Both the position numbers and the translations under genes were made by a program. Source: Gillisia sp. Hel_I_86 (GTDB lineage Bacteria; Bacteroidota; Bacteroidia; Flavobacteriales; Flavobacteriaceae). From it: DNA of 64,000 bases. Location of the stretch: positions 868,001 to 932,000 of the forward strand of contig NZ_VISE01000001.1 of the NCBI RefSeq assembly GCF_007827275.1. The letters run 5' to 3'. The notes below the pieces were generated by a model. The model had not been told where the DNA came from and did no database searches. It saw only the letters and a list, made by a program, of their open reading frames with translations. Shown here in pieces: positions 1-64,000 of this stretch (positions are counted from its first letter, which is position 1; each line of letters opens with the position of its first letter).

Positions 1-944
1 TTAGCACAGCCCAGTAGCAGTAAAAACAAGGCTACAAGGCTAAGCATGATCAGGACATCCTTGTCTGCTACGGCCTTATTTATATCGTAGATACCAAAGT
101 CATCGTTGAAATGTAGATTGCTTAAAGGTTGGGCATAAAACTCACGGGTAGCACCAAATTTAACCGATTCTTTATCACCATGTTCGAGGGCCAATTCATT
201 CAGTTGTCCTTGAAAACCACTAACTAACGTACCTCCTTTGAGTTTTACCCAGAGTTGCGAAGTGCCCCAGGTGCTGTGCCAGCTAGTGTTGTTTATTCGA
301 TTATTTAAAGCTGTCTGGGGTGCTGTTTTTAGTGAAAGGAATTCCTGAAATACAATATCCGTACGCTCTTTAAAATCTGCCACGATCCCGGTAACGACCG
401 CAGGTGTTGAGTCGTTGTAAGTGAGTGTTTGCCCAAGTATTTGTGAGGGTACCAGGTTAGGGAAATAAAGTTTAGCCCTGGAATCCGTTAGCACCACCTC
501 GTTTGGATTTGACAATGGGTGCTGCCGTGATCCAGCCAGCCACTTATAATTGAAAAGGTCAAAATATTTTTGATCAGCAAAAACAACAAAATCCTGTTCT
601 TTAAATTCTGTTTTGCTTTGAGGCAAGCCAACATTTACTAATTTAAATTGGTGAAAAAAAGCGGCCGTCTCGATTCCTGCAACTTCATTTTTAACGGCAT
701 CAACCAATGGGATTGGTACACCGGGGTTGAAAGAGGTGCTTTCAGGATTGCTGAATTTGCTTGTAACCCGATAAATTCGATCGCCATCAGGATGAAATTT
801 ATCAAAGGTAAAGTCATAATAAACCATCATCCCAATCACCAAAGCCGCACTTAGGCCTATGGAGAGGCTAATGATATTGATCAACGAGAAGATTTTATGT
901 TTTGAGATATTACGCCACGCTATTTTTAAATAGTTCTTAATCAT
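1..944 (-). CDS. ABC transporter permease, MacB/FtsX type (3' end outside window)
   Basis: Reading the minus strand from the ATG at 942-944 gives an open frame of about 314 codons to the window edge. The N-terminus (MIKNYLKIAWRNISKHKIFS) is the standard start of Bacteroidetes MacB-type permeases, followed by a first membrane segment and a periplasmic core domain with a DGDRIYRV-like stretch. A second hydrophobic segment (LVALFLLLLGCA) begins just before the edge, so the FtsX domains are missing only because the window ends. It is downstream of and related to the permease at 1055-3487, and the two probably work with the ATPase at 3519-4196 in an efflux or envelope-remodelling ABC system. Substrate unknown. 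Confidence 0.85.
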   Translation of the reverse strand, partial: MIKNYLKIAWRNISKHKIFSLINIISLSIGLSAALVIGMMVYYDFTFDKFHPDGDRIYRVTSKFSNPESTSFNPGVPIPLVDAVKNEVAGIETAAFFHQFKLVNVGLPQSKTEFKEQDFVVFADQKYFDLFNYKWLAGSRQHPLSNPNEVVLTDSRAKLYFPNLVPSQILGQTLTYNDSTPAVVTGIVADFKERTDIVFQEFLSLKTAPQTALNNRINNTSWHSTWGTSQLWVKLKGGTLVSGFQGQLNELALEHGDKESVKFGATREFYAQPLSNLHFNDDFGIYDINKAVADKDVLIMLSLVALFLLLLGCA

Positions 945-959
945 AATTTTATGTTTTTT

Positions 960-992
960 AGACCTGTAAGGTTTTAAAAACCTGTTAGGTCT
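960..992. repeat. AGACCT...AGGTCT palindrome (terminator-like/REP)
   Basis: A 33-nt inverted repeat starts AGACCT, has a TTTTAAAA centre and ends AGGTCT followed by a T run. A related copy lies at 57449-57481 with different inner bases. It separates two permease genes transcribed in the same direction, so it may be a REP-like repeat or an attenuating hairpin. Confidence 0.6.
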
Positions 993-1054
993 TTTTTTAA
1001 CTGCGACTGCTATGTTCACCCTTCCGGGGAAATGTCCGAAGGATAAAGGGACCT

Positions 1055-3487
1055 TTATTCGGTTCTTAAACTTTTTACCGGGTTCTGTATGGCTGCTTTG
1101 ATACTTTGGTAGCTTACTGTAATTATAGCGATGCCTATAACTAAGAATGCCGAAAAAGCCATTATTTCCCAGCCTATCTGTATGCGATATGAAAAATCCT
1201 CCAACCAGTTATTCATAAAATACCAGCCAAATGGCAACGCAATAAGAGTAGCGATGGCGACAAGTTTTAGAAAGTCCGTTGTCAACCCAATAGTGATCTG
1301 GCTCACACTGGCTCCCAATACCTTGCGTACCCCTATTTCCTTAGTTCTATTCTGGGCATTGAATGCTGCCAGACCAAAAAGGCCCAGACAGGCGATAAAT
1401 ATGGATAAACTTGTAAATACAATAAAGATGCTGCCCAAGCGACGCTCCTCTTTGTAGGAGGTTTCAAATGCGTCATCCATAAAGCGATAATTGAAAGGCT
1501 GGCCAGGAGCCCTTTTTATCCAAATGCTTTCGATGCTGGCAATGACGCTGGCAAAATCATCTAATTTAAACTTGATGGCCATGGATCCTGTAGATCTGCT
1601 CATAAATAGTCCCAACGCACCAATATTTTCACGTAAGGATTCATAATGAAAATCCTTAATGACACCTATAACATGATAAAATTGAGGGTTTTCAAGTTCA
1701 ACTTCTTGCGTTATTCTTGTTCCAAGCGCTTCCCCTGCACTTAGACCCAGCTTCGCCAAGGTGGTTTCATTGATAATTACGGCAGTAGAATCTGCGGCAG
1801 ATTCGCTATTGAAATCGCGACCGGAGATCAACTCCAAACTTAATGTGTTTAAATAATTGTCATCCACTTCCCATGTTTGCATCTGGATGGCATATTCTTG
1901 ATCCATTGCGCCTTCTATAAAAAAGGAACTGTCGGACCGTGAAGATGGAGTAGGCATGAAGCTGCTCACTGTAGCACTTTGGACGGCACTCAAATTGAGA
2001 ATATCCCGTTTAAAAACATTCAGTTGTTTTCCAGCTGCATACGTGTCATTGATCACTAAAACCTGTTCTTTGTCAAAACCCAGATCCTTGTTTTGTATAA
2101 ACTTCAATTGCTGAAAAACCACAAGGGTACCAACAATCAAAAACACAGCAACCCCAAACTGAAACACAACGAGCATGCTTCTAATATTCCATTTGCTACT
2201 GTTCTTCATTCCGTTTCCCTTTAGGGTATCTACTGGAACAAATCGAGATAAGAAAAAGGCTGGATAACTACCAGAAACTAGCCCTAGAAGTATAGTGATA
2301 GTTAAAATAGCAATATAAAACAAAGGCTCTGTAAAAGGGATGCTGATATTTCTACCAGACAGATCATTGAAAAACGGTAATGCAATTGAAGCAATTATAA
2401 TTGCTAGGATCATTGAGGCAAAAGCAACAAGTCCAGATTCTGTTAGGAATTGCACAATTAATTGAAGCCTATTGGATCCCAGGGTCTTGCGTATACCTAC
2501 CTCCTTGGTTCTTTTTAGGGAATGCGCAGTGGATAGATTCATGAAATTCACGCATGCCAGAAAAATAAGGAAGAATCCAATGAAGGACAGAATGTATACG
2601 TTTTGGATCGTTCCTTTCTCGCCCATTTCAATCTGATTTTCAGAATACAGGTGAATATCAGTCAACGGAATGGTATGATACCGAATATAATTTCCAGACG
2701 CTGCAAAAGATTCCTTGGTCATGCCTGGAAACGTTTTTTGGGCCCAAGGCAGCACATACTTTTCAACCATATCTTCCAGTTGTAGCTGAAAATTATCAAG
2801 GCGGGTTTCTGGCGATAGTTTCACAAACGTATAGTAATTGTTGTTGCCCCAAATATTTTCACGGGAGGCCACGTTTCCAGCCATTGCCATAAATATGCTG
2901 TAATCTTTTAAAAAGGAGTTTTCGGGTAGATCCTCGATCACACCGGTTACTATATAGGTCTCTTTATTATTTAATAAAAGACTCATTCCTACAACATTGA
3001 CACTACCAAAATGATTTTCTGCAGCCGTTCTGCTCATAACCAGCGTATTGGTTTCTTTCAATGCCGATTCTTTGTGACCGTTAATAAGCTCAATCCCGAA
3101 CATATTGAAAAAGGTGGAATCCACATACGTGGTAGAAAGCTCTTTGATATTGGTTGTTTTATCACTGCTCCTAAATAGATTACTGCCTAGGGTTCTAAAC
3201 CGAACGGTATTTTCAACCTCCGCAAGATCTTTTTTTAAGGTTGCAGCCATCGGTGGAGCTGTTGCGGCGCTTTTCATCTCTGCACCACCAAATTTGATGT
3301 CCATATCGATTCTGTAGATGCGGTCTGCATCTGCAAACATTTTGTCATGGCTCAACTCATCATAAATATAGAGCGCTATAAGCAACCCACCGGCCATACC
3401 TATCGCAAGACCCATTGTATTGATCAAGGTAAAAAAGGATTGCTTTTTTAGGCTTCTAAATGCTATTTTAAAATAATTTCCGAACAT
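1055..3487 (-). CDS. ABC transporter permease, MacB/FtsX type
   Basis: An 810-residue protein with the layout of Bacteroidetes two-FtsX permeases. There is an N-terminal membrane helix (about residues 18-42), a MacB-type periplasmic domain, an FtsX domain with three helices (about 295-425), a second helix and periplasmic domain (from about 440), and a C-terminal FtsX domain (about 700-805). Conserved pieces such as RTKEVGIRK and RTKEIGVRKVLG sit before the FtsX helices. It lies 31 nt after the ATPase gene on the same strand. The order adaptor, ATPase, permease, permease is typical of tripartite MacB-like systems exporting drugs, peptides or lipids, but no substrate can be read from sequence. 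Confidence 0.92.
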   Translation of the reverse strand: MFGNYFKIAFRSLKKQSFFTLINTMGLAIGMAGGLLIALYIYDELSHDKMFADADRIYRIDMDIKFGGAEMKSAATAPPMAATLKKDLAEVENTVRFRTLGSNLFRSSDKTTNIKELSTTYVDSTFFNMFGIELINGHKESALKETNTLVMSRTAAENHFGSVNVVGMSLLLNNKETYIVTGVIEDLPENSFLKDYSIFMAMAGNVASRENIWGNNNYYTFVKLSPETRLDNFQLQLEDMVEKYVLPWAQKTFPGMTKESFAASGNYIRYHTIPLTDIHLYSENQIEMGEKGTIQNVYILSFIGFFLIFLACVNFMNLSTAHSLKRTKEVGIRKTLGSNRLQLIVQFLTESGLVAFASMILAIIIASIALPFFNDLSGRNISIPFTEPLFYIAILTITILLGLVSGSYPAFFLSRFVPVDTLKGNGMKNSSKWNIRSMLVVFQFGVAVFLIVGTLVVFQQLKFIQNKDLGFDKEQVLVINDTYAAGKQLNVFKRDILNLSAVQSATVSSFMPTPSSRSDSSFFIEGAMDQEYAIQMQTWEVDDNYLNTLSLELISGRDFNSESAADSTAVIINETTLAKLGLSAGEALGTRITQEVELENPQFYHVIGVIKDFHYESLRENIGALGLFMSRSTGSMAIKFKLDDFASVIASIESIWIKRAPGQPFNYRFMDDAFETSYKEERRLGSIFIVFTSLSIFIACLGLFGLAAFNAQNRTKEIGVRKVLGASVSQITIGLTTDFLKLVAIATLIALPFGWYFMNNWLEDFSYRIQIGWEIMAFSAFLVIGIAIITVSYQSIKAAIQNPVKSLRTE

Positions 3488-3518
3488 TTAATGGTTTTTT
3501 GCTTGATGAATGATCCCC

Positions 3519-4196
3519 TTAGACCAGTATATTCTCGGTTACTTTTTGCCCGTCCAGCATCCTAATTATCCTGTGGCTGAATTTTGCGTCGTGTTCGCTG
3601 TGCGTAACCATAATGATAGTGGTGCCCGCTTCGTTGAGTTCGGTGAGCAAATCCATAACCTCATTCCCGTTGCTGCTGTCCAAATTTCCTGTAGGCTCAT
3701 CGGCAAGAATGAGTTTAGGGTTATTAACCACGGCTCTGGCAACCGCAACCCGTTGCTGCTGCCCTCCCGATAATTGCTGTGGAAAGTGTTTTCTTCGATG
3801 CATGATCTGCATTTTTTCCAATACTGCATGAACCCGTTCTTTACGTTCCGCAGGTTTTACTCCTGTATAGATCAGAGGAAGCTCCACATTTTCAAAAACA
3901 CTTAGTTCATCGATGAGATTAAAGCTCTGGAAAACAAAACCTATGTTGTGCTTTCTAAGCTTGGCTCTCTGGCGCTCGTTATATCCTGCAACCTCAATCC
4001 CATTGAACAAATAGCTCCCACCATCGGGATCGTCCAGTAATCCAAGAATATTCAATAAGGTGGATTTTCCACATCCTGAAGGTCCCATAATGGCGGCAAA
4101 TTCTCCTTCTTTTACTTCAAAAGAAAGCTTGTTAAGGGCGATGGTCTGTACCTCTTCAGTTTTGTAATATTTCTCGAGGTTGGTTATTTTTATCAT
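3519..4196 (-). CDS. ABC transporter ATP-binding protein, MacB/LolD family
   Basis: A 225-residue nucleotide-binding protein that powers the adjoining permeases. Walker A is GPSGCGKST (residues 38-46), the Q-loop region is FVFQSFNLI, the signature is LSGGQQQR, and Walker B is LILADEPTGNLD followed by the H-loop VTHS. Length and motifs match the LolD/MacB ATPase subfamily. It is cytoplasmic and membrane-associated. An oppositely oriented four-helix-bundle gene and flanking repeats separate it from the adaptor gene upstream, so the operon appears interrupted by an insertion. Confidence 0.95.
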   Translation of the reverse strand: MIKITNLEKYYKTEEVQTIALNKLSFEVKEGEFAAIMGPSGCGKSTLLNILGLLDDPDGGSYLFNGIEVAGYNERQRAKLRKHNIGFVFQSFNLIDELSVFENVELPLIYTGVKPAERKERVHAVLEKMQIMHRRKHFPQQLSGGQQQRVAVARAVVNNPKLILADEPTGNLDSSNGNEVMDLLTELNEAGTTIIMVTHSEHDAKFSHRIIRMLDGQKVTENILV

Positions 4197-4217
4197 AGTT
4201 GTATAGGTTTGTTAATT

Positions 4218-4291
4218 GGCTTTCAGCTTTCGGCCTTCAGCTAAAAACTGACTGCTAACCGCTGACTGCTGATGACTAATTGCTGACGGCT
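4218..4291. repeat. Left flanking repeat of the four-helix-bundle gene
   Basis: A stretch rich in CTTTCAGC/CTTCAGC and CTGACTGCTAAC/CTGACTGCTGA units. It shares AGCTRAAAACTGAC with the right flank at 4747-4767. Such CTGA-rich repeats are non-coding here and bracket the inserted gene. Confidence 0.6.
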
Positions 4292-4337
4292 AAATTGGTG
4301 TTATATTTATTTTCTAAAAATTATTAAATTCCTTGTC

Positions 4338-4685
4338 ATGCGTAATTTTTTGAATCTTGAAATTTGGAAACGAAGCCATAAATTGACTTTGAAAATTTAT
4401 AAAACCACAAACTCTTTTCCTAAGGAAGAATTATTTGGGTTAACCAGTCAAATGCGTCGATCTTCTTCTTCCATTCCAACAAATATCGCAGAAGGTTCTG
4501 GAAGGAGCACCAATCAGCAATTTGCCTATTTTCTACAAATTGCATCCGGTTCTTGTTCAGAAATTCAATATCAATTAATTCTATCAAAAGACCTTTCGTA
4601 TATTTCTGAAGAATTATTTAATGAACTTCACAGGGAAACCATTGAAATTCGAAAAATGATTTTCCACTACACTTCAAAACTATAA
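4338..4685 (+). CDS. Four-helix bundle protein (23S rRNA IVS/S23 family)
   Basis: A 115-residue protein with the hallmarks of the IVS-encoded S23-like four-helix-bundle family: an N-terminal FLNLEIWKRSHKLTLKIY, then FPKEELFGLTSQMRRSSSSIPTNIAEGSGR, then a helix around EIQYQLILSKDL. Family members are found in 23S rRNA intervening sequences and, in Bacteroidetes, as stand-alone genes; a structural relative, Avd, works in diversity-generating retroelements. The gene is on the opposite strand between the adaptor and ATPase genes of an efflux operon and is bracketed by similar CTGA-rich repeats, which suggests it arrived as a mobile cassette. Function not established. Confidence 0.85.
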   Translation: MRNFLNLEIWKRSHKLTLKIYKTTNSFPKEELFGLTSQMRRSSSSIPTNIAEGSGRSTNQQFAYFLQIASGSCSEIQYQLILSKDLSYISEELFNELHRETIEIRKMIFHYTSKL

Positions 4686-4746
4686 ACAATAGCCGCTAGC
4701 TTCATGCCCATCTTTTCCGCTCTCATTCTATTTTTAAACCCATTTC

Positions 4747-4767
4747 CTGAAAGCTGAAAACTGACAG
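4747..4767. repeat. Right flanking repeat of the four-helix-bundle gene
   Basis: This 21-nt stretch contains GAAAGCTGAAAACTGACAG and ends 3 nt before the stop codon of the adaptor gene. It resembles part of the left flank (AGCTAAAAACTGAC). Confidence 0.55.
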
Positions 4768-4770
4768 TTT

Positions 4771-6021
4771 TTACCTTAACACCAACTCTTCAATATCCCC
4801 AAAATTGGAATAGCTGGAAGTTATAACCTTGTCACCGGCTTTTATTCCTTCCAAGACTTCATAATACTCGGTGTTCTGGCTTCCCAAACGAATTTGGGTT
4901 TTGAAGGCGGTCTCTCCATCTTCGGAAAGCTTAAAAATCCAGTTGCCTCCTGTCTGTTGAAAAAAACCTCCTTTTGAAACCAAAACCGCTTCTTTTTCCT
5001 GGCTCAAAGCAAGCTTTATCTGCAGGCTTTGCCCACGGCGTATATTTTCTGGGATACCTTTTATAAAATGCATATCTACCTGAAACCTTCCGTTTGAAAC
5101 CTGGGTATAGACCTTTTTTATTTCCAGGGCAAAATCTTTTCCGTTAAACATAAAAGTACCGCGCTGTCCGTTGAATATTCTGGAAATATAATGTTCGTCA
5201 ATTTCGGCACGTACCTTATAACCGCTCACTACATCGATTTGCCCCAATCTTTCGCCTTTGGATTTTGACTGGCCAATTTCGGCATCCAGCGCGGTAAGTT
5301 GCCCATCTACTGGAGCCCTGACCACAAGATCACCTACTTTTCTGCGCATTAGCTCCAGGGCTTTTCTGGTGCGCTCATAAGATTCACGTGCTTGTTGCGA
5401 TTCTTGCTTGCTGGAAAGGGAATCCTGCGCCAGCACCTCATTTGCCAGTTGATACTTTTCTTTTTGGTACTTATAATTATTCTCTGTTTCTATGTAATCC
5501 TGCCTGCCAATTGCCCCTTTATCGAGCAGTTTTTTGTTAAGCTGATATTTGCGGTTTGCTTCTATCAAATTATTCTCCACATCGGTGAGGTTATTTCGCT
5601 TATTTATGGTGTTCTGCCTGGCGGCGTTCTGCGAGATCTGCATTTGGGTAAGAAGATTGTAAACCTGGGTTTCCTGGTTTACCAGACTCAATTCTAGATC
5701 TGTATTGGACAATCTTATAATGGGCTCTCCTTTTTTCATCATCGTTCCATCTTCCACAAATCGTTCTTCTACCCGGCCACCTTCCATGGCATCCAGATAA
5801 ATAGTTGTTATGGGAAGCACTACGCCATTTACAGGAATATTTTCCTGAAAATTTCCTTTTTTAACTTCGCTGATGGTAATTCGTTCTTTTTCCACATTGA
5901 GTTTGGAATTTCCAGTGGATGAGAAAAGAACAAAAACGATCAAAACTGCAACAACTACAGTGCCCACAATAATTGCTATTTTCTTAGGTGTAAAGCGTTT
6001 CTTTTTTAAAGGTATGTCCAT
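4771..6021 (-). CDS. HlyD-family periplasmic adaptor subunit (efflux)
   Basis: An adaptor (membrane fusion) protein of about 416 residues. It has a Lys-rich start (MDIPLKKKRF), one membrane helix (IAIIVGTVVVAVLIVFVLF), a beta-barrel/lipoyl half-motif (VVLPITTIYLDAMEGGRV), a long coiled coil (about residues 110-225), the second lipoyl half (VRAPVDGQLTALDAEIGQSKSKGE), and a barrel and membrane-proximal domain. The frame opens further upstream with a GTG at 6039. I chose the ATG at 6021 because the predicted sigma-54 promoter would start transcription near 6039-6040 and because relatives begin with this basic stretch. It should link the MacB-like permease to an outer-membrane factor, which is not in the window. 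Confidence 0.9.
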   Translation of the reverse strand: MDIPLKKKRFTPKKIAIIVGTVVVAVLIVFVLFSSTGNSKLNVEKERITISEVKKGNFQENIPVNGVVLPITTIYLDAMEGGRVEERFVEDGTMMKKGEPIIRLSNTDLELSLVNQETQVYNLLTQMQISQNAARQNTINKRNNLTDVENNLIEANRKYQLNKKLLDKGAIGRQDYIETENNYKYQKEKYQLANEVLAQDSLSSKQESQQARESYERTRKALELMRRKVGDLVVRAPVDGQLTALDAEIGQSKSKGERLGQIDVVSGYKVRAEIDEHYISRIFNGQRGTFMFNGKDFALEIKKVYTQVSNGRFQVDMHFIKGIPENIRRGQSLQIKLALSQEKEAVLVSKGGFFQQTGGNWIFKLSEDGETAFKTQIRLGSQNTEYYEVLEGIKAGDKVITSSYSNFGDIEELVLR

Positions 6022-6050
6022 AAATACTTTTGTTTCCACTTAGATTATAA

Positions 6051-6064
6051 GCAATATGGTGCCA
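6051..6064 (-). promoter_or_regulatory. Sigma-54-like -24/-12 promoter of the efflux operon
   Basis: On the minus strand the sequence reads TGGCACCATATTGCTT, close to the sigma-54 consensus TGGCAC-N5-TTGC. The GG-to-GC spacing is 9 nt instead of the usual 10. It faces the adaptor gene and lies beside a gene for a sigma-54-type activator. Activity is inferred. Confidence 0.55.
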
Positions 6065-6116
6065 TAAATTTAAAATACTGTAAACCAGTTAATTAAAATG
6101 CGATTAATAGTGTAGG

Positions 6117-6157
6117 GTGTTCGGTTTTGATACAGGCTGTGTTCGGTTACAATACAT
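6117..6157. promoter_or_regulatory. Tandem direct repeats, candidate activator binding sites
   Basis: Two copies of GTGTTCGGTTnnnATACA (starts 6117 and 6139) are spaced 22 bp apart, i.e. about two helical turns. They lie 60-100 bp upstream of the sigma-54-like promoter at 6051-6064, the usual location for enhancer sites of an NtrC-type regulator. They also lie just upstream of the regulator gene, so autoregulation is possible. Confidence 0.5.
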
Positions 6158-6227
6158 TTCCAATATCCGGCATATTTCTGCCTTTGAAAGTGGAACAGCC
6201 TCTAAAGAAAATCGTAATATTGTGTTT

Positions 6228-7574
6228 ATGCAGCTAAAAGAAGCTAAAATACTTGTCATAGACGATGATGCAGATGTACTTACTGCTATGCGCCTTTTGC
6301 TGAAACCTTTTGTTGCTGAAATTTTAACTGAAAAAAATCCGGGCAATCTCACTTCGATTATATCTGAAAAGAAATTTGACATCATCATTTTGGACATGAA
6401 TTTCAACGGATTGGTGAATACCGGGAATGAAGGCATTTACTGGCTGAATAAAATAAAAGAAATCGCTCCAGATACAAATGTAATTCTTATAACTGCCTAT
6501 GGCGATATCGATCTTGCCATCCGGTCCTTAAAAGAAGGTGCTTCAGACTTTATCGTAAAACCTTGGCAAAACCAGAAAGTGATCGAGTCCATCAAAGAAA
6601 TGGTCCGGATCAAGAAAAAGACAGGTTCCAAATCCAGCAAGCTCCATATTGAAGGTGGAAAAATAGTGGGCGAAAGTGAGGAAATTCAAGAAGTGTTTTC
6701 CAAAATACAAAAAGTGGCACCTACAGATGCCAATATTTTGGTACTTGGAGAGAACGGTACCGGTAAAGATCTGGTTGCCAAAGCCATCCATGCAAATTCA
6801 AACCGGAAGAATAAAGCTTTCGTAAAAGTGGATGTTGGAGCGCTCACCTCCACATTATTCGAAAGTGAACTCTTCGGGTACAAGAAAGGTGCCTTTACTG
6901 ATGCCCGCGAAGATAGGAAAGGACGTTTTGAAGCCGCAAATGGTGGAACCTTGTTTTTAGATGAAATAGGCAATATCAGTCTTCGCCAACAGGCTAGATT
7001 ACTTACCGTCCTTCAAAACAGGCATATTACCCCGCTTGGTTCAAACGAAATGATCCCGGTCGATATCCGCCTAATTTGCGCAACGAACCTGGATATTTCA
7101 GAACTGTCAGACGAGTCAAAATTCCGGAAAGATCTTATTTACCGAATCAATACGGTAGATCTTATCGTTCCACCGCTTCGTGACAGAGGAACCGACGTGA
7201 CATTGCTGACCAGACATTTTCTCGATCGGTATTCAGAAAAATATAACAAAGGCCCTTTCAAACTAGATCAAAGTTTTTTAAAGAAACTTAAAAATCATCG
7301 GTTTCCCGGCAACGTGAGGGAATTGCAATTCGTGATAGAACGAACGGTGATCATGTGCGATTCGAACCTTTTAAAAGACAGCGATCTTTCCTTTTCACCC
7401 ATTGAAAGCAAATTGCAATCTGAAGAAATACAGGACATGCGCCTAGATACGGTCGAAAAGAACACAATTCTCAAGGTGATAGATAAAAACAAGGGCAATA
7501 TTTCTAAATCGGCACGAGAACTTGGGATTACAAGGGCTGCACTGTACCGGAGATTAGATAAATATGACCTTTAA
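6228..7574 (+). CDS. Sigma-54-dependent response regulator, NtrC family
   Basis: About 448 residues from the ATG at 6228. The frame is open from 6117, but upstream codons overlap the regulatory repeats and the receiver domain starts right after this ATG (MQLKEAKILVIDDD). Receiver: D12-D14, phospho-acceptor D56 in ILDMNF, T89 and K111. AAA+ domain: Walker A GENGTGKD (174-181), GAFTDA loop (221-226), Walker B GGTLFLDEIG. A Fis-type HTH forms the C-terminus (NISKSARELGITRAALYRRL). The sigma-54-contacting loop reads GAFTDA, not GAFTGA. It overlaps the histidine kinase gene by 11 nt, so the two form a two-component pair, probably controlling the divergent efflux operon. Confidence 0.93.
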   Translation: MQLKEAKILVIDDDADVLTAMRLLLKPFVAEILTEKNPGNLTSIISEKKFDIIILDMNFNGLVNTGNEGIYWLNKIKEIAPDTNVILITAYGDIDLAIRSLKEGASDFIVKPWQNQKVIESIKEMVRIKKKTGSKSSKLHIEGGKIVGESEEIQEVFSKIQKVAPTDANILVLGENGTGKDLVAKAIHANSNRKNKAFVKVDVGALTSTLFESELFGYKKGAFTDAREDRKGRFEAANGGTLFLDEIGNISLRQQARLLTVLQNRHITPLGSNEMIPVDIRLICATNLDISELSDESKFRKDLIYRINTVDLIVPPLRDRGTDVTLLTRHFLDRYSEKYNKGPFKLDQSFLKKLKNHRFPGNVRELQFVIERTVIMCDSNLLKDSDLSFSPIESKLQSEEIQDMRLDTVEKNTILKVIDKNKGNISKSARELGITRAALYRRLDKYDL

Positions 7575-8916
7575 GACCTATCATACAAGCATTCTTCTAA
7601 GGGTCCTAATCCTTGTGCTTCTTCTTGGAACTGCCATAATTTGCTTTTTTAAGAGGTGGTATTTAGCCGGAAGTTTCAGTCTTTTGGTAGTCATTATTGT
7701 GGTCTATGAGTTCTTCAGGTTCTTAAGTAAGCGATTTGAAGTTATTGATGATTTTTTTGAATCGGTTAAATACAAAGATTTTTCCAGGCTGTATTTGGCT
7801 GAAAACAAAACCAAAGATATTCGCCGTTTCTATGAGGGTTTCAATACGGTGAATGAAGTAGTTCGTGAGATAAATTCAGAAAAGGAAACCCAACATCTCT
7901 ATCTTCAGAAAATCCTGGAATTAGTGGATATTGGTATCCTAGCCTATGAAATTGAAAGCGGAAAAGTGCTGTGGAGCAACGAATCCTTTCAGAATACGCT
8001 AGATTTTCCATCTTTTAAAAATATCAATTTTGTCTCTAGTAGAAATCCGAAGGTATATGAACTGATTTTTGATAAATTTTATCCCAAATCAACAGCTGTG
8101 ACTTTGATTGTTCAAAAAGAAAATATCAAGGTTTTGCTCTCCAACAGTATTTTTAAGGTGGAAGAAAAAACCTTTAAACTCGTAGTAATTCATAATATAG
8201 AGGAAACGCTCAACAAAACCGAATCTGATGCTTGGAAAAAGTTGTTAAGTGTAATGACCCACGAAATCATGAATTCTATCGCCCCGATTTCTTCCCTTGC
8301 CAATACACTGAAATTCCAGGTGCAAATGCATCGGGAGCATCCGGCAGCAAATCAGCTGGATATTGAAGATCTTGACACGGGCCTTTCCAGCATTGAAAAG
8401 CGCAGTGAAGGTTTGCTGAAATTTGCAAAAACTTACCGTAGCCTAAATAAAGTAACCAGTCTTAACCTCGAAAAAGTCTTGGTGAAAGAACTGTTTGATG
8501 ATCTAGAATATTTAATGAAACCTCAGCTAAAAGATAAAAATATAGGCCTGGCCTTTTATCTTCCAAATAAAGAACTAGGGATCGAGATAGATTCTTATCT
8601 AATGGAACAGGTGCTTATCAACCTTATTCTAAACGCAATTGAGGCCGGCACGGAAATGGAGCATTCCAAAGTACAGGTTTCTGCCGGGAAAAAAACTGAT
8701 GGTCGTTTGTTCATAAGAGTTGCCGATAATGGAACTGGTATTTCTGAAGAGATCATGGAAGAGATATTTATACCGTTTTTTACTACAAAAAAGAATGGAA
8801 GTGGCATTGGCCTGAGCTTATCCAAACAGATCATGATGCTACATGGTGGAAAAATTCAGATAGAAAGTGAATTGGGGACGGGAACCAAAGTTTCATTAGT
8901 GTTTGCTCAATTATAG
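7564..8916 (+). CDS. Sensor histidine kinase
   Basis: A 450-residue membrane kinase. It has two N-terminal helices (about 11-28 and 33-50) with almost no periplasmic loop, a HAMP/PAS-like linker, a dimerisation helix with phospho-acceptor H233 in SVMTHEIMNSIAPI, and an HATPase_c domain with N box (INLILNAIEAG), G1 (DNGTGI), F box (FIPFFTTKK) and G2 (GSGIGLSLSKQI). The short periplasmic part suggests it senses a membrane or cytoplasmic signal. It is translationally coupled to the response regulator through the 11-nt overlap and should phosphorylate its D56. Confidence 0.93.
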   Translation: MTFKTYHTSILLRVLILVLLLGTAIICFFKRWYLAGSFSLLVVIIVVYEFFRFLSKRFEVIDDFFESVKYKDFSRLYLAENKTKDIRRFYEGFNTVNEVVREINSEKETQHLYLQKILELVDIGILAYEIESGKVLWSNESFQNTLDFPSFKNINFVSSRNPKVYELIFDKFYPKSTAVTLIVQKENIKVLLSNSIFKVEEKTFKLVVIHNIEETLNKTESDAWKKLLSVMTHEIMNSIAPISSLANTLKFQVQMHREHPAANQLDIEDLDTGLSSIEKRSEGLLKFAKTYRSLNKVTSLNLEKVLVKELFDDLEYLMKPQLKDKNIGLAFYLPNKELGIEIDSYLMEQVLINLILNAIEAGTEMEHSKVQVSAGKKTDGRLFIRVADNGTGISEEIMEEIFIPFFTTKKNGSGIGLSLSKQIMMLHGGKIQIESELGTGTKVSLVFAQL

Positions 8917-8971
8917 GCATGGCCTAAGAATGGACCACATCTTTATTTTATTGCCTTCTTTAAAAGAATGA

Positions 8972-9136
8972 TTTATCAGAAAAATCCTGCAAACCTATGG
9001 TAACAGGCTCCTGATGTTTTTTGTTAATGAGGCCAATTCTTCCATTACCGCTGTTCAAAACAGGGGCTTTAGAAAAACCAAAGAAATTAAATATCTAGGA
9101 AAAAGACATTGGATTTACTTATATGAACTGAACTAA
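8972..9136 (+). pseudogene. GNAT acetyltransferase C-terminal remnant
   Basis: A 55-codon open frame without a start; an in-frame TGA lies directly upstream. It reads ...LMFFVNEANSSITAVQNRGF then RKTKEIKYLGKRHWIYLYELN, the pattern of a GNAT C-terminus (N-x-x-S-x-x-x-x-x-x-x-GF). No N-terminal half is visible. It is immediately followed by the first cassette-type repeat, so it may be the decayed first gene of the array. Confidence 0.5.
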
Positions 9137-9139
9137 AAC

Positions 9140-9270
9140 GGTGTACAACAAAGCCGGTAGACGGCAAATAGCCGGCAATTGCTTAAAAAGTGATATTTTA
9201 GACATTAAGCAACAAACAACATAGCTAGAAAAAATTTCCTTGCTATCCGCTAGTTGCTTTAATAAAGACC
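9140..9270 (+). repeat. Cassette-associated repeat, copy A
   Basis: First member of a repeat family found after several genes of the array (others at 9828, 11863, 13535, 14930, 37950). Shared blocks are GCAAATAGC, GTGnTATTTTA, and AACAAACAAC followed by a TAGC/AAGC block. In this copy TTGCTTAA pairs with TTAAGCAA, and AAGCAA plus TAGC pair with GCTA plus TTGCTT further on, with a 9-nt CAAACAACA bulge on one side only. Confidence 0.65.
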
Positions 9271-9286
9271 ATTAGCCAATTTCCAT

Positions 9287-9811
9287 ATGAAGATTGTATT
9301 TCGAAAACTTCAAAAAAAAGAATCAAATTCCTATCGCGAATTAAGATTGGAATGCTTGAAAATTTATCCTGAAAATTTTGGATCGAATTATCATGATGAA
9401 AAGGTAAAAGATAAATTGTTTTTCCAGCCATATATTGAAAATTCCAATACGGCCAATTTCGTAATAGGCGGATTTGATAATGAAAAATTAATAGCTCTTT
9501 GTGGATTTCATAGATATGAAGCTAAAAAAACCAGACACAGAGGAACAATTATTCAAGTTTATGTAAAGCAAGAATATCAAGGGAAAAATATTGGCCTCGA
9601 TATTTTGAAATCTACCTTAAACAAAGCATTTCAAATAGATGGAATTGAACAAATTGAATTAGGAGTTATAACAACCAATAGTGGAGCAGAAAAAACTTAT
9701 AAGAAATTAGGGTTTAAGGAATATGGGGTACAAAAGAATTATTTGAAAATTGGAAGCAACTATTTTGACCATAAGATGATGGTGATCTATGCAAATCAAT
9801 ATAATCCTTAA
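9287..9811 (+). CDS. GNAT family N-acetyltransferase
   Basis: A 174-residue GNAT enzyme expected to transfer an acetyl group from acetyl-CoA to an amine. The acetyl-CoA motif A region is IIQVYVKQEYQGKNIGLDIL (V-x-x-x-x-Q/R-G-x-x-G/A pattern). Motif B follows as IEQIELGVITTNSGAEKTYKKLGF. The start ATG at 9287 gives the expected strand-1 sequence IVFRKLQKKESNSYRELR. It is the first intact gene of the array of unrelated genes separated by structured repeats. No partner gene indicates the substrate. Confidence 0.88.
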   Translation: MKIVFRKLQKKESNSYRELRLECLKIYPENFGSNYHDEKVKDKLFFQPYIENSNTANFVIGGFDNEKLIALCGFHRYEAKKTRHRGTIIQVYVKQEYQGKNIGLDILKSTLNKAFQIDGIEQIELGVITTNSGAEKTYKKLGFKEYGVQKNYLKIGSNYFDHKMMVIYANQYNP

Positions 9812-9827
9812 TAAAATTTATAACGAG

Positions 9828-9965
9828 CAAAACCGGCAAGAACATCGGCTCCTATGAAATAGTGGGCAGTTTGCTGAAAAGTGTTATTTTACACACCAAG
9901 CAACAAACAACATAGCCGGCAAGAAAGCATCCCCATTCCACGCTACTTGCCTTTGAGCGAAGCCC
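9828..9965 (+). repeat. Cassette-associated repeat, copy B
   Basis: It shares TTGCTGAAAAGTGTTATTTTA, CACCAAGCAACAAACAACATA and GCTACTTGC with the other copies. GCAA plus TAGC on the left can pair with GCTA plus TTGC on the right, leaving CAAACAACA unpaired opposite a single base. It lies between the GNAT and methyltransferase genes. Confidence 0.65.
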
Positions 9966-10002
9966 CTGTGTGCAATCATATATTAAGGAAATAGACAAAT
10001 AA

Positions 10003-10743
10003 ATGGACATAGCAAAACATAATAAATCGGCTTGGGACAATTACGTTGATAAAAAAGACCGTTGGACAATTCCTGTTTCAGAAGAAGAGTTAGAAAATGC
10101 AAAAAACGGAAATTGGAGTATCGTTTTGACACCTAAGAAAACTGTTCCACATAATTGGTTTCCTAGCCTGACAGGTTTAAAAATACTGGGGCTTGCCTCT
10201 GGTGGTGGACAGCAAGGCCCAATCCTTGCTACATTGGGTGCAGATGTTACAATTTTTGACAATTCCGAAAAGCAATTACAACAAGACAAAATTTTAAGCG
10301 ACAAATTTGACCTTGACATAAAAACTGTTCAAGGAGATATGAAAGACCTTTCGGTGTTTACAGACGAGTCATTCGACCTGATTTTTAACCCTTGCTCAAT
10401 ACTCTTCGTAGACAATGTTTTACCGGTTTGGAAAGAATGTTTTCGGGTATTGAAACCCAACGGGATTTTAATGACAGGGTTAATGAATCCAATTTCACTT
10501 CAGCTTGACGAAGATAATTTGAAGCTGATTTACAAGCAACCATTTTCGGACCTGCATTCATTGCCGACAGAAAAATTAGAAGCATTGAAAAGAACAAAGG
10601 AAGCATTGATATTTGGACACAGTTTGACAGACCAAATTGGTGGACAATTAGACGCAGGTTTTACACTAACAGCAATGTTTGAGGACAATTGGGGGGGGAG
10701 AAAATATAATGGACGAATTTTTACCATCATTTATAGCGACTAG
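10003..10743 (+). CDS. Class I SAM-dependent methyltransferase
   Basis: A 246-residue protein. Motif I is LKILGLASGGGQQGPILATLGADVTIFDNS, with the SAM-binding glycine-rich loop and an acidic residue closing strand 2 (FDNS). Later motifs are VQGDMKDL and FDLIFNPCSILFV, then FRVLKPNGILMTGL. This is the Methyltransf_11/25 type, acting on small molecules; the substrate is not readable. It is a stand-alone gene in the array. The sequence after it (10744-10830) has GCGCAACAACTAAGCG-like elements but no clear member of the repeat family. Confidence 0.88.
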   Translation: MDIAKHNKSAWDNYVDKKDRWTIPVSEEELENAKNGNWSIVLTPKKTVPHNWFPSLTGLKILGLASGGGQQGPILATLGADVTIFDNSEKQLQQDKILSDKFDLDIKTVQGDMKDLSVFTDESFDLIFNPCSILFVDNVLPVWKECFRVLKPNGILMTGLMNPISLQLDEDNLKLIYKQPFSDLHSLPTEKLEALKRTKEALIFGHSLTDQIGGQLDAGFTLTAMFEDNWGGRKYNGRIFTIIYSD

Positions 10744-11338
10744 AGCAGTTAAACAAAAAATATGACAGACGAAAAACTGGCGCAACAACTAAGCGTTCGT
10801 GTGGCCGCTAAGACTTAAGATGAATGCCATGTTGACGGGACCGGTTCTTTGCCGGATGCCTTATATGGGGATTAGGTTGTTTTTGTTGGGGTCTTTAAGA
10901 ATAGGCTGCCTGCACCCTTTATTTTGTGCGTAACAGCAGGTTTGGAAGCTAAAGACTGCCACATGCGGTTAATAAAGCTTACACCCTATTTTATATTCCT
11001 GATAACTGTGACGAAAGAATTACATTGTCCCTGAAATTTTCTGCATTAAGCTATATATTGGTATGGATATAAAGAGTTGGCAACAAGCAAAGAAAATGCG
11101 TATAGCTTTAATAATCCCATTCCCTGACCGTTTGAGCAATCATTTTATTTTAAATATTTGGAACTTTTTTCTGTAGTACTCCACAACGAAGAGCTCCTTC
11201 CAATAAGTGGAATAAAACTAAAGGCTTCCATTTTGTACCTATTAGATTAAGGGAACAAAAAACTTCACTCATAAATAAATTTTAAATTATTGATAATCAG
11301 CAATCAACTCTTTAATTTGCACTAAAAAATTAGTTAAT
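10744..11338. other. Gene-poor stretch between methyltransferase and VOC genes
   Basis: About 595 bp without a convincing gene. A GCAACAACTAAGCG-like element near 10780-10810 may be a degenerate cassette boundary. A short plus-strand frame starting at 11065 (about 30 codons) has no recognisable relative in what I can see. Confidence 0.4.
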
Positions 11339-11851
11339 ATGGAAACAAAAGAAAATTATCCAAAATCATTCTCCCATATAGGGATTACAGTTCCGAACCT
11401 ACCAAAGGCCGTAAAATTTTATTCAGAAGTTATGGGATGGTATACAATTATGGAGCCTTCAACTGTGAAAAAGGAAAAAGAAACAGCTATTGGACAAATG
11501 TGTATCGATATTTTTGGTGAAGATTGGGAAGAATTTGAAATTGCTCACATGTCAACATCAGACGGTATTGGAATTGAGTTATTTTCTTTCCCACACGGAA
11601 AAAAAGAAGCGCCTGAATTTAATCCATTTAACACTGGACTTTTTCACTTTTGTGTACAAGATCCAAATATTGAAAACTTAATTAAAAAGATAGTTTCTTT
11701 TGGGGGCAAACAAAGAATGCCTATTAGGGAGTATTATCCAAAAGACAAGCCTTATAAAATGTGTTATGTTGAAGATCCTTTTGGAATTGTGTTTGAAATT
11801 TATACACATAGTTATGACTTAACTTATTCTTCAGGTGCCTATAAGGAGTGA
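11339..11851 (+). CDS. VOC (glyoxalase/dioxygenase) family protein
   Basis: A 170-residue vicinal-oxygen-chelate protein. It opens with the typical first beta-alpha-beta unit SFSHIGITVPNLPKAVKFYSEVMGW (metal-position H) and ends with YVEDPFGIVFEIYTHSY, where the E is the usual fourth metal ligand. The middle has IGIELFSFPHG and GLFHFCVQDPNIENLIKKI. Members are lyases, isomerases, dioxygenases or resistance proteins; I cannot pick one. It is a stand-alone gene followed by repeat copy C. Confidence 0.88.
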   Translation: METKENYPKSFSHIGITVPNLPKAVKFYSEVMGWYTIMEPSTVKKEKETAIGQMCIDIFGEDWEEFEIAHMSTSDGIGIELFSFPHGKKEAPEFNPFNTGLFHFCVQDPNIENLIKKIVSFGGKQRMPIREYYPKDKPYKMCYVEDPFGIVFEIYTHSYDLTYSSGAYKE

Positions 11852-11862
11852 GTAAGCATCAG

Positions 11863-11995
11863 TGGGTAACGTCGGTTCCAGCAAATAGCGGGTTTTCTGG
11901 TGAAGAATGTTATTTTAGACACCAAGTAACAAACAACTAAACCGAGGATCCCAAGCTATCGGGAGCGCCTCTACTCCATCCTACTTGTGTTGGCC
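11863..11995 (+). repeat. Cassette-associated repeat, copy C
   Basis: It contains GCAAATAGCGGG, TCTGGTGAAGAATG, TTATTTTAGACACCAAG, TAACAAACAACTAAACC and CCTACTTG. CTGGTG pairs with CACCAAG around the conserved ATTTTA loop, and CAAGTA pairs with TACTTG at the outer stem. These pairings differ in sequence from copies A and B but keep the same positions. Confidence 0.65.
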
Positions 11996-12334
11996 AAGAC
12001 CCTTGTAAAAATGTCCAAAAAACTTCAACAAAGAACATAATGGATCTTCGAATTGGGTGCCAGTGATTTCGATCGAAAGAGAAAGCTTACTTTTCAGAAT
12101 AAAAGGCGACTCAGTCAATAATCATAAAAGAAATCCAAGAGAACCCTCTCTATTTTAAAGGTTCCATACTTCGCTCTCAATCTTTGAAGTATTCTTGGGC
12201 GTTCTTTTCTCCAAACAGCTTTGAAATGATATCGTTTTCTTGATTGTTGTAAAATCCTCCTACTTATATTTTGTAATGCTGAAAATTGAAGTTAATTTTG
12301 TTTACTATTTATAATTAATCTAAACTAAATAACA
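11996..12334. other. Intergenic stretch upstream of azurin gene
   Basis: About 340 bp with no start-to-stop gene I would defend. A 45-codon fragment near 12105-12242 (including IIKEIQENPLYFKGS) is open but lacks a start and is not recognised. The last 60 bp are AT-rich and probably hold the azurin promoter. Confidence 0.35.
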
Positions 12335-12856
12335 ATGAATAAACTAATTCTAATCTTCACTGCTGCATTAGCAATAAGCTGTGGCGACAACAAAAAAGAA
12401 AAAAAGTCTGATATGCAAATTGGTACCCAAGTAGAAGAGAGTACACCAGCTGCAACAAAAGATGAAGTTATTGATGATTCAGTTGCCAATGTAACCATTA
12501 CAGGAAATGACCAAATGAAATTCAACAAGGTCGAAATCCGTGTCAAAGCTGGTCAAAAAGTTAAGCTTACCTTGCAACACGTAGGTAAAATGGAGAAAAA
12601 CATTATGGGCCACAACTGGGCTTTGCTAGCCAAGGACGCCGATATGGCTGCCATTGGACAGGCCGCTGCCGAAGCTGCGGATACCGATTATATTCCTGCT
12701 AGTCTCAAAGATCAAATCATTGTTCACACCAAAATGCTTGGTGGCGGTGAAAGTGACACTATCGAATTTGAAGCGCCTGAACCTGGAACGTACACTTTTA
12801 TTTGCACTTTCCCAGGGCACTATGCATTGATGCAGGGGAAATTTATCGTTGAATAG
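12335..12856 (+). CDS. Azurin-like copper lipoprotein
   Basis: A 173-residue cupredoxin. A lipoprotein signal ends in ALAISCGD (acylated Cys about residue 17), followed by a charged linker. The azurin domain carries the copper ligands H in IMGHNWAL and the C/H/M loop FICTFPGHYALMQGKFIVE. It is probably a membrane-anchored periplasmic electron carrier. A rho-independent terminator follows at 12881-12913. It lies inside the array but has no array repeat directly after it, so it may form one unit with the next gene or be an older resident. Confidence 0.93.
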   Translation: MNKLILIFTAALAISCGDNKKEKKSDMQIGTQVEESTPAATKDEVIDDSVANVTITGNDQMKFNKVEIRVKAGQKVKLTLQHVGKMEKNIMGHNWALLAKDADMAAIGQAAAEAADTDYIPASLKDQIIVHTKMLGGGESDTIEFEAPEPGTYTFICTFPGHYALMQGKFIVE

Positions 12857-12880
12857 TTCGGGGTTAACATTAGGGAAATT

Positions 12881-12913
12881 AAAAAGGGCCACAATTATGT
12901 TGTGGCTTTTTTG
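12881..12913 (+). terminator. Rho-independent terminator after azurin
   Basis: A GGCCACAA/TTGTGGCT stem with a 5-nt loop is flanked by an A run and followed by TTTTTT. It sits 25 nt after the azurin stop codon. Confidence 0.8.
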
Positions 12914-12918
12914 TTTGT

Positions 12919-13552
12919 ATGAAAAAAACACTTTTCCTTTTTTGGATTTTAACAATGAGTTTTCAATTATATAGCCAAGAATATGTTCCTGCTGATAATT
13001 TTAAATTCAAAATTATTAAAGCAAAAAAAAGCTGTTGGCGGAAACTATTATTTTACTATTGAAACACCCGAGGATATTGAAAAAATTCAAGTTAGGTTTA
13101 AAATGAAATCTATCTTAGGCGAACAGGATGATTTTGATCCCAATAAGTTTTATTTAGTCTCGGATAAATACAAGACAAGGGTAAGACCAATAGATGTTAG
13201 GCGTAATTATGCGGTTGGCTGGATATATATTGGATTTGGCCATTTAGTAAATTTTCAACCGGAAGATAAAAGGCTAAATGAATGGGTCTCATACAAACCA
13301 GAAATAAAGAATACGTTCAATAACTTCAAGGTTGAAGGCTACAAAGATATATGTCCAAACATTAATTTTGGTACAAAGAAAAAACCTAAAATGATATCCC
13401 CTTATTTAGATCATAAAGAATTAAAATCCTGTAAAATTGACTTATGTTTTTCATCCCCAAAAGATCTAAAAAATTTCCGAATCTACTATGGAAATGAATT
13501 AATTGCAGATACTAAAATAAATTTATGGGCAACCTCAATCAATCGCAAATAG
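12919..13552 (+). pseudogene. Secreted hypothetical protein, frameshifted at an A8 tract
   Basis: The ATG at 12919 gives a clean signal peptide (MKKTLFLFWILTMSFQLYSQ) followed by EYVPADNFKFKIIKAKK. At the run of eight A (13023-13030) the frame breaks. The next frame continues without interruption (AVGGNYYFTIETPEDIEKI...) to the stop at 13550-13552. Removing one A restores one protein of about 210 residues. The longer frame alone starts at an internal ATG (12983) and would lack the signal peptide. The stop codon lies inside repeat copy D (CGCAAATAGC). Family not recognised. A real mutation, transcriptional slippage or a sequencing error are all possible. Confidence 0.65.
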
Positions 13553-13645
13553 CGGGTATTCCGGTGAAAAATAAAATTTTAGGGGCCAAGTAGCAAACCA
13601 CTAAACCAACAGGAATGCGTTTCTACTCCACCCTATTTATGAAGC
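13535..13645 (+). repeat. Cassette-associated repeat, copy D
   Basis: It contains CGCAAATAGCGGGTATTC, CCGGTGAAAAATAAAATTTTA, GGCCAAGTAGCAAACCACTAA and TCTACTCCACCCTA, matching copy C closely. It overlaps the end of the preceding gene and supplies its stop codon. Confidence 0.62.
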
Positions 13646-13739
13646 AAGGCTATAATGTGGTGCCCATTTTAAAAAAAATCCGTCTTCAGACAACCATTTT
13701 ATAAAATTTCACGTCTATAATAATAGAAGACAAAACGTG

Positions 13740-14903
13740 ATGCGAAAACTTACAATTTTGGGGATTTTAATAATATTCCTTTCCTGCAAAACAGAAAAAA
13801 AACAATCCGAGAAGTTCGATGCCCATTTTAACGAAAACATAGAAACATATTTTCTCGCAGAGATACTTTCCATTCCCCATAGAAAAACCAATAAACAATG
13901 GGAAGAGCACAAACTGGAAACCTGCAAGAAATATCAACCAATAGTAGCAAAAGCGTTGGCTGATTATGGAGAGCTATCAAGCCACCAAATTGCTATTGAA
14001 ACTGCCAAATTGAGCGACACTTTGGGAAGTTTCGGATACGGAAACGATGTAATGATGAGCATTTTATTAGAACAGCCAGAATTTAACCTTTCAAAAAAAC
14101 CATCCGATTTCAAGTTTTCACAAACACATTTAAAGGGCGTACAAAAATATCGATTGGAGAGAATAATTTCCAGTTATCTACAATCGCTTTATGCTTTCTA
14201 CCAGAATGAGGACATTGGCGAATTTTATAAAAGAAATGTTCAATTTTACAACGGCGCAATCAGTGAAGTCAAATCGAATATCCCCAAAGGTTTTACAAAT
14301 GCAATGGAAACTTACTATGGGGATAGCAGGGAAAAATATATTGCATTGGTCAGTCCAATGATGATTTGGCCAATAGAAGATAATGAGGGTCGCGGAATTG
14401 GTGCAACGGTCGAAAAGAACAACAAAAAAACCGTATATGAAATTATGAGTCCATACGTGCAAGTGCCTGTTACATCAACCGAAAAGGTCTATGATAAATT
14501 TGGTTTTGACTACCAACCGAGAGCAAGAACATTGACAATTCATGAATTTGGACATTCTTTTGTCAATTCAGAACTTGAGCCTTATCAAGATCAAATTCAA
14601 AATTCTTCTAACTTATTTACGGATAGCCTAAAAAAAGAGATGGAATCCAAGGGCATTCAAAATTGGAAAGTATATGTAATTGAAAGCCTTGTACGTTTGG
14701 GCGAAATTAGAATTGCAGAAATACAAAATGATAAAAAAAGAGCAAATTATTTACGTAATTACCATACAAATCAAGAACACTTTATCTTTCTTCCTCAATT
14801 GGAAGAAAAAGCAATTGAATTTGAGAATAACCGAGAAAAATATCCGATGTGGAAAGATTTTATTCCCGAACTTCTAAAAGTTCTTGAAAAGAATAACCCA
14901 TAG
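13740..14903 (+). CDS. DUF4932-like putative metallopeptidase lipoprotein
   Basis: About 387 residues from the ATG at 13740; a GTG lies one codon earlier. The signal ends IIFLSCKTEKK, indicating lipoprotein export. The central region has TLTIHEFGHSFVNSELEP, an HExxH-like zinc motif (H-E-F-G-H) with a possible downstream Glu in the VYVIESLVRLGEIRIAE helix. This suggests a gluzincin-type peptidase of the DUF4932 group, but activity is inferred. It is the last gene of the array. Its last codons and stop (AATAACCCATAG) are where the duplicated 470-bp block (14893-15362 and 37913-38382) begins. Confidence 0.8.
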   Translation: MRKLTILGILIIFLSCKTEKKQSEKFDAHFNENIETYFLAEILSIPHRKTNKQWEEHKLETCKKYQPIVAKALADYGELSSHQIAIETAKLSDTLGSFGYGNDVMMSILLEQPEFNLSKKPSDFKFSQTHLKGVQKYRLERIISSYLQSLYAFYQNEDIGEFYKRNVQFYNGAISEVKSNIPKGFTNAMETYYGDSREKYIALVSPMMIWPIEDNEGRGIGATVEKNNKKTVYEIMSPYVQVPVTSTEKVYDKFGFDYQPRARTLTIHEFGHSFVNSELEPYQDQIQNSSNLFTDSLKKEMESKGIQNWKVYVIESLVRLGEIRIAEIQNDKKRANYLRNYHTNQEHFIFLPQLEEKAIEFENNREKYPMWKDFIPELLKVLEKNNP

Positions 14904-14929
14904 TTTGCAGATAAACAAATGAGTGGAAA

Positions 14930-15060
14930 AACGTGGCATGGTATAGGTGAACAGCAAATAGCAGGAGGAGTAAAAAGTGCTATTTTATACATCCACTAAC
15001 AAACAACAAAGCCGACACGAACTATCGGAAGCGTCCCTTCACCCTGCTAACCTAGACCAT
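14930..15060 (+). repeat. Cassette-associated repeat, copy E
   Basis: It has GCAAATAGC, AGTAAAAAGTGCTATTTTATA, CACTAACAAACAACAAAGCCG and TTCACCCTGCTAACC. It follows the DUF4932 gene and is repeated at 37950-38080 as part of the larger duplication. The outer stem pairing seen in copies A-C is not obvious here. Confidence 0.6.
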
Positions 15061-15229
15061 TTTAAACAGAGTAATGACATAAATCTTTATTTCTCTTGTA
15101 AACATAAATTTCGGCGAAGTTATCGTCTTTAATTGTTGAACATTAATTTTGAGACGAAAGTCAAAATCAATTATACAAATTATTGAGAAGGTACTCCAAT
15201 TTGTCTGAATGTTGATGATTAAAATTCGA

Positions 15230-15435
15230 TGTTGACGATCTGTGAACTTTTAACATCAAATTGAAGGATTTCCCCAAAACCCAAAAACCTTGCAAATCAT
15301 AGGATTTACAAGGTTTTGAGACTTTTTATTACTCTTAAAAGCGGTCTGGACGAGACTCGAACCTTTTGTCCTAACCCCAGTCAGTACAATATATTTGCAA
15401 AATCTTATAATCTATGTTGACGATCTGTGAACTTT
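15230..15435. repeat. 21-bp direct repeats around the tRNA fragment
   Basis: TGTTGACGATCTGTGAACTTT occurs at 15230-15250 and 15415-15435, on either side of the tRNA-Asp fragment at 15342-15362. A third copy lies at 38250-38270 in the right duplicate. The arrangement resembles arm-type sites around an attachment core. Confidence 0.6.
15342..15362 (-). other. tRNA-Asp 3' end fragment, candidate attachment site
   Basis: These 21 nt are identical to the 3' terminal 21 nt (acceptor arm and part of the T arm) of the intact tRNA-Asp at 38362-38435. The rest of the tRNA is missing to the right. Such 3' fragments are the usual scar of tyrosine-recombinase integration into tRNA genes. Confidence 0.8.
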
Positions 15436-15770
15436 ATTAGAATATTCAATAACTCAATTTGCTTTCATCATATGCGAATATAGGAATTTATTAGAAGTGA
15501 TATTAATTATTTACAATTAGTTTCAAATACAATTTAACCCAAATGCACTCAGCCCATTCCCCTGCCTTCCGCAGAAAAAGCTTCATTTTGGGAAAAGCGC
15601 TTCATTAGAAAGCTCTTGGACACAACTCCAAAGCTTCCGATTTCCATTGCGCTACCCCTGCTGAAATACGCAGGGACGCTTCATTCCCAACCTACATCTT
15701 TGGAATTAAGTCCGCTCTTAAACAGATAATATATCAGATTCGAAATTTGTGATTAACACAGATCTCTACT

Positions 15771-15855
15771 TTACTATTTCGCCACCCGCAACGCAATCGC
15801 ATAAGCATCTGGTAAGATACTTTCTTCAACAGCTTTAAGAGTAGCGAAATAGTAA
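15771..15855. repeat. 85-bp unit bounded by 15-bp inverted repeats
   Basis: TTACTATTTCGCCAC at 15771-15785 is the inverse of GTAGCGAAATAGTAA at 15841-15855 with one mismatch. The interior encodes on the minus strand a short open tail (KAVEESILPDAYAIALRVAK, stop) that looks like a protein C-terminus I cannot assign. Confidence 0.45.
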
Positions 15856-15977
15856 GGGGAGGTTTATATCATTCAAAAACTATGGAAAGAAGGGCAACAT
15901 AATGATTCTGTTTAAGGTATTAAAATGAGACCTTTTCTCTAGATCCATTGTGGGAAATCTTCCATGCCCCTCTACTT

Positions 15978-16166
15978 TTATAAGTTTAAAAATTCTCGGA
16001 ATCTTATCATAAGAGGTAGAGTACTTGACCCAAGGATATAGGAAAATGATATATTGGCAGTCCGAAGAAAAGTTCCAATGGAAACTCGGGGAGTGTTGGA
16101 ATTAGCTTCTAGGGGCTCACTACCTATGCCCTCAATGGTCCCACCGGTGGTAATAATATGTATCAT
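15978..16166 (-). pseudogene. Asparaginase N-terminal remnant
   Basis: The 62-codon frame starts MIHIITTGGTIEG, the catalytic-Thr N-terminus of type I/II asparaginases. It continues with NTPRVSIGTFLRTANISFSYI, typical of that family's next segment. It stops after about 60 residues, whereas a whole asparaginase domain needs 150-330. The rest is not found nearby, so this is a decayed fragment. Confidence 0.6.
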
Positions 16167-16659
16167 AATTTAATGTAAATAAATTTGCCATTTAAAAGTG
16201 GTAATACAACAAATTGAAGAATTACTTCAATTAATTTCAACGATGAAAGTTATTATTACATATCATCTATAAAAGAAAAATGCCTTTTTGAGAATAAAAA
16301 ATTATCTCCAAAAAAAAAGGAAGACAGAATTATTCCTACTTCCTTCTTTAGAGGCTAACTAAAACTAAACTTATGAATGAACAAATATAACCTTACATAG
16401 ACGTTCTTATTTTAAGAAGGTATCAAGAGAATATAATGAAAATGTTTCGGTAGAAAAATCAGGAAAATATTTAAGATTTTATGTTGATCCTTTAAATTTA
16501 TTTCTCTGACTTTAAAACAAATAGGTTATTATGAATTCTGATCGAGAGATCAGCGTATAAATGACTATTTTCGATAATTTTTCTTTACATAAAATTAAAG
16601 ATTATCTAACCTTATAATCTTACAAATATTAAAAATAATGACTTTTTTTGAATGATAAA

Positions 16660-16674
16660 TTTACTATAAGTAAA
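16660..16674. promoter_or_regulatory. Palindromic operator candidate before DUF5690 gene
   Basis: TTTACTATAAGTAAA is a perfect TTTACT-N3-AGTAAA dyad ending 3 nt before the ATG at 16678. The same dyad occurs between the regulator and susC genes (20491-20505), and a weaker form ends 3 nt before the susC ATG (20623-20637). It is the likely binding site of the XRE-cupin regulator at 19860-20426. Confidence 0.6.
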
Positions 16675-16677
16675 TAA

Positions 16678-17970
16678 ATGATTAAAAGGTCACAATTATT
16701 TTTTATTTTACACGCAATGGTAGCTTCTTTTGGAGCTTATTTTTGTATGTACGCCTTTAGGAAACCATTCACTGTGGCAACTTTTGATGGCTTGAATTTT
16801 TTAGGTATAGACTATAAGATATGGCTCATTATTGCCCAAGTTGTTGGATATATGATTTCCAAGTTTATAGGAATAAAAATAATAGCCGAATTAAAACCTA
16901 GAAAACGAGGTTTTTATTTATTGGTTTTAATAGGTCTCGCTGAACTCAGTTTGATTTTATTTGCTTTTACCCCCATGCCTTATAATATAATATTCATGTT
17001 CTTGAACGGACTCCCACTAGGATTGATTTGGGGCATTGTTTTTTCTTATTTGGAAGGCAGGAAATTTACAGAGTTTTTGGGTTTGGCACTCACTTCTAGT
17101 TTTATTATTTCCAGTGGAGTAGTTAAATCTGTAGGCTTGGTGGTGATGCAGCAATGGAATGTAAGTCAATTTTGGATGCCTTCTGTTACCGGGGGTTTGT
17201 TTGTTCTGCCTTTGATTTTATTTACATGGATGCTTGGTAAGATTCCGCCCCCAACACATGAGGATATAAGATTAAGGTGTAAAAGGGGCCCTATGTCCAA
17301 GCAGGAAAGAAAGGTACTTATTAAAACCTTTTTGTTACCTATTATGGTACTCGTCCTTTTTTATACTTTTTTAACCGCATTTCGCGATTTTCGGGATAAT
17401 TTTTCCAGGGAGATTTGGGATGCCATTGGTTTTCAGGGCAATGCTTCGGTTTATACTGTTTATGAACTGCCCATTGCTTTCCTTGTAATAATTATTTTGG
17501 GCTTTCTGGGCTTCATTAAGAATAATTACAAGGCTTTTATTACCTATCATTATCTTTTTATAGCTGGGGTTTTGGTTACCGGTCTGGCTACATTTTGTTT
17601 TCAAATTGGAATTTTGGCACCCTCGTTATGGATGGTACTGGTGGGGTTTGGACTTTATATATGCTATGTGCCATTCAATTGTATATTTTTTGACAGGATG
17701 GTAGCAGCTTTCAGGATTAAAGGAAATTCAGGTTTTCTTATTTACATTGCTGATAGCTTTGGGTATTTGGGCAGCATCCTTATCCTTTTATACAAAAATT
17801 TTGGCCTGCCTAATTTATCATGGTTGAATTTTTTTATATATGGCAGCTACGTGATAACATTTATTGGCTTATGTACAGCCACAGCTTCTATGGTCTACTT
17901 TAAATTGAAGAAGAGAAAAAAGAAAGATAGTAAATTGTATAATCTAAGTTTGAATGGAAGACAAATATGA
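16678..17970 (+). CDS. DUF5690 family membrane transporter (MFS-like)
   Basis: A 430-residue polytopic protein with about 12 hydrophobic segments. It opens with a helix (FFILHAMVASFGAYFCMYAFRK) and includes FMFLNGLPLGLIWGIVFSYLEGRKFTEFLG, the most conserved region of the DUF5690/MFS-type family. The C-terminal tail is Lys-rich and cytoplasmic. It overlaps the FAD oxidoreductase gene by 17 nt and is followed by a PhnX-like hydrolase gene, so it probably imports the aminophosphonate those enzymes degrade across the inner membrane. That substrate is inferred from neighbours. A TTTACT-N3-AGTAAA palindrome abuts the start. Confidence 0.82.
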   Translation: MIKRSQLFFILHAMVASFGAYFCMYAFRKPFTVATFDGLNFLGIDYKIWLIIAQVVGYMISKFIGIKIIAELKPRKRGFYLLVLIGLAELSLILFAFTPMPYNIIFMFLNGLPLGLIWGIVFSYLEGRKFTEFLGLALTSSFIISSGVVKSVGLVVMQQWNVSQFWMPSVTGGLFVLPLILFTWMLGKIPPPTHEDIRLRCKRGPMSKQERKVLIKTFLLPIMVLVLFYTFLTAFRDFRDNFSREIWDAIGFQGNASVYTVYELPIAFLVIIILGFLGFIKNNYKAFITYHYLFIAGVLVTGLATFCFQIGILAPSLWMVLVGFGLYICYVPFNCIFFDRMVAAFRIKGNSGFLIYIADSFGYLGSILILLYKNFGLPNLSWLNFFIYGSYVITFIGLCTATASMVYFKLKKRKKKDSKLYNLSLNGRQI

Positions 17971-19117
17971 TTTGATTGTAGTAGGGGGTGGTGTCCTGGG
18001 GACATTTCATGCCTATCACGCTTTAAAAAAAGGGTTTAGAGTGGCCTTAATTGAAAAAGATGCCAAACCTATGGGGGCCACTGTACGTAATTTTGGTCAA
18101 GTAGTACCTTCTGGAATGAACTTGAAATGGCAGGCATATGGACGTGAAAGTTTGCGAATTTATAAGGAAATTCAACAAGTTTTTGATATTTCTTTACGGC
18201 AGAACGGTACGGTTTATCTTGCTTCCAATCAGGAAGAGCAACAGTTGCTGGAAGAGCTTTTCCAAATTAATCAACGTAACAATTATGAGTCCAGGTTACT
18301 TAGCAAAAATGAGTGCTTAAAAAATTACAGGGGGCTAAAATCCTCTTATGCACTGGCCGGTTTATATTTTCCACAGGAAGTTACCATAGAGCCCCGTACA
18401 ATGATATATAAGCTACACCGTTACCTTAATGAAGAATACAGTCTTCACATTTTATATAATACAGCAGTCACAAACTGTATTACAGTGAATAATAACGTTG
18501 AAGTTTCTATCTCCAAAAGAGCAGAGCCTCTCAAAGCAAAAAAAGTCATCGTTTGTAATGGCAACGAATTTAAAGTTCTTTTTTCCGAAATCTTTGAAAA
18601 AAGTAATATAGAAGTTACAAAATTACAAATGCTACAAACCAAGCCCCAAGTCAATTATACCCTTCCGGGCTCCATTCTCACCGGCTGGTCCATCCGTCGC
18701 TACGAAGCTTTTGTCGAGTGTCCGTCTTATCAGGAGATAAAATCTCGCGAAGCCGTGCATAGCAAGCAAAAAAAATGGGGTGTACATATCCTTTTCAAAC
18801 AAGCTGTGGATGGTTCGATAATTATTGGGGATTCCCATGAATACACTACAGTAGATAAAATTGACCAATTGGGTTTCGATCTAGACCAAAATATTGACAA
18901 TTTTATGCTCAACGAAGCAAAAAAAATCTTCCAATTGCCCAATTTTGATATTCAGAGGAGATGGTATGGCCTGTATTCCCAATGTACCTCTAAAGACTTA
19001 TTTGTGTATGATATAGATGAAAATATACATATAGCCACAGCAATAGGCGGCAAGGGAATGACAGGGAGTGCAGGCTTTTCAAAAGAAAATATAAATAGAA
19101 TTTTAAATATCAAATAA
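17954..19117 (+). CDS. FAD-dependent oxidoreductase, TIGR03364 type (DadA-like)
   Basis: A 387-residue DAO/DadA-fold enzyme. The FAD dinucleotide motif GGGVLG is at 11-16, preceded by DLIVV and followed by the strand-2 acidic end LIEKD. The TIGR03364-like signature GATVRNFGQVVPSGM lies near residue 45, and the C-terminal FAD loop is ATAIGGKGMTGSAGFS. That family is known to neighbour phosphonatase-like hydrolases, and relatives oxidatively deaminate 2-aminoethylphosphonate or its N-methyl form to phosphonoacetaldehyde. With the HAD hydrolase 2 nt downstream, I infer the same two-step pathway. Cytoplasmic. Confidence 0.85.
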   Translation: MEDKYDLIVVGGGVLGTFHAYHALKKGFRVALIEKDAKPMGATVRNFGQVVPSGMNLKWQAYGRESLRIYKEIQQVFDISLRQNGTVYLASNQEEQQLLEELFQINQRNNYESRLLSKNECLKNYRGLKSSYALAGLYFPQEVTIEPRTMIYKLHRYLNEEYSLHILYNTAVTNCITVNNNVEVSISKRAEPLKAKKVIVCNGNEFKVLFSEIFEKSNIEVTKLQMLQTKPQVNYTLPGSILTGWSIRRYEAFVECPSYQEIKSREAVHSKQKKWGVHILFKQAVDGSIIIGDSHEYTTVDKIDQLGFDLDQNIDNFMLNEAKKIFQLPNFDIQRRWYGLYSQCTSKDLFVYDIDENIHIATAIGGKGMTGSAGFSKENINRILNIK

Positions 19118-19119
19118 AA

Positions 19120-19812
19120 ATGAACAAATTTAAAATGGGCGTGTTCGATATGGCAGGGACCACAGTGGACGAAAAAAACCTCGTTTATAAAACACTAGAA
19201 GAAGCAATTTCGGAATATGGCTACCAGGTCAATTTATCATTTGTATTGGTACATGGTGCTGGTAAGGAAAAACATCAAGCCATTAAAGATATTCTTAAAG
19301 CTTTAAATATAAAGGCAAATTTAGATCGAGAGACTGATAAAATATATGAAAAATTTAAGCATAAATTGGATATGGTATATAGGCACATTGAGGTGCGTCC
19401 TTTTGACGGAGCTTTAGAAGTTTTTAGGAGTTTAAGAAAGGATGGGGTTAAGATCGTATTGAATACCGGTTATGATCGGGAGACCGCTGAATATTTATTA
19501 AGTGGCCTCAACTGGCAAATAGGTGTTGATTTTGATTTATTGGTTACTGCCGATGAAGTTAAAAATGGAAGGCCAGCACCAGATATGATTTTACTGGCCA
19601 TGAAAGAATTTGTGATTGATGATGCTGGAATGGTTTTTAAAATAGGTGACTCCAGCGTTGACATTGAAGAAGGTAAAAATGCAGGTTGCGGATTAACATT
19701 TGGAATTACCACTGGAGCTCAAAATAAAGACCAGTTAAAACAGGCATTACCGGATTATATTATTCAAACATTGAAAGAATTGCCCAAAATTTTGTTGGAA
19801 AGAAGCGTTTAG
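19120..19812 (+). CDS. Phosphonatase-like HAD hydrolase (PhnX homologue)
   Basis: A 230-residue HAD protein. Motif I is VFDMAGTTVDE (nucleophile D10, with the Met-Ala at the PhnX-type second position). The cap segment GAGKEKHQAIKDIL places K49 where PhnX has its Schiff-base lysine (G-x-x-K-x-x-H pattern). Motif II is VLNTGYD, motif III is around KNGRPAPDM, and motif IV is GDSSVDIEEGKNAG. It matches the phosphonatase-like group (TIGR03351) found with TIGR03364 oxidoreductases. The expected reaction is C-P cleavage of phosphonoacetaldehyde or a close analogue to an aldehyde and phosphate. It ends the three-gene unit begun by the DUF5690 gene. Confidence 0.86.
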   Translation: MNKFKMGVFDMAGTTVDEKNLVYKTLEEAISEYGYQVNLSFVLVHGAGKEKHQAIKDILKALNIKANLDRETDKIYEKFKHKLDMVYRHIEVRPFDGALEVFRSLRKDGVKIVLNTGYDRETAEYLLSGLNWQIGVDFDLLVTADEVKNGRPAPDMILLAMKEFVIDDAGMVFKIGDSSVDIEEGKNAGCGLTFGITTGAQNKDQLKQALPDYIIQTLKELPKILLERSV

Positions 19813-19859
19813 TTTGTTTGTGTTGGTGGAGAGAGCTTCAGAAATGGAGCTTTCTTTTT

Positions 19860-20426
19860 TTATAAGTAAAAATACATGACAAGCATTCTTGCTGTTCTGT
19901 TGCTTCTGTTAAATGGGACATGGGGGATACGCCCATCAAAGAATATAGAATCACCTTCTTTTAGAAGTACTTCCTCATTACCTATACTATAATTACATTC
20001 GCCTGCCAGCATATATTTGAATTCATAGGCATCAGTAATAACTTTTTCACGTTGCGAATTTGGGGAGACTTCCAGTAAAACAGCTTCGAACCCGATGGAA
20101 GAAAGTTGCTTGCCAAAAATGAATTTATAATTAAAACCTATGGCCTCTTCTTCTTTTTCTACCAGCGAGTTTTCTTCAGCTCTGGAAACAATATAATTAG
20201 CCCCATTAGTATTGGGCATTCCTTTAAAGAATTCCACTACCTCGACCTCCAGGCAATTAATAATATTGAGCAAAACAGGTAATGAAGGGATCGTACGGCC
20301 ATTTTCTACACGGGAGATTAAACCATTGCTCACATTGGCCATGTTGGCGATATCACTTATGGTTTTTTTGTTTTCTTTCCTAATTTCCTTAATGCGCTTT
20401 CCTATACCAATTAAATAATCTTTCAT
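19860..20426 (-). CDS. XRE-family transcriptional regulator with cupin domain
   Basis: A 188-residue regulator. The N-terminal HTH_3 domain (about 8-62) has ISDIANMANVSNGLISRVENGRTIPSLPVLLNII. The C-terminal cupin (about 115-185) has EFKYMLAGECNYSIG, LKEGDSIFFDGRIPHVPFN. Cupin domains in this class bind small effectors. It is convergent with the phosphonatase operon and divergent from susC, so it sits in the middle of the locus. Dyads of TTTACT-N3-AGTAAA type lie in its divergent promoter region and before the transporter gene, making it the likely local regulator. Whether it activates or represses is unknown. Confidence 0.9.
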   Translation of the reverse strand: MKDYLIGIGKRIKEIRKENKKTISDIANMANVSNGLISRVENGRTIPSLPVLLNIINCLEVEVVEFFKGMPNTNGANYIVSRAEENSLVEKEEEAIGFNYKFIFGKQLSSIGFEAVLLEVSPNSQREKVITDAYEFKYMLAGECNYSIGNEEVLLKEGDSIFFDGRIPHVPFNRSNRTARMLVMYFYL

Positions 20427-20459
20427 CTGTTTTTTATAAAAATACTAATTTTTTATTTT

Positions 20460-20505
20460 TTTACTCTTGTAAAAAACCAATTAAAAAATGTTTACTAATA
20501 GTAAA
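20460..20505. promoter_or_regulatory. Operator dyads between regulator and susC genes
   Basis: TTTACTAATAGTAAA (20491-20505) is a perfect match to the dyad at 16660. TTTACTCTTGTAAA (20460-20473) is a related dyad with a spacer one base shorter. They lie in the 214-bp divergent region. Confidence 0.6.
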
Positions 20506-20622
20506 ACACTCTTCCTTAACTTATACATAATAAAGCACCCATAAATCTAACAATCATTTAAAATAAAAAGCTTATTAGGGTAATCTTTGTTTTTAATATT
20601 TGTAAAAATAAAATCAGATAAT

Positions 20623-20637
20623 TTTATAAATAGTAAA
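20623..20637. promoter_or_regulatory. Degenerate operator dyad at the susC start
   Basis: TTTATAAATAGTAAA keeps the right half AGTAAA exactly and the left half with two changes. It ends 3 nt before the susC ATG, the same spacing as at the DUF5690 gene. Confidence 0.45.
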
Positions 20638-20640
20638 AAA

Positions 20641-23600
20641 ATGAACCTAAAAACATTAAGTAGCCTAATTGCTTTTTTGGCATTCCTAACGGGAGCGGCA
20701 CAAAGTACATTTACAGGAACTGTTTTCGATGAAAACAACTTTCCCTTGCCAGGGGCGTCTGTTATTATTAAAGGCACCTCGGTTGGAACGATGACCGATT
20801 TTGACGGGAATTTTTCTATTGAAATACCAGGAGATGGAGAAATCTTGATTATCTCTTTTTTAGGCTACAAACCTTACGAACTGGATACATCCAATAAAAC
20901 ACAGGCAACTATAAACCTAATAATGGATTCAGACCAGTTGGATGAAATTGTCATCACAGCTTTAGGTATTAAAAAAGACAAAAAGAAACTGGGCTATTCT
21001 GTCCAAGAAGTTAAAGGGGATATTACAAAAGCCAGGGATCCTAACTTTCTAAATTCCCTTTCAGGTAAAGTAGCAGGATTGGTAATAGCACAATCCCCGG
21101 AATTTTTTAAAAGCCCCAATATCTCTTTAAGGGGGAAAAACCCACTACTAGTAGTAGATGGGGTTCCTTTAGGCACTGATTCCTATAATATTAGTCCAGA
21201 TGATATAGAAAATATAACTGTTTTAAAGGGGGCTAATGCAGGGGCCCTTTACGGTGCCAATGGTGCCAATGGTGCTATCCAAATAACCACAAAACGGGGG
21301 ACTGAGAATGATAGGGGTGTTGTTATAGAATGGAACAATAGTTCAATGCTTCAATCAGGTTTTAATGCCGTGCCTGAAGTTCAGCATTCTTATGGCCCCG
21401 GTTCTTATGGAAATTATGCCTTTGTAGATGGGAAAGGTGGGGGGATTAACGATGCTGATTATGACCAATGGGGTCCAAAATTTGACGGACAATTAATTCC
21501 ACAATATGACAGTCCCTTGGATGCGGAGGGAAATAGGATACCCACGCCTTGGTTGGCCAGGGGTGTGGATAATTTTAAAAATTTTATGGAGGTGGGTTTT
21601 CTTGAAACAAACAACTTAACACTGGCTTCCAGCTCTGATGCGGGAAGTATTAGGTTTTCACCATCACATACTTTCCAAAAAGGGATTAACCCTAATACCA
21701 GGCTTAATATTTTTAACTATAATTTATCTGGGGTATATAATTTCAATGAAAATACAACAGTAAATGGATATGCCAATTTTAATTTTCAAACCTCCCCAAA
21801 CAACCCAAATGTACAATACGGCCCAAACAGTTATATCTATAATATGTTGATATGGGGAGGTAGTGACTGGGATGTTCGCGATCTAAGAGATTATTGGCAG
21901 GAGGGAAAAGAGGGTCTTCAACAAAAGAATTTTGAGTATACCCGTTACAATAACCCCTATTTTATGGCCTACGAATGGTTGAGGGGATATTACAGCAATG
22001 ATTATTCAGGACAACTAAGCCTTACTCACCGTTTTAATAAGCATGTCAATCTGGTTTTAAGATCCAATATTGCAGTTAACAATTTGTTTCAGGATGAAAA
22101 ATTTCCTTATTCCGCCACCACCTACGGCAGGGAAAAAGCTCAAGGTGACTATAAAGAACGATATAATTATAGTATGAAAAATTATTCTGATGCTATGCTT
22201 AATTATAATGACAGTTTTGGTGATTTTGCCATAGATGGTTTATTGGGGGCCAACCTTGATATCAACAAAACAAGATCTACCTATGCTGCAACAGATTACC
22301 TTATAGTACCGGGATTATATAATTTAAGCAATTCGCAAACCCCCACCCAGCCTAACAATTATAAAACCCATTATGAAACTTACAGCTTATATGGCGCGGC
22401 AGATTTAGCCTATAAAAATTATTTATTTTTAGGGGTCACAGGTCGATATGAAAAGGATTCCAGATTACCGGAAAAAAACAATGCGTTTTTCTATCCTTCG
22501 GTATCCCTGAGTGCGGTTTTAAGCAGTATGATGGAATTGCCGGAGCAAATCAACTTTCTTAAATTAAGGGGCTCCTACGCCAAAGTAGGCACCTCTTTGA
22601 CCAACATATATAGCAATTTAGACACCTATAACCTAGGAAGTTCCTATACTATTTCCGGAAAAACTTATAACCCTGCCTATGTGAACACCATATTGTCAAA
22701 CCCCAACCTGGAGCCGGCTTATAATTCTTCTACTGAGGTTGGGTTGGAGACAGATCTATTCGAGAATAGGCTGGGACTTAATATGACTTATTTTGAAAAT
22801 AAAAATGGCCCAAGGATATTTAACCTTAATTATTCGTTGGCATCAGGTTATACAGGTAAAAAACAAAACGGGATTACCACAAAGACAAAGGGTTGGGAAA
22901 TATCTTTAAACTTGGTACCGGTTCAAAAAGAAAATTTTAATTGGAAGGTAGGCTTAAATTGGTCCACCTATAAGGAATTTTTGGATAAAGTATATACCGA
23001 TCCCGAAACTAAGGAAGAGATAACGAATTATGGTCGGATAAATGTTGGGGATAGGTTTGATCCGTACTATGTCAATGATTTTATGCGAAGTGGGGACGGT
23101 CAATTGATAGTTGGAGATGATGGTAAGCCCATTATGGATAATTACCCAAGCCTTATAGGCTATAGGACGCCTGATTGGGCAGCTGGGTTGACAAATTCCA
23201 TTAACTATAAAAACCTGGCTCTTAATTTTACCTTTGACGGCCGATATGGCGGGAAGATTGAAAACTATGTAAATCGTAAACTTTGGCAAAGTGGGCGTCA
23301 TCCAGACAGTGATACCCCAGAAAGGGCTAATGATGTTCAGGGGATAAAATCATTTGTTGCCCCGGGGGTTGTAGTGACCGGCGGGGAACTTGTAAGGGAT
23401 GGCGAGGGCAATATTATTTCAGATACACGTATCTATACCCCCAACACTACTGAAGTTTATTATCAGGATTATGCAAAAGCTTATCATGGAAGGGAAGCTG
23501 CCAATATTATTGATAAAACCTTCTTTAAGTTGAGGGAAATCGCCCTTACTTATAATTTACCTGGAAATATACTTGAAAATTCATTTATAAATCAAGCTTC

Positions 23601-23742
23601 CGTTTCCTTAATAGGAAGGGATCTGCTCTACTTTTCAAAACATAAAAATATCGATTTGGATCAATTTATTGATGAAGGTTCATCCCCATTACAAACACCA
23701 ACTGTAAAAAGTTACGGTATCAATTTCAATGTTAAATTTTAA
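20641..23742 (+). CDS. SusC/RagA-type TonB-dependent outer-membrane transporter
   Basis: About 1033 residues from the ATG at 20641; the frame opens earlier at 20587, but this ATG starts the signal peptide LKTLSSLIAFLAFLTGAAQ. An N-terminal carboxypeptidase-regulatory-like domain follows (FTGTVFDENNFPLPGASVIIKGT...FDGNFSI). The TonB-dependent plug includes LSGKVAGLVI and PLLVVDGVPLG...GANGAIQITTKRG, and a long beta barrel ends in SYGINFNVKF with terminal Phe. It forms a pair with the SusD gene 11 nt downstream and lies beside phosphonate-catabolic genes, so it probably imports a phosphonate-bearing molecule rather than a plain glycan. Substrate is inferred. Confidence 0.95.
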   Translation: MNLKTLSSLIAFLAFLTGAAQSTFTGTVFDENNFPLPGASVIIKGTSVGTMTDFDGNFSIEIPGDGEILIISFLGYKPYELDTSNKTQATINLIMDSDQLDEIVITALGIKKDKKKLGYSVQEVKGDITKARDPNFLNSLSGKVAGLVIAQSPEFFKSPNISLRGKNPLLVVDGVPLGTDSYNISPDDIENITVLKGANAGALYGANGANGAIQITTKRGTENDRGVVIEWNNSSMLQSGFNAVPEVQHSYGPGSYGNYAFVDGKGGGINDADYDQWGPKFDGQLIPQYDSPLDAEGNRIPTPWLARGVDNFKNFMEVGFLETNNLTLASSSDAGSIRFSPSHTFQKGINPNTRLNIFNYNLSGVYNFNENTTVNGYANFNFQTSPNNPNVQYGPNSYIYNMLIWGGSDWDVRDLRDYWQEGKEGLQQKNFEYTRYNNPYFMAYEWLRGYYSNDYSGQLSLTHRFNKHVNLVLRSNIAVNNLFQDEKFPYSATTYGREKAQGDYKERYNYSMKNYSDAMLNYNDSFGDFAIDGLLGANLDINKTRSTYAATDYLIVPGLYNLSNSQTPTQPNNYKTHYETYSLYGAADLAYKNYLFLGVTGRYEKDSRLPEKNNAFFYPSVSLSAVLSSMMELPEQINFLKLRGSYAKVGTSLTNIYSNLDTYNLGSSYTISGKTYNPAYVNTILSNPNLEPAYNSSTEVGLETDLFENRLGLNMTYFENKNGPRIFNLNYSLASGYTGKKQNGITTKTKGWEISLNLVPVQKENFNWKVGLNWSTYKEFLDKVYTDPETKEEITNYGRINVGDRFDPYYVNDFMRSGDGQLIVGDDGKPIMDNYPSLIGYRTPDWAAGLTNSINYKNLALNFTFDGRYGGKIENYVNRKLWQSGRHPDSDTPERANDVQGIKSFVAPGVVVTGGELVRDGEGNIISDTRIYTPNTTEVYYQDYAKAYHGREAANIIDKTFFKLREIALTYNLPGNILENSFINQASVSLIGRDLLYFSKHKNIDLDQFIDEGSSPLQTPTVKSYGINFNVKF

Positions 23743-23753
23743 AAAATCGCAAA

Positions 23754-25253
23754 ATGAAGACTACGCACAAAAGTTTAGCAATAACCGTACTCTCTTTGAT
23801 TCTCCTCACGGTATCCTGTACCCCATTTGAAGAGTTGACAGACGATCCAAACTCGGCAACTACAGTACCCCCCTCATTGTTGCTTTCCGGAATATTAAGG
23901 AACCTTGCCCAAGAGGATGGCCCCTGGAGCGAAGCACAAAGGGACAATCAATTTTGGGTAATTTCCTTTGATTACTACGGGGATCAGGATTACAACTGGG
24001 GAGCCATCGATTTTAAATACGATGTATTGGCCAACGTAGAAGCACTGGAAGAAGAAGCCGCAGAATTGGATTCTAAAAATAAATATGGAGCAATGGCCAA
24101 ATTCCTGAAAGCCTATTATTTCGATTATATGAGCAAAAGGGTTGGGGATATTCCATTGACCGAAGCCCTTCAGGGGGTTGGGGAAGGAAGTATAGAAAAA
24201 CCCGCCTATGATTCCCAGAAAAAAGTTTATGAACATATTTTGGCGTTGCTCGAAGAAGCAAATACGCAAATGGCCCTAGCCAGGACAGAAGTTGGCACAG
24301 GCAGACTGGAAGGGGATCCATTATTGAACGGGGATTTGGAAAAATGGCAAAAAGTCATCAATAGTTTTCACCTTAGGGTATTGATTGGGTTAAGTGAAAG
24401 GGCAACGGAAATAGATGTGCCAAGTCGTTTTCAAAAGATCCTTAACGACCCCGCAAAGTATCCTTTAATGGAAAGCAACGAAGATAATTTACAAAGGGTT
24501 TATGGGAATGAACAAAATAACTTTTATGTACTGAATCCCGGTAATTTCGGTTTTAACAGGAACAGGAACATTATGGGCGCCACTTACCTTGATCTGTTAA
24601 AAGAAAGGAATGACCACAGGATTTTCGTAGTCGCTGACCCCGCACCGGAATTTTATGATCCCAACAAACCTGAAGATTTTTCGGCTTATATAGGGGCCAA
24701 TACCGGGGATGAACAAGGCCCTATTCAGGTTGCTTCAGATAATGGCCAACTTTCCTATCCAAATGAAGAGCGTTATTATGATGATTATAGCGGGGAACCC
24801 TACATAATATTAGGATATCCTGAACAGGAATTTACAATTGCTGAAGCCATTAACAGGGGCTGGATATCGGCGGATGCAACAGCTCATTATAGAAATGGCA
24901 TTGAAGCTTCTATGCTGTTCTATAATATCCCGGAAACTGAAATAGAAAATTACTTATCCCAAGATATGATTTCTTATAAAGGAGATAATGGTGAAGGCTT
25001 TAAGCAAATCCTTACCCAAAAGTACATAGCATTCTTTAATAATTCGGGTAGGGAGGCCTATTTTAATTATCGAAGGACCGGCATACCTAATTTTGATGTT
25101 GGCCCTTCCAATAACAATGGAGGCCAGATACCCCTGAGGTGGAAATACCCACAAAGTGAATTTCAGAACAATGAGGCAAATGTGAACCAGGCCCTAAGTG
25201 ACCAGTTCGGGGGAACAGATGATATCAATGGGGTAATGTGGTTAATTGAATAA
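23754..25253 (+). CDS. SusD/RagB-family substrate-binding lipoprotein
   Basis: A 499-residue lipoprotein. The signal ends LTVSCTPFEEL, then DDPNSATTVPPSLLLSGILRNLA, the start of the SusD-like fold (PF12771-like subgroup). TPR-like helices follow (YGAMAKFLKAYYFDYMSKRVGDIPLTEAL), and the C-terminus has FNNSGREAYFNYRRTGIPNF. It would cap the SusC barrel on the cell surface. It follows SusC by 11 nt and precedes an exported phosphatase-superfamily gene. Confidence 0.94.
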   Translation: MKTTHKSLAITVLSLILLTVSCTPFEELTDDPNSATTVPPSLLLSGILRNLAQEDGPWSEAQRDNQFWVISFDYYGDQDYNWGAIDFKYDVLANVEALEEEAAELDSKNKYGAMAKFLKAYYFDYMSKRVGDIPLTEALQGVGEGSIEKPAYDSQKKVYEHILALLEEANTQMALARTEVGTGRLEGDPLLNGDLEKWQKVINSFHLRVLIGLSERATEIDVPSRFQKILNDPAKYPLMESNEDNLQRVYGNEQNNFYVLNPGNFGFNRNRNIMGATYLDLLKERNDHRIFVVADPAPEFYDPNKPEDFSAYIGANTGDEQGPIQVASDNGQLSYPNEERYYDDYSGEPYIILGYPEQEFTIAEAINRGWISADATAHYRNGIEASMLFYNIPETEIENYLSQDMISYKGDNGEGFKQILTQKYIAFFNNSGREAYFNYRRTGIPNFDVGPSNNNGGQIPLRWKYPQSEFQNNEANVNQALSDQFGGTDDINGVMWLIE

Positions 25254-25312
25254 GATAACTGATTATTTTCATGGAATTTTTAAAACAATCAAATAATAAA
25301 AACATTCTTACA

Positions 25313-26356
25313 ATGAAAAACTTAATTTTTATACTAAACCTATTCTTAATGTATGCTCCGTTAAATGCCCAGGAGAAAGTTATGGAAAATAGAAATAAGG
25401 TGGTGCTTATTACTCTTGATGGCCTACGCTGGCAAGAATTATTTACGGGCGCCGACCCTAAGTTAATTGCCAATAAAGAATATGTTTCTGATACCACCTC
25501 TCTAAAAGCAATGTTTTGGAAAAATACCGCGCAATCCAGACGGGAGGTATTGTTCCCTTTTATTTGGAATAAAATTGAAGGGGAAGGCGAAATTCATGGG
25601 AATAGAAATTTTGGGAGCAAGGTGGACCTAACAAACCATATGTGGTTTTCCTATCCGGGATACAATGAGATTCTAACGGGAAAGGCCGATGATGAAAACA
25701 TACGCAGCAATGATAAAATATATAATCCCAATATGACCATTCTTGAAAAACTGAACAGGACTGAACAGTATTCCGGTAAGGTGGCTGCTTTTGCCAGCTG
25801 GGATGTTTTTCCTTATATTATTAATGACAAGAGAAGTGGTATCCCTGTAAACGCGGGTTTTGACAGTGCCAAAGGTAAAGATTTGACTGTGATAGAACAG
25901 TTTTTAAATAAAACACTGCCCCATACCCCCAGCCCCTGGGGCTCAGTAAGGTTAGATATGTTCACTCACAATTATGCACTGGAATATATGAAAAGAAAGC
26001 ATCCTGATATTGTTTATATTTCTTATGGGGAAACTGACGATTTTGCACATGGGGGCAATTATCAAGCATATTTAAAATCTGCCCACAGCACCGATGAATT
26101 CCTAAGGGAGCTTTGGGATTATACCCAAGCAGATCCTTATTACAGGAATAAAACCACTTTTATTGTAACCACAGACCATGGCAGGGGAACAGAGCCTTTG
26201 GACACATGGAAAAGCCATGGCTCCAAAGTGGATGGTGCAGGCGAAGTATGGCTAATGCTTTATGGTGCAGGTGTGGAGCCTTTGGGGGAAGTGAAAGAGA
26301 AAGAACAACTATATACTACCCATATCGTAAATAAAATATATAATATTCTGGATTAG
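25313..26356 (+). CDS. Exported alkaline-phosphatase-superfamily phosphodiesterase/phosphatase
   Basis: About 347 residues from the ATG at 25313, which begins a signal peptide (NLIFILNLFLMYAPLNAQ); the frame also opens at 25271. The fold is the alkaline phosphatase/NPP/sulfatase type: KVVLITLDGLRWQELFTGAD (metal Asp and probable nucleophile Thr), GETDDFAHGG, VTTDHGRG and KSHGSK supply metal ligands. Located in the periplasm or on the surface, it could release a phosphonate or phosphate headgroup from a diester before uptake. The role follows from position after SusCD and from the upstream aminophosphonate genes; the reaction is not proven. Confidence 0.87.
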   Translation: MKNLIFILNLFLMYAPLNAQEKVMENRNKVVLITLDGLRWQELFTGADPKLIANKEYVSDTTSLKAMFWKNTAQSRREVLFPFIWNKIEGEGEIHGNRNFGSKVDLTNHMWFSYPGYNEILTGKADDENIRSNDKIYNPNMTILEKLNRTEQYSGKVAAFASWDVFPYIINDKRSGIPVNAGFDSAKGKDLTVIEQFLNKTLPHTPSPWGSVRLDMFTHNYALEYMKRKHPDIVYISYGETDDFAHGGNYQAYLKSAHSTDEFLRELWDYTQADPYYRNKTTFIVTTDHGRGTEPLDTWKSHGSKVDGAGEVWLMLYGAGVEPLGEVKEKEQLYTTHIVNKIYNILD

Positions 26357-26470
26357 TCATCATAATTCTAAGATCCTTCTTTATAGTAATTTAAAGATAA
26401 AATAGGTTTAAGTTCACAACAAGAAATTTCTTTATGGCTAAGTTGTAACCTAAATAAAAAATGCTAGGTC

Positions 26471-26782
26471 ATGGGAAAAATTAGGGAATATGTGTTTGAT
26501 GCCAAAATATACAAAGTGTTGACAAATAGCTGTATTGATGTTCCAATAATTATTACTGATACTATGATATCCCAGATATCCCAAGATGAATATATAAGGG
26601 TAAAGGGCAAAATTAACGGCATTGGCTTCCATAAAAAACTGGTTCCTGTAAAGAATTATCCATATCGGCTTTTTGTAGATATCTGGATGTTAAAAAGGGC
26701 CGGAGTTAAAATTGGTGAAAAAGCAAGATTTGTTGTTCAGCAGGATTTGGAAATACCAGTAAGGTTACGTGCTAGTCATTAA
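26471..26782 (+). CDS. DUF1905-like small protein
   Basis: A 103-residue protein with a compact beta pattern: YVFDAKIYKVLTNSCIDVPI, then RVKGKINGIGFHKKLVPVKN and RLFVDIWMLKRAGVKIGEKARFVVQQD. This matches the DUF1905 fold (small double-psi-like barrel). Length fits a stand-alone domain. Monocistronic, function unknown. The intergenic DNA on both sides is AT-rich with no clear signals. Confidence 0.7.
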   Translation: MGKIREYVFDAKIYKVLTNSCIDVPIIITDTMISQISQDEYIRVKGKINGIGFHKKLVPVKNYPYRLFVDIWMLKRAGVKIGEKARFVVQQDLEIPVRLRASH

Positions 26783-26930
26783 TCGTATCATAAGTATCAT
26801 TCGTATGTATCTTATCTTTTTAACCTGATTTTGTAAATTAGGTATAACCTGTTTGCCTTATCGGCTTATTCTATATTAATAGGTTGTGCCATATATAAGA
26901 ATTCGTAAAACCATCAAATTTTATCCATAA

Positions 26931-27592
26931 TTGAAAGTATCGAATATTCATAAACGAATTTTAAACCAACCGAAAATAAAGCTGGTGGAATTACTTGAAA
27001 CCCTGGCAACCGAAAATGATAAAATTTGGCCAACAGAAAAATGGCCGGCAATGAAATTCAAAAACGGAATTCGAACCGGAGCAAATGGCGGGCACGGACC
27101 CATAAGATATTCCGTTGAAAAATATGAACCAAATGAAATAATCCAATTTCGATTTTCAAAACCTGAAGGTTTTAATGGAATTCACAAGTTCGAGATTTTG
27201 TATATCCGCTTTTTGTCCTAATTGTTCTCTCGTCACGCTGAATTTATTTCAGGGTCTTAATATGGTATTGATTACCAATGTACTGAGATTCTGAAACAAG
27301 TTCAGAATGACGTCCTTTTTCAGTTTAGGACGCTTTACGGACAAACAAATTCGAGATTAACCAATTAGGAAAAAACAGAACAGAAATCCAACATACAATC
27401 GATATGCGGACTGCCGGAAAGGGTTTAATAATTTGGCCTTTAGCAATCCGTTCGTTACACAATGCCCTAATTGAAGATTCATTGGACAAAATAGAAAATA
27501 ACTTTACTGCCAATAAAAAAACGACAGAATGGAATATTTGGGTAAAAATGCTAAGAAAAATATTGGTCAGAAAAAAAGTTAGGCAATATTAA
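26931..27592 (+). pseudogene. SRPBCC-like gene split by a MITE
   Basis: The first part (TTG start at 26931) reads ...IQFRFSKPEGFNGIHKFEI; the second resumes after the insertion with NQLGKNRTEIQHTIDMRTAGKGLIIWPLAIRSLHNALIED. Removing 27198-27358 (152-bp element plus one target copy) leaves exactly 501 nt, one uninterrupted frame of 166 residues with an SRPBCC-type (polyketide-cyclase-like) layout. As it stands the protein is cut after about 90 residues. The tail overlaps the convergent MarC gene by 14 nt, and a second copy of the tail lies at 29028-29168. Confidence 0.8.
27198..27349. mobile_element. 152-bp MITE with 9-bp target duplication
   Basis: It is flanked by TTCGAGATT at 27189-27197 and 27350-27358. 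The ends are imperfect inverted repeats of the form TTGTnTnTCCG-N6-GTCCTAA. The inside carries a second hairpin (GTCACGCTGAA...TTCAGAATGACG), a motif seen as REP-like repeats in Bacteroidetes. No coding capacity, so it must have been moved by a transposase elsewhere. Confidence 0.8.
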
Positions 27593-28205
27593 GTACACTT
27601 ACCACAGCAGAAATAATAAACTCAACACCTATTGCTATAACTATAAATCCAATAATTCTTGATAATGCATTTATACCAGAGGCACCAAGTGATTTAGTTA
27701 TATAATATGAACTTTTCAATATTAGATAAATACATACCAAGGATAAAACAATTGCTCCAAGAATAATTAATACTTCATTTAATTCCTCAAATTCTTGATT
27801 ATATGCTATTAGTAAAGATATAGTCCCTGGACCTGCTATCATTGGGATTGCTAAAGGAGTTAATGAAATATCAGCTCGGTTGCTAATATCTTCTTTTACC
27901 TTTTCCTTCTTCATTCCCTTATGCTTATTAAACTCTCCTGTCAATAAAGCAAAACCTGATGAAGCAATAATTAGTCCTCCTGCAATTTTTAAAGAATTTA
28001 ATGTAATGCCGAAAAATAATAAAATAAACTTCCCTGCAAAAAATGATATAAGTAATATTATTAAAACATTTAGAGAAGTCCAAAACGCTATTTTATTTCG
28101 CTCTGATTTACTATGTTCTTGAGTTAAACTAACAAAAACTGGAACTGTACCAAAAGGGTTCATAACAGAGAATAATGCTCCAAAAATCATTATAAATAAT
28201 CCCAT
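27579..28205 (-). CDS. MarC family integral membrane protein
   Basis: A 208-residue protein with six predicted helices. MarC signatures are MNPFGTVPVFVSLT at the N-terminus and LTPLAIPMIAGPGTISLLI in the middle, then IIGFIVIAIGVEFIISAV at the end. The family is widespread with no confirmed function; a role in transport has been proposed. It is convergent with the broken SRPBCC gene and is the only clearly intact gene in this remnant-rich stretch. Confidence 0.92.
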   Translation of the reverse strand: MGLFIMIFGALFSVMNPFGTVPVFVSLTQEHSKSERNKIAFWTSLNVLIILLISFFAGKFILLFFGITLNSLKIAGGLIIASSGFALLTGEFNKHKGMKKEKVKEDISNRADISLTPLAIPMIAGPGTISLLIAYNQEFEELNEVLIILGAIVLSLVCIYLILKSSYYITKSLGASGINALSRIIGFIVIAIGVEFIISAVVSVLNIA

Positions 28206-28251
28206 TTATTTTTTCAGCAAAAATCACTCTATTTAAATTCTTCTAAATTAA

Positions 28252-28362
28252 ATCTATGCAAAGTTTATATTAAATAGTGCATTAGGAATATTATATGAAG
28301 GTCAAATCACATTACCTACATTTTGGATATGGTTTGTTGCGTTTTTAAAGTACCTGATTTAA
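28252..28362 (+). pseudogene. Hydrophobic C-terminal fragment
   Basis: A 36-codon open tail without a start (KFILNSALGILYEGQ..., FWIWFVAFLKYLI, stop) looks like the end of a membrane protein. Nothing upstream continues it. Not recognised. Confidence 0.25.
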
Positions 28363-28445
28363 CAAATACTGAATAGAAAACCTGTTAGCGTTTTCGTAAG
28401 TAAGCTAGAACTGACAATAAATTATTTGTATGCAGTATTTTTTTT

Positions 28446-28640
28446 TTACAATCGTCTATCTTTTTCTTGTATTTCAAGGTCATTAATACTTGCGTACCTT
28501 TTTTCCATTAGACCATTTTTGTTAAATTCCCAGTTCTCATTACCGTATGATCTGAACCATTTTCCATTTTTATTTTTATTTTTATTTTCGTATTCAAATC
28601 TTAAATTCCTTTCATTTTCTGTATTTCTATTTATAATTCT
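28446..28640 (-). pseudogene. DUF1348 (NTF2-like) C-terminal remnant
   Basis: The minus strand reads [10 protein letters not shown]...[18 protein letters not shown] then [20 protein letters not shown]. The [10 protein letters not shown] and ASINDL blocks are characteristic of DUF1348/SnoaL-like proteins of about 150 residues. Only about the last 65 residues are present, the N-terminal half is absent, and the end lacks the usual last few residues. Confidence 0.7.
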
Positions 28641-28730
28641 TGATGTTATCATGAAATTAATGAAGTTCTTGATATGGTGAATTGTTGCCAACGGGAGTCT
28701 GCATAGCAACTCAAGCTGGCAAAGTCTCAT

Positions 28731-29027
28731 GACTTTAAGCCACTTTTAATACTTGGCACTTCAACGTCTCCATCCTGATGTTGAAACGAATTTTGTTATG
28801 CCCTGAAACTCGTAGTCAGTTCTAACCAATTTGTAACAAGGGTCGTGAGACTTCAATACGATTTCCTGTTCTTTTGTGATTGCGGCAGGTGCGAGGTCAG
28901 AAGACCTCACGCAACGACAAGTGTTGCGCCGCTGGGTTATCTTTGAAAAGATTAGGTTAATAGTAAAAAATATTGGTGCCCTCTGGTTTCTGCACCTATC
29001 AATGATCTATAAAAGAAAAATATTTTG
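28731..29027. other. Non-coding remnant region with a strong hairpin
   Basis: No gene. At 28883-28935 a GC-richer block contains TGCGAGGTC-AGAA-GACCTCACGCA followed by a GCGGC...GCCGC-type outer pairing. GCGAGGTCAGAAG recurs at about 29267-29280. Confidence 0.45.
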
Positions 29028-29168
29028 GCAATCCGTTCGTTACACAATGCCCTAATTGAAGATTTATTGGACAAAATAGAAAATAACTTTACTGCCAATA
29101 AAAAAACGACAGAATGGAATATTTGGGTTATAATACTTAGGAAAGTATTCGCAAGGAAAAGAAGATAA
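29028..29168 (+). pseudogene. Duplicated SRPBCC tail
   Basis: 47 codons (AIRSLHNALIEDLLDKIENN...TEWNIWVIILRKVFARKRR, stop) nearly identical at DNA level to 27448-27592, diverging in the last 12 codons. No N-terminal part. It is the remnant of a paralogue or of a segmental duplication. Confidence 0.7.
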
Positions 29169-29347
29169 AAACCGTTTGTCGAAAAATCACGCAGGAAACT
29201 TTATGGTACAAAACCGTAAATAAAAAATAGGGCGGGTAAGTGCTAAATATAAGGTTCGGGTGTGTTTGCGAGGTCAGAAGTAATCACAAAATGCAAAAGA
29301 TCTGGCTTGAGGTTGGCGGAAAGAAAACTGCTTATCATATTTATTGA

Positions 29348-29662
29348 CTACTTAGCAATTATAGTAAAATTTGCCAGAAGGGAAGTTGAATACCTGCCCG
29401 GTACACCTATGCTCAGTAGATGGGTCAACAAACATTCTTTAATACATGGCTTTATTTCATTAGGCTTAAGAAGGTGCATGGATTTTCGATTAAACCTTAT
29501 TCCACTTTCGGCTTGAATGGTGGTTATCACTTCCATTATTATTATGTCATTGTTGTTCACCACGGTATAGGAATAGTGATATTTCACATTCGGGGTTTCT
29601 TTCAATTTTGGCTTTTGATTCTTGGGATCATAATGGAACCCATTAATTGGTCGATATTTCAT
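29348..29662 (-). CDS. Hypothetical protein
   Basis: A 104-residue frame starting MKYRPINGFHYDPKNQKPKL. The first 75 residues have plausible protein composition (KYHYSYTVVNNNDIIIMEVITTIQAE); the end is less convincing. No recognised domain, no operon partner. It could be a truncated gene with a random tail. Confidence 0.4.
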   Translation of the reverse strand: MKYRPINGFHYDPKNQKPKLKETPNVKYHYSYTVVNNNDIIIMEVITTIQAESGIRFNRKSMHLLKPNEIKPCIKECLLTHLLSIGVPGRYSTSLLANFTIIAK

Positions 29663-29869
29663 TTTTTAGATTTTTCTTGAAAGAAGTGAAAGAAGCAAGA
29701 ATTGTCTAAAATTAAAAATAAGCAGCCATATTAGGTTTAAAATATGATAAAGGAATAATTATTAAAGTATTAATTGAAGAAGTAAGAAAGGATTCAAATG
29801 GGATTGAAAAAATTGTATGATAAAATGAAATGCCTTAAATTGAAATGTGCGGTAAAAGCAAGCCCTATA

Positions 29870-30145
29870 CTACTGATCCTTATTACAATATTTGCATAAT
29901 TTCACCAAAGGAAATAGCTCCCTGGCCTTAAATTCCGCAAGGTCAGGCTCAATAAATACTCCTATTTCAATACGCCCACTTATATCGGGTAATAGTTCAC
30001 AGTTGACCCTATGAACAATATGGGTATCATTTAACCTGGCTTTTTTTTCAACATAAAACCTGAACATTGGCTCTTTTGGTGGTAAAGGTAGATAATTTAG
30101 TTTTGAAATAAAGTCCAAAAAAGCCATACAGGAATGTTTGTACAA
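29870..30145 (-). CDS. Small conserved-type protein with H/C motif pair
   Basis: A 91-residue frame; a later start at the second or third Met is possible. The pattern HIVHRVNCELLPD ... IGVFIEPDLAEFKARELFPLVKLCKYC resembles a family of small bacterial proteins with H-x2-H-x3-C-x2-LP, then G-x-F, then a terminal C-x2-C. The conserved His/Cys could bind a metal. Function unknown, no partner genes. Confidence 0.55.
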   Translation of the reverse strand: MYKHSCMAFLDFISKLNYLPLPPKEPMFRFYVEKKARLNDTHIVHRVNCELLPDISGRIEIGVFIEPDLAEFKARELFPLVKLCKYCNKDQ

Positions 30146-30604
30146 ATTTATCAGAATTTGGAATTTTGACTATTTCCAAAAAATTACATTTTTAAGCTGT
30201 TTATTATAAAAAGGTTACTTGCTTGAAGATGTATTAAGGGAGTTGGATAAATTCCATAACAAAATAAATATGTTTCGATTGAACATTTAAAATAAACATA
30301 ATGATTCATTGATAATGAATTAAACCTGAATGGGTAACTTCCTATTAATTTAAAAAAACGATTTTGTTCAATCAAGGATCGGATAGTTACAAAATTTCTT
30401 TAAAGTGCCCTTCCGTACTTTTACAACACCCCTCCCCTAATTTTTTTACCTTTTTTAAACTTGGGATTGGTAAGACTAAAAGCCTTTTTCAAGACTTTCT
30501 CGTTGCCGGGATATTTCGGTACAAAATTGCATCTTCTTTCTCTCCCGCCATGTATAAAGGCGGTTTTCTTAGAAACCTATACCAAAAACCAATCTCTAAA
30601 CATT
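30146..30604. other. Intergenic region before the metallophosphoesterase operon
   Basis: About 460 bp, AT-rich, with no gene I can support. It should hold the operon promoter, but no clear TTG/TAnnTTTG pair was found. Confidence 0.35.
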
Positions 30605-31453
30605 ATGAAAAAGCGTGACGTGGAAGTGGTGGTAATTTCCGACACCCATCTAGGCACCTATGGGTGCCATGCCAGGGAACTTTTAAGCTATCTTAAAAGT
30701 GTAAAACCTAAAAAGTTGATCCTTAATGGGGATATTATAGATATATGGCAGTTTAATAAAAGCTATTGGCCAGAGTCCCATATGAAGGTAATCAAGCATA
30801 TTATGGGTTTAATGGCCAAAGGGGTCAAAGTATATTACGTGACCGGCAACCATGATGAAATGTTGCGGAAATTTACAGGCTTTAAAATCGGGTCCCTGGA
30901 GATCGTAAACAAAGTAGTATTAAAACTCAACGGCAAAAGGGCGTGGGTTTTCCATGGTGATGTTTTTGATGTTACCATGCAGCATTCCAAATGGCTGGCA
31001 AAACTGGGGGCCAAAGGCTATGATGTACTGATCCTTATAAACAGGTTCTCCAATTATATTTCAGAAAAATTAGGGAGAGGAAAATTGTCTTTATCCAAAA
31101 AGATTAAAAACAGTGTGAAAAGTGCGGTAAAATTTATAAACGATTTTGAAGATATTGCCGCTGACATTGCTATTTCCAACGGTTATGACTATGTGATATG
31201 TGGTCATATCCACCAGCCAGAGATCAAAACGATTACAAAAGTGGAAGGGGAGGTGCAATATCTTAATTCTGGCGATTGGATAGAAAACCTTACCAGCCTG
31301 GAATACAACAAAGGGGAATGGAAACTTTATTATTTCATGGAAGATCAGGGAATTATAAAAAGTTTGGAAAAGGATAAAAAACTAATCCCTGGACCCACCC
31401 ATGCACAACTTTTTGAAAATTTAGTTCAGGAATTAAATTTTATAAAGCCATAA
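30605..31453 (+). CDS. Metallophosphoesterase, LpxH-like
   Basis: About 282 residues from the ATG at 30605 (the frame is open from 30461, but the phosphoesterase fold starts VEVVVISDTHLGT). Metal-binding motifs in order: D-x-H (SDTHLG), GD (LNGDIIDIW), GNHDE (YVTGNHDEML), H near VFHGDVFD, and GHIHQPE. This is the calcineurin-like group near UDP-2,3-diacylglucosamine diphosphatase. It is the first gene of a tightly packed three-gene unit with a glycosyltransferase and a GH1 enzyme, so it may act in glycolipid metabolism rather than core lipid A synthesis. Confidence 0.88.
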   Translation: MKKRDVEVVVISDTHLGTYGCHARELLSYLKSVKPKKLILNGDIIDIWQFNKSYWPESHMKVIKHIMGLMAKGVKVYYVTGNHDEMLRKFTGFKIGSLEIVNKVVLKLNGKRAWVFHGDVFDVTMQHSKWLAKLGAKGYDVLILINRFSNYISEKLGRGKLSLSKKIKNSVKSAVKFINDFEDIAADIAISNGYDYVICGHIHQPEIKTITKVEGEVQYLNSGDWIENLTSLEYNKGEWKLYYFMEDQGIIKSLEKDKKLIPGPTHAQLFENLVQELNFIKP

Positions 31454-31455
31454 AT

Positions 31456-32496
31456 ATGCGAATATTGTATGCTATTCAGGGAACTGGAAATGGGCATTTG
31501 TGCAGGGCATTGGATATTGTTCCCATCCTTCAGAAAAAAGGAGAAGTAGATATCCTTATAAGTGGCACCCAGGCCGATATTGTTTTGCCTTATAAGATCA
31601 AATACAGGTTTAAAGGCCTGAGTTTTGTTTTTGGAAAAAAAGGAGGTGTGGATTTATGGCAAACCTGGAGAAAAAATGATTCCAGAAGGTTCCTTTTAGA
31701 TATAAAAAAACTTCCCCTTGAAGAATATGACCTTGTCATCAATGATTTTGAACCGGTTTCCGCCTGGTCAGCTGTTATAAAAAGGGCAACCTGTTTTTCT
31801 TTAAGCCATCAGGCAGCGGTATTGGCAAAAAATGCGCCAATGCCTTTGAAAAAAGATCCTTTTGGAAGGTTTATCTTAAAAAAATATGCCCCGGCCAAAA
31901 AGGCCTACGGTTTTCATTTTAGCGAATTCAATCATAATATTTTTACCCCGGTAATTAGAAAGCAGGTACGTCAACTAAAGGTGACCACCGGTGAACACTA
32001 TACGGTATATCTGCCCTCCTATTCCGATAAAAAACTTGTGAAGATCCTGGGCCGGTTTCCTAAAATTAAATGGGAAGTCTTTTCCAAGCATAATAAAAAG
32101 GACGTGATTGTTAAAAATATCCATATACAACCCATCCATAATGAAAGGTTTTTAAATAGTCTTGCTTCCTGTAAAGGAGTGGTTTGCGGCGCCGGTTTTG
32201 AAACACCTGCCGAGGTACTTTTTCTTCGGAAGAAATTATTGGTGGTGCCTATGAAGAATCAGTATGAACAACATTGTAATGCGGCAGCCCTTAAAGGCTT
32301 GGGGGTTTGCGTACTTGAAAACCTAAAGAAAAAGCGTTCCCCGGAAATAGGACAATGGCTGAAAACCGATAAAATCATCGAAATGGAGTATCCTGATAAG
32401 ACCGAAGATATTATAGACTTGCTTTTCGGGGACTATCAAAGGGAATACATCCCACATTCCATACTTTCATTTCCTCCAAAGCCAGAAGCTTTATAA
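31456..32496 (+). CDS. Glycosyltransferase (GT28/MGT-like, GT-B fold)
   Basis: A 346-residue GT-B protein. The N-terminus is MRILYAIQGTGNGHLCRALDIV, the glycine-rich acceptor-side loop of MurG/MGT-like enzymes. The C-terminal donor domain has CKGVVCGAGFETPAEVLFLRKKLLVVPMKNQYEQHCNA, the typical G-G/A-x-x-T-x-x-E pattern plus Q-x-x-N/H. It starts 2 nt after the metallophosphoesterase stop and abuts the GH1 gene with no gap. It probably uses a nucleotide sugar; acceptor unknown. Confidence 0.85.
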   Translation: MRILYAIQGTGNGHLCRALDIVPILQKKGEVDILISGTQADIVLPYKIKYRFKGLSFVFGKKGGVDLWQTWRKNDSRRFLLDIKKLPLEEYDLVINDFEPVSAWSAVIKRATCFSLSHQAAVLAKNAPMPLKKDPFGRFILKKYAPAKKAYGFHFSEFNHNIFTPVIRKQVRQLKVTTGEHYTVYLPSYSDKKLVKILGRFPKIKWEVFSKHNKKDVIVKNIHIQPIHNERFLNSLASCKGVVCGAGFETPAEVLFLRKKLLVVPMKNQYEQHCNAAALKGLGVCVLENLKKKRSPEIGQWLKTDKIIEMEYPDKTEDIIDLLFGDYQREYIPHSILSFPPKPEAL

Positions 32497-33888
32497 ATGA
32501 TTATACAGCATAACAGTTTTAAGGCTGGCCATGATCGTTTCAGTAAAGAAGATTTTGGAACTGATTTTAAGTTTGGGGTCTCAGCAGCAGCTTTTCAAAC
32601 AGAAGGCAGCGTATTGACCGATGGAAAAGGCCTATCTATTTGGGATGTTTTTTCGGAACAAAAAGGAAAAATATACAAGGGTCAGGATGCCCGGGAAGCC
32701 TGTGATTTCTATAACCGGTTTGAACAAGACCTTCTTCTAATGAAGTCAATGAACATTGCCAATTTCAGGTTTTCGCTCTCCTGGCCCCGCATCTTGCCCA
32801 AAGGCATCGGAAAATCCAACTCCAAAGGAATCGATTTTTATAATAAAGTTATCGATAAGTGCCTGGAACTGGGCATAGCGCCATGGATTACCCTCTATCA
32901 CTGGGACTTGCCACAGGCGTTGGAAGACAAAGGGGGCTGGACCAATAGAAAAATTATTGACTGGTTTACAGGCTACGTCTCTTTATGCGCCAGGGAATTT
33001 GGGGATAGGGTGAAAAACTGGATGGTGCTGAACGAACCCCTGGTATTTACCGGCGCAGGATATTTTTTAGGTGTCCATGCCCCCGGAAAAAAAGGCTTGA
33101 AGAATTTTTTACCTGCAATGCACCATGCTGCAATTTGCCAGGCAGAGGGGGGCCGTATTTTAAGAGATATATTGCCCGAAGCACGAATAGGCACCACATT
33201 TTCCTGTTCCCTTATAGAACCTTACAGGAATATCCCTAAAGATCAATTGGCGGTAAAACGGGTGGATGCGCTTGTAAACCGTTTATTTCTCGAACCGGCA
33301 CTTGGTTTGGGTTATCCCCGGGAAGATTTAAAATTTTTAAAGCACCTCGATAACTATTTTTTAACGGGGGATGAAGATCTGCTGAAATTTAATTTTGATT
33401 TTATTGGGCTTCAAAATTATACCAGGGAAGTGGTTAAACACACCTGTTTAGTACCTTATATACAGGCCATCAATATTAAAGCAACAAAACGAAAGGTTCC
33501 GGTCACGACCATGCAATGGGAAATTTTTCCTCAGGGGATCTATGAAATGCTTAAAAGGTTCGACTCTTACAAAGGCATAAAAAATATTATAGTCACAGAA
33601 AATGGTGCGGCCTTTCCCGATAAGTCTGAAAATGGAAAAATAGAAGATCCCGAGAGGCTTGATTATATCCGGAAATACCTGGAAGAGGTATTGAAAGCCA
33701 AAAAAGAAGGGGTGAACGTCAAAGGTTATTTTATATGGAGTTTTACAGATAATTTTGAATGGGCCGAGGGCTATCACCCTCGGTTTGGTCTCGTACACAT
33801 CAATTATAAAACCCAGGAAAGAACAATAAAATCATCCGGGAACTGGTACAGCGATTTTCTAAAGCAGTTGGTTCGGAAAGAAACCTGA
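32497..33888 (+). CDS. Family 1 glycoside hydrolase (beta-glucosidase-like)
   Basis: A 463-residue GH1 enzyme with the full TIM barrel: FKFGVSAAAFQTEG, RFSLSWPRILP, acid/base E180 in MVLNEP and nucleophile E368 in VTENG, then GYFIWSFTDNFEWAEGY near the end. No signal peptide, so cytoplasmic. It is translationally coupled to the glycosyltransferase (stop at 32494-32496, ATG at 32497). A hydrolase coupled to a glycosyltransferase is unusual and may mean synthesis and turnover of one glycoside, or transglycosylation. Confidence 0.94.
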   Translation: MIIQHNSFKAGHDRFSKEDFGTDFKFGVSAAAFQTEGSVLTDGKGLSIWDVFSEQKGKIYKGQDAREACDFYNRFEQDLLLMKSMNIANFRFSLSWPRILPKGIGKSNSKGIDFYNKVIDKCLELGIAPWITLYHWDLPQALEDKGGWTNRKIIDWFTGYVSLCAREFGDRVKNWMVLNEPLVFTGAGYFLGVHAPGKKGLKNFLPAMHHAAICQAEGGRILRDILPEARIGTTFSCSLIEPYRNIPKDQLAVKRVDALVNRLFLEPALGLGYPREDLKFLKHLDNYFLTGDEDLLKFNFDFIGLQNYTREVVKHTCLVPYIQAINIKATKRKVPVTTMQWEIFPQGIYEMLKRFDSYKGIKNIIVTENGAAFPDKSENGKIEDPERLDYIRKYLEEVLKAKKEGVNVKGYFIWSFTDNFEWAEGYHPRFGLVHINYKTQERTIKSSGNWYSDFLKQLVRKET

Positions 33889-34174
33889 TCCTCATAACCT
33901 CTTTTCACCATCTACTATTAAGTGATATTCGCAAATAAAATATTTACTGCAAAAGGGAAAATTGATCTTTAATTAAAACCCGAAAGGATATATAACCATG
34001 CCTTTGAAGGACTTTCCCTATTAAAAAGGCTAACTCAACTAAAAATAAAATTTCCTTTATGTTAAACAGCAGGTAGACTGGGTTCAGGATTTCCATTTTA
34101 CATAAATATCAAGTAAAGAAAAAGAAATCGTTACGGCACAACAAACCCTCAAGGATGTTTTATTCCTGAATTTC
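33889..34174. other. Intergenic region
   Basis: About 285 bp between convergent units, AT-rich. I see no gene, strong hairpin or promoter. Confidence 0.35.
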
Positions 34175-34966
34175 TTATTTTTTTAACCCGCTGGTCCTTC
34201 CCGGGTTTTTGAATTCTAAAAAGTTTAAATTGAAATTCCCTTTTTCAAAATGAACCTTGATTTTATTAATCCCTTGTTTTAAAACCACATTTTTTAAGGT
34301 CAGGGTTTGCCAACTATTAATTCCTCCGGAAAATGGAATCTCAATACTTTCAGAAATTTTTCCGTTTTCGTCCTTAAGAAAAAGTTTACCTCCGACCTCA
34401 TCACTGGAATAACGAATATCGACATCGAATACTTTTTCTGAAACCATTTCAATTGTGTATTGAAGCCATTCGTCATCTTCTATAAAACTCACCTGAAATC
34501 CATTGGTGACAGAATCATTACAAGATTGAATATCAACACCATCGTTTCGCATTGCCCCGCCTTTGTTCCATTTGGTGAATTTAGTCCCATCGTAATTTGC
34601 AATATCTTTATCAAAATAAGCGTACCCGTTTTGTCCCAGATCATATTCTGTGGCGAACACTTTCCCCGGCAGGCTGTGGTTTTTGTATTTTTTGGTATCT
34701 GATGTCTGCGCTTGCCTGAACATCGCATCGATCACGTCATATCTGATGGTGAGATTTTCCATTTTGAAGTTTTCGGCAATTTGCATTAAGGCCGATTTCG
34801 CAAAAGCTTCCGTTGGCTTTGTCCCCCCGTTTTTCCAATAATGCAATAATTTCTCATATTCCGGTGTGCTTGAAACCGAAGTAACCCCGGCTAAATTCTC
34901 GATCTTTTTCATGGGCCAAAAAGCCCAGCCAATATTATTTTTTTCCATCAGGCTGATTGTGGATAC
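34175..34966 (-). pseudogene. GH5-like enzyme with CBM6-type domain, 5' part lost
   Basis: The frame begins with LMEKNNIGWAFWPMKKI, the last barrel strand of a GH5 glycosidase. After the barrel end and a linker comes a CBM6-type beta-sandwich (ATEYDLGQNGYAYFDKD..., DDEWLQYTIEMVSEKVFDVDIRYSS..., LKQGINKIKVHFEKGNFNLNFLEF). The catalytic residues and signal peptide are missing. An in-frame stop occurs a few codons upstream of the first Met, where transposon-derived sequence starts. So a polysaccharide-degrading gene was cut by an insertion sequence. Confidence 0.78.
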
Positions 34967-35027
34967 TTCGGATCAAATTGGGTTCTTCGTCACTTTTGGT
35001 GAAAAAATCATTAATTATTTACACGAT

Positions 35028-35497
35028 CTAATCGAGTGGGACATACCCTTTTCCGTTTTGGGACTCCAGCCCAATCTTTTCAAGTAATTTATATATAGTT
35101 GTGGCTGTAAATTCGGTTTTATATTCTTTATTGATCCATTTCAAAAGTAAAGGCCCTGTCCATCGCTTGGATGTGTACCCATATTCAGATGGAGCGGTAT
35201 TCAAAATAGTCTGCCGAATATGATCTAATTCTTTTTTGTTTAAGCTAGCTTTTCTACCACGCCCCACTTTGTCTTTGAGCCCTTCTATTCCCTGATGTTT
35301 AAATCTATGTACCCAGTTTAGCACCTGTTTAAAGCTTACCTGATAGATATCGGCCACCTCTCTGCTGGATTTTCCCTGGTGGATCAGGTAAACCATTTGC
35401 AACCTTAGAGCTACTCTATATTCTTGTCTGCTTTTGAGAATATTTTTGATCTCTTGAGGGTTTAATTCTTTCGGGTCTAACGTGTTTTTTTTGCCAT
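35028..35497 (-). pseudogene. IS630-type transposase, N-terminal domain only
   Basis: It encodes an HTH/winged-helix region (MVYLIHQGKSSREVADIYQVSFKQVLNWVHRFKHQG, KRWTGPLLLKWINKEYKTEFTATTIYKLLEKIGL) typical of IS630-family DNA-binding halves, then stops at YVPLD. The DDE domain is absent. The likely ATG is at 35497, but an A8 tract (35485-35492) puts it one frame off from the rest. It is both truncated and possibly frameshifted. Confidence 0.7.
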
Positions 35498-35571
35498 TAT
35501 TTTTCTTCTAAAAGAATATAAATATACACATTAATTGTGTGATTTAACAGGGTGTTTTTAAACTATGTACT

Positions 35572-36819
35572 ATGCTTTCCTGCAAATTAAAAATTAAGCA
35601 AATTGCTGTATTCCATACTGATACAAAAATCATTTTCTCTATTCTTCCAAAACAAAAGCGCAGTAGCTGCCCTTTATGTAACAAATATGGTAATCGTATT
35701 CATAGTCATTATGTTCGAAGTTTAGCAGATCTTCCAATATCAGGAAAATTGGTACAATTACAGCTCAGGGCAAGAAAGTTTTTCTGCCGTAATAAAAGCT
35801 GTCCGCGAAAAATATTTACAGAACGCTTTAGCCAGGATATTCTGCCTTATGCAAGGCGCTTATGCCGTTCCATTGATGTGCTGCGTAGCATAGGCCTGGA
35901 AGTAGGTGGAAACAAAGGGGCATTGATTAGTCGTATTGCAGGTAACCCGGTGAGTTCCTCGACCATCTTGCGCCTAATTCAACAGTTGGAAATAGAAGGG
36001 ACAACTACTACTTCTGGAGTCATAGGAGTGGATGATTGGGCATTTAAGAAAGGAAGGAACTATGGGGCCATCATTGTAGATCTTGAACGTAAGAAGGTTG
36101 TCGACTTATTACCGGATAGAGAAGCAGATACGTTGAAGCAGTGGCTTCTAAAGCATCCAGAAATTCATACAGTATCACGGGATCGCGCCGGTGCCTATTC
36201 GAAGGGAACTAAAGAAGGTACCAAAGAGGCCATCGAGGTAGCTGACAGATATCACCTCCATGTAAACCTTAGGGATGCTTTTAAAAGGGTACTTCACAAG
36301 CACAGTACAACTTTGAAAGCGGCCTTTATAGCTTTTAGCCGTCCGGGCAATAGAGAACCTCTATTGGAAGAAGAAAAGGCTCGTTCACTGCCAACACCTA
36401 AATGTACATCAAACTCACAGCGACAAATGAAATTTGAAAAGGCAAAGGAACTTCATCAGCAAGGATATAGGATAAAAACAATTGCCAAAATGCTTCAAGC
36501 CGGCCCCCGAACCATCGGGAAGTACATTCAGCATGACGAATTCCCGAAACGACAAGCGCCTGTACCACAAGCAACTATGACTAATTTTCATGAGTTCAGG
36601 GAATACCTTCCGAAATTTTACGGGAAACAGGACTATCCAACCTTATACAAAAATATCCGCGATAAAGGGTTTAATGGGAAGTATACCCAATTTTGCAGTA
36701 ATATGAATCAGTTTATTAAGCCTGACTCTGACAATATTTTTTTGCCAAAATTATCACCAATAAAAACCTGGTCAACCTCGAAGATTTCCTTTATGGTATT
36801 ATACCAATTTAACTATTAA
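35572..36819 (+). pseudogene. ISL3-family transposase, C-terminus lost to IS630 insertion
   Basis: The N-terminal zinc-finger-like segment SSCPLCNKYGNRIHSHYVRSL and CRNKSCPRKIFTERF are typical of ISL3 transposases. The catalytic region includes VIGVDDWAFKKGRNYGAIIVDLE (first Asp) and SRDRAGAYSKG. An HTH-like block follows around residue 300. The last residues (LYQFNY, stop) come from the end of the IS630 element inserted at 36802. ISL3 proteins of this type normally continue, so the gene is truncated and probably inactive. Confidence 0.8.
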
Positions 36820-37913
36820 AAGTCGTAATAAATGCATTTACATAATGGTGATTGCCAGTAATTGATTTTATTGTTTGCTTGCCCATATCTTTTACGATTT
36901 GATGTAGCCATTGTTTAAGTTCCTGCATTGATTTAAACCTTTGATTTTTAATATACTGCCATACTTGTTCACACGGATTGAGTTCTGGAGTGTAAGGCGG
37001 AATTCTCAACAAATATATATTCTCGGGCACATTAATGTTTTTTGTCGAATGAAAACCAGCATTATCAATTATCACAATTTTAAATTCTTGAGGTTTGTAT
37101 TTAGAGAAGTTCTCTAGATAAGCTTCGAAAACAGTAGTATCTACTCCATCAATTTCCCAGACAAAACTATTTCCGTTTATTGGGGAATAACTACCATATA
37201 GATAAGTTGTTTTAAATATGTGTTGATATTTGACAATAGGTTTGATCCCGCAGGCTGTTAAGTGTTTGCCGGTATGGGTCATCATACCAAATCGAGCTTC
37301 ATCTTGAAAGTACAAATTTACTTGCTTATACTTGTTTTTATTTAGACTTGTTCTAATGTTGTCTAGGTCATTAGGGAGTTTTTAAAAAAGCTTTTCCAGC
37401 TTCTTCATCTTTTTTATAATGAGATTTACGGGGGCTTTTAAGCTTGGTCTTAAAATGCTTTATCAAATATTTGCGCAACCAATGGTATTGTATATCTATG
37501 TCAAATTCATTATTTACCCACGCTTGCGCATCCCAATATCCTAAAAATCCCTGGTCGCTAGAATTCAAACGTTTTTCAAGTTCCTTATGTATTTCAGGAG
37601 TGATTATTTTTGACTTTTTGTTCTTGGGCAAATCAGTCAATAAAAACGATATTCCATTTTCAAGATACTGTTTTGTCCAGCGTTGTTGGGTTCGTGGATC
37701 AATACCTAAATAATCGCAAAGCTCGTGGCGTGTTTTAAATTTGTTCTCTTTTAGATAGATTAAAAACATAACACGCTTTTCATGCTTTATATTAGTTTGA
37801 CTTTTGCGGAGTGCCCTAAGCTCTTCAACGCTTTGGGTTATTGTAAATTCCTGTGGTTTTGCCATTAGTAAATATACAAAAAAAATAGCGACATTGTATA
37901 AGTAAAATTGGTA
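36802..37913. mobile_element. IS630-family insertion sequence, about 1.1 kb
   Basis: The left end TACCAATTTAACTATTAAAA and the inverse of the right end TACCAATTTTACTTATACAA are clear terminal inverted repeats. The element is flanked by TA on both sides (36800-36801 and 37914-37915), the target duplication of the IS630/Tc1 family. To the left is an ISL3 transposase; to the right is the 470-bp duplicate. The element may mark a deletion junction. Confidence 0.88.
36809..37865 (-). pseudogene. IS630-family transposase in two frames
   Basis: The first frame (ATG at 37865, about 164 residues: MAKPQEFTIT...) carries the HTH domain and ends AGKAFLKTP, stop. The second frame (36809-37315 and upstream) carries the DDE catalytic half: YFQDEARFGM (first Asp), VIIDNAGFHS (second Asp) and NPCEQVWQYIK (Glu). 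They join at a TTTTTTAAAAA tract near 37380-37390, needing a +1 (or -2) shift. Either a programmed frameshift or a homopolymer mutation is possible. The first frame appears longer upstream only because it reads into the flanking repeat. Confidence 0.8.
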
Positions 37914-38382
37914 TAACCCATAGTTTGCAGATAAACAAATGAGTGGAAAAACGTGGCATGGTATAGGTGAACAGCAAATAGCAGGAGGAGTAAAAAGTGC
38001 TATTTTATACATCCACTAACAAACAACAAAGCCGACACGAACTATCGGAAGCGTCCCTTCACCCTGCTAACCTAGACCATTTTAAACAGAGTAATGACAT
38101 AAATCTTTATTTCTCTTGTAAACATAAATTTCGGCGAAGTTATCGTCTTTAATTGTTGAACATTAATTTTGAGACGAAAGTCAAAATCAATTATACAAAT
38201 TATTGAGAAGGCACTCCAATTTGTCTGAATGTTGATGATTAAAATTCGATGTTGACGATCTGTGAACTTTTAACATCAAATTGAAGGATTTCCCTAAAAC
38301 CCAAAAACCTTGCAAATCATAGGATTTACAAGGTTTTGAGACTTTTTGTTCTTCTTAAAAGCGGTCTGGACGAGACTCGAAC
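37913..38382. repeat. 470-bp direct repeat, right copy (partner 14893-15362)
   Basis: It carries the second copy of repeat E (37950-38080), the 21-bp repeat (38250-38270), the tRNA terminator and the 3' end of tRNA-Asp. It is collinear with the left copy without gaps. Confidence 0.9.
38304..38337 (-). terminator. Terminator of tRNA-Asp
   Basis: On the minus strand AAAACCTTG-AAATC pairs with GATTT-CAAGGTTTT, followed by T-rich sequence, about 25 nt after the tRNA. The same hairpin is duplicated at 15284-15317. Confidence 0.7.
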
Positions 38383-38435
38383 TCGCGACCCCCTGCGTGA
38401 CAGGCAGGTATTCTAACCAACTGAACTACCAGACC
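38362..38435 (-). tRNA. tRNA-Asp (anticodon GTC)
   Basis: A 74-nt cloverleaf on the minus strand. Acceptor GGTCTGG/CCAGACC, D arm GTTC/GAAT, anticodon stem CCTGC/GCAGG with loop CTGTCAC (anticodon GTC), T arm GCGAG-TTCGAGT-CTCGT, discriminator G. CCA is not encoded. Its 3' 21 nt recur at 15342-15362, so this gene is a likely integration target for the island to its left. Confidence 0.96.
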
Positions 38436-38518
38436 GTTGCGTTATTGCGATGGCAAATATACACCTGTTTTTAGTTTCCACAAACGTTTTTTGGATTAAT
38501 TTCGGATTAATTTTAGGG

Positions 38519-39448
38519 CTACCCTGCAAATTTTTGTCTCTCAACCAAATAGGTGGTTAAAATTTTTTCAAAACTCCCGCCAATATCGGCCTGCACGTAC
38601 TTTATGCGGTATTTTGCACATTGCAATTTGAGCATATTGAAGTATGTTTCGACTGAATTTTGATAAGGTTCTTTCAAATTTTCAGCATAAATATCCAAAT
38701 GAACTCCCGATTCTACATCTGTAAATCGTTTTGGAGCATTATCAAATTCGAAATTGACTTCTTTTTTCTTATCTATGACATGAAAAAGCACCACTTCATG
38801 CTTATTATATTTAAGATGTTTTAAAGCTTCAAACAATTCAGCTTCCTCTTTATCTTCCTGAAACATATCTGTAAAAAGAAATACCAAAGACCTTCTTTTT
38901 AATTTCTCTGCGATCTGATGCAAATATGAATAACTATCTGTAGTCCTATTTTGTACTGGATTGGCAACTATACTATCCAATTCGTTCAACAGCATATGGT
39001 GGTGCCGCTCACTGCCCTTCTCTGGGGCATAAAAATCGTAATTGTCGCTATACACGCTCAAACCAACGGCATCTCGCTGACGCTTTAAAATTTGCATTAG
39101 GGAAGCTGCTGCCAGCGCTGAAAAACCAATTTTATTTAATGAGTCCCTTTTGAAGCTTTTCATTATAGGGAAGTGCATAGAGGAAGAATTATCTATTATT
39201 AAATGACACCTTAAATTGGTCTCTTCCTCATATCGTTTTGTATATAACTTATCAGTCTTGGCATATAGTTTCCAGTCTATATGCTTTGTGCTTTCACCAT
39301 TATTGTAAATTTTATGCTCGGCAAATTCTGCGGAAAAGCCATGAAACGGACTTTTATGAATTCCGGAAATAAAACCTTCTACCACTTGTCTGGCCAATAA
39401 TTCCAAATTGATGAACCCACTGGATTTTTGGACTTCCTGTTCTAACAT
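38519..39448 (-). CDS. DUF58 domain-containing protein
   Basis: A 309-residue protein. The DUF58 core includes FHGFSAEFAEHKIYNNGESTKHIDWKLYAKTDKLYTKRYEEETN, followed by a von Willebrand A-like domain with MIDAS start IIDNSSSM. Family members are usually neighbours of MoxR ATPases and act in envelope or stress functions; no MoxR gene is in the window. No signal peptide. It lies 83 nt after the tRNA-Asp, the start of the conserved chromosome beyond the island. Confidence 0.92.
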   Translation of the reverse strand: MLEQEVQKSSGFINLELLARQVVEGFISGIHKSPFHGFSAEFAEHKIYNNGESTKHIDWKLYAKTDKLYTKRYEEETNLRCHLIIDNSSSMHFPIMKSFKRDSLNKIGFSALAAASLMQILKRQRDAVGLSVYSDNYDFYAPEKGSERHHHMLLNELDSIVANPVQNRTTDSYSYLHQIAEKLKRRSLVFLFTDMFQEDKEEAELFEALKHLKYNKHEVVLFHVIDKKKEVNFEFDNAPKRFTDVESGVHLDIYAENLKEPYQNSVETYFNMLKLQCAKYRIKYVQADIGGSFEKILTTYLVERQKFAG

Positions 39449-39504
39449 TTTTTAATTCTACTATTAACTTAAGAAAGGTAGGGAATATAATTTTTGAAGC
39501 TAAA

Positions 39505-39530
39505 AAGCCTCGCTAAATTTAGCGAGGCTT
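39505..39530 (-). terminator. Terminator between trxA and DUF58 gene
   Basis: A perfect 26-nt palindrome AAGCCTCGCTAAA/TTTAGCGAGGCTT, followed on the minus strand by a T run. It ends the trxA transcript. Confidence 0.8.
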
Positions 39531-39552
39531 ATATTTTTACTTTTGAAGTTCT

Positions 39553-39870
39553 CTATAAAAGAGCGTCCAATGCCTCGGCATATGTGTTCTTAGGTGCAAC
39601 CCCAACTTGACGTCCCACAACTTCCCCGTTTTGGAATATAAGTACTGTTGGAATATTTCTCACACCATATTTAGCTGCAAATTCTTGGTTAGCATCTACA
39701 TCCAGCTTTCCTACGATAGCTTTTCCGTCGTAATCTTTACTGATATCTTCTATAATTGGTCCAACCATTCTACAAGGTCCACACCATGCCGCCCAAAAAT
39801 CAACCATTACTGGTTTTTCACTTTTTAATACGGTTTCTTCAAAATTAGCATCTGTTATTTCTAAAGCCAT
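39553..39870 (-). CDS. trxA: Thioredoxin
   Basis: A 105-residue protein of standard thioredoxin size. The redox centre WCGPC has cysteines at 30 and 33 in MVDFWAAWCGPCRM, the buried Asp is in KLDVDANQEF, and the cis-proline loop is RNIPTVLIF. It is a cytoplasmic disulfide reductase, recharged by thioredoxin reductase. It lies downstream of dnaE on the same strand with about 210 nt between. Confidence 0.97.
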   Translation of the reverse strand: MALEITDANFEETVLKSEKPVMVDFWAAWCGPCRMVGPIIEDISKDYDGKAIVGKLDVDANQEFAAKYGVRNIPTVLIFQNGEVVGRQVGVAPKNTYAEALDALL

Positions 39871-40079
39871 AATTTTTGTTTATTTCAATTAATATGTAAA
39901 AATAGTCAATTATTTCACCAAACCTTACAGCGCTTGTATCGGATTTGGCTATTCGAATATCAGGCGGTCTTATCCTTAATGAAAATGCCAATGCAATTGT
40001 CCTCATTGGATACGCTATAAAATTTCCACATTTCAATAAGCAGGATTCCACATTTTAAAACTTACAAAAGGCAATGCCT

Positions 40080-43000
40080 TTAATTCAATTTATATTTCAC
40101 CTGTTCCTCTTCCAAAGCGTTCAGCAATTCTTGGGATATCTTTACTTTTTGCTTCCTGCTTGTCAAGTTCAGTTTTATAAGCTCTTTCATTTCATAAATT
40201 ATAAAATGCAAGTTATGATCTCCTTTATGAGTCCGAAAAATATCCTTTAGCGAATCTATATTCTCTTCTTTCAACTCATTTATATCCAATTGAATGGTAA
40301 GTTTTCTAGCATAGATATCCATGATATCATGCAACAACTGAAAATTATTGAACTGAATTCTTGGCTCCCCTTTACTACCTGTATCTTTATTGGTCCAGCC
40401 TTCCTTAATAAAGGCCTTGATGTACACAAATGCGTTGGGCACCAAAAAATGCTGATATTTTAAATACTCTTCACCAAATATCCTGAATTCGTAGGAATCC
40501 CAGTAATCTTCTACAGAAAAAGCAGCCCAACCTTTACCCATTTTAGAGGTTCTATGCTGTACTTCTGAAATCACTCCCCCAAAGGAAAGCTCACTGTTCA
40601 CATATTTTTCCTGCTCCTTGAAATCGGATACCTTGGAATTACAGAAATAATGAATTTCAGATTTAAAATCATCTAAAGGATGGCCGGAAATATAAATCCC
40701 CACCACTTCTTTCTCCCTTTTCAGCTTTCCTATTCCTCCCCATTCTTCGCAAGGGGGCACCACTGGTTCCGGGATCTGCACATCACTGGCTTCCCCAAAT
40801 AAACTTACCTGTGAAGAGTTTTCGTTCTCCTGAAATTTCACAGCATATTTAATCACCTTCTCCAAAAAGGTAATCCCGTCTCCTTCATCATGGAAATACT
40901 GTGCCCTATGATTTCCAAAGCCATCAAATCCTCCAGCAAGTGCCAAATTTTCCAAGGCTTTTTTATTGGCCGCGCGGAGATCCAATCGTTTGGCCATATC
41001 AAAAATGGACTTATAGGGCCCCTGCTCTGTTTTTCTATTTTCTACTATAGTGGCCACGGCGCCAGAGCCAACTCCTTTTACAGCACCCATCCCAAATCGG
41101 ACGGCATTTTCTTTATTAACAGAGAACTTATGAAACGATTCATTTACATCGGGCCCAAGCACTTTAAGTTTCATTCGTTTACATTCTTCCATGAAGAAGG
41201 TAACCTGCTTGATGTCGCTCATGTTATTTGAAAGTACCGCAGCCATATATTCTGCTGGATAATGCGCTTTTAAATAAGCGGTTTGATAAGCGATCCACGC
41301 ATAACAGGTAGAGTGAGATTTGTTGAAGGCATACGCCGCGAAGGCTTCCCAATCTTTCCACACTTTTTCCAAGATCTCTCTAGGATGCCCTTTCTCCTCT
41401 CCCCCATCTAGAAATTTTGGCTTCAATTGTTCCAGTAAAGCAAAGATCTTTTTACCCATCGCTTTCCTTAAAACATCGGCTTCACCTTTTGTAAATCCTG
41501 CCAATTTTTGAGAAAGCAACATCACTTGCTCTTGGTACACTGTAATCCCGTATGTTTCCTTAAGATATTCATCCATCCCGGGAAGGTCATAGGCTATTTC
41601 TTCATTTCCGTGCTTTCTGGCAATAAAACTTGGGATATATTCCATTGGTCCCGGCCGGTACAGGGCATTCATGGCGATAAGATCCCCAAACACCGTAGGC
41701 TTCAAATCCTTCATGTGTTTTTGCATTCCGGGGGATTCATATTGAAAGATTCCAACCGTTTCTCCACGCTGGAACAACTCGTACGTCTTTTCATCGTCCA
41801 GCGGAAAAGTGTCAGGATCCAAAACAATACCGTGTCTTCCCTTTACAATTTTAACCGTGTCTTTTATTAAAGTAAGGGTCTTCAACCCCAAAAAGTCCAT
41901 TTTTAATAGCCCGGCACTTTCTACCACCGAGTTATCAAACTGGGTAACATATAGATCTGAATCCTTTGCAAGTGCCACCGGAACAAAGTTGGTAATATCA
42001 CTTGGGGTAATAATTACCCCGCATGCATGAATTCCCGTGTTTCTTACAGAACCTTCTAAAATTCGGGCCTGATTTAGGGTTTGCGCTTGCAGATCGTCCC
42101 CGTCTGCGATATTTAGAAGTTCATTTACTTTTTCAAGGTCCTCACTTCGGAACATTTTTTTAAGCTCCTTAGCATCCTTGCCAAAAATCTTCCCTAATTT
42201 GGACATGGTAGGGATCAACTTAGCTATCCTGTCCGATTCATGCAGTGGAAGATCCAAAACCCTGGCGGTATCCCGAATGGAGGATTTAGCAGCCATGGTA
42301 CCATAAGTGATGATTTGAGCCACCTGATTGGAACCATATTTCTTGATCACATAATCCATAACCCTGCTCCTGCCTTCATCATCAAAATCGATATCGATAT
42401 CGGGCATACTTACACGATCTGGATTCAGGAACCGCTCAAAAAGAAGGTCGTACTTAATTGGATCTATATTGGTGATCTTTAAACAATAAGCCACCGCACT
42501 TCCTGCAGCAGACCCACGACCAGGACCCACCGAAACATCCATTTCCCGTGCTGCACGTATAAAATCTTCCGTGATCAAGAAATATCCGGGATACCCTGTA
42601 TTTTCAATTACAGAAAGCTCAAAATCCAGCCTTGCTTTAATATCTTCTGAAAGATCCCCATAACGTTCCTTGGCACCTTCATAGGTAAGGTGCCTTAAAT
42701 AGGCATTTTCACCACGTTTCCCGCCATTATTGACATCTTCTTCATCCAAAAATTCTTCAGGAATATCGAAGGCAGGCAAAAGTACATCCCTGGCAAGTTC
42801 AAAAGGCTCGATCTTATCTACTACTTCCTGAATATTGGAAATAGCTTCCGGCAGGTCCTTGAACAAGCTTTTCATTTCGAAATCTGACTTGAAATAAAAC
42901 TCATTATTAGGCAACCCATATCTATAACCACGTCCTCTTCCTATTGGAGTGGCCTGTTTCTCTCCCTCTTTTACACACAATAAAATATCGTGCGCATTGG

Positions 43001-44468
43001 CATCCTCTTTTGCGCAGTAATAGGTGTTATTTGTTGCAACAGTTTTCACCTGATGCTTCTTTGCCAATTTAACCAATACCTCGTTCACACGATTTTCCTC
43101 CTCGAGATCATGACGCATTAATTCTATATACAAATCTTCACCAAAAGTCTCTTTCCACCAAAGCAAAGCTTCTTCTGCCTGGTTTTCTCCAACATTCAGG
43201 ATCTTCCCGGGAACTTCACCGTAGAGATTTCCGGTAAGTACAATAAGGTCTTCTTTATATTGGTCAATAACTTTTCTATCTATTCTAGGTAGATAGTAAA
43301 AGCCATTGACATAGGCGATAGATGCCATTTTTGCAAGATTGTGATAACCATTTTTGTTCTTGGCAAGAATTACTATCTGATATCCGTTATCTTTTCGGCT
43401 TTTATCCAAATGATCTTCACACACAAAAAATTCACATCCAAGAATCGCTTTTAATTCTTTTGCAGTTGCCGGCTCCCCTTTTTCTATGGAAGCTGCATTT
43501 AGGGATTTTATAGCTTTGTTATAGTTCCCCACTTCTTTTACAAAATGAAAAGCTCCCATCATGTTCCCATGATCTGTAAGCGCAACAGCGGGCATATTTT
43601 CCTTGGTTGCAGCTTCTATTAGATTGGAAATACTAATTGTAGATTGCAATATTGAAAATTGAGAGTGGTTATGAAGGTGTGAAAAACGTACTTCATCCAG
43701 TTTCTCAAGATTTTCCTCTATCTCCTCGGTGCTTACCTCATCTACTTTTTCAAGCTTTTGAAGCTGTTCCCTTATTTTAGCCGAAGCTTTTTTAAGGTTG
43801 ATGTGTTTTAAGCCAATAAGTTGAAATGGTTCCGGATTTTCTTTCTGGAAATTCTCAAAATAATCTTCGGAAACCTGAAGTTCTTGCTTTGTAAAATTTT
43901 CTTTTCTAATTAATTCCAAAAAACAACGGGTTGTAGCCTCTACATCGGCAGTGGCATTATGCGCTTCAGAAAAAGGCTGATCAAATAATTCCTGATGCAG
44001 TTCTGTAAGGGTTGGAAGCTTAAATCTTCCATATCTCCCCCCAGGAAGTTTACACAACTCAGCAGTTTTTTCGGTACAGGTATCTAATACAGGAAATGAT
44101 TCCATCGGATTTTCCAATCCTTCTCTTAGGAATTCGGCACCCATTATATTAAGGTCGAAGCCCACATTTTGACCCACAATAAATTTTGAACGTTGCAAGG
44201 CTTTCTGAAATTTCCCCAATACTTCTTGAAGAGGCAATCCCTCTTGTTGAGCTAATTCAGTAGAAATTCCATGAATTTTCTCTGCGTCGAACGGAATGTT
44301 GAAACCTTTGGGTTGCACCAAGTAGTCTTGATGCTCCACCAAATTCCCCATTTCGTCATGCAATTGCCAAGCTATTTGAATACAACGAGGCCAGTTGTCG
44401 GAATCTGTTAATGGGGCGTCCCATTTTTTCGGTAATCCAGTAGTTTCGGTATCAAAAATTAAATACAT
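40080..44468 (-). CDS. dnaE: DNA polymerase III alpha subunit with N-terminal exonuclease
   Basis: 1462 residues, about 300 longer than E. coli DnaE. An N-terminal DEDDh exonuclease domain (about 1-190) has FDTETTG (D6, E8), GQNVGFDLNIMG and HNATADVEATTRCF. A PHP domain begins about residue 262 (FSHLHNHSQFS). The polymerase core has SVGPGRGSAAGSAVAYCL and the catalytic PDIDIDFDDEGR; then helix-hairpin-helix and OB domains follow. It replicates the chromosome, with the fused exonuclease a candidate proofreading module. Fusion of this kind is seen in Bacteroidetes DnaE proteins. Confidence 0.97.
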   Translation of the reverse strand: MYLIFDTETTGLPKKWDAPLTDSDNWPRCIQIAWQLHDEMGNLVEHQDYLVQPKGFNIPFDAEKIHGISTELAQQEGLPLQEVLGKFQKALQRSKFIVGQNVGFDLNIMGAEFLREGLENPMESFPVLDTCTEKTAELCKLPGGRYGRFKLPTLTELHQELFDQPFSEAHNATADVEATTRCFLELIRKENFTKQELQVSEDYFENFQKENPEPFQLIGLKHINLKKASAKIREQLQKLEKVDEVSTEEIEENLEKLDEVRFSHLHNHSQFSILQSTISISNLIEAATKENMPAVALTDHGNMMGAFHFVKEVGNYNKAIKSLNAASIEKGEPATAKELKAILGCEFFVCEDHLDKSRKDNGYQIVILAKNKNGYHNLAKMASIAYVNGFYYLPRIDRKVIDQYKEDLIVLTGNLYGEVPGKILNVGENQAEEALLWWKETFGEDLYIELMRHDLEEENRVNEVLVKLAKKHQVKTVATNNTYYCAKEDANAHDILLCVKEGEKQATPIGRGRGYRYGLPNNEFYFKSDFEMKSLFKDLPEAISNIQEVVDKIEPFELARDVLLPAFDIPEEFLDEEDVNNGGKRGENAYLRHLTYEGAKERYGDLSEDIKARLDFELSVIENTGYPGYFLITEDFIRAAREMDVSVGPGRGSAAGSAVAYCLKITNIDPIKYDLLFERFLNPDRVSMPDIDIDFDDEGRSRVMDYVIKKYGSNQVAQIITYGTMAAKSSIRDTARVLDLPLHESDRIAKLIPTMSKLGKIFGKDAKELKKMFRSEDLEKVNELLNIADGDDLQAQTLNQARILEGSVRNTGIHACGVIITPSDITNFVPVALAKDSDLYVTQFDNSVVESAGLLKMDFLGLKTLTLIKDTVKIVKGRHGIVLDPDTFPLDDEKTYELFQRGETVGIFQYESPGMQKHMKDLKPTVFGDLIAMNALYRPGPMEYIPSFIARKHGNEEIAYDLPGMDEYLKETYGITVYQEQVMLLSQKLAGFTKGEADVLRKAMGKKIFALLEQLKPKFLDGGEEKGHPREILEKVWKDWEAFAAYAFNKSHSTCYAWIAYQTAYLKAHYPAEYMAAVLSNNMSDIKQVTFFMEECKRMKLKVLGPDVNESFHKFSVNKENAVRFGMGAVKGVGSGAVATIVENRKTEQGPYKSIFDMAKRLDLRAANKKALENLALAGGFDGFGNHRAQYFHDEGDGITFLEKVIKYAVKFQENENSSQVSLFGEASDVQIPEPVVPPCEEWGGIGKLKREKEVVGIYISGHPLDDFKSEIHYFCNSKVSDFKEQEKYVNSELSFGGVISEVQHRTSKMGKGWAAFSVEDYWDSYEFRIFGEEYLKYQHFLVPNAFVYIKAFIKEGWTNKDTGSKGEPRIQFNNFQLLHDIMDIYARKLTIQLDINELKEENIDSLKDIFRTHKGDHNLHFIIYEMKELIKLNLTSRKQKVKISQELLNALEEEQVKYKLN

Positions 44469-44684
44469 CCAATATTTTTTTCAGAATTTCAAATGGGATG
44501 AAATCCAGTTAACAAACTCACGATTACATCTTCAGAAAAAACCTACTCCTTATAAATTATAAACAACTGAAAATATGGGAGATAGCAATCCAAATGTGAG
44601 TTGGGCTTTCGATTTAAAAATAGGAAATTTATATTCGAATTTAAATAGATGGAGAAACTAATTATCAACTAAATTATATAGCAA

Positions 44685-44731
44685 AAAATCCTCCCGGTAT
44701 ATGTTTTAAAAACATATACCGGGAGGATTTT
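44685..44731. terminator. Strong bidirectional terminator hairpin
   Basis: A perfect inverted repeat with 23-nt arms (AAAATCCTCCCGGTATATG...) and flanking A/T runs. It lies downstream of the minus-strand gene at 44769-45224. Confidence 0.85.
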
Positions 44732-44768
44732 AACTAATTCGAATTAACTCTTGATTAAATATTTGCTC

Positions 44769-45224
44769 TTATTTGTTATCCTCCCAATTTTCCATGGCTT
44801 TCACTTTGTTCAATGAAGAAGAAATAGCATCTCTTTGCTTCATAAGTACATTTCCTGTAGAAGGAGGTAAACTAGTGTCTTTCAATACTTCATTATATTC
44901 TTCTACAGCAGCTTTTTCTCCTCGAATTGCTTCTTCTAAAACGGCTTCTTCTTTATCTGAAGAGAAACTGGTTTTAAGATTCATCCAAGCGCGGTGAGCA
45001 TCACCTGTCCAACTAGAACCTTTTTCCGGCGCTTCACCAAAATTTCTGATTTCAGTCTTTAATTCATGTCCAAAATCATAGCGCTCTTTGGCCCTTTCAT
45101 TAAAAAATGACTGCAATTGAGGATTTTTCACTTTTTCAGCAGCAAATTTATATCCTTTTTCGGCGTCATAATTCTTTTCCAGTAACTCATTCAATTTATT
45201 TGCAACTTCTTCAGAATATTTCAT
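44769..45224 (-). CDS. PA2169/DUF2383 family four-helix protein
   Basis: A 151-residue helical, ferritin-like protein. The N-terminus has VANKLNELLEKNYDAEKGYKFAAEKVKNPQLQSFFNERAKERYDFGHELKTEI, the DUF2383 pattern with acidic/His positions; the second half has EEAVLEEAIRGEKAAVEEYNEVLKD. Relatives are often stress-induced and may bind metal, though no function is proven. Monocistronic, with a strong terminator 38 nt downstream. Confidence 0.88.
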   Translation of the reverse strand: MKYSEEVANKLNELLEKNYDAEKGYKFAAEKVKNPQLQSFFNERAKERYDFGHELKTEIRNFGEAPEKGSSWTGDAHRAWMNLKTSFSSDKEEAVLEEAIRGEKAAVEEYNEVLKDTSLPPSTGNVLMKQRDAISSSLNKVKAMENWEDNK

Positions 45225-45489
45225 AATATGTGTTTATTGATTAATAATTTTATTTTTGACAAGAGTAAAAATACAAGATTAAAAGCAGGCTATTATCCAG
45301 TTTAACAGGGTTTAGCATAGTTTAACTGCTTTTAACAACAAGGCTAAGGATTCGTCGAAGTATTCATAAAAAAGAGCTAATAAATAGGAAAAATGCACCT
45401 TGTTACCTATTTGATTTCTAGGTTAATGAATACATTATACTAAATGTAAATTGAAGGAAGATTTTCTGCTTAACAAATTAATAATATAG

Positions 45490-45497
45490 TATCTTTG
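45490..45497 (+). promoter_or_regulatory. Promoter of rpsP operon (-7 element)
   Basis: TATCTTTG matches the Bacteroidetes TAnnTTTG element exactly and would start transcription near 45503-45505, about 40 nt before rpsP. The -33 TTG element is weak. Confidence 0.6.
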
Positions 45498-45504
45498 CAC
45501 ACTT

Positions 45505-45539
45505 ATTAATAATAGAGGTCGTGAACCTCACTAATTAAT
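45505..45539 (+). promoter_or_regulatory. Dyad in the rpsP leader
   Basis: ATTAAT...GAGGT-TCGTGA-type loop-ACCTC...ATTAAT forms a symmetric 35-nt structure (core stem 45515-45529) covering the whole leader, just upstream of the rpsP ATG. It could be an autoregulatory site. No known leader family was identified. Confidence 0.4.
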
Positions 45540-45544
45540 TTATT

Positions 45545-46078
45545 ATGCCTGTAAAAATAAGATTACAAAGACACGGTAAAAAAGGGAAGCCATTTTACTG
45601 GATTGTTGCTGCGGATTCTCGCGCAAAGAGAGATGGTAAATACTTGGAAAAAATTGGTATCTACAATCCAAATACAAACCCTGCAACTATAGAAGTAGAT
45701 GTAGATGGTGCTGTAAAATGGTTACAAAATGGAGCACAGCCAACAGATACGGCGCGTGCAATTCTTTCTTACAAAGGTGCCCTTCTTAAAAATCACCTTG
45801 CTGGTGGAGTTAGAAAAGGAGCTTTAACCGAAGAGCAAGCTGAGGAGAAATTTAAAACTTGGCTGGACGAAAAAGAAGGATCTGTTTCTTCTAAGGAAGA
45901 GTCTTTAACAAAAGCACAAGAGGATGCCAAGAAAAAAGCCCTAGATGCGGAAAAAGAAGTGAACGCTAAGCGTATGGCGGCATCAGCTGAGGCTGAAACT
46001 GCAGCTGCTGAAGAGGTTGCGGAAGAAACTGAAGTTGAGGCTACTGAAGCTTCTTCTGAGGAGAACAAAGAAGCTTAA
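45545..46078 (+). CDS. rpsP: 30S ribosomal protein S16
   Basis: 177 residues. The first about 80 match bacterial S16 ([42 protein letters not shown]...). After about residue 105 comes an Ala/Glu/Lys-rich tail ([27 protein letters not shown]...) that roughly doubles the protein. Long S16 tails are common in Bacteroidetes. It is first in an operon with rimM 15 nt downstream, the usual pairing. Confidence 0.98.
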
Positions 46079-46093
46079 TTTAAATTTCTAGCG

Positions 46094-46621
46094 ATGCTTA
46101 AAGAAGAATGTTTCTATTTAGGAAAGATCGTTAGTAAATTTAGTTTTAAAGGGGAGGTATTAATTAAACTTGATACCGATGAACCTGAAGAATACACTGA
46201 AATGGAATCGGTTTTCGTTGATTACAACGAAAACTTGGTTCCATTTTTTATTGAAAGAAGCGGACTTCACCGAAGTACTTTGCTTCGAGTAAAATTTGAA
46301 GATGTAGATACCGAAGAGGATGCAGAAGATATCATGAAATGTGATGTTTACCTTCCACTAAATCAGCTTCCAGAATTGGATGGTGATAAATTCTATTTCC
46401 ACGAGATCATTGGGTTTACTGTAGAAGACATTCATTATGGTACGGTTGGAAAAATAACTGCCATCAACGATAGCACTGCTCAATCTTTATTTGAGATCGA
46501 CAAAGATGGAAAACAAGTCCTTATCCCGCTAAACGATGAGTTTATCGAGAAACTGGACAAGAAAAATAAGATCATTTTTGTTAATACCCCAGAAGGTCTT
46601 ATAGATCTATACCTAGACTAA
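46094..46621 (+). CDS. rimM: Ribosome maturation factor RimM
   Basis: 175 residues. N-terminal beta barrel (CFYLGKIVSKFSFKGEVLIKLDTDEPEEY) and C-terminal PRC-barrel (YFHEIIGFTVEDIHYGTVGKI...QVLIPLNDEFIEKLDKKNKIIFVNTPEGLIDLYLD). It assists 30S head assembly with S19 and lies next to rpsP as in many bacteria. The tRNA methyltransferase gene follows 5 nt downstream. Confidence 0.96.
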   Translation: MLKEECFYLGKIVSKFSFKGEVLIKLDTDEPEEYTEMESVFVDYNENLVPFFIERSGLHRSTLLRVKFEDVDTEEDAEDIMKCDVYLPLNQLPELDGDKFYFHEIIGFTVEDIHYGTVGKITAINDSTAQSLFEIDKDGKQVLIPLNDEFIEKLDKKNKIIFVNTPEGLIDLYLD

Positions 46622-46626
46622 ACACT

Positions 46627-47346
46627 TTGGAAACCCCTTTTCGTTTTAAAGAATTCAGCATTGCTCAGGACAAATGCGCCATGAAAATTGGTACAGATGG
46701 TGTCTTGCTGGGTGCTTGGACTCCTATTTCTCCTGAAGTCAACTCCATTTTAGATATTGGTGCCGGCACTGGGATTATCGCCCTGATGCTTGCACAACGT
46801 AGTGCTGCAGAAACTATTGATGCCCTCGAGATAGATGAAGATGCGTATGAGCAAGCTGTAGGGAATTTCGAGAACAGCCCGTGGGGAGATCGGTTATTTT
46901 GTTACCACGCCGCTTTCGACGAATTTGTTGAGGAAATGCAAGATGAAAAATACGATCTCATTGTAAGTAATCCACCTTTCTTCGCTAACACAACTGCTTC
47001 AGAAAATGCCACTTCTCGCGAAACCGCCAGATCTCAAGCTTCCCTTCCGTTCGAAGAATTACTTCAAGGTGTATCGCAATTACTTTCAGAAAATGGAACT
47101 TTCAGCATAATAATCCCTAAAGAAGAAGAATCTGCAATTGTAGAAATCGCTTCCATAAATAAGCTCTATCCAAATAAGATTACTGAAGTAAAAGGAACAG
47201 CAGCTTCAAAAGTGAAACGCAGTTTGATCACTTTCCAATTTCTTCAGAAGGAAATAGAAAGAGATCTATTAATCTTAGAAGAAAGTAGACACAAGTACAC
47301 TCCGCAGTATAAAAAAATGGTAGCCCCGTTTTACCTTAAATTATAA
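46627..47346 (+). CDS. tRNA1(Val) adenine-37 N6-methyltransferase (TrmN6/YfiC-like)
   Basis: 239 residues, starting at a TTG 5 nt after rimM. N-terminus FRFKEFSIAQDKCAMKIGTDGVLLGAWTPI, SAM motif ILDIGAGTGIIALMLAQRS, and the N6-adenine catalytic motif NPPFF (IVSNPPFFANT). This combination marks the YfiC group that methylates A37 of tRNA-Val in E. coli. It probably shares the rpsP-rimM transcript. Confidence 0.88.
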   Translation: METPFRFKEFSIAQDKCAMKIGTDGVLLGAWTPISPEVNSILDIGAGTGIIALMLAQRSAAETIDALEIDEDAYEQAVGNFENSPWGDRLFCYHAAFDEFVEEMQDEKYDLIVSNPPFFANTTASENATSRETARSQASLPFEELLQGVSQLLSENGTFSIIIPKEEESAIVEIASINKLYPNKITEVKGTAASKVKRSLITFQFLQKEIERDLLILEESRHKYTPQYKKMVAPFYLKL

Positions 47347-47356
47347 GCTTTTTAAA

Positions 47357-47387
47357 TTGCTTGCTATTAGCCGGTTGGTTATTTTTG
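47357..47387 (+). promoter_or_regulatory. Promoter of acyl-CoA dehydrogenase gene
   Basis: TTG (47357-47359) and TATTTTTG (47380-47387, exact TAnnTTTG) are spaced 20 nt apart, matching the Bacteroidetes -33/-7 pattern. The ATG at 47406 would have a leader of about 12 nt. Confidence 0.6.
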
Positions 47388-47405
47388 TTTTCAAAATTAT
47401 AACCA

Positions 47406-48584
47406 ATGAAACCAGATTTATTCCAAGCGCCAGATTATTACAATCTGGATGATCTTTTAACCGAAGAACATAAAATGGTACGTGACGCTGCTCGCGAATG
47501 GGTAAAGCGTGACGTATCTCCTATTATAGAAGAGGCTGCTCAAGAAGCAAAATTTCCAAAATCCATTATTAAAGGCCTTGCCGAAATAGGTGCTTTTGGC
47601 CCATATATTCCAGAAGAATATGGTGGGGCTGGATTAGATCAGATTTCCTACGGACTTATAATGCAGGAGATTGAACGTGGGGATAGTGGAGTTAGGTCTA
47701 CTGCTTCTGTTCAATCTTCTTTGGTGATGTATCCTATATACAAATACGGAAGTGAAGAGCAACGCAAAAAATATTTGCCAAAATTAGCTTCAGGGGAATT
47801 CATGGGATGTTTTGGACTTACAGAACCAGATCACGGATCGAATCCAAGTGGCATGGTTACCAATTTTAAAGACAAAGGGGATCATTACTTATTAAATGGA
47901 GCCAAGCTTTGGATCTCCAACTCTCCGTTTGCAGATATCGCTGTGGTTTGGGCGAAAAACGAAGAAGGAAGAATCCACGGACTTATTGTTGAACGCGGAA
48001 TGGAAGGCTTCTCTACGCCTGAAACTCACAATAAATGGTCTTTACGCGCAAGTGCCACAGGAGAATTGATATTTGATAATGTAAAAATTCCGAAGGAAAA
48101 CCTACTTCCAAATAAATCTGGATTGGGAGCCCCACTTGGCTGTTTGGATTCTGCAAGATTTGGGATCGCGTGGGGAGCTATTGGAGCTGCCATGGATTGT
48201 TATGATACTGCCCTTAGATATGCAAAAGAACGTGTTCAATTTGGAAAACCAATTGCCAGTTTCCAATTGCAACAAAAGAAATTGGCAGAGATGATCACCG
48301 AGATCACGAAAGCACAGTTATTGGCTTGGAGATTGGGTGTATTAAGGAATGAAGGAAAGGCAACTTCAGCTCAGATCTCAATGGCAAAAAGGAATAATGT
48401 GGATATGGCTCTAAAAATTGCTCGTGAAGCCAGACAAGTACTAGGTGCCATGGGGATTACCGGAGATTATAGTATTATGCGCCATATGATGAACCTAGAA
48501 AGTGTGATCACTTATGAAGGCACCCATGATATTCACTTATTAATTACAGGTTTGGATATTACCGGAATTCCAGCATTTAGTTAA
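47406..48584 (+). CDS. Acyl-CoA dehydrogenase, glutaryl-CoA dehydrogenase-like
   Basis: 392 residues. Order: helical N-domain, MGCFGLTEPDHGSNPSGM (FAD/substrate loop), AKLWISNSPFADIAVVWAK, then the C-terminal helical domain with FGKPIASFQLQQKKLAEM and the catalytic Glu in ITYEGTHDIHLLITGLDITGI. The YEGTHDIH motif and GVRSTASVQSSLVMYPI region are those of glutaryl-CoA dehydrogenases (lysine/tryptophan breakdown). Other short-chain dehydrogenases cannot be excluded. Own promoter and terminator. Confidence 0.9.
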   Translation: MKPDLFQAPDYYNLDDLLTEEHKMVRDAAREWVKRDVSPIIEEAAQEAKFPKSIIKGLAEIGAFGPYIPEEYGGAGLDQISYGLIMQEIERGDSGVRSTASVQSSLVMYPIYKYGSEEQRKKYLPKLASGEFMGCFGLTEPDHGSNPSGMVTNFKDKGDHYLLNGAKLWISNSPFADIAVVWAKNEEGRIHGLIVERGMEGFSTPETHNKWSLRASATGELIFDNVKIPKENLLPNKSGLGAPLGCLDSARFGIAWGAIGAAMDCYDTALRYAKERVQFGKPIASFQLQQKKLAEMITEITKAQLLAWRLGVLRNEGKATSAQISMAKRNNVDMALKIAREARQVLGAMGITGDYSIMRHMMNLESVITYEGTHDIHLLITGLDITGIPAFS

Positions 48585-48602
48585 AATAAATACAGCATTC
48601 TT

Positions 48603-48634
48603 AAAAAAGGCAACTTCAAGAAGTTGCCTTTTTT
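48603..48634 (+). terminator. Terminator after acyl-CoA dehydrogenase gene
   Basis: AAAAAAGGCAACTTC and GAAGTTGCCTTTTTT form a perfect stem with a 2-nt centre and flanking A/T runs. Confidence 0.88.
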
Positions 48635-48817
48635 AATTTAAACTATTGTCACCTTGAGATTGTCGAAGTGTTTTTAGATTTCACCTAAAACTTTGACAGC
48701 CTCAGTTCGACAAAAGACTTCTCGACTCCTCCCGATAGCCCTCTGGATGAAGTGAGTATTTCAAAAAAATTCGTGCATTCGTGGCAGGTTAAACCCTCCA
48801 TGAGGGATTAATTTTTT

Positions 48818-50653
48818 TTATAAATTTGAGTTACTACTTATCACCTCACTCTTTTCTGAAATCCCGTTCTCATTAAAGGCTTCAACTTGAAAAAAGTATT
48901 CTGAAGCTATATTTAAAGCTTTCAGGTCGTAATTATTCTTGTCATATATTAGAACCGAATTATTAAGCTTATCCTGCTTAATTCCCCAATACAATACATA
49001 GCCTTGAGTATCGTCTATGCTCTTCCAGTTTAAAGTGGCATTTCTTCTATCTTTTTCTCTTTTTACACTAAAGTTTTGTGGCTTAGATGGTTTTTCCCCT
49101 GCACCTATTCCAAAAACCCTGAATTCTGAAATTGCTAAATATTTATTGGAACAAAACACATGCTTATATTTCACATATCTTGCTTCTATATCTTTTTTAA
49201 ATTGAATGAAAGCATGAGGCTGATCCCTTTGATTTTTGGAATAATCGGCTGCGATTTTCCAATTTTTATTATCTATTGAAGTTTCAATTATAAATTGATG
49301 TTTCAAATTATCCGGGCGGCCAAATACCTCAGCATTCACATCATGAAAATTGATTTGAGTGGCTTTTAAAGTCATTTTACTTCCCAGATCCACTGTGAAA
49401 TAAATGGAATCATTATTTTGTTCAGAAACCCAAAAAGATCGGATGTTTTCATCGGTAAGCTTGGAAATATCATAATTTTCCTCCAGCTTTTCGGGCGTGT
49501 ATCCTTTTTCAGTCTCCTCTATTGTTTTTGCATGGAGTGTGGCTAAAGGAGCATTGGTTTCAACAGATTTGTTATAAGATAACAACATCCATCCTGTAAA
49601 GCGGTTTTTATGATTTTTCACTCTGGTGTCTGGCAAATAATGAGGATAATCGCCATAGGCTGTATTTACATACATTTGTCCATCCTCTTCAAAACCTGCA
49701 GGATACATCCCTATTCGACGTTCAAATTTATAATTTACAGAGATTGGCATAGTTGCATAGTGCCAATAATTTCCATTAAAGTCTTTAACCGTACTTCCAT
49801 GACCTGCTCCGTTTAAAAAACCTCCGGGCTTGTAGGAGATAGGATTATATTCAGCATAAGTAAATGGTCCCAAAGGGTTATCTCCTACATAAACCCCATC
49901 TGCATATACATTCCATTGTGTTCCCGGAGCGGCGTATTGTAGATAATATTTGCCATTATGTTTAGTCATCCAGGATCCTTCAATAAATGGTTTCACATCT
50001 GAATCGTGATTGTTTCCAAAACGTTCCCAACCATGTTCCTCCGGATGTAATATTATTAGATCTACCGGCTCTCCAATAGGCACGTAGTTATTATTTGGGT
50101 CTAATTCCAGTCCTTTAATTGGAAACACATTGGATGATCCTTCATAAACATACACCCGCTTATCATCGTCTACAAAGATTGTAGGATCATGCAAAGTATA
50201 TGGAATTACGCTATAGGTGGTTTGCCAATTTCCCAATTTGGGATTGTTGGTTTTAATTAAAGCGTTGATTCCGGAAGGGTCTCCTAAAACCAATATTTCG
50301 TCTTCTGTGGCCCAAGCTGCTGGGGCATTGGAACCATTGAAATACCAGCTTTGTGGCTTTATGAATTCCCAATTGGACATATCTTTTGAAAACCAATACC
50401 CGTGAGAACGGGTTACAAACATATAATACCCATCTTTATATCGAACTACGGAAGGATCTGCACCAGACCTATAACTTACATTTCTGAAAGCGTAATGAGA
50501 CATATAGGAATAATCTATATCTATGGGGTTACAATAAGCGGTAAAACCATTTTTTACTTCAGTGTTATCTGAAACCTCAGCATTGGTTTTTTTTTCATTC
50601 TCCTCACATGATACTATGAACAAAAGGGATAGAAAAAGAATAAAATTTTTCAT
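48818..50653 (-). CDS. GH43-like glycosidase lipoprotein with F5/8 type C and FN3 domains
   Basis: 611 residues. A lipoprotein signal ends LLFIVSCEEN. A five-bladed propeller of GH43 type follows: SGADPSVVRYKDGYYMF (base Asp), LHDPTIFVDDDKRVYVYEGSS (second Asp and possible acid Glu), and FLNGAGHGSTVKDFNGNYWHYA. A discoidin-like F5/8C domain is at about 400-510 (VDLGSKMTLKATQINFHD..., ARYVKYKHVF). An FN3 domain ends the protein. Last gene of the minus-strand locus, 18 nt after the GH97 gene. It probably removes a side-chain sugar; specificity unknown. Confidence 0.87.
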   Translation of the reverse strand: MKNFILFLSLLFIVSCEENEKKTNAEVSDNTEVKNGFTAYCNPIDIDYSYMSHYAFRNVSYRSGADPSVVRYKDGYYMFVTRSHGYWFSKDMSNWEFIKPQSWYFNGSNAPAAWATEDEILVLGDPSGINALIKTNNPKLGNWQTTYSVIPYTLHDPTIFVDDDKRVYVYEGSSNVFPIKGLELDPNNNYVPIGEPVDLIILHPEEHGWERFGNNHDSDVKPFIEGSWMTKHNGKYYLQYAAPGTQWNVYADGVYVGDNPLGPFTYAEYNPISYKPGGFLNGAGHGSTVKDFNGNYWHYATMPISVNYKFERRIGMYPAGFEEDGQMYVNTAYGDYPHYLPDTRVKNHKNRFTGWMLLSYNKSVETNAPLATLHAKTIEETEKGYTPEKLEENYDISKLTDENIRSFWVSEQNNDSIYFTVDLGSKMTLKATQINFHDVNAEVFGRPDNLKHQFIIETSIDNKNWKIAADYSKNQRDQPHAFIQFKKDIEARYVKYKHVFCSNKYLAISEFRVFGIGAGEKPSKPQNFSVKREKDRRNATLNWKSIDDTQGYVLYWGIKQDKLNNSVLIYDKNNYDLKALNIASEYFFQVEAFNENGISEKSEVISSNSNL

Positions 50654-50671
50654 GATGCTATTTTAGAAATT

Positions 50672-52771
50672 TCAATTAAACGGCACAATACTAATAGCCG
50701 TTCCACCTCCAGCCGCCAAACTGAGTTTTAATTTTGATTTACTTGTCACTGTTTGCTCTTTTATGGAATAGCTTTTAGGATTATCTTTCCAATCGGCATC
50801 TTTCCCATCTTCATAGATAGTGGCTTTGTATTTTTTGTCTGGTGATAGGAAATCGAGTTTTATTTCAGTTTTTCTTGAATTTTCATCGGTGATCGCACCT
50901 AAAAACCAACTTTCTGATTTTTTATCTTTTCTTGCTATTGTAAGGTAATCCCCTGGTTCCGCTTCCAGATATATGGATTCTTGCCAATCTGCCGGCACGT
51001 CTTTTATAAATTGAAAAGCATCAAGATATCTCTCGTAATTCTCTGGTAAGTCTGCAGCCATTTGCAAAGGCGAATACATTGTGACATATAAAGCCAATTG
51101 CTTTGCTAGAGTTGTATGCACTTGCTCTGTCTTAGTAGGATCATAAATATTCATCTTAATCTCAAAGATCCCCGGAGTATAATCCATTGGCCCTCCCAAT
51201 AAACGAGTAAATGGCAAGATGGTCTCATGTTTTGGATCGTTTCCGGTACTCCATGCATTAAATTCATTTCCTCTGGCAGCTTCTGCAGCAATATAGTTTG
51301 GGTAGGTTCTGCTATATCCTGTAGGGCGAACGCTTTCATGAGAGTTCACCATGATCCTATAATCTGCAGCACGTTGTGCAACGTAGTTGAAATGATTCAC
51401 CATAGTTTGACCATCATGATATTCCCCTCGCGGAATAATCCGTCCTACATAGCCCGTTTTCACCGCCGGATAATCATATTTCTTCATAAGATCAAAAGCT
51501 CTGTCCAGATGCCTTTCATAATTTGCTACAGAACCGGAAGTTTCATGATGCATGATCATTTTTATTCCTTTAGACTTTGCATAATCTGATACTTCTTTGA
51601 TGTCAAAATCCGGGTAAGGCGTGGTAAAATCAAACACATCTTCTTTCCAATTCCCAAACCAATCTTCCCAACCTACATTCCAACCCTCTACTAAAACACC
51701 GTCAAAACCATGTTTTGCAGCAAAATCTATATATCTTTTAGTGTTAGCTGTAGTAGCGCCGTGCTTTCCGGAAGGAATAAGTTCTTTAGATGCTGCATTT
51801 TGGGCATTTTGACTTCCTGCAAAATCCCATGTGGATTTTCCCATATGCATTTCCCACCAAATTCCGATGTATTTCATGGGTTTTATCCAAGAGGTATCAT
51901 CAATTTTATTAGGCTCATTAAGGTTTAAGATCATTTTTGAACTCACAATGTCACGGGCATCATCACTCACCATAATTGTCCTCCAAGGAGTAACGGAAGG
52001 TGTTCTTAAATAAGCTTTATCACCAAGAGCATTTGGAACTAATTGCGAGCTAAGTTGAAAATTTTCTATATCCACATTTAAATGCATTACAGCGTAATTG
52101 ACCACAGCAGCTTCAAAAATATTGATATACAAGCCAGCTGTAGATTTCATCATTAAAGGCGACTGAACTCGATAATTACTTTCTATACTTTTTAGTGCGA
52201 TCCCGTTATTTGAATCCAATTTGGAATTGTCGATTTCAGATAGTTTAGTTTCAGAATACACGTATTCCTGACTGTCATAATCTCCCGGAATCCAAAATGT
52301 CTTGTGATCTCCGGTAAGATTAAATTCAGTATTTTCTTCTGAAACAATAAAATATCTCACCGCATCTTCCACAGGGAACTCATATCTAAAAGCCACTCCT
52401 TCATCATAAACTTTAAAAACGATATCTAATTTTCTATTGGTTTCCTTTTGAAGCAAGTGGAACCTAGCCTGATTGTAATTGTTTTTAATAGAGGATTGCT
52501 CTCCCAATACAGGTTTCCAAGTTTCATCAACGCTGATTTCTTCTTTATTAACAATGCTGAATCCCTGAGTAAGGCTTTTATCATCCTTTAATGAAAGACC
52601 CAATTTACTAGCCTTAACTATAGTCTTGGCCTTATAATTAATCTGATAAATAGGCTCTCCTGAAGGACTTATAGAGAATTCCACAGCGATCTCTTTTGAC
52701 GGGGATTGGATCTGTTGAGCTGAAAGGGTGAAAAATGAGCACGCCAGTAATAAAAATGATACTTTTTTCAT
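50672..52771 (-). CDS. GH97 alpha-glycosidase (inverting, SusB-like)
   Basis: 699 residues with a signal peptide (VSFLLLACSFFTLSAQ), GH97 N-terminal super-sandwich, catalytic barrel and C-terminal domain. Barrel motifs: HGFDGVLVEGWNVGWEDWF, MIMHHETSGS, VNSHESVRPTGYSRTYPNYIAAEAARGNEFNAW. The segment YPAVKTGYVG has Gly where retaining GH97 enzymes have the nucleophile Asp, and Glu residues are kept, which marks the inverting alpha-glucosidase subgroup (as in SusB). Periplasmic. An alpha-glucosidase in an otherwise beta-glucan-like locus is notable. Confidence 0.92.
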   Translation of the reverse strand: MKKVSFLLLACSFFTLSAQQIQSPSKEIAVEFSISPSGEPIYQINYKAKTIVKASKLGLSLKDDKSLTQGFSIVNKEEISVDETWKPVLGEQSSIKNNYNQARFHLLQKETNRKLDIVFKVYDEGVAFRYEFPVEDAVRYFIVSEENTEFNLTGDHKTFWIPGDYDSQEYVYSETKLSEIDNSKLDSNNGIALKSIESNYRVQSPLMMKSTAGLYINIFEAAVVNYAVMHLNVDIENFQLSSQLVPNALGDKAYLRTPSVTPWRTIMVSDDARDIVSSKMILNLNEPNKIDDTSWIKPMKYIGIWWEMHMGKSTWDFAGSQNAQNAASKELIPSGKHGATTANTKRYIDFAAKHGFDGVLVEGWNVGWEDWFGNWKEDVFDFTTPYPDFDIKEVSDYAKSKGIKMIMHHETSGSVANYERHLDRAFDLMKKYDYPAVKTGYVGRIIPRGEYHDGQTMVNHFNYVAQRAADYRIMVNSHESVRPTGYSRTYPNYIAAEAARGNEFNAWSTGNDPKHETILPFTRLLGGPMDYTPGIFEIKMNIYDPTKTEQVHTTLAKQLALYVTMYSPLQMAADLPENYERYLDAFQFIKDVPADWQESIYLEAEPGDYLTIARKDKKSESWFLGAITDENSRKTEIKLDFLSPDKKYKATIYEDGKDADWKDNPKSYSIKEQTVTSKSKLKLSLAAGGGTAISIVPFN

Positions 52772-52882
52772 ATGTTTAATTTTATTAGAACTTATTACTT
52801 AACAAATTCCAATTAAGTTTCTAATCATGCTGTTCTGATAGCTATTGGAATTGTTTCAGCATCCCAATAATTCTGGATTATG

Positions 52883-52910
52883 GAGACCCTGAAACAAGTT
52901 CAGGGTGACG
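52883..52910. repeat. REP-like half repeat
   Basis: GAGACCCTGAAACAAGTTCAG then GGTGACG, an imperfect hairpin related to the inner part of the MITE at 27198-27349. It lies between the GH3 and GH97 genes. Confidence 0.55.
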
Positions 52911-52952
52911 AGCTGGTCGAGACCTTGCTGGACGAAAAACGTATTTTCTAAC

Positions 52953-55277
52953 CTATTGCTTAACTAGCTCGAATTTTGACATTAATGTTTCATCTGAGTT
53001 GGTACCAACAAAAATTTCAAAATCTCCAGGCTCTGCAACAAAATCTAATTCATAATTATAGAATTTCAGATCTTCTACGGTTAATTTGAAGCTTACTGTT
53101 TTGGTTTCTCCTTTTTTCAATGTGATCTTTTGAAATCCTTTTAACTGTTTAACAGGTCTGGTTATAGATCCTACCAAGTCTCGTATATATAATTGCACAA
53201 TTTCCTTTCCATCGTAATTGCCGGTGTTTTGAACTGTTACAGAAACCTCTAAAGTCTCATTTTTTCGGATCTTTTCGGAGCTTAATTTTAGATTATCATA
53301 TTTAAAGTTGGTATAACTTAAACCGTAACCAAATGGGAATAATGGTTCGTTACGCCCATCGATATAATTTGAACGGAATTTTTCAAATTTCCCTTCGGAA
53401 TTCCCAAGAAGGGGTCTTCCTGTATTTTTATGACTATAATAAATAGGGATTTGTCCTACACTTCTAGGAAATGTAGCCGTAATTTTTGCCGAAGGGTTTA
53501 CATCTCCAAACAAAACATCTGCAATGGCATAACCTGCTTCAGTCCCGGCAAACCAAACATCCAGGATCGCAGGCACCGTTTCATTTTCTTCTGTAAGAAC
53601 TAAGGGGCGACCATTAAACAACACCAAGATCACCGGTTTTCCTGTTTTAAGCAAAGCTTGAAGCAGGTCTTTTTGAGCCTGAGGAATAGAAATATTTGTT
53701 CGACTACTGCTCTCTCCACTCATTTCTGCAGATTCACCAATCGCTGCAATAATAACATCGGCCTTCGAAGCTATAATTAGTGCTTCCTTTAGAAGAGCTT
53801 CATCAGATCTACCATCTCTAGGGATCTCCTTGCCAAACATGGTTCCTCGTTCCTCTAATCCTTTATCGTAAGAGAGATTACTTCCTTTTGCATATAATAC
53901 AGAACCAGAACTTCCTATCACTTCTTTAATTCCTTGAAGCACAGAAATAGATTTATCCTGAGGGGTTGCCACACTCCAGGTTCCCGCCATATTCTCACTG
54001 GTATTTGCCAAGGGACCAATAACTGCAATGGTTTCAGACTTTTTAATCGGTAAAAGATTATTCTCGTTTTTGAGCAAGACCATGGATTGAGCCGCCACTT
54101 TTCTAGCAAAAGCTCTGTTTTCTGAAGTAAATATTTCTGATTTGGCCCTATTTACATCAATATACCTATATGGATCTTCAAATAAACCCAGTTCATATTT
54201 TGCCACTAAGATCCGTCTCACAGAAGCATCAATTTTCTCGATGGAGACCTTATTCTCATCCAATGATTTTTTTAGGGTTGAAACAAATCCTTCTCCCACC
54301 ATATCCATATCTACACCGGCATTCAAAGCCAAAGCAGAAACCGTTTGAAGATCCCCCATACCATGATCTATCATTTCATTGATCCCGGTATAATCTGTCA
54401 CCAAGAAACCAGAAAAACCCCACTGATCCCTTAAAACATCTGTAAGCAACCATTTATTCCCGGTTGCAGGAATTCCATCTACTTCATTAAAGGATGCCAT
54501 AACGGAGCCTACTCCGGCATCTATGGCCGCTTTATAGGGCGGAAAATAGTCATTATACATCCGTATCCTACTCATGTCTACCGTATTATAATCTCTCCCA
54601 GCTTCGGAAGCACCATATAAGGCAAAATGCTTAACAGTAGAAAGTATGGTGTTGTTCTTGCCTAGATCATCCCCTTGATATCCTCGTACCATGGCTTTTG
54701 CTATTTCACCACCCAAAAAAGGATCTTCCCCATTACCTTCAGAAACGCGTCCCCACCTTGGATCCCTGGAAATATCCACCATAGGGGAAAAGGTCCAGTT
54801 AATACCATCTGCACTGGCTTCTTCTGCTGCAATTCTTGCTGTCTCTTGTATTAAAGGCATGTCCCAGGAAGTTGATAATCCTAGTGGAATAGGAAAGGTA
54901 GTTTCGTAGCCATGGATCACATCCATTCCAAATATCAGCGGTATTTTAAGTCGACTTTCCTCAACTGCGATCTTTTGAACTTCTTTTATTTTTTCTACAG
55001 ATTTTATATTAAATAAGCCCCCTATTTTTCCTTCTTTTATTTTTTTGGCAACATCCGAACTTTTGGACTGGCCGGTGGTAATATCCCCGGAAGAAGGCAA
55101 ATTTAGCTGACCAAGTTTTTCGGTTAGTGTCATTACAGAAAGTAAGGAATCTATTTTATGATCCATTTCAACCTCATCGGCCTTATAAGCTGAATGATCT
55201 ATGGTAGTTTTATCTTGAGCATTTATAGTGATGGAACAACTAAAAACAGCTATTACAATCAGAATTTTTTTCAACAT
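52953..55277 (-). CDS. GH3 beta-glucosidase (BglX-like)
   Basis: About 774 residues from the ATG at 55277 (another in-frame ATG lies at 55304); this start gives a neat signal peptide LKKILIVIAVFSCSITINAQ. GH3 N-domain: MDVIHGYETTFPIPLG, KHFALYGASEAGRDYN; nucleophile Asp in FLVTDYTGINEM. GH3 C-domain with GESAEMSGESSSRTNI, then a fibronectin-III-like end (VQNTGNYDGKEIVQLYI). Periplasmic exo-hydrolase. In a GH144 locus it would cleave sophoro-oligosaccharides to glucose, as the GH3 of a Bacteroides beta-1,2-glucan locus does. Confidence 0.94.
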   Translation of the reverse strand: MLKKILIVIAVFSCSITINAQDKTTIDHSAYKADEVEMDHKIDSLLSVMTLTEKLGQLNLPSSGDITTGQSKSSDVAKKIKEGKIGGLFNIKSVEKIKEVQKIAVEESRLKIPLIFGMDVIHGYETTFPIPLGLSTSWDMPLIQETARIAAEEASADGINWTFSPMVDISRDPRWGRVSEGNGEDPFLGGEIAKAMVRGYQGDDLGKNNTILSTVKHFALYGASEAGRDYNTVDMSRIRMYNDYFPPYKAAIDAGVGSVMASFNEVDGIPATGNKWLLTDVLRDQWGFSGFLVTDYTGINEMIDHGMGDLQTVSALALNAGVDMDMVGEGFVSTLKKSLDENKVSIEKIDASVRRILVAKYELGLFEDPYRYIDVNRAKSEIFTSENRAFARKVAAQSMVLLKNENNLLPIKKSETIAVIGPLANTSENMAGTWSVATPQDKSISVLQGIKEVIGSSGSVLYAKGSNLSYDKGLEERGTMFGKEIPRDGRSDEALLKEALIIASKADVIIAAIGESAEMSGESSSRTNISIPQAQKDLLQALLKTGKPVILVLFNGRPLVLTEENETVPAILDVWFAGTEAGYAIADVLFGDVNPSAKITATFPRSVGQIPIYYSHKNTGRPLLGNSEGKFEKFRSNYIDGRNEPLFPFGYGLSYTNFKYDNLKLSSEKIRKNETLEVSVTVQNTGNYDGKEIVQLYIRDLVGSITRPVKQLKGFQKITLKKGETKTVSFKLTVEDLKFYNYELDFVAEPGDFEIFVGTNSDETLMSKFELVKQ

Positions 55278-55314
55278 TGGGATCTTTTTATGTAATTCTT
55301 TCATTTTTCAACTT

Positions 55315-56022
55315 TTATTTTTTCTGAGCTAACAACCACTCGTATAGTTCTGGATTATTGTAGGTTTCTGTCCAGCTATTATGATTTGCAAATGGGTAAA
55401 GGGTATATTTTACATCATTACCTATATCCTTTAGAGCTTTTACCATTTTATTACTGTTTTCTGGTAAGACCACATCATCCAAAGCGCCATGGAAGACCCA
55501 AATAGGCATATCTTTAATATGTGAAATATTTCTATAGATAGGCCTGTATATTGCGCCACATATTGGCACCATTGCGGCAAAAAGTTCGGGATATTCCCCT
55601 CCGGTGGCCCAAACTCCGTATCCTCCCATACTTAAACCTGTGAGATATACTCTGTCTTTATCTATTCGGTTTTCTTTGATCACTTTTTTTACAAGGGCAG
55701 CAATTTCATGGGGCTGCCAGTAAACGCTGTCAGGAGATTGGGGAGCCAATATAAGAGCATCAATTTTATTTCCTTTTTTAATATATTGCAATGGGCCATG
55801 TACAGCAACTTTGGAAAGATCTGTTCCCCGCTCTCCCGCCCCATGAAGAAATACGATTAGTGGAAAGTCTTCTTTAGAATCCTCATATCCATCTGGAGTG
55901 TATAGAATATAATCCAGCTTTACCGGAATTTCCACTTTTTCATCAAATGTATGTTCCGAGACTTGGGAAAATGAAGATGAATAAACACCTACTAGTAGAA
56001 ATAAAAACACATATTTTTTCAT
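55315..56022 (-). CDS. Alpha/beta hydrolase, esterase-like
   Basis: 235 residues with signal peptide (VFLFLLVGVYSSSFSQ). Oxyanion-hole region LIVFLHGAGERG, nucleophile elbow GLSMGGYGVW (Ser), acid in WVFHGALDDVVLP and catalytic His in YPFANHNSW. This is the prolyl-oligopeptidase/carboxylesterase group often encoded in polysaccharide loci. It could remove acyl groups from the glycan. 10 nt after the GH144 gene on the same strand. Confidence 0.9.
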   Translation of the reverse strand: MKKYVFLFLLVGVYSSSFSQVSEHTFDEKVEIPVKLDYILYTPDGYEDSKEDFPLIVFLHGAGERGTDLSKVAVHGPLQYIKKGNKIDALILAPQSPDSVYWQPHEIAALVKKVIKENRIDKDRVYLTGLSMGGYGVWATGGEYPELFAAMVPICGAIYRPIYRNISHIKDMPIWVFHGALDDVVLPENSNKMVKALKDIGNDVKYTLYPFANHNSWTETYNNPELYEWLLAQKK

Positions 56023-56032
56023 ATTGATATTC

Positions 56033-57406
56033 TTAATATTTAAATCCTAGTTTATCCAACCCTTGCTTTACCTCATCGGCCCCCATAAAGAGAGCCCAAA
56101 TAAGGCCAGATCTATAATTCTCTATCATAACTACTTGTGGCCCTTGATCTATTGCCAAATATCGTTGTGCTACCCAGTCTTCCCCTTCCAAGCTAAAAGC
56201 ATCATAAAAACCTGCCGGACCCCAGGTAAGATCATGAAGATCGTTATAAAAATAAGTCAGTGCGGCCATAGATTCTTTTGGTGTATATGGAATAGAACTA
56301 ATGGATGCGGTAGGAGAGATTACACCACTATCATTCGTAGGGGAATGAGCGGTGTAACCAATGCTACCATCTTCACTTTTGGTATAACTAGCGGTTAATC
56401 CCCAAATATTTTCACCATAACCTTCAAAATTATTAGGGTTTTCAATGCTATACAGATAATTTATTTTTACATGGTTTTTATTCAATTCCCAATAATCTGC
56501 ATATTCATCTGAAAGTTCCTTCGGATTTAATCCCAAATAAGAATAATGTGCCCAAAAAAGTGGTCCTCCAAATTCTTCAGCACCGTTATGTTTTAATATA
56601 AGAGGCAAACCATACTTGTAATTTTTAGAAACTATGGTTCCGTTCCTAGCCCATCCTTTATGGTATGCATCTCCAGAGATGGGATGGGTTGGTGATGCAG
56701 CCGCCATGACATACGTGATCAAAGTCTCATTATACCCTTCTAACGAGAAATTCATTTCCCAGTTATAATCTGGGGACCAGTGCCAGTATAGCATATCTTT
56801 TTTATTGGTGTACCAATTCCATTCTATACCTTTCCAAAGTTCATCATATTTAGCTGCAACAGCTTTTTCCTCTTCATTTCCATTTTTAAAGTATTCCCTA
56901 ATCACAATAAATCCCTGTGCTAAAAACGAGGTTTCTACTAGATCTCCCCCATTATCTTTATGCCCAAAAGCTTTGGTTTTTCCTGTCTCCCCATCTATCC
57001 AATGAGACCAGGCTCCATGATATTTATCTGCCTCTGCCAAGAAATCAGCGATTTTATCGAGTCTTTTTACAGCTTCTTCTCTAGGAATAAAATTTCTCTC
57101 TATCCCTGCGATCAAAGCCATTAATCCAAATCCTGTGCCACCTGTGGTCACAATATTCTTGTCGTCTTGAGGATAATTGCCATCTGGGTGATAGCGTTCC
57201 CTGGCCATTCCGGAATTAGGCTCTGCATAGTCCCAGAAATATTTTAGGGTTTGTTTCTGGACAGTGTCCAAAAGTGCTTCTTCTGAAAGTTCCTTTTTTT
57301 GAGGATCATTTTCGGCAATATCCCTGTTGTTTTCTTTTACTTCATTTTTACAAGCTGAAAAAAACAGGATGCTTATGGTAAGTAGTAAAAAATTCGTTCG
57401 AAACAT
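56033..57406 (-). CDS. GH144-type endo-beta-1,2-glucanase-like lipoprotein
   Basis: About 457 residues from the ATG at 57406; the open frame extends to 57505 but crosses the palindrome at 57449-57481. The signal ends SILFFSACKNE (lipoprotein). Signature parts of the glucoamylase-like/GH144 (alpha/alpha)6 barrel: KYFWDYAEPNSGMARERYHPDG, TTGGTGFGLMALIAG, GAWSHWIDGETG, LYWHWSPDYNWEM and AIDQGPQVVMIENYRSGLIW. GH144 enzymes cleave beta-1,2-glucan to sophoro-oligosaccharides. It is a paralogue of the next gene, so the two may have different chain-length roles. Confidence 0.9.
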   Translation of the reverse strand: MFRTNFLLLTISILFFSACKNEVKENNRDIAENDPQKKELSEEALLDTVQKQTLKYFWDYAEPNSGMARERYHPDGNYPQDDKNIVTTGGTGFGLMALIAGIERNFIPREEAVKRLDKIADFLAEADKYHGAWSHWIDGETGKTKAFGHKDNGGDLVETSFLAQGFIVIREYFKNGNEEEKAVAAKYDELWKGIEWNWYTNKKDMLYWHWSPDYNWEMNFSLEGYNETLITYVMAAASPTHPISGDAYHKGWARNGTIVSKNYKYGLPLILKHNGAEEFGGPLFWAHYSYLGLNPKELSDEYADYWELNKNHVKINYLYSIENPNNFEGYGENIWGLTASYTKSEDGSIGYTAHSPTNDSGVISPTASISSIPYTPKESMAALTYFYNDLHDLTWGPAGFYDAFSLEGEDWVAQRYLAIDQGPQVVMIENYRSGLIWALFMGADEVKQGLDKLGFKY

Positions 57407-57448
57407 TTGAGTGTCTTTAATGGTTGTTTTTTCGGATTTCATTTTTTT

Positions 57449-57481
57449 AGACCTCACAGGTTTTTGAAACCTGTGAGGTCT
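57449..57481. repeat. AGACCT...AGGTCT palindrome, second copy
   Basis: A perfect inverted repeat with 15-nt arms (AGACCTCACAGGTTT) and a 3-nt centre, in the same family as 960-992. It sits between the two GH144 genes. Confidence 0.7.
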
Positions 57482-57522
57482 GTCGTATTTAAGATGTTTG
57501 TCCAAATAAAAAAAACAAATTT

Positions 57523-58881
57523 TTAATAGGAAAAATCGAGCTTGTCCAGTCCAGCTTGTACATCTTCATCTGCCATAAAAAGCTTCCATAACAAACCTGT
57601 TCTATAATTTTCGATCATTGCTACAATAGGTCCCTGGTCTATGGCGAGATAGCCATCTGCATACCAGTTATATTCTTCAGAAAATGCATCGTAAAATCCA
57701 TATTCCCCCCATAGGTTATTTCCTAATTCTTCATAAAAATATCTTAGTGCTGCCATAGACTTTTCCGGAGTATAGGGAAAAGATGATAAAGCGGCGGTAG
57801 GTGCGATTACCCCAAGGTCGTTTGTAGGGCTATGCACGGCATAACCGTCTCGACTGTCTGAAGCGGTCAAGCCCCAGGAATTCTCACCATAGCCTTCAAA
57901 ATTTTTGGGATTGCGCACGGTATATTCATAATTAATAAGGCTATGAGTTGTGTTTTGTTTCCAATAATTGGCATACTGGTCTTGTAAATTTCTGGGATCC
58001 AACCCTAAAAAGGAATAATGGCTAAAGAACAATGGCCCTCCATAACTTGGGCCCAATGGCATATCTATACCATAATGTGATCTATTGGTGACAATTGCCC
58101 CATTGGAGGCCCAACCCTCTACATAAACATCTTTCTCAATTGGAAACGTTGGCGAAGAAGCTGCCAGCACATAAACTATTAAAGATTCATTCCATCCCTT
58201 GATCTTAAGGCCTATCTGGAAACTATAAGTAGGCGACCAATGCCAATAAAGTACATTTTCGCCCTGTGTATGCCAATTCCATTCTACAGCTTCCCAAATT
58301 TTTGTGATCCTTGACCTTATATCAATTTCAGTTTCAGCATCGCCATTAAAATATTGACGGTTTATAAGCAAACCTTGTATTAAAAATGCGGTTTCTACCA
58401 GATCGCCCCCATCATCCAGTTCACTAAAACGCCTTGTTTGAGAGGTGCTTCCCAGATACCAGTGGGAATAAACGCCGTGATAAGTAGGAACCTCTTCAAG
58501 AAAATTGAGAATTTCATCTAACCTTGATAAGGCTTCAACTCTAGTAATCCAGCCCCGTTCCACGGCAGCGGGAAAAGAAGCTATGCCAAAACCTGAGCCT
58601 CCTGTGGTAACTATATCTGTACCCTGACCACCATACGCATCATCCTGCGATCTTTCCCTGGCCATCCCTCTAGTGGGTTCAGCAAAATCCCAGAAGTAAT
58701 TGAAGGTTTTTTCCTGAACGAGATCCAATAGTTCATTATCTGTAAGTACAGGGACTTCAGCTTGACCTTCATCTGTTGGATCTGGAACATAAGGCTCCTG
58801 ATAACCGGGGCCAGAATCATTGGCACAGGAAATGAGCGATAAAAATCCCGCAAAAAACAATGATTTGGATAAGTTTAGCAT
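57523..58881 (-). CDS. GH144-type endo-beta-1,2-glucanase-like lipoprotein (paralogue)
   Basis: 452 residues. The lipoprotein signal ends LSLISCANDS, then a Pro/Asp-rich linker. The same barrel motifs as the neighbour: TFNYFWDFAEPTRGMARERSQDD, VTTGGSGFGIASFPAAVERGW, HGVYSHWYLGS, LYWHWSPTYSFQIG, AIDQGPIVAMIENYRTGLLWKLF. Probably surface-anchored, making oligosaccharides for the SusCD pair. Tandem duplication with divergence is evident. Confidence 0.9.
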   Translation of the reverse strand: MLNLSKSLFFAGFLSLISCANDSGPGYQEPYVPDPTDEGQAEVPVLTDNELLDLVQEKTFNYFWDFAEPTRGMARERSQDDAYGGQGTDIVTTGGSGFGIASFPAAVERGWITRVEALSRLDEILNFLEEVPTYHGVYSHWYLGSTSQTRRFSELDDGGDLVETAFLIQGLLINRQYFNGDAETEIDIRSRITKIWEAVEWNWHTQGENVLYWHWSPTYSFQIGLKIKGWNESLIVYVLAASSPTFPIEKDVYVEGWASNGAIVTNRSHYGIDMPLGPSYGGPLFFSHYSFLGLDPRNLQDQYANYWKQNTTHSLINYEYTVRNPKNFEGYGENSWGLTASDSRDGYAVHSPTNDLGVIAPTAALSSFPYTPEKSMAALRYFYEELGNNLWGEYGFYDAFSEEYNWYADGYLAIDQGPIVAMIENYRTGLLWKLFMADEDVQAGLDKLDFSY

Positions 58882-59006
58882 AATTCTTTATTTCTCCGCA
58901 CCTTCAAACATACTATGGTTGGTTACAGAAATTTTTAAATAACAGTATAAATAAATTGAAAATCGAAATCCCCCGGAAGAAGTCTCCGGGAGATTTGATT
59001 ATGGAA

Positions 59007-60716
59007 TTATAGCGCCATAAGGGCTTCAATTTCAGCTTCAGTAAGTACTTTATTGTAAAAAGAAAGTTCATCCATAAAACTGGTATCAGATAGGTGTCCC
59101 CATTCAGTAAAACGAGGGGCGCCAGACATAATGCTAACTAAATCTGTCCCTGTCCAATCTATGGGTGAGGCTAATGTACCAGTATTAGCCAAATCACCAT
59201 TAAGATAAATTGCCGTTTCGGTTTCAGAAATTGTAAATGCCACATGGACCCACTCTCCAGCGTTCACATTAATCACCCCTCCATCATTCCAACTGTCACT
59301 TTCACCAGTTCCAACATTCAGTTTAATTCTTTGTTCTTCTGCATTACCTTCGCGGAAAAGCCTAAAACCACTAGTGCGATTGTTCTGAGAGTCAGTATTT
59401 TCCGGGTCTTCAGGGCCAATTACAATAATACCCGCACGATCTGGACTTGCATTTACCTTATACCAGAATGTCGCACTGAAATTTTGGCTCAACAAACCCT
59501 CACTTGGTAAGGTTAAATAAGAATCTAACGCCCCGGCATAAGCATTGCTTCCTTCAGCTGAATCACCGGCAAAGTCTGGAGTTCCTACCACGGTAATTTC
59601 ACGATTTGAAATATCGTCTTGATAAGAACCATCAAAAGAAATTTTGAGAGTTTCAGAAGATGCATTAATAAGTGCCTGAATTTCTTCCTGGGAAAGGGCT
59701 GCATCAAACATTCTCAATTCATCCAGGGAACTTGAATCATATTTGTGGCCCCAGTAGCTAAAAGTTTCACCTCCGGAACCAATGGTTAACTTTTCGACAC
59801 CAGTCCAGTCAATAGCCATTCCACCCATATTTCCAGTATTCATAGGCATTCCATTTATATAAATAATGGTTTCCTGAGTTGTTATCGTAAAGGCTATATG
59901 AACCCACTCATTGGTATTTGGATCTAAAGTCCCTCCATCATTCCATATCTCGGCACTACCAGTCCCCACATTTAATTTTATTCGCTGCTCGTCTGCATTC
60001 CCTTCTCGGAAAAGCCTGAATCCCTGCATACGGTCCTCATCGTCTCCGGCGACTAAAATACCTGCACGATCAGGATCTCCGCTTACATTGTACCAGAAAG
60101 AGGCGGTGAATTCTGTCCCTACAGATCCGTCAAAGGGAAAAGTTAGATAAGAATCCGGTGAACCCGTATAAGAATTTGAACCAAGAAAAGCTTCTCCGGC
60201 AAAATCAAGATTCCCGGTAACATCAGAACTCTTCAAGGTTATAAGATCCACATAATCCCCATCAAAAGGCATATACAAAAACTCGTTTTCAAATTTGGGG
60301 GTATAAGGTGGTTCTTTACTGAAATTCACAGTTTTTGTAGTAACATTCCCTTCAATATCAGTTGCTTTAACCGTTACGGTATGTTCCCCATTGGTTATGT
60401 TATTAAAGACCACCTCATCGTTGACAATGCGGTAGTCTTTGAATTCACTCATGGAAGCGATCATATTACCGTCTACCAATATTTCAATAGTAGCAACTTC
60501 AATATCATCAACTACTTTGAATTTAATGTTTATACTGGAAATTTCATCTAACACCTTGATAGTATTTCCTTCTGCCGGAGCGATAATAGTAACCTCAGGA
60601 GCGCCTTGATCGGGCCCTGAATCTACTGCTGTTATTGGGTCAATTCCATCACTACATGAAGAAAACATCAGTAATATAGAAAACAATCCTATAAAAATTT
60701 TATCTATGTTTTTCAT
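59007..60716 (-). CDS. Two-LamG-domain surface lipoprotein (candidate glycan-binding protein)
   Basis: About 569 residues from the ATG at 60716. The signal ends ILLMFSSCSDG. An Ig/cadherin-like domain (about 45-135: VTIIAPAEGNTIKVLDEI...GEHTVTVKATDIEGN) is followed by two tandem LamG_3-like domains, each containing the near-identical block GFRLFREGNAxEQRIKLNVGTG and an NDGG turn. It stands directly after SusD, where polysaccharide loci usually encode a surface glycan-binding protein. So it probably binds the locus substrate; the substrate is not shown by the sequence. Confidence 0.85.
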   Translation of the reverse strand: MKNIDKIFIGLFSILLMFSSCSDGIDPITAVDSGPDQGAPEVTIIAPAEGNTIKVLDEISSINIKFKVVDDIEVATIEILVDGNMIASMSEFKDYRIVNDEVVFNNITNGEHTVTVKATDIEGNVTTKTVNFSKEPPYTPKFENEFLYMPFDGDYVDLITLKSSDVTGNLDFAGEAFLGSNSYTGSPDSYLTFPFDGSVGTEFTASFWYNVSGDPDRAGILVAGDDEDRMQGFRLFREGNADEQRIKLNVGTGSAEIWNDGGTLDPNTNEWVHIAFTITTQETIIYINGMPMNTGNMGGMAIDWTGVEKLTIGSGGETFSYWGHKYDSSSLDELRMFDAALSQEEIQALINASSETLKISFDGSYQDDISNREITVVGTPDFAGDSAEGSNAYAGALDSYLTLPSEGLLSQNFSATFWYKVNASPDRAGIIVIGPEDPENTDSQNNRTSGFRLFREGNAEEQRIKLNVGTGESDSWNDGGVINVNAGEWVHVAFTISETETAIYLNGDLANTGTLASPIDWTGTDLVSIMSGAPRFTEWGHLSDTSFMDELSFYNKVLTEAEIEALMAL

Positions 60717-60738
60717 TTTTTTGATTTTTTCGTTAGTA

Positions 60739-62286
60739 TTAATTAGATATCTCACCTAATATGGGAAATTCATCTATTTGATCCTGATGATATCGTACAA
60801 AGGCTTTATCCGCTGTAAAGGTCCTACCTTCATAACTCAGTTCTTCATACCTTCCTAGTCTAACCATATCAAAAAAACGTTTGCCCCACTCCATGGCAAG
60901 TTCTGCATATTTTTCATCGACAAGTTGATCTAAAGTCACACCGCTTACTGGCATTAGTCCTGCTCTTTCCCTAACCAAATTTACTGCTTGATCTGCACTC
61001 ATGGCAGAGTTTGAAGCTCCTTGTAATAATGCTTCGGCATACATTAAAAGTGTTTCGGCATAACGGTAAACTATGTAATTTTTATTACTTCCATAGGCAG
61101 TACGTCCAGGAATTAATTGATTACTTGGCAAATAATGTTTCCCACTAGAAAAGATATGCCTTGCATTATCTCTAAGGATATCCCCATCCCTAGTGGTCGG
61201 AGATACAAAAGATGGTAATGTTGCTGCTGTATAAGAGGTTGTGTTGATAATACTATCAATACCATTTTGAGTAAACAAGACCGAAGTTTCCAAACGTTCT
61301 TTTTCTCCCCTATCCAACATAAACTTAACATATTTCATACTCGGCTCGAAGAATCCCCATCCGGCACTAGCACCAGTCACAGTTGGCGTCCAACCGTTGG
61401 GGCCATAAGGGTCATATTGATGGCTTACCCGATCCCCTGTACCAACGCCAAAATCGGAGTATTGAAATTCATAAAGACTTTCATTGCTTAGTTTTCCGGG
61501 AGTTTTAAAAAGTTCATAAAAATCTGGAAAAAGGCTGAACTTGCCGGAACTTATAATTTGCCCCGTAGCATCTGCCACTGCTTGATAATCTTTTAATTCT
61601 TGGTTAGCTAAAGCCTTGATATGCAAAGCTGTATATTTTGTTACACCTCCAGGTAAATCGGTACGCTCGTTTGGTCGCATATCTAACAAAAATAGAATTG
61701 CTTCATCCATTTGATCGGATATATGCTGCATCACCTCATCTTTTGAGGGCACTGAAGTTACATTTGCAAAGTCATTAAGATTAGAGGATTCTGGAATAAA
61801 AACTGCTCCATAAACTTGTGACAATTGAAAAAGCAATATAGCCCTTAAAACTTTTGCTTCTGCGATATACTGTTCTCCCAAGGCCTTGCCCTCCTCATCT
61901 GCAAATTCCATATATCTTTCTATTTGCTCCATACCAGTATGGGCGCCAATTATATCATCATAATAGGTTTCCCATAAAGTTCTTGAACCAAAAAATGAAT
62001 TATCATATACATAGCGGTCTTGATTTTTAAGACCTTGTTGATCTCCAGCAGCATTCACATCATCACCTCGGGTAGAAACCACCAATGGTTGTTCCCAACC
62101 TCTATCAGCAACAGATTGATAGACGCCAATGAGAGAGAAAATCATATCATCGGTTTTCGAAAAATCTGTTCCCCCAGCAAAATTATTATTAAGCTCTGGT
62201 TGGTCCAATTCATCTGAGCAGCCTGTTAGCAGCATGCCCAGCAATGCCAACAGAACAGGCAATTGTTTTGTTTTTAAATATATCAT
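60739..62286 (-). CDS. SusD/RagB-family glycan-binding lipoprotein
   Basis: 515 residues. The signal ends LLGMLLTGCSDELDQPEL. SusD N-terminal helices (FSLIGVYQSVADRGWEQPLVVSTRGDDVNA, YIAEAKVLRAILLFQLSQVYGAVF) and the C-terminal RagB/SusD domain (NKNYIVYRYAETLLMYAEALLQGA, LAMEWGKRFFDMVRLG) are present. It partners with the SusC gene 10 nt upstream. Confidence 0.95.
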   Translation of the reverse strand: MIYLKTKQLPVLLALLGMLLTGCSDELDQPELNNNFAGGTDFSKTDDMIFSLIGVYQSVADRGWEQPLVVSTRGDDVNAAGDQQGLKNQDRYVYDNSFFGSRTLWETYYDDIIGAHTGMEQIERYMEFADEEGKALGEQYIAEAKVLRAILLFQLSQVYGAVFIPESSNLNDFANVTSVPSKDEVMQHISDQMDEAILFLLDMRPNERTDLPGGVTKYTALHIKALANQELKDYQAVADATGQIISSGKFSLFPDFYELFKTPGKLSNESLYEFQYSDFGVGTGDRVSHQYDPYGPNGWTPTVTGASAGWGFFEPSMKYVKFMLDRGEKERLETSVLFTQNGIDSIINTTSYTAATLPSFVSPTTRDGDILRDNARHIFSSGKHYLPSNQLIPGRTAYGSNKNYIVYRYAETLLMYAEALLQGASNSAMSADQAVNLVRERAGLMPVSGVTLDQLVDEKYAELAMEWGKRFFDMVRLGRYEELSYEGRTFTADKAFVRYHQDQIDEFPILGEISN

Positions 62287-62296
62287 AGCTATTTTT

Positions 62297-64000
62297 TTAA
62301 ATTTTAATATTTACACCGAACGTATATACCCCTGGGATAGGATAGGTTTGATTGTCCCTACCATCTGAAACCTCGGGCGTAAAGCCATTGTATTCAAAGA
62401 AAGTTAATGGGCGTTCCGCAGTAACATACAAACGAATATCAGGATTGAATTTCCCTTGAAATTGGGGTAATGTATAACCCAAAGTTACATTTTGAAGTCT
62501 AACAAAATCCCCTTTTTCAACAAAAAAGCTATTAAGGAATTGATTGCTCCATGGATTTCTTATACCTCTTGCAGATGGGTAATCGTTTGAAGTTCCGGGA
62601 CCATGCCAGCGATTAATAGCAAAATCCCTGTCAATATTAGGATCTGGTGTTTGGCGGATAGCAAAACGTTTCATATTTGCTATAACATTGCCTCCCTGGC
62701 CGATGACATTTAAAGAAAAATCCCAAGCCTTATAGTTAAGCCCGAAATTAAAACCGAAAGTATAGGATGGCAAAAAAGAACCCAGGTCAACTCTATCCTG
62801 TGCATCAATAATCCCGTCTCCGTTATGGTCCACAAATCTAAAATCTCCAGGTTGCACAGCTGGCGGCATATTGGAATCTCCATCTGCAATGGCCTTTTGC
62901 GCAGCAGGGTCCGCTTGAATTTCTTCTGGGGTCTGATATACTCCTGCAACTTCAAGTCCATAAAAAGAATTTATGCTCCCACCTACAACGCTTCGTTGCG
63001 CGACATCTCCACCAGTGGTCAAATTTTCCTGACCTGCTAAATCCAATATTTCATTTTTAAGAGTAGAAAAGTTTGCCCCAATACTGTAAGAAAAATCTTC
63101 TGAAACCCGCTTATTCCAATTTAAATCAAACTCAAATCCAGAGTTTTCAATGATTCCCACATTCTGCCTGGTTGATCCTTGCACTAAAAGCCTTGAAACA
63201 GGTATAATAGCATCCCTAGTTTCCCTCGTAAAATAATCAGCCTCGACAGATAATTGACTTTCAAATAATCTGGCTGAAATTCCAACATTTGTTTCCGCAG
63301 TTACCTCCCATTTTAAAGCTTCAAAATCACTACTGGTAACCAATCCCGGATATCGGACATCTCCAAAAGCGGCAGTAACCTCTGAGGAAGTTATGCCCCC
63401 GGTACTTGCATTTACATTGGCATTTCCCAATTCCCCCCAACTAGCTCTCAGTTTTAAGAAGTCCAATACACCATTGTCTTTCATAAATGATTCTTCTGAA
63501 ATTACCCAACCTATACCAACGGTAGGGAAATAGCCCCATTTTTCCTGATATTTACTGGTACCATCTGCTCGAAAGGTTCCATACAATAAGTAACGATCAT
63601 CAAAATTATAAGCAACACGTCCAAAATAGGAGAAGAAATATTGTCTTACTCCATTATCTCCAGTAGCTCTGTCACCGTTATCTCCCTCGGTTACATCAAT
63701 TGTTTCAGATAAGTCCAGGAAATAAGATTCATCACCAATTCCAGGACCATTCGGGAAATTTACTCCTTTTATTTCCAATTGTTCCCAAGACCTATCCCTA
63801 AAAGATGTACCTGCCAAAACTGTCAAGTTATGTTTTCCAAAATCATCATTATATGTTAAGGTATTGTCCCATGTTTGTTCAGAAAACGTTTCATTTCTTT
63901 TAATCAATTCGGCATTTTTCCTAAAAGCATCTCCAGTACCGAAAAAATAAGGGAGCCTTACTTCTCTTGTTTCCAAGGTTTCGAAATTATGAGAATATGC
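62297..64000 (-). CDS. SusC-type TonB-dependent transporter (5' end outside window)
   Basis: The frame is open to the window edge, so the start lies outside (about 568 residues visible). Seen is the beta-barrel half: YFGRVAYNFDDRYLLYGTFRADGTSKYQEKWGYFPTVGIGWVISEE and the C-terminal end YTFGVNIKI. Terminal residues and the RFAIRQTPDPNIDRD...RWHGPGTSNDYPSARG region are typical of SusC proteins. It heads the polysaccharide locus, importing oligosaccharides released by the surface enzymes. Confidence 0.95.
   Translation of the reverse strand, partial: AYSHNFETLETREVRLPYFFGTGDAFRKNAELIKRNETFSEQTWDNTLTYNDDFGKHNLTVLAGTSFRDRSWEQLEIKGVNFPNGPGIGDESYFLDLSETIDVTEGDNGDRATGDNGVRQYFFSYFGRVAYNFDDRYLLYGTFRADGTSKYQEKWGYFPTVGIGWVISEESFMKDNGVLDFLKLRASWGELGNANVNASTGGITSSEVTAAFGDVRYPGLVTSSDFEALKWEVTAETNVGISARLFESQLSVEADYFTRETRDAIIPVSRLLVQGSTRQNVGIIENSGFEFDLNWNKRVSEDFSYSIGANFSTLKNEILDLAGQENLTTGGDVAQRSVVGGSINSFYGLEVAGVYQTPEEIQADPAAQKAIADGDSNMPPAVQPGDFRFVDHNGDGIIDAQDRVDLGSFLPSYTFGFNFGLNYKAWDFSLNVIGQGGNVIANMKRFAIRQTPDPNIDRDFAINRWHGPGTSNDYPSARGIRNPWSNQFLNSFFVEKGDFVRLQNVTLGYTLPQFQGKFNPDIRLYVTAERPLTFFEYNGFTPEVSDGRDNQTYPIPGVYTFGVNIKI

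Follow-up and report, generated by a model that had tools for sequence, protein, structure and literature searches.

The IS1595 family of insertion sequences comprises several groups, among them ISPna2, IS1016 and IS1595. According to the accessible part of one description, its duplications are usually of 8 bp and an N-terminal zinc finger is present outside the IS1016 group (PMC8101967); in an excerpt of another, A/T-rich 8-bp repeats are given for ISApl4 and repeats of 7-9 bp for IS1016 elements (PMC12561309). Bacterial MITEs, of which RUP, NEMIS, Nezha, Bcr1 and others are named in the available sections of PMC3733652, are short, non-coding, bounded by inverted ends and present in many copies. 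MITECca01 of Cardinium, as far as the accessible text goes, has ends in common with an IS of its own genome and comes from an IS982-family element (PMC9769881). CGTC-tagged REPs were described in 2013 as a class apparently without a dedicated transposase, its spread unexplained; the sections of that account available to us report them in Bacteroidetes, one of the positive species being G. forsetii, and present them as short hairpins with CGTC at one end, often in inverted pairs (PMC3733652).

The repeat analysed here has the short size, the lack of coding capacity, the inverted ends and the many copies of the bacterial MITEs. It is like MITECca01 in having ends similar to those of an IS in its own genome, but its own ends are of IS1595 type and enclose two CGTC-tagged REPs in inverted arrangement. 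The latter have the published features of their class and differ from the REPs in the sections seen of PMC3733652 in that two unit types lie in a TIR-bounded element with target duplications. The partner IS resembles the IS1595 family in its single gene with PF12762 and the zinc ribbon PF12760, its length of ~1 kb, its inverted ends and its A+T-rich duplications; the duplication here is, however, mostly of 9 bp, and the MITE, unlike IS1595 elements, has no transposase gene. In the literature searched, mostly outside subscription papers, we found no previous description of a MITE of IS1595 type with REP cargo. Our best explanation, to which we assign a probability of about 0.86, is that the segment described below is a non-autonomous IS1595-type MITE with a REP pair inside.

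A 152-bp insertion with a 9-bp target duplication

The window, that is, the whole 64,000-nucleotide stretch that was analysed, corresponds to positions 868001-932000 of a single 4.245-Mb contig of Gillisia sp. Hel_I_86. The initial annotation had proposed a MITE caught inside an SRPBCC gene with an exact 9-bp duplication, and this duplication was borne out: TTCGAGATT occurs without mismatch at 27189-27197 and at 27350-27358 as a direct repeat, with 152 bp in between. The inserted element as a whole (27198-27349, plus strand; copy listed as genome position 895199) was delimited by repeat comparison, model match and the duplication count described below. Its conserved TG...CA part spans 27199-27347 (149 bp), leaving 1 nt to the duplication on the left and 2 nt on the right. 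The terminal inverted repeats are imperfect, as had been noted: the left one, TGTATATCCGCTTTTTGTCCTAA (27199-27221, plus strand), has 1 mismatch to the TIR pattern and the right one, TGTTTGTCCGTAAAGCGTCCTAA (27325-27347, minus strand), has none. At up to 3 mismatches the TIR pattern has 3 matches in the window versus 0.17 by chance, the third of these being isolated at 3543.

An inner REP-like hairpin had also been annotated, and two are in fact present: unit A, here CGTCACGCTGAATTTATTTCAGGGTCT (27231-27257, plus strand), and unit B, CGTCATTCTGAACTTGTTTCAGAATCT (27286-27312, minus strand). Both are CGTC-tagged and they account for two of the three REP-pattern matches in the window, a pattern absent from 100 shuffles; between MITE ends the units stand in inverted order, CGTCACSCTGAATTTATTTCAGGGTCT and CGTCATTCTGAACTTGTTTCAGAATCT. 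The strand of the element folds far better than its shuffles (z = -8.1 as RNA, z = -4.1 as DNA), and the whole element can be folded as one long hairpin. A search of the element against Rfam returned a single family, a microRNA matched on both strands with a score far under the gathering level.

Removal of the 152 bp and one repeat restores the frame, as the annotation had predicted. The 5' part of the interrupted gene (26931-27197, plus strand, including the left copy of the duplication), joined to its 3' part (27359-27592, plus strand, up to the stop codon), gives one frame of 166 codons with a TTG start that reads through ...HKFEI-NQLG...; both parts are defined by the joined frame, by orthologues and by alignment. 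The joined protein was matched in 5 of 60 related genomes, namely its own, G018, G020, G047 and G049; at E <= 0.001, the 15 other members of the genus that were searched gave no match. The copy in G018 is broken by stops. The other three orthologues have intact frames (163 aa in G047, 159 aa in G049 and 159 aa in G020), show 54%, 55% and 51% identity, respectively, and align without gaps across the junction HKFEI/NQLG. Since these three are continuous without the segment, 27198-27349 is an insertion, and they provide an empty site for the window copy of the MITE. The annotation was thus right about a broken gene; its SRPBCC label, on the other hand, obtained no significant Pfam, NCBIfam or PDB-sequence match, either for the joined protein or for the three orthologues. 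The same region holds a 137-bp direct repeat, 91% identical (window 27439-27575 and 29024-29160), which represents a second copy of the 3' part of the interrupted gene lying beyond a MarC gene.

Copies of the MITE and their REP units in the genome

BLAST with the element detected 41 places in the genome. The end pattern occurs at 209 sites (109 + 100) versus 10 (7 + 3) for the reversed pattern, and a covariance model built from 26 copies gave at least 137 genome matches, the best 150 of 4111 first-look candidates having been scored. The family is spread across the whole chromosome, and the expectation that other copies would have the same ends is therefore well founded.

Duplications were counted in 102 of the 137 matches, after exclusion of 29 partial or clustered/longer-element matches and of the weakest 6 of the remaining 108. 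These 102 copies are 126-178 bp long, have no coding capacity and are bounded by inverted repeats. An exact direct repeat of at least 8 bp at the TG..CA ends was found in 24 of them. Re-pairing the left and right flanks 200 times gave 1.0 such repeats on average and never more than 5; the duplication annotated in the window thus recurs at other copies far above chance. The proportion rises to 18/30 among the best-scoring copies. An exact duplication of at least 8 bp is missing in the other 78 copies, many of which have a damaged or missing end. Mean 9-mer agreement peaks where the gaps between ends and repeats total 1-2 nt. The 24 exact repeats are 91% A+T versus 62.5% for the window, although the exactness requirement may itself favour A+T.

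Median nearest-neighbour identity of the copies is 86% (96 of 101 copies). A single difference in 149 nt separates the copies at 1833410 and 1090165, whose flanks are unlike; at the level of sequence this points to fairly recent movement. Another pair differs by 2 nt. In 10 of 26 aligned copies the loop of the second hairpin is swapped for CTCCCGAACGGTCGGGA or a close variant. At one locus (L146, G000:C1:3357482-3358156) four MITE-like matches follow each other head-to-tail with a spacing of 170 bp.

According to the initial annotation, the element ties a common Bacteroidetes REP-type repeat to actual transposition. The distribution of the CGTC-tagged REP units was compared with that of the MITE, and the claim stands mainly for two unit subtypes. 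The genome contains 200 CGTC REP units at up to 1 mismatch versus 0 for the reversed pattern, and the 66 exact matches among these 200 were classified as lying inside or outside a model match. The subtypes CGTCACCCTGAATTTATTTCAGGGTCT (21/22 inside) and CGTCATTCTGAACTTGTTTCAGAATCT (19/21) together have 40 of 43 exact matches inside MITEs. The subtypes CGTCACCCTGAACTTGTTTCAGGGTCT (3/14) and CGTCATCCTGAATTTATTTCAGGATCT (0/7) together have 3 of 21 inside, and the two single variants both lie inside model matches. The MITE thus explains the spread of two REP subtypes and not that of all; the other two CGTC subtypes are mostly outside the element. A tandem array of six CGTC REP units of one type with a spacing of ~203 bp was seen at G000:C1:463203-464243.

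MITE-type ends also bound 13 longer elements of 259-557 bp. Exact repeats of at least 8 bp flank 6 of these 13 (a count made without shuffle control), 8 contain two or more REP units by the pattern used and 1 contains none. Four of them, at 457119, 649765, 941194 and 2129407, share one unit layout at separate sites, and an exact repeat of at least 8 bp is present in 1 of the four. This common layout suggests that multi-REP elements may move as units.

A candidate autonomous partner and competing explanations

The search for an autonomous transposon with matching TIRs used the end pattern built from the MITEs alone. Among the best 100 of the 209 end sites, five have no model match within 3 kb. 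Two of these (76666 and 871543) are weak and were left aside; of two others, one is a MITE remnant into which an IS5-like element has inserted (L071) and one a REP-bearing element of greater length (L138). The last of the five, 1741889, proved to mark the left boundary of a ~1000-bp element (L139:1990-2987) that encodes a 307-aa protein. The encoded protein matches PF12762 (DDE_Tnp_IS1595; 5.4e-22), the zinc ribbon PF12760 (6.2e-6) and the NCBIfam IS1595 model NF033547 (188 bits, cut-off 75). Six near-identical copies exist, with 0-3 differences in 998 nt, and further IS1595 copies in the genome comprise one at 57% and others that are more distant.

In a crosswise comparison, the left MITE consensus agrees with the right IS end at 18 of the first 20 positions and the right MITE consensus with the left IS end at 18 of 23. 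The flanks of the IS copies read C-TG...CA-G; this C/G is fixed beside TG..CA in the IS ends and missing from most MITE copies. Exact A+T-rich repeats of 9 or 10 bp flank 4 of the 6 copies (L151, L154, L155 and L156). No exact duplication of at least 8 bp was found at L152 and L153, the flanks of which look exchanged, as would follow from an inversion between the two. Three of the copies (L151-L153) lie inside 7 kb (G000:C1:1741889-1748800). No REP unit was found in the three IS copies checked, and nothing reached the gathering level when the IS region was searched against Rfam. Relatives of the IS were also considered in named genomes: ends of the same type could be located in 77 of 80 loci kept (out of 206 relatives), and exact repeats of at least 8 bp flank 52 of these 77, a figure without shuffle control that includes several copies per genome. 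Among the named genomes, a Christiangramia record has one of the closest relatives of the transposase (87%); viral contigs yielded no relative of it. The autonomous partner is thus probably this ~1-kb IS1595-family insertion sequence, which we regard as a candidate.

The distribution among relatives bears on this candidacy. Of 40 genomes searched with the MITE model (best 77 candidates per genome), 9 gave matches: that of the strain itself, those of seven congeners, and G020 from the same family. Copies in relatives have exact repeats of at least 8 bp in 5 of 26 cases, compared with a mean of 0.24 and a maximum of 2 in 500 shuffles. PF12762 was sought at E <= 0.001 in nine genus members and was found in 0 of the 7 that bear the MITE; all seven genomes are draft assemblies, which often lack insertion sequences, and the completeness of three is 65-77%. 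The other two, G010 and G011, have a relative of the IS and gave no MITE match at E <= 1e-8 (best 77 candidates). Among the genomes tested, MITE and IS occur together only in the Gillisia sp. Hel_I_86 genome itself. An autonomous element with similar ends has been found as hoped. The lack of co-occurrence makes it less likely that the MITE descends from the present IS, and leaves the IS1595-type nature of the ends unaffected. Since the MITEs are diverse and the IS copies near identical, the present IS arrived or expanded after most MITE copies. These observations would agree with a MITE family of some age that has IS1595-type ends and owes its amplification to an IS1595 relative prone to being lost; the present IS would perhaps serve the MITE again. 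Plasmid records contained no match to the element.

The absence of PF12762 from those seven relatives would also suit a DDE transposase of another family, lost or overlooked, as builder of the MITEs, the likeness to IS1595 ends being coincidental or distant. An element of 2570 bp (G000:C1:386149-388718) points the same way in having MITE ends, an 8-bp repeat and a 372-aa DDE_Tnp_1 gene. The same gene, however, occurs at two places without such ends (L068 and L070), so it was read as an IS inserted in a long REP-bearing element and rejected as MITE parent. Moreover, both IS1595 ends resemble MITE ends over 18/20 and 18/23 positions and were found by a MITE-only pattern, and MITE and IS agree in duplication length and A+T preference. 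Inspection of the loci of 36 DDE_Tnp_1 matches (67 in total) revealed no further gene between MITE-like ends, barring L120 and L122, where a 1458-bp IS interrupts a MITE; the few single end-like sites at DDE_Tnp_1 loci were not followed far. We consider a builder from another DDE family unlikely.

Three other observations concern the DDE_Tnp_1 elements themselves. The 2570-bp element (L069/L210) contains REP-like clusters, and its 8-bp repeat is AAAAGATT. An IS5-like element (family assigned by eye) with a 343-aa DDE_Tnp_1 protein at L071 (G000:C1:4158248 onward) interrupts a MITE remnant and is not taken as a parent. The 1458-bp IS has a 473-aa gene and sits inside MITEs, hence it was also regarded as an insertion rather than a parent. 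In the ten copies examined (L118-L127, G000:C1) of the 19 with the 473-aa DDE_Tnp_1 frame, this IS of 1458 bp with ends CCTATCGTGTGGACAC is placed, as judged by eye, in the loops of small hairpins, several of which lie within MITEs; repeats of ~5 bp flank 8 of the ten, L124 being shortened and L126 having mismatched flanks. Targeting of REPs has been reported for the IS4-family element ISRm22 in the part of PMC1525189 available to us.

Mobilisation as a REP/BIME unit by a HUH transposase of the Y1 type (RAYT or TIRYT), the ends being no more than outer stretches of the hairpin, is less probable still than a builder from another DDE family. The inner units are indeed REP-like hairpins, the entire element can form one long hairpin and the genome has 13 Y1_Tnp matches. 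Y1 enzymes of the IS200/IS605 group, however, are not known to duplicate their target, and clear target duplications are found at the MITE copies. In addition, REP units or TIRs on both sides were seen at none of the 6 Y1 loci examined (of 13 in total); within its 3.4-kb locus, one of the six contains one REP unit, and two contain one TIR-like site each. According to the accessible sections of PMC3733652, CGTC repeats likewise flank no gene for a tyrosine transposase. That the segment is an ancestral gene part or a single-locus assembly error is hardly credible: no support for either was found, the three orthologues that lack the segment already refute the former, and the repeat family extends across the whole chromosome.

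Proposed transposition and the spread of REP units

For the IS1595-type MITE, the proposed course of events is as follows. A DDE transposase of an IS1595-family subgroup would bind the ~23-bp ends (TGTWTRTCCG...CCTAA) and move the MITE, a staggered cut in A+T-rich DNA would give rise to the 9-bp duplication at insertion, and the insertion in the window would have broken the small gene. We infer that the MITE is moved by an IS1595 transposase, whether the present enzyme or that of a lost relative, and by cut-and-paste or by copying; how the REP pair came between the ends is likewise a matter of reconstruction. As the interior is an inverted CGTC-tagged REP pair, each jump would spread a REP pair, and as larger elements with the same ends often hold several REP units, the vehicle can probably move REP clusters as well. 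In our judgement the mechanism is ordinary, namely DDE transposition of a MITE, and the cargo is unusual.

At the level of the single locus, a small repeat offers a simple account of how one gene in Gillisia sp. Hel_I_86 broke. More tentatively, IS1595-type end pairs might be a general vehicle in Bacteroidota, capturing CGTC-tagged REP pairs or clusters and dispersing them by DDE transposition; this wider reading is a possibility that we hold at well below even odds, and if true it would explain the dispersal of a REP class that lacks a transposase of its own. For this class, which has had no known enzyme, there is now a link to a testable transposase, and, because an IS1595 enzyme with similar ends is present in the same genome, the spread of these REPs is open to a direct transposition test.
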